DNA from: Acidobacteriaceae bacterium
GTDB taxonomy: Bacteria; Acidobacteriota; Terriglobia; Terriglobales; Acidobacteriaceae
Length of the DNA: 43,865 bases
Assembly (NCBI GenBank): GCA_003152695.1
Contig: PMAT01000023.1
Location: 35,730-79,594, forward strand
Direction of reading: 5' to 3'
The position numbers and the translations under genes were made by a program. The notes under the pieces were generated by a model that saw only the letters and a list, made by a program, of their open reading frames with translations, did not search any database and was not told where the DNA came from. Positions 1 through 43,865 of this stretch are shown in pieces. Each line of letters starts with the position of its first letter. The first letter of the stretch is position 1.

Positions 1-299
1 TTGGTGGCGGCGTCGATCTCGATCACGTCCACCGAGTTGCCAGCGCGAATTTCGACGCACGAATCGCAAACTCCGCAGGGCTCGGGCACGGGATGGTCTT
101 GCGACTGGCAGTTGAGCGCCATCGCCAAAATGCGCGCGATCGTCGTCTTGCCAATGCCGCGGTGGCCGCTAAAGATGTAGCCGTGGGCGACGCGGCCCTG
201 CGCGATGGCGTTCTTCAGCGTGCGGGTGACATGCTCCTGCCCGATCACCTCAGAGAACTTTTGGGGACGGTATTTGCGCGCCAGAACCTGATAACTCAT
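1..299 (-). CDS. dnaX: DNA polymerase III subunit gamma/tau, N-terminal part (cut by window edge)
   Basis: Clamp-loader ATPase of the replicative polymerase. The minus strand from 299 reads [20 protein letters not shown], the hallmark start of DnaX. It continues into a Walker A motif (GHRGIGKT, about residues 45-52) and the start of the zinc module (Cys at CQSQ, then CGVC and DSC). About 99 codons are present and the rest lies before base 1. Transcription runs out of the window, downstream of xerC, with 54 bases between the genes. No good Shine-Dalgarno is visible, but the N-terminal match fixes the start. Identification is firm; whether it makes separate tau and gamma forms cannot be seen. 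Confidence 0.93.
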
Positions 300-353
300 G
301 GGAGGGGAAAAGTTGATTATACAGTCCGGCGTGAACGGGTAGAGCGTCGCCTT

Positions 354-1280
354 TTACCCGCCCCGCTCGCCCTTCGCGTGAGGATGAGTGCGGTCGTAAA
401 CCTCCATCACGTGCTTGACGGTGAGCTGCGTGTAACGCTGCGTGGTCGAGAGACGTTCGTGGCCGAGCATCTCCTGGATGGCGCGCAGGTCGGCGCCTTC
501 CTCCAGCATGTGCGTGCCGAAGGCATGGCGCAACGTGTGCGGATGCACGTCGGGCGAGAGTCCGCGCGCCACCGCGATCTGCTTCACGATGCGGCCCACG
601 CTGCGGGTGGTCAGCCGCGACCCGCGCAAATTGATCAGCAACGCTCGCTCAGTCGTGCGTCTGGTTTCGCCCAGCACGCGCTGGCGCGCCGGCAGATAGG
701 CTTGCACCGCCGCCTTCGCCGAATCGCCGAACGGGACGAATCGTTCCTTGCGGCCCTTGCCTCGCACCAGGATGAGTTCGTTGGACCACCGGATATCGTC
801 AACGTTGATGCCGATCAGCTCCGAGTTGCGGATGCCGCAGCCGTAGAGCAGTTCCAGGATTGCCTGATCGCGCTCGGTGAATGCCGAGCACTCGGGCATG
901 GCCGCATCGAGGACGGTGTTGACCTCCTCGATGGTGGGCACGCGCGGCAGTTTTTTCGGCAGCCTCGGCGTAGCTACCAGCGCCGCCGGATTCTGCTCAA
1001 CTTCGCCCTCCTGCGCCAGCCACTTGTACAGCGACCGCAACGCCGCCAGCGCACGCGCTACCGACGTTTTACTCAGTCCACGTTCGTAGAGGCTGGAAAG
1101 ATAGCCGCGAATCAGCACATGGTCGATATCGCGCCAGCTCTGCGGGCCAACGTAATCCGCGAACTGCGCCAGATCGGTGCGGTAGGCCTTGATGGTGTGC
1201 GGCGAAGCATTGCGCTCCTGCAGCGAACGAAGGAACTGCGCCACAGCTTTCTCGACGATGGTGGCTGCGTGCTTCCTCAT
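354..1280 (-). CDS. xerC: Tyrosine recombinase, XerC/XerD family (second of a tandem pair)
   Basis: Site-specific tyrosine recombinase, 308 aa, the usual Xer size. The N-terminal SAM-like core-binding domain covers about residues 8-95 and the catalytic domain about 115-300. The catalytic set is complete: Arg151 (GIRNSEL), Lys175 (RGKGRKER), His248 and Arg251 (HTLRH), His274 (LGHE) and the nucleophile Tyr283 (RYTQ). Its ATG overlaps the stop of the upstream xer gene by four bases (1277-1280), so the two are translationally coupled. By family knowledge a XerC/XerD pair resolves chromosome dimers at dif. No dif site was recognised here. Which of the pair is C and which is D is an inference from sequence style. 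Confidence 0.9.
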
Positions 1281-2242
1281 TCGCTCTTCCCTGCCCGCTT
1301 GCCGCGCGGATGATGCTCCTTGTACACGCGATTCAGCCGGTCGAGCGCGAGGTGCGTATAGATCTGCGTCGTCGAAATGTCAGCATGTCCGAGGATGGTC
1401 TGCACCGTGCGCAAGTCAGCGCCGTTTTCCACCATATGAGTGGCGCAACTGTGGCGCAGCATGTGCGGGCTGGCATGACGCGCCGATTGGGCTGACGCGT
1501 CGTTCACCACCTGCCACACGCGCTGTCGCGTGATGGGCCGCGCCCCGCGCGTGATGAACAGGAACGGAGACGACTTCTCGGTCGCCAGCACCGGGCGCGA
1601 ATGCTGCAAATATTGCTGCACCATTTGCTGCGCAGCATGACCCAGCGGAACAATGCGCTCCTTGTCGCCTTTGCCTCGCACCAGGACGTACCCCATCTCC
1701 AGCTTCAGGTCTTCCAGCTTCAGGTTGATGACCTCGGAGACCCGCAGCGCCCCGGCATAGAAAACTTCCAGCATCGCCCGATCGCGGCCCGTAAGCGCTT
1801 GCGACCGGCGATCGTCTTTGGCCCGAGGCGGCCCCAGCAGCACGCTCTCGACCTCATCAGCGGCCAGCGATTTCGGTAGCACCTTCCACTGCCGCGGCGA
1901 ATCGATGTTCAGCGTGGGATCGACGGTGATGTAGCGGTCGAGCAGCAGGTACTTGTAAAAGTGACGCAGCGCGGAAAGCTTGCGCGCCACACTGCGCCCG
2001 TCCACGCCGTTCGAGAGCAGCGCATTGAGAAAGTCGCGCACATCCTGTCGCCGCGCCTCGCGTAGCGCGCGCTTGCGCTTCAGCAGAAACTCCGAGTACT
2101 GATCGAGATCGGAGCGATAAGCCGACACGCTCAGCGGTACCAGTCCCTTCTCCACCTTGAGGTAGTCGAGAAAGGAATTCAGCAGCCGCAGATTAGGATC
2201 CACACTCTGCACGAGATGAGTATGAACGCGCGCGGACTGCAC
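1277..2242 (-). CDS. xerD: Tyrosine recombinase, XerD-like (first of a tandem pair)
   Basis: Second Xer recombinase, 321 aa. N-terminal core-binding domain about residues 17-110 and catalytic domain about 125-315. All catalytic residues are visible: Arg157 (ALRVSE), Lys181 (RGKGDKER), His250 and Arg253 (HMLRH), His276 (LGHAD) and Tyr285 (IYTHL). The GTG at 2242 is the most upstream start. GTG codons at 2212 and 2203 would trim 10-13 residues, and none has a convincing Shine-Dalgarno. It overlaps xerC by ATGA. Adjacent partner recombinases suggest they work as a heterotetramer on the chromosomal dimer-resolution site. Confidence 0.9.
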
Positions 2243-2280
2243 GGGAATAACAAGCGAGGTACGGGACCGGCCCGACCTTT

Positions 2281-2322
2281 GTCATCCTGAGCTCGCGCTT
2301 TGGAGAGGCGAGTGGAAGGATC
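2281..2322 (+). repeat. Short interspersed hairpin repeat, copy a
   Basis: Starts GTCATCCTGAGC and ends GGAAGGATC, with an imperfect CTCGC...GGCGAG palindrome between. It is one of six related elements in the window (also at 5985, 15144, 24619, 28273 and 28371). It lies between the 5' end of xerD and the 3' end of the DUF72 gene. Confidence 0.7.
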
Positions 2323-2332
2323 TCTATCGTCA

Positions 2333-3142
2333 CTACGTCTCGCTTCCCACCTGTTGCTGCACGCTCTTCAGCACCTCCACCGCATTGTGTGGACTGCGCG
2401 GGTCTTCCTCATGCTTGAAGAATGCATAGGTCTCCAAGCCATCGGCGACACAACGTCCCACGCGCTCGACCAGCTTCTTCAGATCGTCGGCCGAATAACT
2501 GGGCTGGCGGAAGCGGAAGTAGATGTAGCCGGCGGTGCGGACCTCGGGCGTGCTCAGCTTCTCGGTCTCGGCGATGCACAGCGTCGCGTTGCGGTCGTGC
2601 AGGGCCTGATAAATCTCGTCGCCGAACCACGACGCGTGACGGAACTCAAACGCGGCCTTGAAGTTCGTCGGCAGCAGCCCCAGAAAATCGCGCAGCACGG
2701 CCACATCCGCCTTGGCGGTGGGCGGCAACTGGAACAGCACCGGTCCCAGTTGCGGGGCCAGCGGCTGCAGCGTTGGCAGGAATCGTTGTATTGCTTCCTC
2801 GACGTTCTGCAGCCGGCGAATGTGCGTGATGTACTGGTTGGCCTTCAGAGCGAAACGGAAATTGGGGCCGACATCCGCCATCCATCCGGTCGCAGCCTTC
2901 TCCGACAAGTGGCGCCGGAAGGTGTAGTTCACTTCCACCGCCGTGAGCTGGGTCGCGTAGTACTTCAGAAAGTTTTTCGACGAAACTTCCTTCGGATAAA
3001 AATCAGGCTTCCAGATGGTGTACGCCCACCCCGAGGTGCCGACGTAGAGCGGGAGATGGGGAGCGTCGGATGCCGGAGTTGCCGCGCTGATTGGGTCTAT
3101 AGCGGCCGGAGCGTCGTTTCTTTTCTTGCTGACAGGACTCAT
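2333..3142 (-). CDS. DUF72 family protein (YecE-like)
   Basis: 269 aa, a full-length DUF72/YecE protein with a TIM-barrel fold by family knowledge. Visible family signatures are YVGTSGWAY near residue 33, FYPKE, VEVNYTFRR, FRFALKANQYITH, the LFQLPP segment near 140, AFEFRHASWF and YIYFRFR. The first 30 residues are Ala/Pro/Ser-rich and probably disordered. The biochemical role of DUF72 proteins is not established. Some families sit near DNA-repair genes, and here the next gene upstream is the LigD polymerase domain, 16 bases away on the same strand, so the two are probably cotranscribed. Confidence 0.85.
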   Translation of the reverse strand: MSPVSKKRNDAPAAIDPISAATPASDAPHLPLYVGTSGWAYTIWKPDFYPKEVSSKNFLKYYATQLTAVEVNYTFRRHLSEKAATGWMADVGPNFRFALKANQYITHIRRLQNVEEAIQRFLPTLQPLAPQLGPVLFQLPPTAKADVAVLRDFLGLLPTNFKAAFEFRHASWFGDEIYQALHDRNATLCIAETEKLSTPEVRTAGYIYFRFRQPSYSADDLKKLVERVGRCVADGLETYAFFKHEEDPRSPHNAVEVLKSVQQQVGSET

Positions 3143-3158
3143 TGCGATGGAAACAATA

Positions 3159-4226
3159 TCACACGCGTTTGCGTCTAGGAGGTGCCTTCTTGGCGGCGCT
3201 GGCTTTGCTCTTTGCGCGTGGAGTCGCTGCTTTCTTCTTGGGCTCGCTGGCCGCCGCAGCGCGCCTCGGCGAAGGTTCGGGCTTCGCCGACGCGCCCGCC
3301 TCCAACTGCTGCAGTGCCTCCACTGACGGCATCCTTTGTTTCAACTTTAGCACCGGCTCGAACAGGTCTCCGTACTTCTTGGCTCGCGCCAACACTTCCC
3401 CCGATTCGAACACCAGCGAACTCGGATCGCCCTTCTTCAGGCAACTCTCAACCTCGCTCCACTTCACCGGCGTAGAAACCGTCGGCTGTTCTTTGGCGCG
3501 CAACGAGTACACGCACACCGTGGTCTTGTGATCGTCGTTCTGGCTCCAATCCACCAGCACCTTGCCGGTGCGCAGCGCCTTCTTCATGTCGGAAACGACC
3601 AGGTTCGGACGCTGCCGCTCCAGCAATCGCGCCAGCTCATGCGCAAAGGGCTTGGTCTGGTCGTAGGTAACGGCGGTGTTCAGCGGAACGTAAATTTGCA
3701 GACCTTTCGATCCTGAAGTCTTTGCGAAACTTTGCAACTGTAGTTGGGCGAAAATGTCGCGCACCCACAGCCCAACCTGGCAACACTGCACGATATTGGC
3801 CGGCGGCCCAGGGTCGAGATCGAAGACGAGAAACGTCGGCCGCAAAATGTCTTTGCCCAGCGACAGGCTGGTATGCAACTCCAGGTCGGCAAGGTTGGCC
3901 GCCCACACCAGCGTCGGCAGGTCCTCGGCCAGGCAATAGTTCATCCACTTGTTGTTGCCGGAACTCCAGACACGCGCGGTCTGCACCCACTCGGGACGAT
4001 GCTCGGGACAGTTTTTTTCGTAAAAGTACGGGCCGCTCACGCCGTTGGGATAGCGCTTCATGGTCAACGGCCGCCCGCGCAAGTGCGGGAGCAGCACCGG
4101 CGCGATGCGCACGTAATAATCGATCACCTGCCCCTTGGTGAATCCGGCTTCGGGATACAGCACTTTGTCGAGGTTCGAAATCTTCAGGTGCTTTCCCTCG
4201 ACGTCAACCACCGTCTCTTTAGCCAT
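3159..4226 (-). CDS. Non-homologous end-joining DNA polymerase/primase, LigD PolDom type (stand-alone)
   Basis: Archaeo-eukaryotic primase-type polymerase of the LigD family, which fills gaps at double-strand breaks during NHEJ. The core covers about residues 5-290. Signatures are NLDKVLYPEAGFTKGQ, GPYFYEK, the catalytic carboxylates in VFDLDPGP and the SGSKGLQIYVPL strand. The ATG at 4226 is preferred over the longer frame from 4274 because GAGG lies about 7 nt before it and MAKETVVDVEGK matches the family N-terminus. There is no ligase or phosphoesterase domain. The last ~45 residues are a Lys/Ala/Arg/Pro tail, histone-H1-like and probably DNA-binding. No ku gene is in the window. Confidence 0.88.
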   Translation of the reverse strand: MAKETVVDVEGKHLKISNLDKVLYPEAGFTKGQVIDYYVRIAPVLLPHLRGRPLTMKRYPNGVSGPYFYEKNCPEHRPEWVQTARVWSSGNNKWMNYCLAEDLPTLVWAANLADLELHTSLSLGKDILRPTFLVFDLDPGPPANIVQCCQVGLWVRDIFAQLQLQSFAKTSGSKGLQIYVPLNTAVTYDQTKPFAHELARLLERQRPNLVVSDMKKALRTGKVLVDWSQNDDHKTTVCVYSLRAKEQPTVSTPVKWSEVESCLKKGDPSSLVFESGEVLARAKKYGDLFEPVLKLKQRMPSVEALQQLEAGASAKPEPSPRRAAAASEPKKKAATPRAKSKASAAKKAPPRRKRV

Positions 4227-4345
4227 TGTGTCCTCGCTTGCGCTGCACAGAAATGATGCAGGTTCAGCGAGCAAGTATGCAACCTGCGGAAGCGACGGTC
4301 GCGAGATTCTATCTGGAATGCGCTGGTGCGGCTGCTCGCCTCCGT

Positions 4346-4375
4346 TTGACTTGCGCGTCCTTACCTGCGTAACTT
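4346..4375 (+). promoter_or_regulatory. Candidate sigma-70 promoter for the M16 peptidase pair
   Basis: TTGACT at 4346-4351 and TAACTT at 4370-4375, separated by 18 bases and 40 bases before the ATG at 4416. It lies in the 189-base divergent gap between the ligD-like gene and the peptidase. The call rests on motif match only. Confidence 0.4.
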
Positions 4376-4415
4376 TTTAACTTGTGCATAGTCACGTCTG
4401 CCCTCTGGAGGTACG

Positions 4416-5957
4416 ATGAACCGCTGGTTTGCCAAATTGACTTGCCTGCTCCTGCTGGTGGCCGCCTTGCCGCTGGCGGCGCAGGACCTGGCGTCGTACG
4501 AAAAGCGCGTCTCGGTGAAGACCTTGCCCAACGGCTTAACGGTCGTCCTCTGGCGACGCCCCGAGGCCCCGGTGTTTTCGTTTTTCACCCTGGTGGACGC
4601 CGGTTCCGCGCAGGACCCGCTCCACGCGACTGGCCTGGCGCACATGATGGAGCACATGGCCTTCAAGGGCACGCCCGATATCGGCACCAAGGATTACGCC
4701 GCCGAGAAGCCCGCGCTGCAAAAGGTGGAGCAGACCTACGCCGCTTACGAGGCCGAGCGCATCAAGCGCGTGAACCAGGACCCGCAGAAGCTGGCGCAGC
4801 TGAAGAATGCCTGGGAGCAAGCGATCAAGGACGCTGACAAATACGTGGTGCAGAACCAATTCGGCGAGATCGTGGAGAGCCACGGCGGCGTGGGCGTCAA
4901 CGCGTTCACCAATTACGACGAAACCGCCTACATGTACTCGATGCCGTCGAACATGATCGAGCTGTGGGCGGCGCTGGAGTCCGACCGCCTGATGCACCCG
5001 GTCATGCGCGAATTCTACAAGGAGCGCAACGTGGTGATGGAAGAGCGGCGCATGCGCACCGACAGCCAGCCAACCGGACGGCTGGTTGAGCAGTTTCTGG
5101 GCACGGCTTTCATGGCGAATCCCTACCATCGGCCGACCATCGGTTATGCCGCCGATCTGCAAAGCTTTTCGGCCAGCGACGCGGCGGAGTTCTTCCAGCG
5201 CTATTACGTGCCCAGCAACATGGTGATCGGGCTGGTCGGCGATCTCGATCCCGCGCAGGTACTGCCCATCGTGGAAAAATATTTCGGCCAGCTTGCCACC
5301 ACGTCCAAGCCGGAAGAGTTGTTCACCGACGAGCCGGCGCAGAATTCGGTGCGCGAGGTCACGCTGCACGATCCTTCGCAGCCGTTCTACCTGGAGGGCT
5401 ATCACCGGCCAAGCTATCTCGCGCCCGATGACGCGGTGTACGATGCGATCAGCGACATCCTGTCGAACGGCCGCACCTCGCGCTTGTACCGCTCGATGGT
5501 GCGCGACAAAAAGATTGCCGCCTTCGCGGCGGGCTTTACCGGCTTTCCTGGAATCAAGTACGGCCACTTGTTTGCGTTCTACGGCGTTCCCCTCCCCGGC
5601 CATACCAACGAAGAGATGCAAAAAGCGGTGCACGAGGAGATCGACAAGCTGAAGACGCAGGACGTCAGCGACGAAGAGTTGCAGATGTTTAAGACACGCA
5701 CCAAGGCCGACTTGATTCGCGGGCTGGCCAGCAACGAGGGGCTGGCGCAGCAGCTTGCGACCTACCAGACGCGCTACGGCGATTGGCGCGAGTTGTTCCG
5801 CTATCTCGACCGCGTGGACAAGGTGACCAAGGCCGACATCCGGCGCGTGTCGAACCAGGCGTTCGCGGAGACGAACCGCACCGTCGGCATCATTCAGACG
5901 CAGACCGCGAGCAGCCATCCGGCCCCAGCGGCCAGCAAAGGAGCGGAACAACAATGA
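4416..5957 (+). CDS. M16 family zinc metallopeptidase, catalytic subunit (PqqL/YmxG-like)
   Basis: Secreted or periplasmic zinc peptidase of the M16 (insulinase/processing-peptidase) family, 513 aa. A signal peptide covers residues 1-22 (LLLLVAALPLAAQ). The inverted zinc motif HxxEH is intact as His76-Met-Met-Glu79-His80, with the downstream acidic ligand in the ELWAALESDR region. Two M16 half-domains follow, ending in a low-complexity Ala/Ser/Pro tail. A GGAGG at 4407-4411 fixes the start. Its stop overlaps the start of the next M16 gene (ATGA, 5954-5957). By family knowledge such pairs form heterodimers in which only one subunit carries the zinc. Substrate unknown. Confidence 0.9.
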   Translation: MNRWFAKLTCLLLLVAALPLAAQDLASYEKRVSVKTLPNGLTVVLWRRPEAPVFSFFTLVDAGSAQDPLHATGLAHMMEHMAFKGTPDIGTKDYAAEKPALQKVEQTYAAYEAERIKRVNQDPQKLAQLKNAWEQAIKDADKYVVQNQFGEIVESHGGVGVNAFTNYDETAYMYSMPSNMIELWAALESDRLMHPVMREFYKERNVVMEERRMRTDSQPTGRLVEQFLGTAFMANPYHRPTIGYAADLQSFSASDAAEFFQRYYVPSNMVIGLVGDLDPAQVLPIVEKYFGQLATTSKPEELFTDEPAQNSVREVTLHDPSQPFYLEGYHRPSYLAPDDAVYDAISDILSNGRTSRLYRSMVRDKKIAAFAAGFTGFPGIKYGHLFAFYGVPLPGHTNEEMQKAVHEEIDKLKTQDVSDEELQMFKTRTKADLIRGLASNEGLAQQLATYQTRYGDWRELFRYLDRVDKVTKADIRRVSNQAFAETNRTVGIIQTQTASSHPAPAASKGAEQQ

Positions 5958-7501
5958 GCAGACGAGTGAACGCAACCCTCTCTTGTCACCCTGAGCGGAG
6001 GCGGCGCTGCGCCGCCGGAGTCGAAGGACCTGCGGTCCTCACCCGCTCCCATTTCTTGTCCGTGCTCTTTTGTTTCCTGCTGCTCTTTACCGCCTTCAGT
6101 CCCGCGCAAATCAAGCCTTGGAACCAGATTCAGCCTCCAGCGCTGCCGGCATTCAAGCCGCAGGAGCCCATCCGCGTTCAGTTGTCCAACGGCATGGTGA
6201 TCTTTCTTCAGGAAGATCATGAGCTGCCTCTGATCGACGCGACCGCGCGCATCCGCGGCGGCTCCATCTCTGAACCCGCGAACAAGACCGGGCTCACCGA
6301 TCTCTATGGCGAGGTCTGGCGCACTGGCGGCACCAAGACGAAGACGGGCGATCAGATGGACGACTTCCTGGAGGCGCGCGCCGCCAAGATCGAAACCGAT
6401 AATCAGTCGGACTCGACGACAATTTCGCTGAACTGCCTGAAGGGCGACTTCGATGCCGTGTTCGAGATGTTTCTCGATCTGCTGCACCATCCCGAGTTCC
6501 GTCCGGACAAACTGGAATTGGCCCAGGAGCAGATGTACACGGAAATTTCCCGCCGCAACGACAACGTGGATTCCATCGTGCATCGCGAAAGCCGCATCAT
6601 CGCCTACGGCAAAAACAATCCTTACGCGCGCGTTGCCGAGTATGCGACGGTTGCCGCGGTCACGCGCGAGGACTTGCTGAACTGGCACCAGCAATATGTG
6701 TATCCCAACAACATCATCTTCGGCATCACCGGCGACTTCGACGCGAAGGCCATGGAAGCCAAGTTGCACCAGGCTTTCGATTCGTGGCAGAAGGGGCCGG
6801 AGGCCAAAGCGCCCGACATCAAGTTCACCGAGCCGAAGCCCGGCTTGTATTTCGTCCGCAAGGGTGACGTGAACCAGAGCAGCATCGACATGCTCGACCT
6901 CGGCATCGAGCGCAGCAATCCCGACTACTTCGTTGTGACGGTGATGAACGAAATGTTTGGCGGCAGCTTCTCCTCGCGGCTATTCAACCATCTGCGCTCC
7001 GGTAAAGGGCTTGCCTACAGCGTGGGAGGAGGTGTGGGTTCTGGCTGGGACCATCCCGGCGTTACCAACATCCAGATGCAAACCAAGAGCGCCAGCACCG
7101 TGGAAGGCATTCAGGGACTCGACGAGGAAATCGATGGCCTGCTGAACAACGCGGCCACGCCGGAGGAACTAAAGCGCGCGAAAGACGACATCCTGAACTC
7201 GTTTATCTTCCAGTTCGACACACCGGAAAAAGTTCTGCGCGAGAAGATGGCCTACGAGTTTTATCACTATCCGCTCGATTTTCTGGAGCGCTACCGCAGC
7301 GAAGTGGAAAAGGTGACCGCGGAGGATGTCTCGCGTGTGGCGCGCAAGTACGTTCACAAGGACCGCATGGCGGTGCTGGTGGTAGGCAACGACACGGAAT
7401 TCGACAAGCCGCTCAGCACGCTCGGGCCGATGCAGGAGCTGGATATCACCATCCCTCCGCCGCCAGCGAGCATGATGCAGCAGGGGCCAGGCGGGCAGTA
7501 G
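5954..7501 (+). CDS. M16 family peptidase-like partner lacking the zinc motif
   Basis: 515 aa, M16 fold, starting at the ATG that overlaps the preceding stop. The position equivalent to HxxEH reads TDLYGEVWRTGG, so both histidines are gone and this is the non-catalytic partner. The R/Y region typical of M16 partners is visible near FGGSFSSRLFNHLRSGKGLAY. A hydrophobic segment (about residues 32-49, FLSVLFCFLLLFTAFSPAQ) should be the signal peptide. It is preceded by an unusually long Arg-rich stretch (residues 11-26) encoded by a repeat element at 5985-6030. TTG or GTG codons just before the hydrophobic stretch could be alternative starts but have no Shine-Dalgarno. The C-terminus is Pro/Gln/Gly-rich. 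Confidence 0.85.
   Translation: MSRRVNATLSCHPERRRRCAAGVEGPAVLTRSHFLSVLFCFLLLFTAFSPAQIKPWNQIQPPALPAFKPQEPIRVQLSNGMVIFLQEDHELPLIDATARIRGGSISEPANKTGLTDLYGEVWRTGGTKTKTGDQMDDFLEARAAKIETDNQSDSTTISLNCLKGDFDAVFEMFLDLLHHPEFRPDKLELAQEQMYTEISRRNDNVDSIVHRESRIIAYGKNNPYARVAEYATVAAVTREDLLNWHQQYVYPNNIIFGITGDFDAKAMEAKLHQAFDSWQKGPEAKAPDIKFTEPKPGLYFVRKGDVNQSSIDMLDLGIERSNPDYFVVTVMNEMFGGSFSSRLFNHLRSGKGLAYSVGGGVGSGWDHPGVTNIQMQTKSASTVEGIQGLDEEIDGLLNNAATPEELKRAKDDILNSFIFQFDTPEKVLREKMAYEFYHYPLDFLERYRSEVEKVTAEDVSRVARKYVHKDRMAVLVVGNDTEFDKPLSTLGPMQELDITIPPPPASMMQQGPGGQ
5985..6030 (+). repeat. Short interspersed hairpin repeat, copy b, inside a coding sequence
   Basis: GTCACCCTGAGC at 5985-5996, a GC-rich palindrome (GGCGGCGCTGCGCCGCC), then GGAGTCGAAGGACC at 6017-6030. 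It belongs to the same family as the copies at 2281, 15144, 24619, 28273 and 28371. It is read in frame as an Arg-rich segment before the signal peptide of the second M16 protein. Confidence 0.75.
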
Positions 7502-7570
7502 GATCAACATCGATTGAAGACGATGCAGTCCTTCATACCAGTCAGTATTTGGGCGAGGAGAGCGACGATT

Positions 7571-8344
7571 TTGAAGCTTGACAACGATGAGAGAGAGATT
7601 CTGGAATCGTTCGAGCGCGGCGAATGGCGCTCCGTGAAGAGGACGAAGATTCCGCCCGGCCAACACCTACTGATCGACGCCGACGACACGCTCTGGGAGA
7701 ACAATGTTTACTTCGAGCGGGCGATCGCCAACTTCATTTCTTTCCTCAATCATCATGAGTACACGCCCGACCAGGTGCGCCAGGTGCTGTACGACGTGGA
7801 GCGCGAAAACATTCGCACTCACGGCTATGGCATGCATAGCTTCGCGCTGGCGCTGGTGCGATGTTTCGAGCGGTTGTCGGTTGAGCCGCTGACGCCCGCG
7901 CTGCACGAGACCATCCGCGGCTTTGCCTACGCCATCGCCGAGCATCCCATGGAGATTCTGCCCGAGGTGCCCGAGACGCTGGCCGACCTCGCCCAACGCC
8001 ATCATCTTTTCCTGGTGACCAAGGGCAATATCACGGAGCAATCGGGCAAGGTCGAGCGCTCCGGGCTCAAGCAACATTTCACCGCCGTGGAAGTCGTGGC
8101 CGAGAAGGATGCCGCCACCTACAACGCGGTGGTCGAGAAGTACGGATTGCGGCGCGAGCGCACCTGGATGATCGGCAACAGCCCCAAGTCCGACATCAAT
8201 CCCGCGCTGGAAGCCGGTCTGCACGCCGTCTTTGTTCCTCACCACAATACCTGGATGCTGGAGCGCGATGAACTGCGTCCCGAGGCCGGCGATGGACGCC
8301 TGTTACAGGTGGAGAGCTTCGGCCACCTGCGCGATCACTTTTGA
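7571..8344 (+). CDS. HAD superfamily hydrolase with an antitoxin-like N-terminal extension
   Basis: HAD phosphatase of the haloacid-dehalogenase/phosphoglycolate phosphatase type. Motif I is DADDTLWEN (nucleophile Asp, general acid Asp two residues on), motif II is VTKGN and motif IV is GNSPKSDINPA. The HAD domain begins only about 30 residues after the chosen start. The preceding segment (LKLDNDEREILESFERGEW) resembles the N-terminus of small RHH/CopG-type antitoxins and is not part of the HAD fold. The TTG at 7571 has GAGGAG at 7555-7560. The frame is open back to 7514, and a GTG at 7634 would give the HAD domain alone. Substrate unknown. It follows the M16 pair by about 70 bases. Confidence 0.75.
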   Translation: MKLDNDEREILESFERGEWRSVKRTKIPPGQHLLIDADDTLWENNVYFERAIANFISFLNHHEYTPDQVRQVLYDVERENIRTHGYGMHSFALALVRCFERLSVEPLTPALHETIRGFAYAIAEHPMEILPEVPETLADLAQRHHLFLVTKGNITEQSGKVERSGLKQHFTAVEVVAEKDAATYNAVVEKYGLRRERTWMIGNSPKSDINPALEAGLHAVFVPHHNTWMLERDELRPEAGDGRLLQVESFGHLRDHF

Positions 8345-8375
8345 TTCCTGTCCGCCTGAACCGCTCCACGCCTTC

Positions 8376-9125
8376 TCAATACACCTCATACCCCGGCGGC
8401 GGCGAATGGAAGCCGGGTTTGCGCGCCATCAGCAGCAATGCGCCAATGCGCTTGAACTCGCGCAACTCCTCGGCATTCTTGAACCACTTGCCGCTGTACT
8501 CCTCCGGCGTCGGAGTTAAGTCGGGGATGCGCACCGCTCGCACATCTTCAAAGGTGTGCGCCTTCAGCAACTGGATGTACTCCTGCTCGGAGCGTGCCTG
8601 CACCGGCACCTTCAGCTCCTCGACCCAGCGCAGCGAGTAGGGATTGTCCTGGTAAAGATTGATCAGGATAAACAGCTCGCCGTGCGGCGCCAGCACGCGG
8701 AAGAGCTCAGCTAGGGCGCGGTCCTGGTCGGCGTAGTAATAAAAACTCTCCACCGACAGCACCTTGTCGAAGAAGTTTTCCTCCCACGGAATTTGCTGGG
8801 CGGAGCCGATGACGAACATCAGGTTGTCATAGGCGGTCGAGCCGGCACGCGCGCGCCGAATCATCTCGTCCGAGACGTCGAGCCCGATCACCTGTCCGGG
8901 CTTATCGCCGTGGGCTACGGCGTCGGCGATCAGGCGGCTGGCCCATCCCGCGCCGCAGCCCAGGTCGAGCACGCGGTCGCCCGGCTTCAGTTCCATCCGC
9001 GCCAGCGTTTGCTGGGTGATGCTGATGTGATGGTTCTCCATCTCCTCGCCGCGGCCCTGCTCGGCCCACTGGTTGAACTCCTGGCGCAAACGCTCGTCCG
9101 CGGCAATGGTTTGCTTGTCGATCAT
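8376..9125 (-). CDS. Class I SAM-dependent methyltransferase (UbiE/Methyltransf_11 type)
   Basis: 249 aa. Motif I is VLDLGCGAGWASRLI (about residues 52-66), the post-I acidic residue is in VIGLDVSDEM, motif II is near FDKVLSVESFYYY and motif III near LAPHGELFILINLY. The frame is open to 9176, but the ATG at 9125 is preferred because GAGG sits 5 nt before it and the domain begins soon after. The N-terminus (DERLRQEFNQWAEQGRGEEME) is typical of small-molecule methyltransferases. Substrate cannot be told. It converges with the HAD gene across 31 bases. Confidence 0.85.
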   Translation of the reverse strand: MIDKQTIAADERLRQEFNQWAEQGRGEEMENHHISITQQTLARMELKPGDRVLDLGCGAGWASRLIADAVAHGDKPGQVIGLDVSDEMIRRARAGSTAYDNLMFVIGSAQQIPWEENFFDKVLSVESFYYYADQDRALAELFRVLAPHGELFILINLYQDNPYSLRWVEELKVPVQARSEQEYIQLLKAHTFEDVRAVRIPDLTPTPEEYSGKWFKNAEELREFKRIGALLLMARKPGFHSPPPGYEVY

Positions 9126-9543
9126 GAGGTCCTCGGGAATTCGAGTATAGGCTTTCAAAAAAACAAAGCGTCGCAACTAGGGGTCCGTGATCCGTCGGTA
9201 GGGGATCGGTTTCCGACTAGATCATCAGTCCGGGGCAATCGCCAAGGTGCCCCTCGGCGTAAGCATCTGTAAAAAAGAGAAGCCACCCGGAACTCAGTCA
9301 CGGACGGCTTCTGTGCCACTTAAACCATCCCCTAAGAAGGGAACTCATTCCGAAAGATATTCCGCCCTACGTTCGGATGTCTGGTCAATCTTGCACAAAC
9401 CAGGATTTCAAAGGCTACGGGGTGCCCAAGTGGAAGATAGCGGGCCGGGAATATGCGCTGAAGCCGTTTCTCAGCCGCTGAACCTGGAGGCTCCTAAAGG
9501 AGCGGTCTTTCACAGGGAGGCTTGCACAAAAACTACAGCGCCC
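9126..9543. other. Gene-free stretch between the methyltransferase and the first Crp/Fnr gene
   Basis: About 420 bases. It contains the minus-strand terminator at 9271-9311 and a small GCTCC-TAAA-GGAGC hairpin. An open frame on the plus strand that begins at 9247 runs into the Crp/Fnr gene on the opposite strand and resembles nothing known. The promoter of the methyltransferase should lie at its left end. No RNA gene was recognised. Confidence 0.5.
9271..9311 (-). terminator. Rho-independent terminator, minus strand
   Basis: Read on the minus strand: GAAGCC, two bases, CCG, an 11-base loop, CGG, two bases, GGCTTC, then TC and six Ts. It lies about 230 bases downstream of the minus-strand Crp/Fnr gene and is the likely end of that transcript. 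Confidence 0.6.
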
Positions 9544-10302
9544 TCATTCCTGCAGAAAGATATTGAGAAGGGAGTTGTGAACCCGAATCTCGCCGTTATA
9601 TTCGACGAAGCCCAACTTTCTGAAGCGATTCATAAAAAAACTCACGCGGGACCGGGTGGTGCCGATCATCTCAGCCAATATCTCCTGGCTGATCTTAGGA
9701 ACCACCGTCTCGGGTTTGCTTTCCTTGCCGAACTGCGCGAGCAATAACAGAATCCTCGCCAGCCGCTTTTCGCTGGAATTGAAAAGCTGATCGACCAGGT
9801 CCGCTTGGATGCGAGCGTTGCGGGTGAGCAGAAAGGAGACGAACACATTCGAGAATGCGGGTTCTTGATGAAGTGCACGGACCATTTCCGACTTGCTAAT
9901 TCTGAGGAGTGTACACTCGGTCATCGCGGTAGCCGTCGCGAGTCGAACAGGATGAGCTGAGACCATGCAATCCTCCCCCGCGAATTCCCCGGCGCCCATC
10001 AAGGCAAGGGTCGCTTCTTTTCCGTTTGCGGAGGTGATAGTTATTCTCAGTCGGCCCGTCTGCACGTAAAAGATCGCGTCGGTAGGGTCGCCTTGCGCGT
10101 ACGCCGTGTCATTTTTTTTCAGATTGAAAATCTTCCTGCCCAACCCAGCTCTCGCCAGAAAGGCCTGGGGATCGAAAACCGTATCGCCATTGGTTGGTTG
10201 CGGCTTGGGGGTTTGAAGCCGGGAAGGCTTTGCGGACCGCGGCGAATCAACCCGTCCGGCTGGACGGCCCTGGCTGCGGATTGGAATGCCCCTGGCGCTC
10301 AT
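9544..10302 (-). CDS. Crp/Fnr family transcriptional regulator
   Basis: 252 aa. A Pro/Arg/Ser-rich extension (residues 1-45) precedes a cyclic-nucleotide-binding-fold domain (about 50-170, with YAQGDPTDAIFYVQTGRLRI and the GEFAGEDC turn). A winged helix-turn-helix follows (about 195-250), with recognition helix GTTRSRVSFFMNRFRKLG. No Fnr-type cysteine cluster is present, so it is not an obvious oxygen sensor. The start at 10302 is supported by GGAGG about 6 nt upstream. It is divergent from a second Crp/Fnr gene across 376 bases. The effector and regulon are unknown. Confidence 0.88.
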   Translation of the reverse strand: MSARGIPIRSQGRPAGRVDSPRSAKPSRLQTPKPQPTNGDTVFDPQAFLARAGLGRKIFNLKKNDTAYAQGDPTDAIFYVQTGRLRITITSANGKEATLALMGAGEFAGEDCMVSAHPVRLATATAMTECTLLRISKSEMVRALHQEPAFSNVFVSFLLTRNARIQADLVDQLFNSSEKRLARILLLLAQFGKESKPETVVPKISQEILAEMIGTTRSRVSFFMNRFRKLGFVEYNGEIRVHNSLLNIFLQE

Positions 10303-10678
10303 TTCATACCTCCGAAGGGGGGCAGCGCTGGCATTTCGACATCAGACCGGTTGGAGGCGCTGAAACAGAATGAGATTCCCATGATGACCCGGCCAGGCGA
10401 TAACCACGGGGACCCATTACTTCCCCCGTCACACTAATATCACATGGCAATTTTGATGGTCTGTTGGGCACCCTACATACGCAGATTCTTGTTGGTTCGG
10501 CCTATTTCAGGCCCCTTCTTTAAAGTGGCGGAATCGCTTAAGCGTCGGTCACGTTTCGTGCGTCGCAATGCTTGCGCGCACCAGCGGTAAAGCCACTGTT
10601 GGACATCCTACAGAAGCGTTGGGGAGGGGCACTGTATAATTTTTTGAGTGGAGCGAATGAGCAGGGTCCCTGCTTCGC
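10303..10678. promoter_or_regulatory. Divergent intergenic region between two Crp/Fnr genes
   Basis: 376 bases without a recognisable gene. A good -10 (TATAAT, 10635-10640) faces the plus-strand regulator 39 bases from its ATG, with no clear -35 at the normal distance, which would fit an activated promoter. No perfect FNR (TTGAT-N4-ATCAA) or CRP (TGTGA-N6-TCACA) palindrome was seen by eye. Confidence 0.45.
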
Positions 10679-11479
10679 ATGCCACGACTAGTTCACTTTC
10701 CCATCTGGGATGGTTTTCGGTTCTGGTTTGTGGCACGCAAAAACCTCCAAGTCGCGCGGTCCGGCGAGCGGACTAATACCGATGGGAAACCCGTCAGCAA
10801 CATAATCCTTTTATCCATCTCCGATAGCGACTACAGCTCACTTCGTCCTCATCTCGAATACGTCAGCTTGCCAAACCATCTAGTCCTTCACGAGGCGGGT
10901 GGAAAGCTGGAATTTGCCTACTTCCCGAATCGCGGTTTGATTTCTCTTGTAGTCGTAATGAAAGATGGAAAAACCGCCGAAGCTGGCATCGTGGGAAAAG
11001 AAGGTTTTACAGGGACCCTGGCGGCGGTTGGCCTGAGCATTAGTCCGTTTCAAGCGGTGATGCAAATCACGGGGGATGGGTTTCGGGTCGAGATCGGAGC
11101 TTTGCAAAACACTTTGGAATCTGCTCCCCACCTGCAATTGGTGTTGGGCCGCTATGCTGCAGTTCGGGGTATGCAGGTTGCACAAACAGCTGCGTGCAAT
11201 CGGCTGCACGGTATTGAGCAGCGCCTGGCGCGGTGGTTGCTAATGGCTCAGGATAGAGTGGATTCTGCGTCGCTGCCCATCACTCATGATTTTCTCGCAA
11301 CCATGCTAGGAACAGACAGGCCTACCGTGAGCGTGGCGGCTGGTGTTTTGCAGAGGAAGAAGCTCATCGAGTACACCCGTGGTGCAGTGAAGATCGTGAA
11401 CCGCAGAAAACTTGAAGACGCTGCCTGCGAGTGCTACGGGGTCATCCAACAGTACGATGACGAACTTGGCTTGAGATAA
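10679..11479 (+). CDS. Crp/Fnr family transcriptional regulator (second, divergent)
   Basis: 266 aa as drawn. The effector-domain fold runs about residues 45-170 (LRPHLEYVSLPNHLVLHEAG, AYFPNRGLISLVVVM, GIVGKEGFTGT). The linker helix contains the subgroup signature QVAQTAACNRLHGIEQRLAR, and the winged HTH follows (about 205-255, GTDRPTVSVAAGVLQRKKLI). The ATG at 10679 is the upstream limit. The domain proper begins about 35-40 residues later, so the true start may be downstream, and no Shine-Dalgarno settles it. This subgroup lacks the cAMP-binding phosphate cassette of true CRP. The ligand is unknown. Confidence 0.85.
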   Translation: MPRLVHFPIWDGFRFWFVARKNLQVARSGERTNTDGKPVSNIILLSISDSDYSSLRPHLEYVSLPNHLVLHEAGGKLEFAYFPNRGLISLVVVMKDGKTAEAGIVGKEGFTGTLAAVGLSISPFQAVMQITGDGFRVEIGALQNTLESAPHLQLVLGRYAAVRGMQVAQTAACNRLHGIEQRLARWLLMAQDRVDSASLPITHDFLATMLGTDRPTVSVAAGVLQRKKLIEYTRGAVKIVNRRKLEDAACECYGVIQQYDDELGLR

Positions 11480-11584
11480 GCCAGGAAGTGAAGAGTCGCC
11501 CTGTCGGCGATCCGGAAACTGAAGCCGCTGCCAACCCGTCTAATTGTTTTTCCGCTGACCCATCTGCTACAGTCTCCGGAACAT

Positions 11585-11755
11585 ATGGCTCAAACTCCCG
11601 AACCCACGAACGGCTCGGCGCACTCGCCGGAACTGTATTGTCCCAACTGCGCGCACGAGGTGGACGATCCGCTCACCTGCGGCGACTGCTCGGCGGTGAT
11701 CTGCCGGGTGTGCGGCACGCCGCTGGAAATGCCCGAGGACCTCGGCATCGGCTGA
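11585..11755 (+). CDS. Small zinc-ribbon protein, 56 aa
   Basis: A short reading frame with six cysteines in three CxxC pairs: Cys19/22 (CPNC), Cys32/35 (CGDC) and Cys40/43 (CRVC). It is followed by an acidic tail (EMPEDLGIG). That spacing would bind one or two zinc ions. Its stop is only three bases before the ATG of the APC permease, so the two are almost certainly cotranscribed and coupled. The Shine-Dalgarno is weak. Function unknown; a metal-binding regulator or adaptor for the permease is a guess. The cysteine pattern and GC-rich third positions argue that it is a real gene. Confidence 0.7.
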   Translation: MAQTPEPTNGSAHSPELYCPNCAHEVDDPLTCGDCSAVICRVCGTPLEMPEDLGIG

Positions 11756-11758
11756 TCC

Positions 11759-13213
11759 ATGCCGCACCCTAGCAAAGCCCAGCCCAGCACAGCGCAACCC
11801 GCCGCCGCGGTCCAGCATCATCATGGGCCGTCGCTGGTGCGCGGCCTCTCGCTGACCGATTCCGTGATGCTGCTGGCCGGCGGCATCATCGGCTCCGGCA
11901 TCTTTCTCACCGCCGGACCAATCGCCTCCGCCGTGCGCACGCCGTTGTTCTTCCTGGGAGTGTGGCTGGCAGGCGGGCTGATCTCGCTGCTGGCGTGCTT
12001 CGCCTTCGCCGAGATGGGAGCGATGTTTCCCGAGGCGGGCGGACAATATGTGTATTTGCGCGAGGCCTATGGCGAGTTCCCGGCCTTTCTTTACGGCTGG
12101 ATGATCTTCACCGTCGGCCAGAGCGGCACCATCGCCGCGCTCGCCGTCGGCTTCGCCGAATACTTCGGCGCGGTGCTGCCCGTGGCGGCGGCTCATGTTC
12201 CAGTCGCAACGATTCTTGGATGGACGCTGACGCGCGGGCACGTCGTATCCATCTGCTCAATTGTTTTGCTGACCGCGATCAACGTGCTCGGACTGAAGCG
12301 TGGCTCGGCGCTGATCAACGTGGCGACCTGGGCGAAGTTCGCGGCCATTGGGCTCTTCATCGTGCTCGGCCTTGCCATTGGCCACGGTCATTGGTCGAAC
12401 TACGCAGTCAGTATTCCATCGAGCCAACCGATGTCGTTGGGCGTCATGATCTCCGGATTTGGCGTCGCGCTGATCGGCGTCTTCTGGGCGTTCGATGGCT
12501 GGGTTTACATCACGTGGGTGGCGGGCGAAATCAAGAACCCGCAACGCGTGCTGCCGCGCGCCATGGTGATGGGCGTGCTCGTCGTTGGCATCATCTACCT
12601 GGCGGTGAATGCGGTTTATCTTTATGCGCTGCCGATCACTGCCGTGGCCAAGGAAGAGACCGTCGCCCACGCTGCTGCGGCTGTGCTCTTAGGAGGCGGT
12701 GCTGCGCGCTGGCTCAGCGCAGTGATCGCGCTCTCGTGCTTAGGAGCGATGTCGTGCGCCATCCTCAGCAGTGCGCGGGTCTCGTTTGCCATGGCGCGTG
12801 ACGGCGCCTTCTTTCACGCCATGGGGCGCGTGCATCCGCGCTACCGCACGCCCGCCTTCAGCCTGATTTCGCTGAGCGCGTGGGCGGCGGTGCTGGCCCT
12901 CAGCGGCAGCTTCGACCAGCTCTACACCTACGTGATGTTCATGATGGTGCTGTCGTACACCGCGGCGGTGGCGGGATTGTTCGTGCTGCGGCGCACCCAC
13001 CCCGATCTGCCGCGGCCGTATCGCTGCACCGGCTATCCCTATTTGCCCGCTCTTTACGTGCTGGTGGCGGGCGCCTGGGCGCTCAACTCGGTGGTCACGC
13101 GTCCCAAAGAAACGCTGATCGGCATTGCCATTGTCTTTCTCGGCGCGCCGTTCTATGCGTTCTGGCGCTGGCAGTTGAAGAGAAAGCCGGAAGAATTGAA
13201 AGAGTTTGAGTGA
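11759..13213 (+). CDS. APC superfamily amino acid permease (LAT/SteT-like)
   Basis: 484 aa inner-membrane amino acid transporter or exchanger with about 12 hydrophobic segments between residues 32 and 470. The APC signature is at the start of TM1 (AGGIIGSGIFLTAGP, about 40-54), followed by EMGAMFPEAGGQYVYLREAYG (TM2-TM3) and FDGWVYITWVAGEIKNPQR in the TM6 region, all typical of the LAT subfamily. The cytosolic N-terminus is Ala/Gln/Pro/His-rich. It starts three bases after the zinc-ribbon gene. The exact substrate cannot be read from the sequence. Confidence 0.88.
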   Translation: MPHPSKAQPSTAQPAAAVQHHHGPSLVRGLSLTDSVMLLAGGIIGSGIFLTAGPIASAVRTPLFFLGVWLAGGLISLLACFAFAEMGAMFPEAGGQYVYLREAYGEFPAFLYGWMIFTVGQSGTIAALAVGFAEYFGAVLPVAAAHVPVATILGWTLTRGHVVSICSIVLLTAINVLGLKRGSALINVATWAKFAAIGLFIVLGLAIGHGHWSNYAVSIPSSQPMSLGVMISGFGVALIGVFWAFDGWVYITWVAGEIKNPQRVLPRAMVMGVLVVGIIYLAVNAVYLYALPITAVAKEETVAHAAAAVLLGGGAARWLSAVIALSCLGAMSCAILSSARVSFAMARDGAFFHAMGRVHPRYRTPAFSLISLSAWAAVLALSGSFDQLYTYVMFMMVLSYTAAVAGLFVLRRTHPDLPRPYRCTGYPYLPALYVLVAGAWALNSVVTRPKETLIGIAIVFLGAPFYAFWRWQLKRKPEELKEFE

Positions 13214-13304
13214 ATCTCATTTGATATTCGCATGCAGGGAGCCAATGGCGAATCGGAGTGTACAATCCTAGGCGAGATGCCCAAGAGAGGGTAGGAGGAA
13301 CTTC

Positions 13305-13535
13305 ATGAGCAAAATTCCACGGGGACACTTTTTGTTCAATATCTTCGAGAAGTGGGAGGAGGACCCACCCGACCCCTTTGATATAGAGGCCTTTGGTGAA
13401 AAGGTCGAATTGGCAAAGAGCGCCCACATTGATGCCCTGAACTTCTTCTACCAATGCCATAACAAGGGCCTCTCGATAAAGGACTCTCTCGCCGCCTTTG
13501 ACGCCGAGATTGCCAAGATTCCACCTAAACCTTGA
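13305..13535 (+). CDS. Small hypothetical protein, 76 aa
   Basis: Not recognised. It has a strong AGGAGG Shine-Dalgarno just upstream and ends in TGA overlapping possible starts of the next small gene. The protein is soluble and mostly helical in character, with an acidic/aromatic N-terminal half (FEKWEEDPPDPFDIEAFGEK) and a C-terminal helix ending IAKIPPKP. With the following gene it forms a two-gene cassette between the permease and the amidase. Size and tight coupling recall toxin-antitoxin or accessory pairs, but no toxin motif is visible. Confidence 0.65.
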   Translation: MSKIPRGHFLFNIFEKWEEDPPDPFDIEAFGEKVELAKSAHIDALNFFYQCHNKGLSIKDSLAAFDAEIAKIPPKP

Positions 13536-13546
13536 TGTTGCTAACT

Positions 13547-13735
13547 ATGTCATTGCCCAAGAAAGCGGCAAAGAAGAAGGACACTCCAAGCGGGCAGGTC
13601 ATCCAGTCGCGCATACCAGAATCCTGGCAGGATTTCTTTGAGTTGATGAAGACGGTCGATGTGCCTGACGACTTTCTCGCCGACCGCAAGGACACGCCGC
13701 CGCAGACCCGAGATTTCTCCGATACTGGGCTTTAA
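13547..13735 (+). CDS. Small antitoxin-like protein, 62 aa
   Basis: Starts MSLPKKAAKKK. In-frame TTG 13532 or ATG 13535 would add 4-5 residues and overlap the upstream stop. The basic N-terminus is followed by IPESWQDFFELMKTV and DDFLADRKDTPPQTRDF. The last segment resembles the toxin-binding tail of VapB/AbrB-type antitoxins. There is no complete AbrB DNA-binding domain and no adjacent PIN toxin, so the assignment is tentative. Confidence 0.55.
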   Translation: MSLPKKAAKKKDTPSGQVIQSRIPESWQDFFELMKTVDVPDDFLADRKDTPPQTRDFSDTGL

Positions 13736-13769
13736 CCCCTGAGGTAACTCTTAGGTACTCCCGAATTCC

Positions 13770-15128
13770 ATGCTCACCCTCAGTGAAGCCGCGCAGCAGA
13801 TTCGCACCCGCCAACTTTCTCCGCTGGAGCTGACGCGCGAGTGCCTGGCGCGCACCAAGCGGCTGAATCCCGCTCTGAACGCTTTCATCACCGTGACGGC
13901 GGAGCTTGCGCTGGAGCAGGCACGGCAGGCTGAAGCAGAAGTCATGGCGGGCCGCTGGCGAGGGCCGCTGCACGGCGTTCCCATCGGTCTGAAAGATCTG
14001 CTCGATACGGCGGGCGTTCGAACCACTGCGGCCAGCGATCAGTATCGCGATCGGGTTCCCACGCAAGACGCTGTATTGGTCCGCCAATTGAAGCGGGCGG
14101 GCGCGGTGCTGGTTGGCAAGCTGAACCTGCACGAGTTCGCGTTTGGCGGCAGCGGCATCGTGAGTGCGTTTGGGCCGGCGAAAAATCCGTGGGATTTGCA
14201 ACGCATCACGGGAGGATCGTCGTCCGGTTCTGCGGCAGCGGTTGCGGCGGGGCTTTGCATCGCAGCGATCGGAACCGACACTGCGGGATCGATTCGCTGT
14301 CCCGCAGCGCTTTGCGGGATTGTCGGACATCGTCCCAGCGCGGGTTGGCTGAGTTGCAACGGAGTGGTTCCGCTCTCCGCATCGTTCGATACGCCGGGGC
14401 CGATGACCCGCACGGTGCGCGACGCTGCGCTTCTGCTGGGGGCGCTGGTGGCCGAAACCGGCTCCAGCGCGCCCAACGATTGGGCCGGGCTCGACGACAG
14501 CGTGGCCGGGCTGAGAGTCGGCGTTGCGCGCAAGAATTTCTTCTTCGACCTCCAGCCCGAGGTGGCCGCCTGCGTGGAAGAGGCCATCGCAGTCGTCAAG
14601 ACTCTGGTGGCGCAGGTTGCCGATGTGAAGCTCGAAGCCGGCGGACATCGCACTATTTTCAACGCCGAAATTTACGAATATCACGAAGCCATGGTGACCA
14701 AGACTCCGGAACTCTACCAGCCGCACACGCTGCCTCGAATTCTGAAGTGCGCCGGCATCAGCGCGAGCGATTACATTCGCGACTGGCGCAGCCTGAATGG
14801 TGAGAGGAACAAGGCCGAACGGCTATTCCAAGCAATGGACGTGATCATCACACCCACGGTTCCGGTGGCAGCGCCGCGAATTTCGGAGCTCCAATCGCTG
14901 GGAATCAATGAGCTGCGGCAATTCGAGACGAAATACCTGCTGCGCAACACTTCGCCCTTCAGCGTGCTCTATTGGCCCAGCGTCTCGGTTCCCTGCGGAT
15001 TCATGCGGGAAGGACTGCCCGCGGGATTGCAAATCTCCGGCAAGCCGGGGGCCGATGCGACCGTGCTGCGCCTCGCTCATGCCTACGAGCAGGCGACACA
15101 GTGGCACAAACTCGTGCCGAGTGAATGA
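13770..15128 (+). CDS. Amidase signature family hydrolase (GatA-like amidase)
   Basis: 452 aa amidase-signature enzyme. The Ser-cisSer-Lys triad is complete: Lys75 (PIGLKD), Ser150 (GGSSSGS) and Ser174 (GTDTAGSIR). The C-terminal part contains the usual DVIITPTVPVAAP and SVPCGF segments and ends LPAGLQISGKPGADATVLR. No gatB or gatC is nearby, so it could be either a free-standing amidase or the GatA subunit of the tRNA amidotransferase. The lack of partner genes favours a general amidase. It lies 34 bases after the antitoxin-like gene, with no obvious Shine-Dalgarno. Confidence 0.85.
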   Translation: MLTLSEAAQQIRTRQLSPLELTRECLARTKRLNPALNAFITVTAELALEQARQAEAEVMAGRWRGPLHGVPIGLKDLLDTAGVRTTAASDQYRDRVPTQDAVLVRQLKRAGAVLVGKLNLHEFAFGGSGIVSAFGPAKNPWDLQRITGGSSSGSAAAVAAGLCIAAIGTDTAGSIRCPAALCGIVGHRPSAGWLSCNGVVPLSASFDTPGPMTRTVRDAALLLGALVAETGSSAPNDWAGLDDSVAGLRVGVARKNFFFDLQPEVAACVEEAIAVVKTLVAQVADVKLEAGGHRTIFNAEIYEYHEAMVTKTPELYQPHTLPRILKCAGISASDYIRDWRSLNGERNKAERLFQAMDVIITPTVPVAAPRISELQSLGINELRQFETKYLLRNTSPFSVLYWPSVSVPCGFMREGLPAGLQISGKPGADATVLRLAHAYEQATQWHKLVPSE

Positions 15129-15143
15129 ACGCCCTAGCGTAGT

Positions 15144-15168
15144 GTCATCCTGAGCGAAGCGAAGGACC
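15144..15168 (+). repeat. Short interspersed hairpin repeat, copy c (core-less)
   Basis: GTCATCCTGAGC followed directly by GAAGCGAAGGACC. It is the minimal version of the family, with no palindromic core. It sits between the convergent amidase and potassium channel genes. Confidence 0.7.
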
Positions 15169-15228
15169 CCTATTTCTGCAGTAAGTCACGGGATTGTTCT
15201 AGACATCGGAAATCCACTCGACCGGAAA

Positions 15229-16227
15229 TCATCCACGATTCAATGCATGATCGACCGGTTCCACTATGTCGAACAGGCGCATGTCCACCGCAACCTTCTT
15301 GTTCTTGCCCGCGCCGTCGGTAAACTTCTGCGCGGCGTCCAGCATGAAGGCGTTGGCGAAGCGCGCGCCACAGATGACATCGTCGGACGTGTAAGAGGTG
15401 CGTGTCTGGACGGTGGCTGAGAAAATCTCGTCGAAAGCACTGAGCAGCACCAGAAATTCCGATTGCGATCGGCGCATTGACTCCTGCGTCTCGCCATGCA
15501 GCGGGCTGGTTTCGTCGATCGGGTGCACCACCGTCCAGGTCAAGGGGAGAAATACAACCTTGTCTCGCTCCAGTGACAGCGTGTAGTACTGGCGGGTATG
15601 CACGCCGTTAACCTCCTCGAAGCGGCTGAGCAGCACGGTAGCAGAGACCTGGATCAATTCGCTGGAACGCGCATTGGCCACGCGAAACTCGAACGCCGTG
15701 ATGTCGCGATAGGGCGCAATAACAGCGTGGCTGCTGAACAGCACCTTCGCCGTGGGCCGCGAAAGCCGCGCGAATAGAAGGCCGGTTACGATGGCGAACC
15801 CGGCCAGCCCGGCGAGCGCCTCCATCGTCACGATCACATTCGCGGCCACGCCTATAGGCACGACATTTCCGTAGCCGATGGTGGAGAGCGTTTCCACACT
15901 GAAGAAGAACGCGCGCAAGAACGCATTCTGCTCAACACCGGGCGTGGTGCTGGCCAAGGCCGCGGGACCGCAGGCAACATAAGCCAACGCAAAGATGGTG
16001 TTCGCCAGCGCATAGCCGCCCACGCCGAGGAGCAGAAACTGCCACCACGGCATGGTCAGCAGGGCGTGATACAGGCTGAAGGACGACCAGAAGTGCAAGC
16101 CGCGTCGCTCGACGTTGAAACTGCCATCGCGATTGAGCAGGCGCTGGCGGCTTTCCCGCGAGACCACCGAGCCGAAGCCCAGGTCGCGCAGGTCCTGTTC
16201 GCTCAAAGATTGGGTCCGGGTGGCCAT
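15229..16227 (-). CDS. Inward-rectifier potassium channel, KirBac type
   Basis: 332 aa from the ATG at 16227. The frame continues to 16401, but the extra residues look non-coding and overlap the divergent gap. It has an N-terminal slide-helix region, TM1 (WWQFLLLGVGGYALANTIFALAYV), a pore helix and selectivity filter with TIGYG, TM2 (VIVTMEALAGLAGFAIVTGLLFARLSRP) and a C-terminal immunoglobulin-like Kir domain (about residues 130-300: AVIAPYRD, FEFRVANARSSELI, TYTSDDV-like strand). Prokaryotic Kir channels assemble as tetramers. It is divergent from the MocA-like gene across 98 bases. Confidence 0.9.
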   Translation of the reverse strand: MATRTQSLSEQDLRDLGFGSVVSRESRQRLLNRDGSFNVERRGLHFWSSFSLYHALLTMPWWQFLLLGVGGYALANTIFALAYVACGPAALASTTPGVEQNAFLRAFFFSVETLSTIGYGNVVPIGVAANVIVTMEALAGLAGFAIVTGLLFARLSRPTAKVLFSSHAVIAPYRDITAFEFRVANARSSELIQVSATVLLSRFEEVNGVHTRQYYTLSLERDKVVFLPLTWTVVHPIDETSPLHGETQESMRRSQSEFLVLLSAFDEIFSATVQTRTSYTSDDVICGARFANAFMLDAAQKFTDGAGKNKKVAVDMRLFDIVEPVDHALNRG

Positions 16228-16325
16228 GCAGGTTCGATGCAAAAGCAATCGCGCCGTTGCAGAAGTATAACGGCATCGCCCGGTATTGGCTGGTTTCCGC
16301 AACTGCGCTTTGGTATCTTCGTGGC

Positions 16326-16991
16326 ATGGCGATGTCTCCCAGTATTTGCGGAGTGGTCCTGGCGGCCGGTTTTTCCACGCGCATGGGCCGCGACAAAGCA
16401 CTTCTGCCGTGGCCGCCCGTGGCCGAAGGAACGCCGGCGGCCAACACCTTTCTCGGAGCTACCATCGATCTGCTGCAGCCCATGACCGATCTGGTCATCG
16501 TGGTGGCTGGGGAGAACGCGCCAGCCATTGGGCCGGTCACCTACGCGCACGGAGCGTTTCTGGTGGTGAATCCCACTCCCGAGCGGGGGCAGTTTAGTTC
16601 GCTGCGCCTGGGCGTACGGGAAGTGCTGAATCACGGGCGCGATGCCGCTTTCCTGGCGCTGACGGACCGCCCTCCGGTGTTGCCCGCTACGCTGCAAAAA
16701 CTGCACGACGCATTTCTGAGCGCGGATCCAGAGGTGTGGGCCGTTGTGCCCGAAGTGCAACGTGGGGCGGAGCGGCTGCACGGGCATCCCATCCTGATCG
16801 GCCGGGAGCTGATCGAAGCGTTTCTGCGCGCGCCGCTGGACGCGACCGCCCGCGATCTGGAGCACCAGCAGCAACGGCACATCAAGTACCTGCCGGTGGA
16901 CGACGCGCGGGCCGTCGCCAACATTGACACGCCCGAAGATTATGAACGCCTGTCGCGCTCGGACATGATCTCCTCGGAGAAGCAGTTTTGA
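16326..16991 (+). CDS. MocA/MobA-like nucleotidyltransferase
   Basis: 221 aa with the NTP-transferase signature near the N-terminus (CGVVLAAGFSTRMGRDKALLPW). The DRPP segment at LALTDRPPVLPATL binds the metal-nucleotide in this family, and HPILIGRELIEAF and DIDTPEDYERL-like ANIDTPEDYERL follow. This pattern is typical of the molybdenum-cofactor cytidylyltransferase MocA. No moco genes are adjacent, so the acceptor is uncertain. Start at ATG 16326 (an ATG at 16332 is also possible). Its stop overlaps the TTG start of the next HAD gene. Confidence 0.8.
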   Translation: MAMSPSICGVVLAAGFSTRMGRDKALLPWPPVAEGTPAANTFLGATIDLLQPMTDLVIVVAGENAPAIGPVTYAHGAFLVVNPTPERGQFSSLRLGVREVLNHGRDAAFLALTDRPPVLPATLQKLHDAFLSADPEVWAVVPEVQRGAERLHGHPILIGRELIEAFLRAPLDATARDLEHQQQRHIKYLPVDDARAVANIDTPEDYERLSRSDMISSEKQF

Positions 16992-17719
16992 GCGCAACCG
17001 ACTGCCCCAGCGCGGCTCTGCAGTTTATTGAGTCGGTGCTGGCGCTGCGGCCGGCCATCGCGGTCTTCGATTGCGATGGGACCCTGTGGAGCGGCGACGC
17101 CGGGGCCGACTTCTTCTATTGGGAGATCGAGCGTGGCATCGTCAGCCGCGAGGTTGCACAGTGGGCGCTGGCGCGCTACAAGCAGTACCAAGCCGGCAGG
17201 GTCAACGAAGAACAAATCTGCGGTGAAATGGTCACCATGAATCACGGCGTCTCTTGCCGGCTGTTGCGGCGGGCGGCAAGAGAGTTCTTCACCGAGGTGG
17301 TCAGCCCGCGCGTCTTTCCGGAGATGCAGGAGTTGACGCGCCGGCTGGCGGCGCAAGGATGCAATCTCTGGGCGGTTTCTTCAACCAACAATTGGCTGGT
17401 GGAATACGCCGCCATGCAGTTCGGCATTGCCCGTCAGCACGTGCTGGCAGCAAGCGTTGAGGTGGAGGGGGGATGCGCCAGCGATCGCCTGATTCGAGTT
17501 CCGACCGACGAACTGAAAGTCGTGGCAATTCGCGAACACATTGACCAACCAATCGACGTGGCCTTGGGCAACTCGGTGCACGACCAGGCCATGTTGGAGA
17601 TGGCAAAGTATCCCATCTGCGTCAATCCCAACGAAGATCTGGAGCAGATTGCGCGAGAGCGCGGTTGGCCTGTCTATTGGCCGGCGGGAAGCAAGCGGCA
17701 GGTCGAGCCACAGACCTAG
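16988..17719 (+). CDS. HAD-IB family phosphatase (SerB-like)
   Basis: 243 aa starting at a TTG that overlaps the previous stop (TTGA). HAD motif I is FDCDGTLWSGD, motif II is VSSTNNW and motif IV is GNSVHDQAMLEMAKYPICVNP, close to phosphoserine phosphatase-type HAD-IB enzymes. The cap region is helical (AQWALARYKQYQAGRVNEEQIC). The likely reaction is hydrolysis of a small phosphomonoester. Coupling to the MocA-like enzyme suggests they act in one pathway, which cannot be named. It converges with the GH57 gene with two bases between. Confidence 0.82.
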   Translation: MSATDCPSAALQFIESVLALRPAIAVFDCDGTLWSGDAGADFFYWEIERGIVSREVAQWALARYKQYQAGRVNEEQICGEMVTMNHGVSCRLLRRAAREFFTEVVSPRVFPEMQELTRRLAAQGCNLWAVSSTNNWLVEYAAMQFGIARQHVLAASVEVEGGCASDRLIRVPTDELKVVAIREHIDQPIDVALGNSVHDQAMLEMAKYPICVNPNEDLEQIARERGWPVYWPAGSKRQVEPQT

Positions 17720-17721
17720 CG

Positions 17722-19998
17722 CTACTCGTGCGAGGCAAAGCTGTAGAGGTTGTTCTCCAGTTCTTCCTCCGGGACCGCAAACAGATCGATCCAGCCTTCC
17801 AGCGGCAACGAGTCCACCGGCAGGTGATCGCGCCAGATGGCAAAACGCAAACGGATGCGGCTGCCCTGCTGCGCGCCCAGCAGGGCGAAGGGAACGCGGA
17901 ATTCGAAAACCTCGCGCAGCGCCACCTCGACGCCGTTGCTGGTGGATTTGCCATCGTCAGAGGAAAAGCTGGCCAGCTTACGGCGCTCTTGTCCGTTACT
18001 CAACACCCACTTTTGCAGCGTGGGTCCGTGCGCATCCGCGGCCAGCCTGTAGGATTGCATCGCCGACTTGCGGTCATGCTCGTCGCGGTGAACTTCCAGA
18101 TTCACCGTCAGGCGATAGGCGCCTTCGGGCACGCTGTGCTGGAAGTCCAAACGGCCCGATACGGAATCCGCGTCCAGTCCGGCGAAAACGGCGTCCAGCA
18201 AAAACTGTCTGCCGTGCATGGCGCCGGTGCGCTGGTCCGAGGTGTAGCTGGCCGCGCCCATCCACTCGAAGTATCCGCTGACCAATCCGTCCACCCGGGC
18301 GCGCACATAAGCCGTCTGCGGAATATAGCTGGGACGCACAACTCCGCTGATGATCGGGGTGTTCAGCTCTTCCGGCGGAACGCCTTCGAGGGCGTGGTAC
18401 ACGTTGGAGAGATGCCGGCGATAGAGTTCGTCGAAGTCGCGATCGTTGGCCGAGTGATGCTCCGGCCCGTACCACCAGTTCCAATCGCTGCCCTCAGCGA
18501 TGAGCAACTCTTCCCACGCCAGCTTGCGCTGCTTGGCAGAGACTTTTTGCGCATGGCGGTCGTAATAGTCGCGGGCTTCGGAGAGCAGGTCCCAGGCTTG
18601 GTTCTCTTCGGGAGAGCCAATCCAGATGTTGAAGTTGGCATTGATCCACGAACCGGGAACCAGCCGCTGCAAGGGCTTGAAGTCATCGGGCTTGTTCCGG
18701 GCGATGGCCTCGCTGATGGTAACCGCTTCGATCTCCGAATCATGCTGCAAGGCATCGTAGAAGCGGCGCAGGAATTCGCGGCCTGATTTCGGGTAATACT
18801 CCCACGCGTTTTCGCCGTCGAGGATGATGGAAACCACGGGGTCTTTCCCGCGTTCGAGGAGCGGCCGCGCGGAGCTCTTGATGTTCTCGATGAGGTGATT
18901 GGCAGCTTCTTGCGCGGGCATCCCCGAGTACACAAACCCGATGAGATCGGAAAGCCGATGGTTGCGGAAGACCATGTGCATTCGCGTGTCGTTCTTCTGG
19001 TACTGATAAATGCCGTACAGGCGTTCCGCGGCCTCGGCAGAAAGATGGTCGTTGGCTTCGCGCGCAAAATTGAAATCGAGCGAGCGTCCCAGCACGCCTT
19101 CATCGGTTGCCATCCACTCGATTCCCTGCCGCGCCGCCAGCATCACGACCTCCTCCGAGACACTTCCCTCCGAAGGCCAGAGTCCCTTGGGGCGGACCCC
19201 GAACAGCGCCTGATGAGAATCCAGGGCGCGCTCGATCTGCAGACTGGCGTCTTCCGGACGGCGGAAGCGCCGCGTGGGCAGACTCAGTCCGGGCGAGGAC
19301 TGCGCGCCCACGTTGCTATCGCATAGCAGCGGCAGGATGGGGTGATAGTACGGTGTAGCAGAGAGCTCGATGGATCCGCGCTGCGCCGCCGCGGCGTAAG
19401 CGGGCAGCACCTGGGCGAGAATTTCGCGCTCTTTGGCAATCACCAGCTGCTGATCGTCGCGGCTGAAGTCCTCGCCCTTTTGCACCAGCGCGGCGATGTC
19501 TGGCCCCTCCAGGAAGAACTCGTCGAACCAGGCAAGCTGCGAAAGCACCTGGAGGTCGGCGTAATCGCGCGTTCCAAAGTAGGCCTCCGGCCCTTCGGGG
19601 CGCTCACTGGTTGCGCGATAGGTCTCCCACAGCTCGCGATAGCGGGGATAGCGCCCAATCATGTTGACCGGGTTGGCCTGGAACAGATATTGCAAGGCAA
19701 AGTGCCGCTCGGAGGGAGTCAGCTCGGCCGCAGGCTTGGACACCAGATCGAAAAATGGATCGTGCGCCTGGCCCGAGACGTAATCCTGAATCTGGGCCAG
19801 TAGCGAAGGGACGAGATTGAAGTTCTGATGGACCTGGGGGAACTCGTCCAGCAGCTTCACCATCCCGTAGTAGTCCTTGAGGGCGTGGAGGCGCACCCAG
19901 GGAAGGCGATACTCGCCGGTGACCATGTCTTTGTAGAAAGGCTGGTGCATGTGCCAGAGCAGCACCAAGCGAATCTTAGGAGAACTGTTATGACTCAT
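17722..19998 (-). CDS. Glycoside hydrolase family 57 protein
   Basis: 758 aa. The GH57 (beta/alpha)7-barrel covers about residues 10-420: LVLLWHMHQPFY at the N-terminus, YYHPILPLLCD, GLWPSEGSVSEE and the ILDGENAWEYYP acidic motif. A C-terminal region (about 510-750) has beta-strand-rich character. GH57 enzymes act on alpha-glucans (amylopullulanase, branching enzyme, 4-alpha-glucanotransferase). Which activity this one has cannot be decided by eye. There is no signal peptide, so it is probably cytosolic and works on glycogen or maltodextrin. The ATG at 19998 faces a MITE-like repeat and the divergent lptFG gene. Confidence 0.87.
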   Translation of the reverse strand: MSHNSSPKIRLVLLWHMHQPFYKDMVTGEYRLPWVRLHALKDYYGMVKLLDEFPQVHQNFNLVPSLLAQIQDYVSGQAHDPFFDLVSKPAAELTPSERHFALQYLFQANPVNMIGRYPRYRELWETYRATSERPEGPEAYFGTRDYADLQVLSQLAWFDEFFLEGPDIAALVQKGEDFSRDDQQLVIAKEREILAQVLPAYAAAAQRGSIELSATPYYHPILPLLCDSNVGAQSSPGLSLPTRRFRRPEDASLQIERALDSHQALFGVRPKGLWPSEGSVSEEVVMLAARQGIEWMATDEGVLGRSLDFNFAREANDHLSAEAAERLYGIYQYQKNDTRMHMVFRNHRLSDLIGFVYSGMPAQEAANHLIENIKSSARPLLERGKDPVVSIILDGENAWEYYPKSGREFLRRFYDALQHDSEIEAVTISEAIARNKPDDFKPLQRLVPGSWINANFNIWIGSPEENQAWDLLSEARDYYDRHAQKVSAKQRKLAWEELLIAEGSDWNWWYGPEHHSANDRDFDELYRRHLSNVYHALEGVPPEELNTPIISGVVRPSYIPQTAYVRARVDGLVSGYFEWMGAASYTSDQRTGAMHGRQFLLDAVFAGLDADSVSGRLDFQHSVPEGAYRLTVNLEVHRDEHDRKSAMQSYRLAADAHGPTLQKWVLSNGQERRKLASFSSDDGKSTSNGVEVALREVFEFRVPFALLGAQQGSRIRLRFAIWRDHLPVDSLPLEGWIDLFAVPEEELENNLYSFASHE

Positions 19999-20355
19999 TT
20001 ATGAAAATTAGCCGCCCAAGTGTATCAGGGCAGGGGCCGGGTGGGAACCCGTGCAAACTCGAACGTGTTTCAAGAATAGTCGCAGGTCAGATTTGTATCA
20101 GGGCACAACTTCCAGTCGTGCCGCCACTGCAGTCCGAGATAGCAGCTTTAGCTGCTGAGAACAGGAGCTAAAGCCCATATTGTTATAAAGACCCCTACGG
20201 CGCGGCTGAAGCCGGGCCCTGTTACAAACCGATTCTTGAAACATGCGCTACTCACTCAACAGTACAAATAACCGTAGGCCAGGATATCCGCATTAAAAGT
20301 CAGAACCGCAGCGCACCTGTTCACCAACGCTGCCCTTCCGCTAAACTAGCAGTTT
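19999..20355. other. Divergent gap between GH57 and lptFG genes
   Basis: 357 bases whose centre is filled by the MITE-like element at 20066-20243. Promoters for both flanking genes must lie in the remaining ~65 bases on the left and ~110 bases on the right, or inside the element. No further gene was seen. Confidence 0.5.
20066..20243. repeat. MITE-like element, copy 1 (about 178 bp)
   Basis: Bounded by TGTTTCAAGAAT (20066-20077) and its inverse ATTCTTGAAACA (20232-20243). Inside are three hairpin-forming blocks, around GGCAC...GTGCC (20102-20122), AGCAGCTTTAGCTGCT and GCGGCTGAAGCC. It is clearly homologous along its length to 43277-43458. There is no coding capacity. Confidence 0.75.
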
Positions 20356-22737
20356 GTGCGCATTCTGACCCGCTACATCCTGAAGGAAGTGGGCTCGCAC
20401 GCCTTGCTGGGCGTCGCGTTATTCACCTTCATTATTTTCATGCGGGACCTGGGGCGGCTGCTGGAGCTGGTGGTCCGCAACAGCGCTCCCTTGCCCAGCG
20501 TCGCGGAGATTTTTCTTTACACGCTGCCAGCCACCTTCACACTGACCCTGCCCATGGGTGTGCTGGTGGGCATCCTCGTCGGCCTCAGCCGGCTGGCGGC
20601 CGACAGCGAAGTTACCGCCATTCGTGCCAGCGGCATGGGCGTGGGAATGTTTGTGCGCGCCATTGCGATTTTCGCCGTTGGCGCCTGGATGCTGGGCATG
20701 GTCAACAACGTCTACGTGGCGCCCAAATCGGCGGTGGCGCTGAATCGTTTGCAGGACAAGCTGAAATCGTCGCAAGCCTCCTTTGAAATTCAGCCGCACG
20801 TCTTCTACGAAGAGTTCAAGAACGTTGTGCTTTATGTGCAGGACGCAATTCCCTTCCGTGGCCGCTCGTTGTGGCAGGGCATCTTCCTGGCCGATGTCAG
20901 CGACCCGTCCTCTCCCAAAGTCACTCTGGCCAAGCGCGGCGCGCTGTTGAGCGACTCGCCCGACAAGTTACGCTTGCATCTGGAGGACGGCACCCAGCAG
21001 GAGAGCGTAGCGAAGGCCAAAGACCAGTACTCCATCACCACCTTTGACAGCACCGAGATCCCGATCCAGATGCCCAGCAACGCGGAGCGGGCGCACGACT
21101 TGCTTCCGGTCGCCGAATTGGGATTGCACGAGCTGTTACGCGATGCCGCCCGCGAACGCCGCGCCGCCGCGCCGCTGGAAAATACCGATCCCGGGACGTG
21201 GAATTACGACCTGAGCAAAGCGCGCTACTACGAGATTGAATTCCATCGCCGATTTGCGCTTCCGGCCGCCTGCCTGGTGCTGGCGATGGTCGGCATCCCG
21301 CTGGGACTCTCGGCCCGCAAAGGCGGCAAGAGTACCGGCTTCGTGCTCACGATCTTGCTGGTGTTCGTGTATTACTTCTTCTCGCTGACCGGCGTCTCCA
21401 TGGCACGCCAAGGGAAGATGCCTCCGTGGGAAGGCGTCTGGATGGCCAACCTCTTCTTCTTCCTGTGCGGACTGGTGCTGTTATGGCGCGTGGACCGGAT
21501 GCCGATTGAGATCGGCAACTTGAGCCCGCAGTGGAAAGGGATTTGGGAGAAGCTGCAAGAATTTTGGACGCGCCGTGGTCCCCTTCCCAGCAGCGCGCGT
21601 GCCCGACGAGATTCTTCGCCTCACCGCAAGCGCTTCAGCGCGAGGTTCCCGCTCATTCTGGACGACATGATCCTGCGCGACTTCGCCATGTATCTGGGCA
21701 TGGTGCTGGCGACGTTCTTGATTTTGGCGCTGGTATTCACCTTCTTCGAACTGTTGACCGACATCGTCCGCAACAAAGTGCCGGTGATCATGCTGATGGA
21801 GTACCTGCTGAACCTGAGCCCGTCCCTGCTTTACCTGATGGCGCCGGTTGCGGTGCTGCTGGCCGTGCTCATCACCTTCGGACTGCTGGAGAAATCCAGC
21901 GAGCTGACGGCCATGAAGGCCACCGGCATCAGCATCTATCGCGCCGCGCTGCCGGTAATTGTGGTGTGCGCTATCTTTGCCGCGGCCATGTTTGTCTTCG
22001 ACCAGCTCTATATCCCGCGCACCAACCGGGAACAGGAAATCCTACGCAACCAGATCAAGGGAAAACCGCCGCAGACCTACTTGCAGGCTGACCGCAAGTG
22101 GATTTTCGGACAGAACAACGACATTTTTTATTACCAGGTCTTCGATCCCTACACCAACCAGCTCGGCGGCGTCTCCATCTTCGAGTTTGACCCCAACACC
22201 TTCCAGCTCACGCGCCGTATCTACGCCGCCCACGCCCATTGGGACGAGGCGCTGAACAAGTGGATCTTCGCGCAGGGCTGGGTCCGAACTCTGTCGGGAA
22301 CTTCCATCCAGGATTATCGGACCTTCGATGTGGCCACCTTCAATGAACTGCACGAGGACCCCAGCTACTTCAAGAAAGAAGTCAAGCAGTCGGCGGAAAT
22401 GAATTATCAAGAACTGCAGCGCTACATCGGAGACCTGGAGCAGAGTGGTTTTACCACCGTGCGGCTGAAGGTGCAGTTGCAGAAGAAGCTGGCGTTTCCG
22501 CTGATCACTCTAGTGATGGCCGTACTGGCGGTCCCCTTCGCCGCGTCCGGCCGCAAGGGCGGAGCCCTGGGCAGTGTGGTGATTGCGATCGCCATCGCGG
22601 TGGTGTATTGGGTCACCGCCGGATTGTTCGAGGCGATGGGCAATGCCAATCAACTGCCCGCCATGCTGGCGGCCTGGGCGCCCGACTTCATTTTTGCTCT
22701 GGCCGGAGGTTACTTTCTGTTGCGGGTGCCGACGTAG
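20356..22737 (+). CDS. LptF-LptG fusion: LPS-export ABC transporter permease
   Basis: 793 aa, about twice the usual length of LptF or LptG. The first permease unit (residues 1-395) starts MRILTRYILKEV, with TMs near 15-35, 60-80, 100-120, 300-320 and 330-350 and a periplasmic jellyroll domain (about 130-270). A basic linker (about 395-425, RRGPLPSSARARRDSS) leads to the second unit (about 430-793), starting LILDDMILRDFAMYLG with the same TM-jellyroll-TM plan. In other bacteria the two permeases are separate and pair with LptB to move LPS to the outer membrane. The start is GTG at 20356. An ABC exporter gene follows after 54 bases. Confidence 0.88.
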   Translation: MRILTRYILKEVGSHALLGVALFTFIIFMRDLGRLLELVVRNSAPLPSVAEIFLYTLPATFTLTLPMGVLVGILVGLSRLAADSEVTAIRASGMGVGMFVRAIAIFAVGAWMLGMVNNVYVAPKSAVALNRLQDKLKSSQASFEIQPHVFYEEFKNVVLYVQDAIPFRGRSLWQGIFLADVSDPSSPKVTLAKRGALLSDSPDKLRLHLEDGTQQESVAKAKDQYSITTFDSTEIPIQMPSNAERAHDLLPVAELGLHELLRDAARERRAAAPLENTDPGTWNYDLSKARYYEIEFHRRFALPAACLVLAMVGIPLGLSARKGGKSTGFVLTILLVFVYYFFSLTGVSMARQGKMPPWEGVWMANLFFFLCGLVLLWRVDRMPIEIGNLSPQWKGIWEKLQEFWTRRGPLPSSARARRDSSPHRKRFSARFPLILDDMILRDFAMYLGMVLATFLILALVFTFFELLTDIVRNKVPVIMLMEYLLNLSPSLLYLMAPVAVLLAVLITFGLLEKSSELTAMKATGISIYRAALPVIVVCAIFAAAMFVFDQLYIPRTNREQEILRNQIKGKPPQTYLQADRKWIFGQNNDIFYYQVFDPYTNQLGGVSIFEFDPNTFQLTRRIYAAHAHWDEALNKWIFAQGWVRTLSGTSIQDYRTFDVATFNELHEDPSYFKKEVKQSAEMNYQELQRYIGDLEQSGFTTVRLKVQLQKKLAFPLITLVMAVLAVPFAASGRKGGALGSVVIAIAIAVVYWVTAGLFEAMGNANQLPAMLAAWAPDFIFALAGGYFLLRVPT

Positions 22738-22791
22738 TGGCAAAAGCCTAGAGCGAAACTCCAACCGCCAACATCTAACGTCTGTCCACTC

Positions 22792-24588
22792 ATGTTCAAG
22801 AACTTCAGCCCGCTGTTCCCTTATCTCCGCAAATACCGAGTGACTTTTTGGATCGGCGCTCTGTGCGTCTTGTGCAACAACGGGGTCTGGATTCTCTTCC
22901 CACTGGTCATCCGCCGCGCCATTGACGATCTAAACCTGGGAGTCACACGCCACAAACTGCTCACCTACTCGGCGCTGCTGCTGGCGGTCGCCGGGACCAA
23001 AGCCATCTTCCAATTCCTTACCCGCTGGATCCTGATCGGGGTGTCGCGCGAAATTGAATTCGATCTGCGCAACGACCTGTTCACGCATCTGGAACGGCTG
23101 TCTTACAGTTTTTATCAGCGCACCCGCACCGGCGACATCATGGCCCGGGCCACCAACGATCTGAACGCGGTGCGCATGCTGGCCGGGCCCGGCATCATGT
23201 ACACCGCCAACACAGTGGTGTTCACCGCGGGCGCGCTGGTGTTCATGTTGAGCATCAGCCCGCGCCTTACCCTGTTCGCCTTCCTGCCACTGCCCGTGGT
23301 CAGCATCGTGGTGCAGTACTTCGGCCGCAAAATTCACGAGCGCTTCGAGCGCATCCAGGCGATGTTCTCCAACATTTCGGCCAAGGCGCAGGAGAACTTT
23401 TCCGGAGCGCGGCTGATTCGCGCTTATGTGCAGGAGCAAGCGGAGATCGAGAGCTTCGAGCGCGAGAACACCGAATACATCGCGCGCAGTTTGAAGCTGG
23501 TGCGCTTGATGGGCATGCTGTGGCCGACGCTGGAAACCCTGCTCGGCCTCGCCGTCGTGATCGTACTGTGGATCGGCGGCCGCGAAGTCCTGTTGCATCG
23601 CATTTCGGTCGGCAGCTTCGTAGCCTTCAACACCTACATGGTGCAGCTCACCTGGCCCATCATTTCCCTGGGCTGGGTCCTTAACATATTTCAGCGCGGC
23701 ACCGCATCCATGGGCCGCATCCAGAACGTGTTGGCGGAGCAGCCCGAGGTCACCGACGCCGGCGTGCCTGCAATCGGCGCTCCCACCGAAGTTGGCGGCG
23801 AGATCGAGTTCCGCAACCTGAGCTTTCACTACGGTCACACGTTGATCGCCGCCGAGCGCGGCATGGGTCAAGTGCATGGCGATGAAGCGGTGCTGAAAAA
23901 CATCAACCTGCGGGTGCCCGAAGGCACCAGCCTGGCAATTGTAGGCCCCACCGGATCGGGCAAGTCCACGCTGGTGTCGCTGATTCCGCGCATTTACGAT
24001 GCGCCTGAAGGCTCGGTGCTGATCGACGGGCGGCCCATTCGCGAGTTCCCGCTCGAGGTGTTGCGCAAGAACATCGGCTTTGTTCCGCAGGAGACGTTCC
24101 TGTTCAGCGACACCATTCGCGAGAACATCGCTTTCGGTGCCGAGCACGCCACCGATGGAGAGATTCGCCGCGCCGCCGAGGCCGCCAATATTGCTGATGA
24201 CATCGAGAGTTTTCCCGATGGCTACAACACCCTGGTCGGGGAGCGCGGCCTCACGCTTTCCGGCGGGCAGAAACAGCGTACGGCCATTGCGCGAGCGTTG
24301 ATCCGCAGTCCGCGCATCCTGGTGCTCGATGACGCCCTCGCCAGCGTGGACACCCAGACCGAAGATCGCATCCTGAATCATCTGCGCGAGATCATGCAGG
24401 GGCGCACCACCATCTTCATCTCGCACCGGGTTTCGACGGTGCGCAACGCCGATCGCATCGCTGTGCTGCACGACGGCCAGATCGTGGAGTACGGCACTCA
24501 CGAAGAGCTGATCGAACGCAACGGCTACTACACCGAGCTGTACAACAAGCAACTGTTGGAAGAAGAGCTGGAAACGGAAACGGTGTAG
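22792..24588 (+). CDS. ABC transporter, fused permease-ATPase (MsbA/YheI type)
   Basis: 598 aa exporter half-transporter. The six-TM domain spans about residues 15-315 and the nucleotide-binding domain about 340-585. Walker A is GPTGSGKST, the Q-loop is GFVPQETFLFSDTIRENI, the signature is LSGGQKQR, Walker B is ILVLDDALASVD and the switch His is in ISHRVSTV. An insertion of about 20 residues before Walker A (HTLIAAERGMGQVHGDEA) is slightly unusual. It functions as a homo- or heterodimer. Its position directly after lptFG suggests a role in lipid or envelope-glycolipid export, an inference from context. Confidence 0.88.
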   Translation: MFKNFSPLFPYLRKYRVTFWIGALCVLCNNGVWILFPLVIRRAIDDLNLGVTRHKLLTYSALLLAVAGTKAIFQFLTRWILIGVSREIEFDLRNDLFTHLERLSYSFYQRTRTGDIMARATNDLNAVRMLAGPGIMYTANTVVFTAGALVFMLSISPRLTLFAFLPLPVVSIVVQYFGRKIHERFERIQAMFSNISAKAQENFSGARLIRAYVQEQAEIESFERENTEYIARSLKLVRLMGMLWPTLETLLGLAVVIVLWIGGREVLLHRISVGSFVAFNTYMVQLTWPIISLGWVLNIFQRGTASMGRIQNVLAEQPEVTDAGVPAIGAPTEVGGEIEFRNLSFHYGHTLIAAERGMGQVHGDEAVLKNINLRVPEGTSLAIVGPTGSGKSTLVSLIPRIYDAPEGSVLIDGRPIREFPLEVLRKNIGFVPQETFLFSDTIRENIAFGAEHATDGEIRRAAEAANIADDIESFPDGYNTLVGERGLTLSGGQKQRTAIARALIRSPRILVLDDALASVDTQTEDRILNHLREIMQGRTTIFISHRVSTVRNADRIAVLHDGQIVEYGTHEELIERNGYYTELYNKQLLEEELETETV

Positions 24589-24618
24589 AGCGGCCCCAAA
24601 GCTCGTCGCAACGATAGG

Positions 24619-24675
24619 GGTCCTTCGACTTCGCACGAGTCCGCCAGAGCGGACTCGTGCTCCGCTCAGGATGAC
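24619..24675 (-). repeat. Short interspersed hairpin repeat, copy d
   Basis: Minus orientation: GTCATCCTGAGC (24675-24664), then a perfect 12-bp stem (24633-24644 with 24649-24660, arms GCACGAGTCCGC), then GTCGAAGGACC. It lies between the convergent ABC transporter and iscU-like genes and could act as a bidirectional transcript end. Confidence 0.75.
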
Positions 24676-24687
24676 AACCGGAGATGT

Positions 24688-25044
24688 TTACCTTAGCTTC
24701 TTCAGCGCCGCTCTGAGAGCATCAACCGCTAATTGCGCGGCATGACCCGATGCCGGCGGCACGCCTCCAACTGCATCCACGATGTCTGCCTTACTGATTG
24801 CACTCGCCTCCTGCCGGGACCTACCCTTTGCCAACTCCGTCATCGCAGAGGCACACGCCATGGCGGGCACGCAGCCTTTGGCACGAAAGCGGACCTCGCC
24901 AATCCGTCCGGCGTTCATCTTGATCGCAAGCTCCAGAATGTCGCCGCATGCTGGATTCTCGACGCGTACCTGAGCATCGGCGTCGGGCAACTCGCCGGAG
25001 TTGCGCGGTCGCTCGAAGTGATCGAGAAGTTGGGGAGAATACAT
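24688..25044 (-). CDS. Iron-sulfur cluster assembly scaffold, IscU/NifU-N family, third Cys missing
   Basis: 118 aa, IscU fold. The first two cluster-ligand positions are present: Cys33 (NPACGD) and Cys58 (AKGC); Cys64 is extra. The third canonical ligand, normally in an H-C-S motif near the C-terminal helix, is replaced: GHAAQLAVDAL gives His101-Ala102. The LPPVK contact segment for the HscA chaperone is replaced by VPPASG. It may therefore bind a cluster differently or act as a carrier. No iscS, sufS or hsc gene is adjacent. Start ATG 25044, divergent from the BtuF-like gene. Confidence 0.8.
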   Translation of the reverse strand: MYSPQLLDHFERPRNSGELPDADAQVRVENPACGDILELAIKMNAGRIGEVRFRAKGCVPAMACASAMTELAKGRSRQEASAISKADIVDAVGGVPPASGHAAQLAVDALRAALKKLR

Positions 25045-25083
25045 GGGCGCAAAACCCTCACCAGTAGCTTACCGCGCCAGGCG

Positions 25084-25114
25084 TTGCCGGTCATGGGGCC
25101 GCCCTCCGTATAAT
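25084..25114 (+). promoter_or_regulatory. Candidate promoter of the BtuF-like gene
   Basis: TTGCCG at 25084-25089 and a perfect TATAAT at 25109-25114, 19 bases apart. Initiation about seven bases after the -10 would fall only a few bases before the TTG start at 25124, giving a nearly leaderless message. Confidence 0.35.
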
Positions 25115-25123
25115 CGAACAGCC

Positions 25124-25936
25124 TTGAACAGCAATCACACTCCGCAGCGAGTGGTCTCGCTCCAGCCCAGCGCCACGGTCACGCTGCGCGATCTGGGCCT
25201 GCTCGATCGCCTGGTTGCTTGCACCAAATACTGCGCCGACGTCTGCCCCGAGGTTGCCGATGGCTCGCGCTTGATTGTCTCCGATTCCTGGACCGCCCAG
25301 ACGGAACAGATTCTCGCCGCCCGTCCCGACTTGGTGCTGGCGTCGGTGCCCTACCAACTGGAAGCCGTGGCCGCCATCCTGAAAGCGGGCGTACGATTCC
25401 TCGGGCTGGCGCCGCGCAGGCTCGCCGACATCTACACCGACATGGCGGCGATTGCAGGCGTGATGGGCGCATGGGAGCGCGGTCAGAGCGTGATCGCCAA
25501 TATGCGAAAGGAAATCGAGGCGGTCCGCGAGCGCGCCGCTTCTGCGTCCAAGCCTAAGGTCTTTTGCGAGGAATGGGGCAAACCGATCATCGCGTCGCAG
25601 CCGTGGGTAGCCGAGCTGGTGGAAGCCGCAGGAGGCGAGTTCATCGCCGCGCCCGGCAAGACGATTACACCGGAGGACGTCGCATCGGCGCAGCCGGATG
25701 TCATTGTGGCTGCCTGGTGCGGAGCCGGAGACCGCGTCCCGCTGGAGAAGATCGTAGAGCAGCGCGGCTGGGCAGACCTGCCGGCGGTGCGCCAGGAGCG
25801 CGTGTTCTGCATCAACGATGAACTGCTGAACACGCCGGCGACGAGCCTGCTCGGCGGACTGCACGCCTTGGCTTGGGCGCTGCATCCGGAGCTGTTTCCG
25901 CGGCCCGCCGGGATTCGCCAGCTTCACGGCGTGTGA
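25124..25936 (+). CDS. Cobalamin/metal-chelate binding protein, BtuF-like (class III substrate-binding fold)
   Basis: 270 aa from TTG 25124. The open frame upstream to 25043 overlaps iscU and reads like non-coding DNA. It has a two-lobed periplasmic-binding fold: RVVSLQPSATVTLRDLGLLDRLVACT, CPEV, ILAARPDLVLAS, then the long linker helix (AIAGVMGAWERGQSVIANMRKEI), VFCEEWGKPIIASQPWVAELVEAAGGEF and LEKIVEQRGWADLPAVRQERVF. These are typical of BtuF-type B12-binding proteins. No signal peptide or lipobox is visible and no permease or ATPase genes adjoin, so it may be cytosolic or the annotated start may be short. The fRMsr-like gene follows in 15 bases. Confidence 0.75.
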   Translation: MNSNHTPQRVVSLQPSATVTLRDLGLLDRLVACTKYCADVCPEVADGSRLIVSDSWTAQTEQILAARPDLVLASVPYQLEAVAAILKAGVRFLGLAPRRLADIYTDMAAIAGVMGAWERGQSVIANMRKEIEAVRERAASASKPKVFCEEWGKPIIASQPWVAELVEAAGGEFIAAPGKTITPEDVASAQPDVIVAAWCGAGDRVPLEKIVEQRGWADLPAVRQERVFCINDELLNTPATSLLGGLHALAWALHPELFPRPAGIRQLHGV

Positions 25937-25951
25937 TATGAATGGAGGACG

Positions 25952-26434
25952 ATGGAGACGAACTATCAGCGCCTCGCCGAGGAACTCACTGTGTTGGCCG
26001 ACGCGGCCGGCAGCGTCGAAGACCTGATGAGCGTCTTCGTGGGGCGGCTGCAGGAACGGTTGCGCCACTTCGATTGGGTCGGCTTCTACATGATCGAGAA
26101 GGCGCGACCGGGCGAAGATCCCGTACTCGTGCTGGGCCCCTATGTCGGCGCGGACACGCCGCACAAGCGCATTCCGCTCAATCAGGGCATCTGTGGAGCG
26201 GCAGCCTCGTCGGGACAAACCTTGGTGGTGGACGACGTTCGGGCCGATCCGCGTTACCTGGCGTGCTCCATCGAAACTCGCTCCGAGATTGTCGTGCCCG
26301 TAATGGTCAAGGGCAAGGTCGTGGGCGAACTCGACATTGACAGCCACACACCCGCTTCCTTTCGCGATGAGGACCGCAGGCTGGTCGAACACTGCGCCGA
26401 TCTGGTCGGCCGCTACCTGGAGAGGATTTCGTGA
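25952..26434 (+). CDS. GAF domain protein, free methionine-R-sulfoxide reductase-like
   Basis: 160 aa single GAF domain. It matches the fRMsr pattern: FDWVGFYMIE, LVLGPY, GICGAAASSGQ, YLACSIETRSEIVVPV and GELDIDS. Two of the three cysteines of the family are present (Cys81 in GICG and Cys105 in LACS, 24 apart, as in the yeast catalytic/resolving pair). The third, normally about ten residues before GVCG, is absent. If active it reduces free Met-R-sulfoxide. Otherwise it is a small-molecule-binding GAF protein. The MutT-like gene follows closely, so both may be oxidative-damage functions. Confidence 0.78.
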   Translation: METNYQRLAEELTVLADAAGSVEDLMSVFVGRLQERLRHFDWVGFYMIEKARPGEDPVLVLGPYVGADTPHKRIPLNQGICGAAASSGQTLVVDDVRADPRYLACSIETRSEIVVPVMVKGKVVGELDIDSHTPASFRDEDRRLVEHCADLVGRYLERIS

Positions 26435-26471
26435 TCGTCAGGCAAGTGGGCTTAGAAACGAGGCTCGCGCC

Positions 26472-26867
26472 TTGATCAAGCAGGTGGTTGCCGCCTTATT
26501 CGTGCGCGGAGAGGAAATCCTGTGCTGCCAGCGGACGGAATACCAGGCGCTGCCGCTGAAATGGGAATTTCCCGGCGGCAAGATCGAGGCCGGCGAAGAA
26601 CCTCCCGAGGCGTTGAAGCGCGAACTCGAGGAAGAGCTGGGCGTCCACGCGGAGATCGGTCGCAAAGTTGCGCAACTACAACACACTTACCTGAACGGCA
26701 ACGCGGTGGAGCTGCATTTCTTCAAGGTCGAACACTACGAAGGGGAGCTGCAGAACCGCATTTTTCGCGAGATCCGCTGGGTCCAGCGGCGCGACTTGCC
26801 GGCGCTTGACTTCCTCGATGCCGACCGCACCCTGGTGCAACAGCTCGCTGCGGGCAAGCTGCTCTAG
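26472..26867 (+). CDS. mutT: Nudix hydrolase, MutT-like (8-oxo-dGTP diphosphatase)
   Basis: 131 aa from TTG 26472, which has GAGG about 8-10 nt upstream. The longer frame from 26337 overlaps the GAF gene and is not expected. The Nudix box is complete (GGKIEAGEEPPEALKRELEE, then ELGV). The KWEFPGGK lead-in and IRWVQRRDLPALDFLDADR C-terminus are typical of MutT-type enzymes that remove oxidised GTP/dGTP. Its end overlaps the end of the convergent NRAMP gene by four bases. Confidence 0.82.
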   Translation: MIKQVVAALFVRGEEILCCQRTEYQALPLKWEFPGGKIEAGEEPPEALKRELEEELGVHAEIGRKVAQLQHTYLNGNAVELHFFKVEHYEGELQNRIFREIRWVQRRDLPALDFLDADRTLVQQLAAGKLL

Positions 26868-28126
26868 CTTCCGGCCTGGCCGGTGATGAACCAGGCGATC
26901 GTCAGCCCAATCATGATGATGGTTGTGGCCCACGCGATCAGGTTGAACCACGTGCCGTTGACGTGCTTGCCCATCAGCTCGCTCTTGTTCACCAGCAGCA
27001 GCATGAAAATGAGCACAAACGGCAGCACGACGCCGTTCACCACCTGCGACAAAATGCTGATCTTCACCAGCGGGATGTTGGGCAGCAGAATGACTCCGCC
27101 ACCGGCGATGAGCAGCAGCGTGTACAGCCAGTAAAAAACCTTGGCCTCGCTGAATTTATGCCCTACACCTGATTCAAAGCCCAGTCCTTCGCACACTGTG
27201 TAAGCCGTCGAGATGGGCAAAATGGAAGCGGCGAAGAGCGAAGCGTTGAACAGTCCTGCAGCAAACAGAATGTAGGCATACTCGCCAGCCAGTGGACGCA
27301 ATGCCTGCGCCGCATCGGCGCCGTCGCGAATTTGCCGAACGCCATGCGCATAAAGCGTCGCGGCGCACGCCACCACGATGAACCAGGCGACGATATCGGT
27401 GAATAAGCATCCCAGGATCACGTCCCAGCGCGAGGCGCGATACTCGCGCGGGGTGATTCCCTTCTCTACGATCGAGGACTGCAAGTAAAACTGCATCCAC
27501 GGAGCGATCGTGGTCCCCACCACGGCGATGACCATGTAAATGTATGCCGACTGGTGGAAGGCCCCGGCGTGCGGCGGCTTGAACGTGGCAACAAAAGCTT
27601 CCTTCCAACTCGGCCCCGCCAGCACCCCCGCAATGATGTAGGCGAAGTAGAAAAACGACGCCGCCAGGAAGACTTTTTCCACGCTCTTGTAGGTGCCCTT
27701 TACCACCAGCAACCACACCACTACGGCGGCAACCGGCACACTCACGTAGCGGGAAATGTGGAACAGCTCCAGACTGCTGGCGATTCCGGCGAACTCCGCA
27801 ACCACGTTGCCGAAGTTGGTGATGACCAGCCCCAGCATCATGAAGAACGTAATCCGCAGGCCATATTCTTCGCGGATGAGATCGCTGAGCCCTTTACCGG
27901 TGGCCGCGCCCATGCGCGCCGACATCTCCTGCACCACGACCAGCGCGACCGTCATGGGGATCATGACCCAGAGCAGAAGGTAGCCGAACTGTGCTCCAGC
28001 GGCGGAGTAGGTATAGATACCGCCGGCGTCATTGTCCACGTTGGCGGTGATGAACCCAGGACCAATGACGGCCAGGAACATCAGCAGGCGGATTCTCCAG
28101 ACTCTAAGCCGTCGCTTATCGGACAT
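26864..28126 (-). CDS. NRAMP-family divalent metal transporter with atypical metal-site motifs
   Basis: 420 aa, 11 or more TM segments. The fold is NRAMP (GPGFITAN in TM1, FGNVVAEFAG in TM3, VVGTTIAPWMQFYLQSS in TM6), but both metal-site motifs differ from MntH. The TM1 DPGN is D-N-D-A-G-G (residues 31-36) and the TM6 MPH is A-P-W (about 208-210). From memory, loss of the TM6 methionine marks NRAMP-related Mg2+ transporters rather than Mn/Fe transporters. The upstream same-strand gene is a soluble MgtE-type Mg2+-sensing protein, which supports a Mg2+ or broad divalent role. Between them are 360 bases of repeats. Confidence 0.85.
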   Translation of the reverse strand: MSDKRRLRVWRIRLLMFLAVIGPGFITANVDNDAGGIYTYSAAGAQFGYLLLWVMIPMTVALVVVQEMSARMGAATGKGLSDLIREEYGLRITFFMMLGLVITNFGNVVAEFAGIASSLELFHISRYVSVPVAAVVVWLLVVKGTYKSVEKVFLAASFFYFAYIIAGVLAGPSWKEAFVATFKPPHAGAFHQSAYIYMVIAVVGTTIAPWMQFYLQSSIVEKGITPREYRASRWDVILGCLFTDIVAWFIVVACAATLYAHGVRQIRDGADAAQALRPLAGEYAYILFAAGLFNASLFAASILPISTAYTVCEGLGFESGVGHKFSEAKVFYWLYTLLLIAGGGVILLPNIPLVKISILSQVVNGVVLPFVLIFMLLLVNKSELMGKHVNGTWFNLIAWATTIIMIGLTIAWFITGQAGS

Positions 28127-28168
28127 GACACTGGGAGTTACGGTCAGATGATAAAGACCTCCCAGAAT

Positions 28169-28253
28169 ACAGTAGCCAGTGGTCAGTCGTCAGTCGTCAG
28201 TCGTCAGTTAGCCAGTGGTCAGTCGTCAGTAGCCAGTTGCCAGTTGCCAGTGT
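28169..28253 (+). repeat. Short degenerate tandem repeats (CAGTAGCCAGT / GTCGTCA units)
   Basis: A run of overlapping CAGTAGCCAGT, GGTCAGT, CGTCAGT and TTGCCAGT units in the gap after the NRAMP start. Inverted counterparts (ACTGGCTACTG, twice) occur at 28460-28484, flanking two hairpin repeats. Units are too short and irregular for CRISPR. The whole gap 28127-28486 is repeats with no gene. Confidence 0.75.
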
Positions 28254-28272
28254 CGAGCAGTCCTTTATCGCT

Positions 28273-28330
28273 GTCATCCTGAGCACAGCAAGCGTCCGCC
28301 CCTGGCGGACGCTTGCGGAGTCGAAGGACC
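28273..28330 (+). repeat. Short interspersed hairpin repeat, copy e
   Basis: GTCATCCTGAGC, then a perfect 13-bp stem (28288-28300 with 28304-28316, arms GCAAGCGTCCGCC), then GGAGTCGAAGGACC. Inverted relative to copy f, 40 bases away. Confidence 0.78.
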
Positions 28331-28370
28331 CGCGGTTCACTGGGTCAGTCACGCCGTCGAAAACAAACGC

Positions 28371-28450
28371 AGATCCTTCGGCTTCACACCCGCCCGCCCC
28401 GCAACAGAAGCGGGTCGGAACGTCTTTGCGGGTGTTCCGCTCAGGATGAC
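28371..28450 (-). repeat. Short interspersed hairpin repeat, copy f
   Basis: On the minus strand it runs from GTCATCCTGAGC (28450-28439) to CCGAAGGATCT (28371). It has the longest core of the six, containing GGAACACCCGC and a distant matching GCGGGTG arm. Confidence 0.7.
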
Positions 28451-28459
28451 AATCTGGAA

Positions 28460-28484
28460 ACTGGCTACTGACTACTGGCTACTG
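28460..28484 (-). repeat. Two inverted units of the CAGTAGCCAGT repeat
   Basis: ACTGGCTACTG at 28460-28470 and 28474-28484, the reverse complement of the units at 28169-28253. They end two bases before the stop codon of the MgtE-N/CBS gene. Confidence 0.7.
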
Positions 28485-28486
28485 AT

Positions 28487-29728
28487 TCACAGCTTGGCGC
28501 GCAGCATGTTGATGACGTCGTCCGCGGTGATGACGCCGGTCAGTACCCCGTCATCATTGATCACCGCCAGAGTCAACAGGTTGTACTTGTCGAAGAGTTC
28601 GGCAACGGTTTTCTCGTCGGCGCCGGGATGCACGGTCGTGAGGTGTCCCGTGCTCAACATCATCAGCGGCGTGCCGGGAGGCGCCAGCACAACCTTGGCC
28701 AGGGGAACGGCGCCCAGCAGTTTGTCCTTGTCGCCGACAAGGTAGATGGTGCTGATGCTCTCCACGCCGCCCTCAAAGTTGCGCAGCATCTCGATGGCGT
28801 CTTCCACCTTGGCATTTGGTCCCAGGGCCATGTAGTCAGTGGTCATGCGCCCGGCCGCGGTGTCTTCCTCGAAATTCATCAACTCGGCGACTTCGGCGCG
28901 CTCCTCCGGCTGCATCTCGGTCAGGATCTCTCGCGAGTCATCAGGATGCATGTCGCCGAGCAGGTCGGCGGCGGCATCGGGATCCATTTCCTCCACGATG
29001 TCGGCGGCGCGGTCGGAGTCGAGCGAGCTGAGAATCGAAACCTGCATCCGGGGACTGATCTCCTCCAGGGTTTCGGCGGCGACCTCGTCGTCCAGCATCT
29101 CGAAGATGGCTTCGCGCTCGGCGGGCGCCAGGTCTTCCACGATGTCGGCGATGTCGGCCGGATGCAGCTTGGCCAGGCGGTCTAGGGAGATCTTCAGCTT
29201 GACGCGGCGGGCGGGATCCGTCTCGATGAGGTCAACAAATTCCCACGGGATCATGCGCGGCGGAATCTTGGCGAGCAGCAAGTTCAGCACCGCCGCTGGC
29301 ACGACGCCTTTCAACAGCCGGCGCACCGCCCCGCGCGCACCCACGTCCACCGCGCCCACCTTGAGCACAATGTGCTCGTGCCCAAACTCCTCGTGGATGT
29401 CAATGTCATTGACCCGCACAACCTTGCGCCCGTGGACGTCGATGATCTGTTGATCGAGCAGGTCGCGCTCCAGCAGCAGCATGCCTTCACCACCGCTGTA
29501 AGGGCCCCACTCAGAAGCGGGGGTGGCGATGCGCAGGCCGCCATTGACCAGGCTGAGCGACGTGGTGGGCAGCAGACGGTCGCCCTGAGGGGTCTTCACC
29601 ACGAAGCCGGCGATTTGACTGGAATTCTCCTGCGGCAGCAGCGTGACTTCGCGAACTTTGCCGGCTCTCGCTCCAGTGTTGTCGATGACCGGCGCGCCAA
29701 TCAGGTCCGAAAGGGCGAGAGTAGGCAT
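28487..29728 (-). CDS. Soluble PRC-barrel / MgtE N-domain / CBS-pair protein (putative Mg2+-sensing partner)
   Basis: 413 aa with no membrane segment. Two PRC-barrel-like beta segments cover about residues 5-75 and 80-135 (APVIDNTGARAGKVREVTLL; VHGRKVVRVNDIDI). The MgtE superhelical N-domain follows at about 175-285, with repeated DIADIVEDL, AADIVEEMDPDAAADLLGDM and MQPEERAEVAELM. A CBS pair (about 295-413) ends GVITADDVINMLRAKL. In MgtE these N and CBS domains sense cytosolic Mg2+ and gate the channel; here the channel is absent. ATG 29728 is chosen; TTG 29737 is possible. The next same-strand gene is the NRAMP transporter, so a regulatory-subunit role is inferred. Confidence 0.83.
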   Translation of the reverse strand: MPTLALSDLIGAPVIDNTGARAGKVREVTLLPQENSSQIAGFVVKTPQGDRLLPTTSLSLVNGGLRIATPASEWGPYSGGEGMLLLERDLLDQQIIDVHGRKVVRVNDIDIHEEFGHEHIVLKVGAVDVGARGAVRRLLKGVVPAAVLNLLLAKIPPRMIPWEFVDLIETDPARRVKLKISLDRLAKLHPADIADIVEDLAPAEREAIFEMLDDEVAAETLEEISPRMQVSILSSLDSDRAADIVEEMDPDAAADLLGDMHPDDSREILTEMQPEERAEVAELMNFEEDTAAGRMTTDYMALGPNAKVEDAIEMLRNFEGGVESISTIYLVGDKDKLLGAVPLAKVVLAPPGTPLMMLSTGHLTTVHPGADEKTVAELFDKYNLLTLAVINDDGVLTGVITADDVINMLRAKL

Positions 29729-30013
29729 TGCAGTCAATATATGCGATACGTTCAGAAATGTTCAGCGAATTCGCACGGGCGACGAATGGGCCGCCCATCC
29801 GATCCGTTTTGGGAGGCCGTCACGGTTTCCCTGGAACAGGCCGCCGTGGCATGATGCCCTTCGCCTTGCGCCTCTGAATTTAGGCCCGCAAATACTGGCT
29901 CCGGCGCGTGTCGCAAACAAAGTTGCGGAATCAGACATCTGCTCGACTACCCTTGGGAATCCAACCACCTGCCCCGCCCTTCCGGCGGGAGTTCCCCTGT
30001 GAGGTCAGCCTTT

Positions 30014-30706
30014 ATGCCAAGTTTTGTGACCGATGTGGAAGAGATACGCAAGCGCGCAGCGCAGAAAATCGAAGACGGAGCGGTAACCGACACCTACCAA
30101 GGTGACGTGGAACAAACCATCTCCATTCTGAATGACGCGCTGGCTACGGAGATCGTATGCGTGCTGCGCTACATGCACCACTACTTCATGGCCACCGGCG
30201 TCCACGCCATGGCGGTGCGCGATGAGTTCAAGGAACACGCCGACGCGGAACGCGAACACGCCGACAAAATTGCGGAACGCATCCAGCAACTCGGCGGCAA
30301 ACCGGATTTCAACCCGGCTTCGCTGGTGCAACGTTCGGCTTCGCAGTATGCCGAAGGCAAGTCGCTGTCGGACATGATCAAGGAAGACCTGATCGCCGAG
30401 CGCATCGTGATCGAGGTTTACCAGCAGATGATTCGCCATTTCGCCGACCACGATCCCACCACGCGGGTCATGATTGAGGGAATTCTCAGCGACGAAGAAG
30501 AGCACGCCAGCGATCTGTCGGACCTGCTCTTCATCACCGATCCCAGGAGTGGCGAGACTGAAGGCGAAGACCCAGGCACGCATCCGCTCGACATGCGATC
30601 TGACGAGCGTTCGCGGCAGCAACGCGGAGCACAGCAGTCGAAGGCCCGCGAAAACACCGGCGCGTCGAAAGGCAACAACAAAAATCGCAAGAAGCACGCG
30701 GCGTAG
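30014..30706 (+). CDS. Ferritin-like / bacterioferritin family protein
   Basis: 230 aa from ATG 30014, with GAGG at 30001-30004. A GTG at 29999 would add five residues. It has a four-helix ferritin-like core (about residues 20-175): ILNDALATEIVCVLRYMHHY on helix A, the E-H pair in AEREHADKIAERI on helix B, the acidic residues of DLIAERIVIEVYQQM on helix C, and EEEHASDLSDLL on helix D, giving a complete di-iron E/ExxH set. It stores or oxidises iron by family analogy. The last ~50 residues are a hydrophilic Gln/Lys/Arg-rich tail (SRQQRGAQQSKAREN; NKNRKKHAA) that could bind DNA as in Dps-like proteins. Confidence 0.85.
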   Translation: MPSFVTDVEEIRKRAAQKIEDGAVTDTYQGDVEQTISILNDALATEIVCVLRYMHHYFMATGVHAMAVRDEFKEHADAEREHADKIAERIQQLGGKPDFNPASLVQRSASQYAEGKSLSDMIKEDLIAERIVIEVYQQMIRHFADHDPTTRVMIEGILSDEEEHASDLSDLLFITDPRSGETEGEDPGTHPLDMRSDERSRQQRGAQQSKARENTGASKGNNKNRKKHAA

Positions 30707-30746
30707 ATGTAGCCAAAGGCTGTTCCTCAGCCGGTCGATGAAAATC

Positions 30747-30797
30747 AGCAAGGCCCTGGTGACCTCGTCCGTCTCGAGCACGGAACAGGGCCTTGCT
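30747..30797. other. Large hairpin downstream of the ferritin-like gene
   Basis: A perfect 12-bp inverted repeat (AGCAAGGCCCTG at 30747-30758, CAGGGCCTTGCT at 30786-30797). The 27-base loop holds a smaller CCGT/ACGG stem and a CTCGAG. No T-run follows on either strand, so it is not a classic terminator. The surrounding gene-free stretch 30707-31088 contains only this, the terminator at 30951-31000 and no recognised gene. Confidence 0.55.
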
Positions 30798-30950
30798 GTG
30801 CCCGCCGCACAGGCGGCCGCTCTGCGCTGACGGGCTCCCCGGCGCGATTGCCCTTTGGTACTTCAGTTTTCAAATATCGTGCGTCAGGCGCGGGCACTGG
30901 GCCAGCCTGTTTTGTTTCAGCCGCCGGTGCACGCATCGAGTTTCTCAGCG

Positions 30951-31000
30951 GCAAAACAAAAGGCACCGAAAGAAGGGTACGTCTCCCTTTTTTCGGTGCC
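30951..31000 (-). terminator. Rho-independent terminator, minus strand
   Basis: On the minus strand, GGCACCGAAA and GGG arms pair with CCC and TTTCGGTGCC (outer stem 30962-30971 with 30991-31000). This is followed by TTTTGTTTTG. It lies about 90 bases after the small membrane-protein gene and probably ends that transcript. Confidence 0.7.
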
Positions 31001-31088
31001 AACCTCAAGTTAGCACATTGGAGCTGAAGTGAGTAGCACTTTTGGAAGATATTTCGCGGGCCATTCCCAAAACGGAATTCCCACTTCG

Positions 31089-31424
31089 TCAGCGGAATCC
31101 TGAGCTGAAGAACTTGGTTAAGAGCAAGAAAACTAGCCATATCGGCACCGCAACAAGGAACAGGCTCTCCAAGACCAGCCAAAGACCGTACGGCGTCCTG
31201 TTGGGGACTGTCGTGAGTCTCCGCCATGACTGGTACAGATAGGCTGGAACGATGACCGCAGCAGAAAACGCAAGCAATGCCGCGAGGGTTATGAAGCTCC
31301 AATGCACCAGAGGCTCCGGTTTCAGATGAGAATCCAAGGGGGGAAGCACCCAAGCCGCCAACATGAAGAACAAAACCCACGCGAGCAGCACAAAGCCTAG
31401 ATGCTTTCCCGTACCGACCCTCAC
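31089..31424 (-). CDS. Small hypothetical membrane protein, about 111 aa
   Basis: Unrecognised. Three to four hydrophobic segments are visible: LGFVLLAWVLFFMLAAWVL, WSFITLAALLAFSAAVIVPAYL and LVLESLFLVAVPIWLVFLLL. It ends TKFFSSGFR. The frame stays open upstream into the aldolase gene, but that part is Arg/Cys-rich shadow sequence. Starts that avoid overlap are GTG 31424 or TTG 31439, and the Shine-Dalgarno is weak for both. It is 25 bases after the aldolase stop and likely cotranscribed with it. Confidence 0.6.
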   Translation of the reverse strand: MRVGTGKHLGFVLLAWVLFFMLAAWVLPPLDSHLKPEPLVHWSFITLAALLAFSAAVIVPAYLYQSWRRLTTVPNRTPYGLWLVLESLFLVAVPIWLVFLLLTKFFSSGFR

Positions 31425-31449
31425 TAGAGATAATGGCAATGGTTTCTGT

Positions 31450-32532
31450 TCAGTTCCTGATGTTCTCCAGCAACTGCTCCACTTCGGCCTTTTTGTCCGC
31501 CGTAAGCGGCAGCAGCGGCAGGCGCGGGACGCCGCCGAAGCACCCGTTGTAATCCATGGCATACTTCACGCCGGGAATGCTTAAGCCGCCCACGATGCGC
31601 TCGGCGGCTTTGGCAATGCGCTCCTGCTTCTCGCGAGCCAGGGCCGCGTCGCCCTCTTTCCACGCTGCGTAAATTTCGTAGCACGCAGTCGGAGCGCAAT
31701 CGGCAAATGCGAGGATTGCGCCCACGGCGCCAGCATCGAGCGAAGGATGCAACTTCTGGGCGGCGCCCACCAGCACCTGAAAGCCGACTTCCTTCTGTCG
31801 CGTCTTCAGCCTGCCCACGACGGTGACCGCGGCTGACGACGGTTTCTGCGCAGCGGTTCCGGCCAGCGCGCCCACGGTCACCAAGGCTCCTCCCTCGGCG
31901 CTCGCCGACGCAGCGTTGGCTGCATTCAGCATTCGACCGGTCACGGCGGCGAAGGTCTCCGTTACGGTGGCGCTGCGGTTGATGTGGCGGGTCTGTTCAG
32001 CCATGTTCTGCACCTTCTCGATCGAGCCCGACGACTCCTTGATGCCGATCAGATTGGGATGCTCCGCAAGTTCAACCACTACTTCAGCAGGGATGTCGTA
32101 TCCAGTGGCCTGCGGGAAGTTGTAGATAACGACCGGAAGCGGAGAACGGTCGCAAACAAAGCGATAAAACGCCAGCATGTTCTGCGGGTTCGCCATCTGG
32201 CCCTTGTAGTAATGCGGCGTGCGCACCATCGCGACATCGTAGCCAAGTTCAGCGGCGTACTCGGTCAGGCGTAAGGTTTCGATGGCCGACTCGATTCCGG
32301 TGCCGGCGATCAAAACTTTTTCGTTGGCCGCCGATTCGCGGGCACACCTCAACACTTCGCGGCGCTCTTCGTCGCTGAGCAGGATGGCCTCGCCGGTTGA
32401 GCCGAGCACGACGATGCCCACCGCCGGCGTGCGCGAGTAGTGCTCGACATTCTGTTCCAGCTTGCGGAAATAAATTTTGCCGTCGGGATAAAACGGCGTG
32501 GTAATGGGAGGAAAGATTCCGTGAAGGAGCAC
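31450..32532 (-). CDS. DapA-family (dihydrodipicolinate synthase / aldolase) protein with an internal insertion
   Basis: 360 aa class I lyase of the DapA/NAL superfamily. GTG 32532 is preferred over TTG 32562 because AGGAGG lies 5-6 nt before it. Visible are the GSTGEA substrate loop (about residue 44), the catalytic Tyr in VVIYNFP (about 137) and the Schiff-base Lys in GIKESSG (165). It is about 60-70 residues longer than typical members. The extra Ala/Thr/Ser-rich segment (about residues 180-240: TETFAAVTGRMLNAANAASA, GALAGTAAQ) lies after the Lys, before the QVLVGAAQ strand. The true substrate (aspartate semialdehyde, hydroxy-oxoglutarate or a sugar acid) cannot be assigned. Confidence 0.82.
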   Translation of the reverse strand: MLLHGIFPPITTPFYPDGKIYFRKLEQNVEHYSRTPAVGIVVLGSTGEAILLSDEERREVLRCARESAANEKVLIAGTGIESAIETLRLTEYAAELGYDVAMVRTPHYYKGQMANPQNMLAFYRFVCDRSPLPVVIYNFPQATGYDIPAEVVVELAEHPNLIGIKESSGSIEKVQNMAEQTRHINRSATVTETFAAVTGRMLNAANAASASAEGGALVTVGALAGTAAQKPSSAAVTVVGRLKTRQKEVGFQVLVGAAQKLHPSLDAGAVGAILAFADCAPTACYEIYAAWKEGDAALAREKQERIAKAAERIVGGLSIPGVKYAMDYNGCFGGVPRLPLLPLTADKKAEVEQLLENIRN

Positions 32533-32668
32533 TGCGCCCTCCTGTGTAAGCGTACTTTCCAATTATATTGTCTTGCCAGTGGACAGACTGTGCCGGGCGT
32601 CACATGTACATGCTTCTTTGCTTTTGCCCGAAGTTCTGTGACAATCTGGCAAGTCCCAGCGGGGTGCT

Positions 32669-33382
32669 ATGTCGAACTTCTCCAATGCTGCAAAAGATGG
32701 CATCGAGGCGAGCAAGAACGTCGCGGTCCTGGTGCGCGAAGTGGTTCTGATCGTGGTGATCGTGTTGGCGGTTTCGAGCCCCGCGCGAGTAGCGAAAATC
32801 ATGACGTCGCTGGGAGTGACCGAGTGGAATGTTTTCGGCGTGAAGGGCAACTTCACACAGGCTTCGCAGGCCAGCGACACCGTGCATCAGTTGCAGGATA
32901 CGATCACGCAACTCACGAGCCAGGTGGGAGCGTTACAGTCGAAAACCGGCCTCTCGCCCACGGCCCAAAAAGACGTGCAGCAGATCGCGCAAACCCTCGA
33001 CTCGGCCAAAGTGAACGTAGATGCGGCGCAACAACAGATTCAAAATGATGTGGTCCGCCAACAACAGAAACTGGTGGCTGCGGGATTTGTGGCCCCGAAT
33101 GAAGGCTGGCTGTATGTCGGCCGGGTTTCCGAGGACAAGACCACATGGGTTGACGGCCCCAAGAACGTACGGGGGCTTCCGCCCAATCCCACCCCGCCAA
33201 TCTCGGTCACCACTACGAACGCCATAGCGCTTCGAGATCCTAATTCAGCTCCGGGCAAGCGGGCGGCTGGGGAAATTGTTGCCGGAGTCGAAGCGAATGT
33301 GACCTTGCAAGTGCTGGACACGGACTTCAGCCATGCCAAAGGCGGGGGAAACTTCCTTTGGCTCAAGGTGAAGACGAAGTAG
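32669..33382 (+). CDS. Membrane-anchored coiled-coil protein of unknown function
   Basis: 237 aa, not assigned to a named family. A short cytosolic N-terminus leads to one TM helix (about residues 22-40, EVVLIVVIVLAVSS). A Gln/Thr/Ser-rich helical region with coiled-coil character follows (about 62-135: VHQLQDTITQLTSQVGALQS, DAAQQQIQNDVVRQQQKL). The C-terminal beta-rich domain (about 140-237) contains GWLYVGRVSEDKTTW and ends GNFLWLKVKTK, which resembles an SH3-like module. It is divergent from the aldolase gene and convergent with carB. Confidence 0.7.
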   Translation: MSNFSNAAKDGIEASKNVAVLVREVVLIVVIVLAVSSPARVAKIMTSLGVTEWNVFGVKGNFTQASQASDTVHQLQDTITQLTSQVGALQSKTGLSPTAQKDVQQIAQTLDSAKVNVDAAQQQIQNDVVRQQQKLVAAGFVAPNEGWLYVGRVSEDKTTWVDGPKNVRGLPPNPTPPISVTTTNAIALRDPNSAPGKRAAGEIVAGVEANVTLQVLDTDFSHAKGGGNFLWLKVKTK

Positions 33383-33400
33383 TCTAACGGCCATCCGAAG

Positions 33401-36400
33401 TTACTTCCCCGCCGCCACGCGCTCCGCGTGCAGATGTTGCAGCGCGTACACCTTGGCTTCGCCGCGTTGCAATGCGGCGATTCCCTCGCACACGGCGCGC
33501 GCAGCCGACAGCGTCGTGATGGTGGGAATTCGAGCGGTCACGGCGGCGCGGCGAATGGCTTTTTCGTCGAACCACGGCTCGACGCCATGCGGCGTATTGA
33601 TGATCAACTGAATACGGTCGACCTTGATTAAGTCAACCACGTTAGGCCGGCCTTCCTTGACCTTGTACACGCGCTCGACGCGCAGGCCCGCCTGCTCCAG
33701 CACGCGCGCAGTCCCGTGAGTGGCAACCACGCTGAAGCCCAGTTCGACGAAGCGCCGCGCCAGGACGGCCATGAAGGGCTTGTCGCGGTCGTTAGCGCTG
33801 ATGAACACCGTGCCGCTGATCGGCAGCACTTGTCCGGCGGCGATTTGCGCTTTGGCAAAGGCCTCGCCGAAGTTGTCGGCCACGCCCATGACTTCGCCGG
33901 TGGACTTCATCTCCGGCCCCAGCACGGTGTCCACGCCCGGAAATTTTCCCCACGGAAAGACGGGCGACTTCACAAAATAGAAGTTGCCAGTGTCGAGATC
34001 GGCGCCGCGCTCGATGTTCTCGGGCAGAAACTCGCGCAACTTGCGGCCAGTCATCAGGCGCGCGGCGATCTTGGCCAGCGGCACGCCCGTCGCCTTGGAA
34101 ACGTAGGGCACGGTGCGCGAGGCGCGCGGGTTGACCTCGATCACAAACACCTTGTCGCGCTGGATGGCGTACTGCACGTTCATCAGGCCGACAACTTTCA
34201 AGGCACGCGCCAGGCGAAAGGTGTAATCGCGAATCGTGTTCAGCAGTGCCTCGGAGATATCGACCGCCGGCAGCACGCACGATGAGTCGCCGGAGTGGAT
34301 GCCGGCCTCCTCGATGTGCTGCATGATGCCGCCGATCACAACGTCGTCGCCATCGGAGAGCGCATCCACGTCAATCTCGGTCGCCGACTCCAGGAAGTGG
34401 TCGATCAGCACCGGCCGCTCCTGCGAATATTCGACCGCTTCTTTCATGTAGCCGACGAGCGACTCGTCATCATAAGCCAGAACCATGGCGCGCCCGCCCA
34501 GCACGTAGGACGGCCGCACCAGCACGGGGTAGCCGATGCGATTAGCGTTGGCGATGGCTTCCCCAACGCTGGCGGCGGTTGCGCCGCGCGGTTGCGGAAT
34601 CGACAGCTCCTCCAGCAGCTTGCCGAAGCGCCGCCGATCTTCCGCCAGATCGATGCTCTCGGGCGAGGTTCCTATGATGGGCACGCCCGCTGCCTTCAGG
34701 GGCAGCGCGAGGTTGAGCGGGGTTTGTCCGCCGAATTGCACGATCACGCCGACCGATGCGCCGCCTTCTGCCTCGTGCTCATACACCGCCATCACGTCTT
34801 CGTAGGTCAGGGGCTCGAAGTACAGGCGGTCGCTAGTGTCGTAGTCGGTGGAGACGGTCTCAGGATTGCAGTTGATCATGATCGTCTCGAACCCGTCATC
34901 GCGCAGCGCGAATGCAGCGTGGCAGCAACAGTAGTCGAACTCAATTCCCTGCCCGATGCGGTTGGGCCCGCTGCCCAGAATGATGACTTTCTTGCGATCG
35001 GTGGGCGTCGCTTCGTCCTCTTCCTCGTAGGTCGAGTAGAGGTACGGCGTGTAGCTCTCGAATTCAGCGGCGCAGGTGTCCACCCGCTTGAACACCGGGC
35101 GGACGTTGTGCTGCTGGCGCAGTTGATAAATTTTCTCGCTGGCGGTCCGGCCGTTTTTCAACTGCAGGGACTCGCCCAGGCGGGCGTCGGAGAATCCCAT
35201 GCGCTTGATCTCGCGCAAACGTTCGGCGTCGATGGGCTCGGTGCCCAGCTTCGCCTGTACGTCGGAGATTTCTTTTAGCTGGTGCAGGAACCAGGGATCG
35301 ATGTTGGTCATTTGCGCGATCTCGCGCACGCTCATGCCTTGCGCAAGCGCGTAACGAATGTACTGCAGCCGCTCCGGGTGCGGCGTGACCAGGCGCTTGG
35401 TCAGAATGCGTGGTTCGATGTCCTCCGCGGTCGCTCGGCGTCCCGTTTCCAGCGAGCGCACCGCCTTCAGCAGCGCCTGCTTGAAGGTGCGGCCGATGGC
35501 CATGACTTCGCCCACCGACTTCATCTGCGGGCCGAGCGACTCGTCGGCGCCGGGAAACTTCTCGAACTGCCACTTGGGAATCTTGACCACGACATAGTCA
35601 AGTGTCGGCTCAAAGCACGCCGGCGTTTTGCGCGTGATGTCGTTAGTGATTTCGTCGAGGGTGTACCCGACTGCAAGCTTGGCGGCAATCTTCGCAATGG
35701 GAAAGCCGGTGGCCTTCGACGCCAGCGCCGAGGAGCGCGACACGCGTGGATTCATCTCGATGACCACCATGCGCCCGTTATGCGGATCGACAGCAAACTG
35801 GATGTTCGATCCCCCGGTCTCGACGCCGATCTCGCGAATGACGGCGATGGCCGCATCGCGCATGGCCTGGTATTCGCGGTCGGTGAGCGTCTGCGCCGGC
35901 GCGACGGTGATGGAGTCGCCGGTGTGCGTGCCCATGGGATCGAAGTTCTCGATGGAGCAGATGACGATGACGTTGTCAGCCAGATCGCGCATCACCTCCA
36001 GTTCGTATTCCTTCCAGCCGAGCACCGACTCCTCGATCAGCACCTCGTGGACCGGCGACAAATCGAGACCGCGCGCGAGCAGTTCCAGCAGCTCTTCGCG
36101 GTTGTAGGCGATGCCGCCGCCCGTGCCGCCCAGCGTGAACGAGGGCCGCAGAATGACCGGGAAACCGATCTTGCTGCTGAAGTCGATTCCATCTTTCAGA
36201 TTGTTGACCAGCGATGACTTGGGCACGTCGAGGCCGATGGCCGTCATCGCATCTTTGAACAGCAGCCGGTCTTCGGCCTTCTTGATGGCGCCGAGCTGCG
36301 CGCCGATGAGATGCACGCCATATTTTTCGAGCACGCCGCCGTCCGCAAGCTCGACCGCGAGGTTCAGAGCGGTCTGTCCACCGACCGTGGGCAGGAGCGC

Positions 36401-36682
36401 AAAGATGCCAGGCTTTCCGCTGGCCGCCAGCATCTCAGCTTCAATCCGGATGATCTCTTCGAGATAAATGCGCGTGAGCGGCTCGATGTAGGTGCGATCG
36501 GCCATCTCCGGGTCGGTCATGATGGTCGCCGGATTGGAATTGGCCAGCACTACCTCGTAGCCTTCGGACTTGAGCGCCTTGCAGGCCTGCGCGCCGGAGT
36601 AGTCGAACTCGGCCGACTGGCCGATGACGATGGGCCCCGAGCCGATGATGAGCACTTTCGCGATGTCGTTGCGGCGTGGCAT
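33401..36682 (-). CDS. carB: Carbamoyl-phosphate synthase large subunit
   Basis: 1093 aa, normal length. It makes carbamoyl phosphate from bicarbonate, ATP and the ammonia delivered by CarA, for pyrimidine and arginine synthesis. There are two homologous ATP-grasp halves: the first starts [22 protein letters not shown], the second [22 protein letters not shown] (about residue 568). The oligomerisation domain lies between, and a C-terminal MGS-like allosteric domain (about 955-1090, [19 protein letters not shown]) follows. The start at 36682 is six bases after the nuclease stop, and its AGGA lies in that stop codon region, so translation is coupled to the restriction gene rather than to carA directly. 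Confidence 0.96.
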
Positions 36683-36688
36683 GTGATC

Positions 36689-37420
36689 CTAGGAACTCTT
36701 CTTACAAGCAATCGCCCTGGCCATCAGGGAAGTGATGAAATTCTCGAAGCTAAGTTCTGGCGCTGGTTCACGGTATTGACCGGAAGGACCGCTGTCACGG
36801 CTTGACATTAAGAAGCATGCCGAATCGTAGAGGCGCTCTCGCACGAGCTTCGTGAGTAAGATTTCGTACCGCTTCGCATACGAAGCGCTCTTAAACTCCG
36901 CGAATACTTTGAAATGGGGCTCTTGAGCGCGAACGGGACGAGTAGAATCGGGCGCTTCTTCCAGCAGCATGAGGTATCCAAGCCAAGGTCTGGCTGACGG
37001 CTTGAAGGCGCCCTCCCGGTACGCCGCCCAAATATCCGTAGCGCTACCCAATGCTTCTTCAGTTCTATTGTTGTAGTTGTTTCCAAACGACCCAACCTGT
37101 GATTTGAACTCGATCGCGGCAATTAAGCAGTTATCAACTACAACGAGGAGGTCCCATTTCTTCTCAGGCCTGAACCATCCAGGAAGCTCCACAGAACGCT
37201 CCGTGAAAATAACTGGCTTCCCAATGCCGCTTTCCTCGAGCAGATCTCGGATTACTGAGATGAAGCCATTCATTTGTGCCCCACCCGTAACTGCGGCCCG
37301 AAAGCCGGCATCCCGAACTCCACTCTTCGTACCCTGCTTGCCGGCTTGAGATTCACGCGTAGTCCAAAATGCTTGGATCGCTGATCGAAGCCTTTGGTTC
37401 AGGTTGGGGTTAAACTCCAT
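36689..37420 (-). CDS. Type II restriction endonuclease, PaeR7I/XhoI family
   Basis: 243 aa, close to PaeR7I length. Family signatures are AVTGGAQMNGFISVIRDLL, ELPGWFRPEKKWDLLVV, AAIEFKSQVGSFGNNYNNRT and TDIWAAYREGAF. The PD-(D/E)xK site is visible as Asp90 (WDLLVV) with Glu104-Phe-Lys106. PaeR7I/XhoI enzymes cut CTCGAG, so that specificity is likely but inferred. The ATG at 37420 overlaps the methyltransferase end by 11 bases and matches the family N-terminus; ATG 37435 is possible. Base composition is visibly more A/T-rich than carA and carB, which fits horizontal gain. Confidence 0.88.
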   Translation of the reverse strand: MEFNPNLNQRLRSAIQAFWTTRESQAGKQGTKSGVRDAGFRAAVTGGAQMNGFISVIRDLLEESGIGKPVIFTERSVELPGWFRPEKKWDLLVVVDNCLIAAIEFKSQVGSFGNNYNNRTEEALGSATDIWAAYREGAFKPSARPWLGYLMLLEEAPDSTRPVRAQEPHFKVFAEFKSASYAKRYEILLTKLVRERLYDSACFLMSSRDSGPSGQYREPAPELSFENFITSLMARAIACKKSS

Positions 37421-38429
37421 TTCCTGCGTCCTCATTAGCTTCGATTTTGACCTGTTGAAACAACGATGTTGTCTCTTGCCTAATTCGTGCGACTGCCCCA
37501 TGCAGATAGTGTGGATCAATCTCGATGCCGATACTGTTACGCCCAGCCAAGGCTGCGGCAACGGCAGTAGTCCCGGTTCCCAAGAAAGGGTCGAGCACCG
37601 TGTCTCCGACGAAACTGAACATTCGGACCAGTCGATCGGCCAGTTCGAGCGGGTACGGTGCAGGATGGTGGCGGGTCGAAGCGCCCGTAACCCCCGTCCA
37701 GATCTGTTGAAACCAAAGTTTGTGATCTTCGGAACCGATCACGCTCAGAATACGGCTCGCAGGTTCCGGAGTTCTGTACCCTCCGGACTTCCGTTCCATT
37801 AAAATGAACTCGATGTCGTTCTTAATCACTGCATTTGGCTCGTAAGGTTTACCCAAAAACCCGGCTCCCCCGTTTTCCACTTCATGTGCAGCGTTTGCGA
37901 TCTTGTGCCAGATAATTGGCGCGAGGTTGTCAAACCCGATCCTGCGACAACTTTCCTGAATGGAGGCATGCAGAGGAACGACAGTGTGTCGGCCATCGTT
38001 TTTCTTACGAGAGAGACACACATCGCCAACTACACATATCAGCCTTCCCCCTGGCACTAGTGAGCGGTAGCATCTCTGCCATACCCGATCGAGCTGTTCG
38101 ACAAAATCATCATATTGCGAAATGTGGCCCATCTGTCCGGTCGTGTCCCGATATTCTTTCAAAGTCCAATAAGGTGGCGACGTGAGGACCAACTGCACAC
38201 TGTTGTCTGGTAGATCCATCTCACGGGCGTCGCCAAGCAGCAATTTGTGTCGTGTCGGAATCTTTCTTACCGACCTCGCAATCGCGGCGACAAGTTGCTG
38301 GTCTCTCGCGATCTGAGGAATTGCGGTTTGAAGATCGTCGATGTGGGTCAGCTCTGCCGGAAGGAACTCTTCGAAGGTTCCATGAACCGCTTTCGCCAGA
38401 TCATTCAGACCCGCGGCACGAGTAGTCAC
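37410..38429 (-). CDS. Type II DNA methyltransferase, beta class (N4-C or N6-A), cognate to the PaeR7I-like nuclease
   Basis: 339 aa starting at GTG 38429, which overlaps the carA stop (GTGA). Motif IV TSPPYW is at residues 83-88 and precedes the SAM-binding motif I DPFLGTGTT (about 287), so the order is that of beta-class amino-methyltransferases. GKPYEPNAVIKNDIEFILMERK and NSIGIEIDPHY are further family segments. The N-terminal ~55 residues are a helical extension. It should protect the host from the nuclease that follows. The open frame extends upstream through carA on the same strand, but that part is only a shadow of carA. Confidence 0.87.
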   Translation of the reverse strand: MTTRAAGLNDLAKAVHGTFEEFLPAELTHIDDLQTAIPQIARDQQLVAAIARSVRKIPTRHKLLLGDAREMDLPDNSVQLVLTSPPYWTLKEYRDTTGQMGHISQYDDFVEQLDRVWQRCYRSLVPGGRLICVVGDVCLSRKKNDGRHTVVPLHASIQESCRRIGFDNLAPIIWHKIANAAHEVENGGAGFLGKPYEPNAVIKNDIEFILMERKSGGYRTPEPASRILSVIGSEDHKLWFQQIWTGVTGASTRHHPAPYPLELADRLVRMFSFVGDTVLDPFLGTGTTAVAAALAGRNSIGIEIDPHYLHGAVARIRQETTSLFQQVKIEANEDAGNGV

Positions 38430-39556
38430 TTCTTCCACTCCTCCATCAGCTTCACAAAATCCTTGAACAGGTAGTGCGAGTCGTGCGGGCCGGGCGCGGC
38501 TTCGGGATGGTACTGCACGCTGAACAGGGGCAGCGAGCGATGGCGCAGGCCTTCCAGGGTGTTGTCGTTCAGGTCGATGTGGGTCAGGTCCACTTCGCTT
38601 TGCTTGAGTGAATCGGGATCGACGGCGAAGTTGTGATTGTGCGCGGTGATCTCGATCTTGCCGGTCTTCATCTGCTTCACCGGATGATTGCCGCCATGGT
38701 GCCCGAATCGCAGCTTGTAAGTCTTGCCGCCCAGCGCGATGCCGATCAACTGATGTCCGAGACAGATGCCGAAGATGGGCACGCGCCCCATCATCCGGCG
38801 AATGCTCTCCTGCGCGTAGGTCACAGGCTCGGGATCGCCCGGGCCGTTCGACAGGAAGACGCCGTCGGGCTTGAGCGCCAGCACATCCTCGGCGCTGGTG
38901 GTGGCGGGAACCACGGTGACGCGGCAGCACTCGCCCACCAGCCGTCGCATGATGTTGTGCTTGATTCCATAATCGTAAGCGACGACGTGATGCCTCGGCG
39001 ACCCATTCTTCACGCCGACCACTTCCGTCGGCTCGTGCGAACGCACGCCTTCATCCCACTGGTAAACGTGGCGAGTGGTGACCTCTTTCGCGAGATCAGT
39101 GCCATCCATCTTCGGAATGGAGCGCGCCTTTGCGACGAGCTTGTCGGTGTCGGTTTCCAGGGTGGAGATCACGCCGCGCATCACGCCATTGGTACGCAAG
39201 TGGCGCACCAGAGCACGGGTGTCGATCTCGCCCAGCACCGGAATCTTGTAGCGCTCGAGATAGTCCTCAGCAACCTCCTGCGACCGCCAGTTGGAGCTGA
39301 CGCGCGAGAACTCGCGCACGATCAGTCCCTCGATGTACGGACGCGTGGCCTCGTTATCGTCGGAGTTAGTGCCGTAGTTGCCGATTTCGGGGTTGGTGAG
39401 AACTACAATCTGTCCGGCGTAGGAGGGATCGGTGAAGATTTCCTGGTAGCCGGTGATGGACGTGTTAAAAACAACTTCCCCGTAGCATTCGCCTTTTGCG
39501 CCGTAGCCTTTGCCGTGGAAGATCCGTCCATCTTCCAACGCAAGGATTGCCTGCAT
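38426..39556 (-). CDS. carA: Carbamoyl-phosphate synthase small (glutaminase) subunit
   Basis: 376 aa, normal length. The N-terminal CPSase small-chain domain (about residues 1-150: ALEDGRIFHGKGYG, GEVVFNTSITGYQEI, TNPEIGNYG) is followed by a class I glutamine amidotransferase domain (about 190-370). The nucleophile Cys is in GICLGHQL, with the catalytic His-x-Glu in QYHPEAAPGPHDS. GGAG lies about 6 nt before the ATG. It ends LMEEWKK with TGA overlapping the methyltransferase GTG. It should pair with carB, which lies two genes downstream on the same strand, across the restriction-modification cassette. Confidence 0.96.
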   Translation of the reverse strand: MQAILALEDGRIFHGKGYGAKGECYGEVVFNTSITGYQEIFTDPSYAGQIVVLTNPEIGNYGTNSDDNEATRPYIEGLIVREFSRVSSNWRSQEVAEDYLERYKIPVLGEIDTRALVRHLRTNGVMRGVISTLETDTDKLVAKARSIPKMDGTDLAKEVTTRHVYQWDEGVRSHEPTEVVGVKNGSPRHHVVAYDYGIKHNIMRRLVGECCRVTVVPATTSAEDVLALKPDGVFLSNGPGDPEPVTYAQESIRRMMGRVPIFGICLGHQLIGIALGGKTYKLRFGHHGGNHPVKQMKTGKIEITAHNHNFAVDPDSLKQSEVDLTHIDLNDNTLEGLRHRSLPLFSVQYHPEAAPGPHDSHYLFKDFVKLMEEWKK

Positions 39557-39654
39557 TGCATCTCCGGGGTTTGGATTTTATTGATTTTATCAGGGAATGC
39601 GCGGCAGCATAAGAGGGCAAGCCGCGAAATTTGTTCTGCACCGGAAGTGAGGCA

Positions 39655-40260
39655 TTACCGCAGCTTGCCCAGCTTGGCTACCGGCCAATATCCGAAGACC
39701 GCTTTGCCGTAGATGAAGCTTTCGTCCACCGGACCGAAGTCGCGGCTGTCGTTGGAGAGGTTGCGATGATCGCCCAGCACGAAATAGCAATGTGCCGGCA
39801 CCACCGTCTCCGGATACGAGCGCACGTCTTCGTAGACGTCGGGCACGTATGGCTCGTGCAAAAGATGCCCGTTCACGAACACGACGCCGTCTTCGATCTT
39901 CACCCGGTCGCCGGCGACGGCCACCACCCGCTTGATGTAGCTCTTGGCGGTATCGCGAGGATAGCGAAAGACCACTACATCGCCAGGTTCGATCGGCTCC
40001 AGCTTGTAAACAAACTTGTTGATGAAGACGCGTTCCTGATCGGCAAGCGTAGGCATCATGCTGGTGCCTTCCACTTTGACCGGTTGGTAGAGGAAGATGA
40101 TGAAGAAGGCCGAGACTGCGAGCGAGATCAGCATGTCGCGCAGCCAGCCCGTAATTACCGGCTTCATCCGCTTCGGCCCGGCAGGCGGGGCGACGGGTGA
40201 CGCCACGGCATCGGATGAGGGAGGCAAGACAGAATTATCTTCGTGAGGCACAGACTTCAT
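39655..40260 (-). CDS. lepB: Signal peptidase I
   Basis: 201 aa membrane-anchored serine protease that removes Sec/Tat signal peptides. The cytosolic N-terminus is Pro/Ala-rich (about 1-36), with one TM helix (about 43-60, LISLAVSAFFIIFLYQPV). The catalytic Ser67 is in EGTSMMPTL and Lys110 in YIKRVVAVAGD. Box D/E segments are GDVVVFRYP and YFVLGDHRNLSNDSRDFG. It lies 98 bases upstream of carA on the same strand. Confidence 0.93.
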   Translation of the reverse strand: MKSVPHEDNSVLPPSSDAVASPVAPPAGPKRMKPVITGWLRDMLISLAVSAFFIIFLYQPVKVEGTSMMPTLADQERVFINKFVYKLEPIEPGDVVVFRYPRDTAKSYIKRVVAVAGDRVKIEDGVVFVNGHLLHEPYVPDVYEDVRSYPETVVPAHCYFVLGDHRNLSNDSRDFGPVDESFIYGKAVFGYWPVAKLGKLR

Positions 40261-40308
40261 CTTAATCGTTTAGACGGCTCCCTATCAGTATAGTCTTGGT
40301 CACGCGTT

Positions 40309-40341
40309 CCCACCCTTTCGCAAAAACGGCGAAAGGATGGG
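40309..40341. repeat. Hairpin element CCCACCCTTTCGC...GGCGAAAGGATGGG
   Basis: Inverted repeat with a short A-rich loop in the 134-base gap between lepB and the DedA-rhodanese gene. The arms pair as CCTTTCGC/GCGAAAGG with flanking CCCA/TGGG. On the minus strand a T-run lies in the loop rather than after the stem, so it is more likely an interspersed repeat than a terminator. Only one copy is in the window. Confidence 0.5.
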
Positions 40342-40394
40342 GCCCAATGGTAATTGCAATTGACGCTCCCCTCCCGAAATTGTCATGCAGCCTA

Positions 40395-41375
40395 TTACGC
40401 CCACGAAGGATCTGCTTTGCGGACCGGTTCTTCGTCGCCGTCCGGCGCGCCGGTAAGCGGGAAACCGAGGCGTTTCCACTCATAGAATCCACCCAGCAGC
40501 GGACGCACCGGGCGGATGCCGTGCTTGCGTAATTGCAGCGCCACCCGGGCGCTGGTCGCTTCGTTGGGTCAGGTGCAGAACAGCACGATCTCCACACCGC
40601 GAGTGATCTCACCCTGCCGCGCCTCCAGTTCTTCCGGCGAGATCTGCAGAGCATGAGGCAAGGTCCTGGGATCAGTAAGCCGATCGAGCGGATGCCGCAA
40701 GTCGATAATGGTCAGCGGCTCGCCCGATTCCAGCTTGTGCTTCAACTCGTCGGGAGTGATGCGGTCGCCCTTGACTTGCTCGATGAAGCGCCGCCGCTCA
40801 TTCCACCGGTAGAAGACGTACGCAATCACACCTGCGACGAACAGCAGGAGCAGCGATCCCCCGAAGCGTGAGGCATCGGCGGCAATCAGATCAAGTTGCT
40901 TGCTGAACAGAAAGCCAAGCCCGGCAAAAGCGCCGGTCCACAGCATCGCTCCCAGAAAATCGAAGAGGACGAAGCGCGGAAAATCCACGCCCACCATTCC
41001 AGAAAGCGTCGGCGCCGCGGTGTTAAGGCCGGGAACGAACTTGCAAATCAACAGGGTCCGCGCGCCGTATCGGGTGAACGTGGTTTCCGTCTTGCGGACG
41101 CAAGAGTCGGGCTCAAGCGCGATGCGACACAGCAGGTTCAGCACCACCGCGCCGCGGCGCTTGCCAAAGAAGTACCAGAAGGTATCGCTGCACAGCGAAG
41201 CCAATGCCGGAACCAGCATGGCCAGCGCGAGATGCATGCGGCCTTGCCCGGCCAGGGCCCCGGCGGCCAGCAACAGCGGCGTCGCCGGAATAGGCAGTCC
41301 AGCCTGCTCGATCAAGACCCATACGAACAGCAGGGCATAACCGTAACGAACTACGAATTCGAGCATCTGGCTCAT
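40395..41375 (-). CDS. DedA-family membrane protein fused to a rhodanese domain, with in-frame TGA (possible selenocysteine)
   Basis: Reads as 326 codons with one internal TGA at 40569-40571. The DedA/SNARE-associated domain (about residues 1-195) has IEQAGLPIPATPLLLAAGAL, the FWYFFGKRRG segment, FVPGLNTAAPTLSG and several TMs. The rhodanese domain (about 212-310) has LTIIDLRHP, then LFC267-T-TGA-PNEATSARVALQLRKHG and RPLLGGFYEWKRLG. Related domains have Cys at the TGA position (C-x-C-P-N-E). Strong domain similarity continues after the TGA to a TAA at 40395, so the gene is either a selenoprotein or interrupted by a point nonsense change. If it stops at TGA the product is 268 aa and lacks half the rhodanese fold. 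Confidence 0.75.
40536..40554 (-). promoter_or_regulatory. SECIS-like hairpin downstream of the in-frame TGA
   Basis: On the minus strand, 14 bases after the TGA: a perfect 7-bp stem (CAGCGCC/GGCGCTG) with loop CGGGT. From the TGA to the loop is 21 bases. From family knowledge bacterial SECIS elements have an apical loop with an early G, about 16-37 bases after UGA. The fit is good, but GC-rich coding DNA makes hairpins by chance. Confidence 0.45.
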
Positions 41376-41465
41376 GGGTTTGGAATCAACGCAGACGAAG
41401 CGGTACAGACTTGCTTGGATGCTAACGAGCCGGAAAGGTTCCGGGCCCGATTACTTATCACCAGA

Positions 41466-42764
41466 TTACGTCTGGAATCGCGCCAGGGAGGAAGCGAATC
41501 CATATGCCAAGTTCAATGGCAAAGTCCAAGGTAGTCCCACTGGAGAGCGAGATAGACGCTTGCACACGCTTCGCCACGAGTAGAAACGGTGGTTTGCATA
41601 CTCGTATCCCGCCAGAAGCTCCTCCGAACTCATCCGCCGGGGCCGGAAGACCACGTCGGCCCGGCTGTTGTATTTACTCCAGTCGCGGGTCAGAATCCGG
41701 CCCTCGGCCTCAAAACGGTGGTACAGCCTAGTCCCTGGAAACGGAGTCAGGATGTTGAAGGTTGCATTCTGCACTCCCGTCGCCTCGAGGAAGTCCAACG
41801 TTTTGGCGAAAATCGCCGGCTCGTCGTTATCGAAACCGAAAACGACGCCCGCCTGCACCGCAATGCCATGGGAATGGATGCGTTCAATTGCGCGGGCGTA
41901 GTCGGACACGCGGTTGAATGGCTTTTGCACTTCGTTCAGGCTGGCTTGCGAGATTGACTCCAGCCCAATGAAAAGTTGCTTGCAGCCGCTTCTGGCGGCT
42001 AACTCAAGAAACTCGTCGTCCTGAGCAGCATGGATACTTGCCTGGCTGCTCCACCATTTACGATGCGGAGCGAGAGCCCGGAACAGGCTCTTAGCGTATT
42101 CCATGTCGCTGGCGATATTGTCATCCCACAGAATGATCACCTTGCCCGGAAAAGAGCCGTACTCGTCGGCGACCGCTTCCACGGGTCGCTTGCGCACACG
42201 ACTTTGATACATGACCGGAAGCGTGCAGAAATCGCAATGATGCGGACAGCCACGGGTGGCAAACAGGACTCCGGCAGTATGGTCTCGCCGGTGAAACAGG
42301 TCTTTCCGCGCGATCGGCACATCTTCCAGGGTTGGGGGTTCAGTGGAAGAGTATCTCTGGCGATGGCGCCCAGCTTCAAATTCGCGCAAGAATTGTGGCC
42401 AATGGGATTCGGCCGCGCCCGCGAAGATCACGTCCGCGTGCGCCTGCGCCTCATCGGGCATCAGAGTTACGTGGGGTCCACCCAAGACCACCGGGGTCCC
42501 CTGTTGCCGGAACTGATCTGCAATGGCATAGGCGTGCGGCGCACTCGGGGTGTGAAAAGTAATGGCCACCAAGTCCACGCGCAACCCGAAATCTACCGGC
42601 CTCACCACCTCATCGACATGGATCACCGTCCACCGCGGCGGTACGAAGGCGGCCAGATACGGCATGGTGATCTGCTGGAAGTTCAGGACGCGACGACGCC
42701 GTACTCTTTGAATCTCCGGTGAGGAGGCGGTGATGAGAAGCAGGGTTCGCACCGCGGTGGCCAT
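41466..42764 (-). CDS. B12-binding-domain radical SAM protein
   Basis: 432 aa. The N-terminal Rossmann-type domain (about 5-140: VDLVAITFHTPSAPHAYAIA, VVLGGPHVTLMPDEA) resembles cobalamin-binding domains but shows no DxHxxG motif. The radical SAM core (about 165-370) has Cys173, Cys177 and Cys180 (GCPHHCDFC) for the 4Fe-4S cluster, then ILWDDNIASD, KQLFIGLESIS and TPFPGTRLYHRF. The C-terminal part (about 375-432) is aromatic/basic. Related proteins act on hopanoids, lipids or other small molecules; the substrate here is unknown. The DedA-rhodanese gene follows after 90 bases. Confidence 0.85.
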   Translation of the reverse strand: MATAVRTLLLITASSPEIQRVRRRRVLNFQQITMPYLAAFVPPRWTVIHVDEVVRPVDFGLRVDLVAITFHTPSAPHAYAIADQFRQQGTPVVLGGPHVTLMPDEAQAHADVIFAGAAESHWPQFLREFEAGRHRQRYSSTEPPTLEDVPIARKDLFHRRDHTAGVLFATRGCPHHCDFCTLPVMYQSRVRKRPVEAVADEYGSFPGKVIILWDDNIASDMEYAKSLFRALAPHRKWWSSQASIHAAQDDEFLELAARSGCKQLFIGLESISQASLNEVQKPFNRVSDYARAIERIHSHGIAVQAGVVFGFDNDEPAIFAKTLDFLEATGVQNATFNILTPFPGTRLYHRFEAEGRILTRDWSKYNSRADVVFRPRRMSSEELLAGYEYANHRFYSWRSVCKRLSRSPVGLPWTLPLNLAYGFASSLARFQT

Positions 42765-42803
42765 ATCCCTAGTTCGGTCTCCTTGCTTTCGTGTTCCGCC
42801 GGG

Positions 42804-43253
42804 CTAACCGATGGCGGCCTTGCCGAAGCCAGGGACCTGCACCATGCGGCCTTCCGGCGCATGCCAGTATTCTGCCTCCTGCACGTGTATCTTCAGCAGG
42901 ATGAGATTGGGATCGTCGAGCCCTTGGGGAAACCACGTGCTGTAGAGAGGACTCCATAGCTGCTTTGCCTTGGCATGATCGCGCAGCAACTCACAACGGC
43001 CGGCGATGGAGACATAACGTTGGCTACCGGCATCGGAATAGGCGAGATTGACACGATGCTCCGTGCGTACAGCTTCCACCTTCTCCGTATTGCTGTCGCT
43101 GAAAAACCAAATTACGCCATCGGCATCCACGGCCTGGGTCGCCATGGGGCAGCTATGCAAACTGCCATCGCTGCGGATAGTGGTCAGCATGGCAAAATCG
43201 ATGCCCTTGATCAACTCGTTTAGCTTGGCCACTGGGTCATAGGTGTGTGCCAT
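42804..43253 (-). CDS. Pyridoxamine-5'-phosphate-oxidase-fold (general stress FMN-binding) protein
   Basis: 149 aa from ATG 43253, with AAGGAG six bases upstream. The frame runs to 43349, but that part lies in the repeat element. Split-barrel FMN-binding segments are MLTTIRSDGSLHSCPMA, GVIWFFSDSNTEKVEAVRTE, VNLAYSDAGSQRYVSIAGRCEL and LILLKIHVQEAEYW, typical of the COG3871 general-stress family. It probably binds a flavin or similar cofactor. The reaction is unknown. Confidence 0.83.
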   Translation of the reverse strand: MAHTYDPVAKLNELIKGIDFAMLTTIRSDGSLHSCPMATQAVDADGVIWFFSDSNTEKVEAVRTEHRVNLAYSDAGSQRYVSIAGRCELLRDHAKAKQLWSPLYSTWFPQGLDDPNLILLKIHVQEAEYWHAPEGRMVQVPGFGKAAIG

Positions 43254-43276
43254 GTAAGCTCCTTGGTTGCTGGAAC

Positions 43277-43458
43277 GCGTTTCAAAAATCGTTGCACGCC
43301 AGACTCGTATCAGGGCACGACTTCTAGTCGTGCCGCCTCGGCCGTCCAAGATAACGGCTTTAGCCGCTGAGGACAGGGGCTAAAGCCTACACAGTTATAA
43401 ACACGCTTACGGCACGGCTGAAGCCGTGCCCTTTTACAAACCGATTCTTGAAACACGC
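43277..43458. repeat. MITE-like element, copy 2 (about 182 bp)
   Basis: Left end GCGTTTCAAAAATC (43277-43290), right end GATTCTTGAAACACGC (43443-43458). Internal hairpins are better preserved than in the copy at 20066: GGCACGACT...AGTCGTGCC (43313-43334), the CGGCTTTAGCCG block and GGCACGGCTGAAGCCGTGCC (43411-43430). It lies in the gap between the PPOX-like and SCO1 genes. Confidence 0.78.
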
Positions 43459-43482
43459 TCCACTCTAAAAGCGGTTTCAGAA

Positions 43483-43865
43483 TTACGGTGGTCCCGTGGC
43501 GGCGACGAAGTCAGCCGCCACGTCATCGGGCTTCCAATCGTTTCCAGAATATACCTTGACGACCTTTCCGTCTTTGCCGATCAGCACCGTGCGCAGCCCG
43601 TGAACAATCTGCCCGTCCATCTGGTTATAAGCCAGTCCGAAGAAGTCGGCGGCCTGGCGCACCTGTTGCGGCGAACCGCTGGCGAACTCCCAGTGGGCGA
43701 AGCCGGGATCGACACGGCCTACATAATGCTCGCCGTAGCTGCGCAGGACCGCGGGCTTGTCGTTCTCCGGATCGATGCTGATGCTGAGCAATTGCGCCTG
43801 GCTGAACGCCTTCGGATCTTTCTGCAGTTGCTGCATGACCTGGCCGAAGTTGTTGCTCATACGTA
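43483..43865 (-). CDS. SCO1/SenC-family protein, C-terminal part (cut by window edge)
   Basis: The visible 125-plus residues match the thioredoxin-fold SCO1/SenC family: MSNNFGQVMQQLQ, LLSISIDPENDKPAVLRSYG, and the conserved His in IVHGLRTVLIGKDGKVVKVY. The CxxxC copper site would lie just upstream, beyond base 43865. The Met at 43860 is probably internal (codon CGT precedes it), so no start is assigned. SCO proteins deliver copper to cytochrome oxidase or act as thiol oxidoreductases. The gene ends in TAA at 43483. Confidence 0.82.
   Translation of the reverse strand, partial: RMSNNFGQVMQQLQKDPKAFSQAQLLSISIDPENDKPAVLRSYGEHYVGRVDPGFAHWEFASGSPQQVRQAADFFGLAYNQMDGQIVHGLRTVLIGKDGKVVKVYSGNDWKPDDVAADFVAATGPP

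Follow-up and report, generated by a model that had tools for sequence, protein, structure and literature searches.

In the window, a stretch of 43,865 nucleotides from an Acidobacteriaceae genome (contig PMAT01000023.1), we found a gene on the minus strand in which a DedA membrane domain is fused to a rhodanese domain and an in-frame TGA stands at codon 269. This UGA is very probably read as selenocysteine (probability about 0.95), because TGA recurs at the same codon in homologues, Cys and Sec alternate at this position, a SECIS hairpin appears to be constrained, the Sec machinery of the genome is complete and selection reaches beyond the TGA. SelB and Sec-tRNA-Sec would decode UGA-269 as selenocysteine, directed by the hairpin just downstream. 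The preliminary description of this DNA had proposed a candidate selenoprotein, a claim that gains support from the machinery, the TGA/Cys alternation, the fit to the bacterial SECIS model and the purifying selection.

The DedA-rhodanese gene and its surroundings

The reading frame begins with ATG at position 41375 of the window, meets TGA at 40571-40569 and runs on past it for another 57 codons before ending in TAA (40397-40395). Domains, key codons and the hairpin are listed in Table 1; the gathering cut-off for the rhodanese match is 22.2 bits. When we re-read the ORF, the features given in the preliminary description were recovered: the TGA at 40569-40571 within C-T-TGA-PNEATSAR was right to the base, the rhodanese frame continues for 57 codons to TAA, and a perfect 7-bp stem follows 14 bases after the TGA, with the loop CGGGT at 21 nt from TGA to loop. 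The source genome has a size of 4.5 Mb and is 99% complete.

Table 1. Position of the DedA-rhodanese gene and its predicted features in the window.
Feature	Position	Strand	Description
DedA(VTT)-rhodanese selenoprotein gene (predicted)	40395..41375	-	326 residues, Sec at 269; ORF with TGA read through; both Pfam domains over cut-off
In-frame TGA, predicted Sec codon 269	40569..40571	-	context IVLFCT-TGA-PNEATSAR
Cys267 codon	40575..40577	-	aligned with the rhodanese catalytic-position Cys (YC of 3tp9); kept in 64/64 aligned homologues
SECIS hairpin (predicted)	40536..40554	-	7-bp stem CAGCGCC/GGCGCTG, loop CGGGT
VTT/DedA membrane domain, residues 29-154	40914..41291	-	Pfam PF09335, 55.8 bits
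Rhodanese domain, residues 207-302, TGA inside	40470..40757	-	Pfam PF00581, 32.8 bits; Z 16.8 to 3tp9 (predicted model)
Cys83 codon, DedA domain	41127..41129	-	Cys in 64/64 aligned homologues
Cys92 codon, DedA domain	41100..41102	-	Cys in 64/64 aligned homologues

The adjacent genes are variable and say little about function. In the window the gene is accompanied by genes for a signal peptidase, a radical SAM/B12 protein, a PNPOx-like protein, a SCO1/SenC-like protein and carbamoyl-phosphate synthase. For eight relatives we inspected ten flanking stop-to-stop frames, which matched a histidine kinase, AIR carboxylase, an M18 peptidase, NadA, two glycosyltransferases and, in two cases (L031, L036), a carbohydrate phosphorylase; two of the ten frames remained unmatched, and no sulfur or selenium gene was found among them. 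On one Comamonadaceae plasmid (L185, positions 1-27) the DedA-rhodanese gene adjoins a gene of the D-cysteine desulfhydrase family.

Probable recoding of the TGA codon

A homologue of the protein was detected at E ≤ 1e-20 in 292 of the 300 genomes of the family. Among the matches listed, which cover 150 genomes, a single TGA occurs inside the homologue in 35 genomes including our own, and in all 35 it is located at codon 269, surrounded by the motif [FY]CT-U-P[NHS]EA[TS]SA. All 8 other genomes of the genus contain the DedA-rhodanese TGA form. The preliminary description had suggested that the TGA stands for Cys. This holds across the homologues, which alternate between the two: the retained rows without TGA carry TGT or TGC at codon 269 without exception (41/41). 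Further frame damage in relatives, named there as a sign of a pseudogene, was not seen: in those that we read, the frame continues beyond the TGA. Left out of the counts were L050-L055 (duplicates of genes in L021-L029), the duplicates L056, L094 and L150, the Cys fragment L067, L184, which falls short of codon 269, and L002 as an unrelated rhodanese.

TGA forms are not confined to the family but occur in 12 families of the phylum, 11 of them besides our own. A scan of 396 genomes of the phylum gave a homologue at E ≤ 1e-40 in 70, and the 23 TGA loci read all share the codon. We also fetched 12 loci of a second, more distant group of DedA-rhodanese proteins (about 30–36% identical) with TGA at the same codon; these loci, like L117 and L118-L121, were picked because the match listing showed TGA. 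L118-L121 are four short single-domain rhodaneses which carry TGA at the same codon and a hairpin with the loop AGTTT, and reach 101–106 bits with the model NF041203, under its cut-off of 115. L117 (G015:C7:377000-378943) is a rhodanese whose TGA likewise falls on this codon; about 496 open codons lie upstream of it, and it probably represents another domain architecture.

The TGA might also serve as a selenium-responsive switch, low selenium leading to the 268-residue DedA protein with a partial rhodanese and ample selenium to the full enzyme, with both products of importance. The UGA does sit past the complete DedA domain, and such a switch is compatible with the selenoprotein explanation. 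However, none of the 41 Cys homologues read has a stop at codon 269 and the truncated form comes without evidence of function, so we regard this possibility as quite improbable.

Selenocysteine insertion at UGA-269 would depend on the hairpin. The bacterial SECIS model, as given in a figure legend of a 2026 review (PMC13188914), comprises a loop of 3–9 nt, a stem of 4–16 bp, a distance of 16–37 nt from the UGA and a minimum free energy ≤ -7.5, with a G among the first two loop positions. The hairpin agrees with this published model in all respects: its loop has 5 nt with a G at position 2, its stem has 7 bp, it lies 21 nt from the UGA, and the 53-nt stretch folds at -14.4 kcal/mol. Its folding energy is ordinary when compared with dinucleotide shuffles of the same stretch (z = -0.09). 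Since the energy alone is not significant, the case for the hairpin rests on its conservation. In the TGA rows loop positions 2–3 are G followed by G or U in 78/78, the stem has at least 4 bp in 76/78 and 5 pairs are formed in 69/78; among the Cys rows 4 pairs were found in 6/41, and 4 pairs together with the loop G in 3/41. The codons underlying the hairpin are nearly invariant in the 38 TGA genes of the main group (AGC for 35 of 37 Ser, GCC in 38/38, GTG for 33 of 33 Val, GCG in 38/38), whereas the same codons are variable in 25 Cys genes (GCC in 12/25, GCG for 16 of 24 Ala).

Across 74 distinct TGA rows, 97.0% of the cells of a five-pair core are paired. Its covariation amounts to 0.046 vs 0.021 in shuffles, a value reached by none of 500 shuffles, and one inner stem pair varies as C-G, U-A, G-C and G-U. 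Two slide controls of the five-pair helix equal or exceed this value (0.046 at +1, 0.059 at -3), though far fewer of their cells are paired. In the seven-pair helix the covariation of 0.092 is above all slides; in 25 Cys rows 58.9% of the cells of this helix are paired, no better than in shuffles. With frozen codons and some compensatory changes, the hairpin is, judged from the alignment, a predicted SECIS element under constraint. One Cys (TGT) homologue from a Deltaproteobacteria MAG (L068, 3811-3852) has retained a SECIS-like hairpin (GAGCGCC-CGGGC-GGCGCTG); selB is present in its genome, and the gene looks like a recent switch from Sec to Cys.

The preliminary description had named selA, selB, selC and selD as the genes to look for, and all four are present in the same genome, selD being split by a run of N. 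We obtained 556 bits for selA, 393 bits for selB (over cut-off), 66.6 bits for a tRNA-Sec with the anticodon UCA and 131 and 132 bits for the two parts of selD on either side of the N-run (L079/L078, G000:C141:29826-30574). A broken selD was considered and rejected, since the scaffold consists of N at the interruption. This selD carries its own TGA, followed after 20 nt by a predicted hairpin with the loop GGT, and is itself a predicted selenoprotein. Of the 8 other genus members, 6 have a TGA-bearing selD in one piece; in the remaining two (G213 and G063) no selD match was obtained at E ≤ 1e-25. tRNA-Sec is present in 9/9 genomes of the genus.

Besides the canonical tRNA-Sec, the source genome contains a second tRNA-Sec-like gene with a UCA anticodon (47.5 bits; L014 1496-1586, G000:C109:8425-8510). 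Its 3' half is near-identical to the canonical tRNA-Sec; the 5' half and the D arm differ. In two other genomes (G139, G063) tRNAs called as Ile with the anticodon TAT (L136, L137) score 58–60 bits as tRNA-Sec, and resemble the allo-tRNA-UAU described for soil bacteria including Edaphobacter (PMC7609411). A tRNA with a UCA anticodon, or another recoding tRNA, might read through UGA-269 and insert, for instance, Cys or Ser, giving a protein without selenium. The second gene with its altered 5' half speaks for this, and tRNA-Sec-like selC* tRNA-Cys as well as allo-tRNAs, the latter also in Acidobacteria, are known from bacteria (PMC7609411). We nevertheless consider this decoding very improbable: the canonical tRNA-Sec, selA, selB and selD are all in place, and among the tRNA-Sec matches at E ≤ 1e-7 there is no gene like the second one in the other 8 genomes of the genus, all 8 of which have the TGA form.

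Reading of the UGA as selenocysteine is further consistent with the distribution of selB. Among the matches listed, selB (E ≤ 1e-60) was found in 32/35 genomes with TGA vs 19/115 without, homologues whose match contains TAA or TAG (G253, G141) being counted as non-TGA; Fisher's test gives p = 4e-16, a nominal value given the relatedness of the genomes. In the three TGA genomes without detected selB the situation varies: G173 has a TGA-bearing selD and a tRNA-Sec, G125 is 71% complete and G155 97%. With one genome per genus (n=60) selB is present in 32 of 37 genomes with a TGA rhodanese among the matches listed vs 5 of 23 others, the TGA calls of this set being taken from the match listing and in part read at codon level. 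Here selB went undetected in five genomes with a TGA rhodanese, four of which (G024, G036, G037 and G057) are 53–85% complete and one (G029) 96%.

Finally, of 13 gene pairs compared, 12 show the signature of purifying selection in the codons beyond the TGA, with pN/pS between 0.02 and 0.35 for codons +12 to +44. The outlier pair (L001/L022) has a pN/pS of 1.07, based on 6 differences (1.5 synonymous, 4.5 non-synonymous). A sequencing error, a pseudogene or a true stop ending a DedA-only protein therefore has next to no probability: the stop codon is literally present and a normal stop would leave a 268-residue product that retains the whole membrane domain, but dozens of genomes share TGA at this codon, with the rhodanese frame open in those read, the hairpin is frozen, and pseudogene and error are ruled out by the shared codon (35/35 among the matches listed) together with the selection past it.

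The rhodanese centre and the DedA domain

In the predicted structural model (mean pLDDT 82.2, pTM 0.72) the match to 3tp9 has an rmsd of 1.6 over 105 residues. Most of what the listed fold-search rows span is the rhodanese part (residues 196-314 of the model), and the structural comparison applies to that part. In the alignment with 3tp9, Cys267 falls on the Cys of its YC motif, which we take to be the catalytic position of rhodaneses, and the loop that follows is two residues longer than in 3tp9. Cys267, residue 269 (Cys or Sec), Asp225 and Arg227 are kept in 64/64 aligned homologues. The rhodanese domain is probably cytoplasmic, because basic residues follow the last helix.

From these residues a tentative catalytic scheme can be drawn up. 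Cys267 would take up sulfane sulfur as a persulfide, Sec269 would attack this persulfide to form a Cys-Sec selenenylsulfide, and thioredoxin or the Cys83/Cys92 pair would re-reduce the Cys267-Sec269 bond. As a whole we place this scheme somewhat short of even odds. The protein would be a membrane-anchored enzyme that handles persulfides, as a sulfurtransferase or reductase.

In a 2023 survey of the DedA family flipping of undecaprenyl phosphate (UndP) is tied to the acidic residues of reentrant helix 1 and a pair of basic ones in reentrant helix 2 (PMC10127716). We placed these flippase positions by aligning one DedA-only paralogue. E23, the first acidic residue, is kept in 64/64 homologues. 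None of the 64 has D or E between residues 24 and 40, and the second acidic residue is therefore missing. The first basic position is Lys112 (64/64), and the second is N, S, G, A or T in all 64, so that the basic residue is absent. The residue set of COG0586 UndP flippases is thus incomplete in the DedA domain. Both Cys of the Cys83/Cys92 pair are invariant in the 64 aligned homologues; in a pairwise alignment the DedA-only paralogue L003 of the same genome has no Cys at either position. Since some of the residues tied to UndP flipping are missing and the Cys pair is invariant, the cargo of this DedA domain probably differs from UndP.

It could still be argued that the DedA domain flips undecaprenyl phosphate in the ordinary way, with the rhodanese as its redox-sensing regulator, since the 2023 survey counts DedA-rhodanese fusions in the COG0586 subfamily of putative UndP flippases (PMC10127716) and E23 is invariant. 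We consider this unlikely in view of the loss of the second acidic and the second basic residue in all 64 homologues, and of the scores with the NCBIfam UptA models, which at 59.5 and 49.7 bits are far under the cut-offs of 250 and 300. Slightly better placed, but still doubtful, is a selenium-dependent membrane relay, in which the altered DedA domain with Cys83/Cys92 would, in place of undecaprenyl phosphate, move either electrons or a small sulfur or selenium molecule and hand them on to Cys267/Sec269. The reference list of PMC10127716 includes a title that connects DedA with selenite resistance (Ledgham 2005), and a role of DedA in selenite uptake is repeated in a soil review; we treat both as leads only.

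Relation to known selenoproteins

According to Table 1 of the 2026 review (PMC13188914), 119 selenoprotein families or subfamilies are distinguished, among them five rhodanese forms, the third of which (NF041203, rhodanese_LYCAU) has a CxU motif. In the preliminary description a C-x-U motif on a membrane-anchored sulfurtransferase had been considered new. This stands in part: a CxU rhodanese is already listed as NF041203, and the location of the site on a DedA membrane protein appears to be new. Like NF041203, which is the best NCBIfam match of its rhodanese part, the window protein is predicted to have Sec two residues after Cys (CTU). Unlike it, the protein includes a DedA domain, for which the 126 positions of the model leave no room, and it scores 69.1 bits against a cut-off of 115, which is reached in 0/60 genomes of the family. 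The table as available contains no entry for a DedA protein; it cites Haft and Tolstoy 2025 and PMC9879109, where an entry may still exist. Among the papers listed for DedA together with selenocysteine, or with selenoprotein and rhodanese, we found no earlier selenoprotein of the DedA family.

Fusions of DedA and rhodanese with the same order of the two domains have been described, e.g. PA1209 of P. aeruginosa (PMC12893004, PMC10127716). The available text of both sources makes no mention of Sec in them, and the family described here differs in its altered flippase positions. Betaproteobacterial plasmids encode homologues that are 33–38% identical among the matches listed (n=12). The three that we read have CxC in 3/3 and the DedA Cys pair in 2/3.

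Two further families in the review resemble the protein in part (PMC13188914). TsoB (NF045694) likewise combines a rhodanese with Sec, the rhodanese being joined to a DsbD-like part, but it has two Sec in the motif UxxxxU. With this model the window protein was not detected at E ≤ 1, and its homologue L034 reached 13.3 bits against a cut-off of 805. The YeeE/YedE thiosulfate transporter family is another membrane protein listed as a Sec family, but differs in its domain (PF04143) and motif (GUxSG); YedE is described as a predicted selenium-related transporter. Judged on sequence, the kind of Sec site is thus already known from rhodanese domains, and the membrane-bound architecture that carries it appears to be new.

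The finding would add a selenoprotein architecture that is present in 12 families of the phylum, the family of the source genome included. We expect that such genes are likely annotated as truncated DedA proteins. Because TGA and Cys codons alternate inside a single family, the role of Sec vs Cys becomes testable. In the 2023 survey the connection of rhodanese to UndP is called unclear (PMC10127716), and the Cys pair together with the lost flippase residues offers a handle on the function of DedA-rhodanese proteins. The membrane relay, if true, would mean a second chemistry for DedA proteins beyond lipid flipping.
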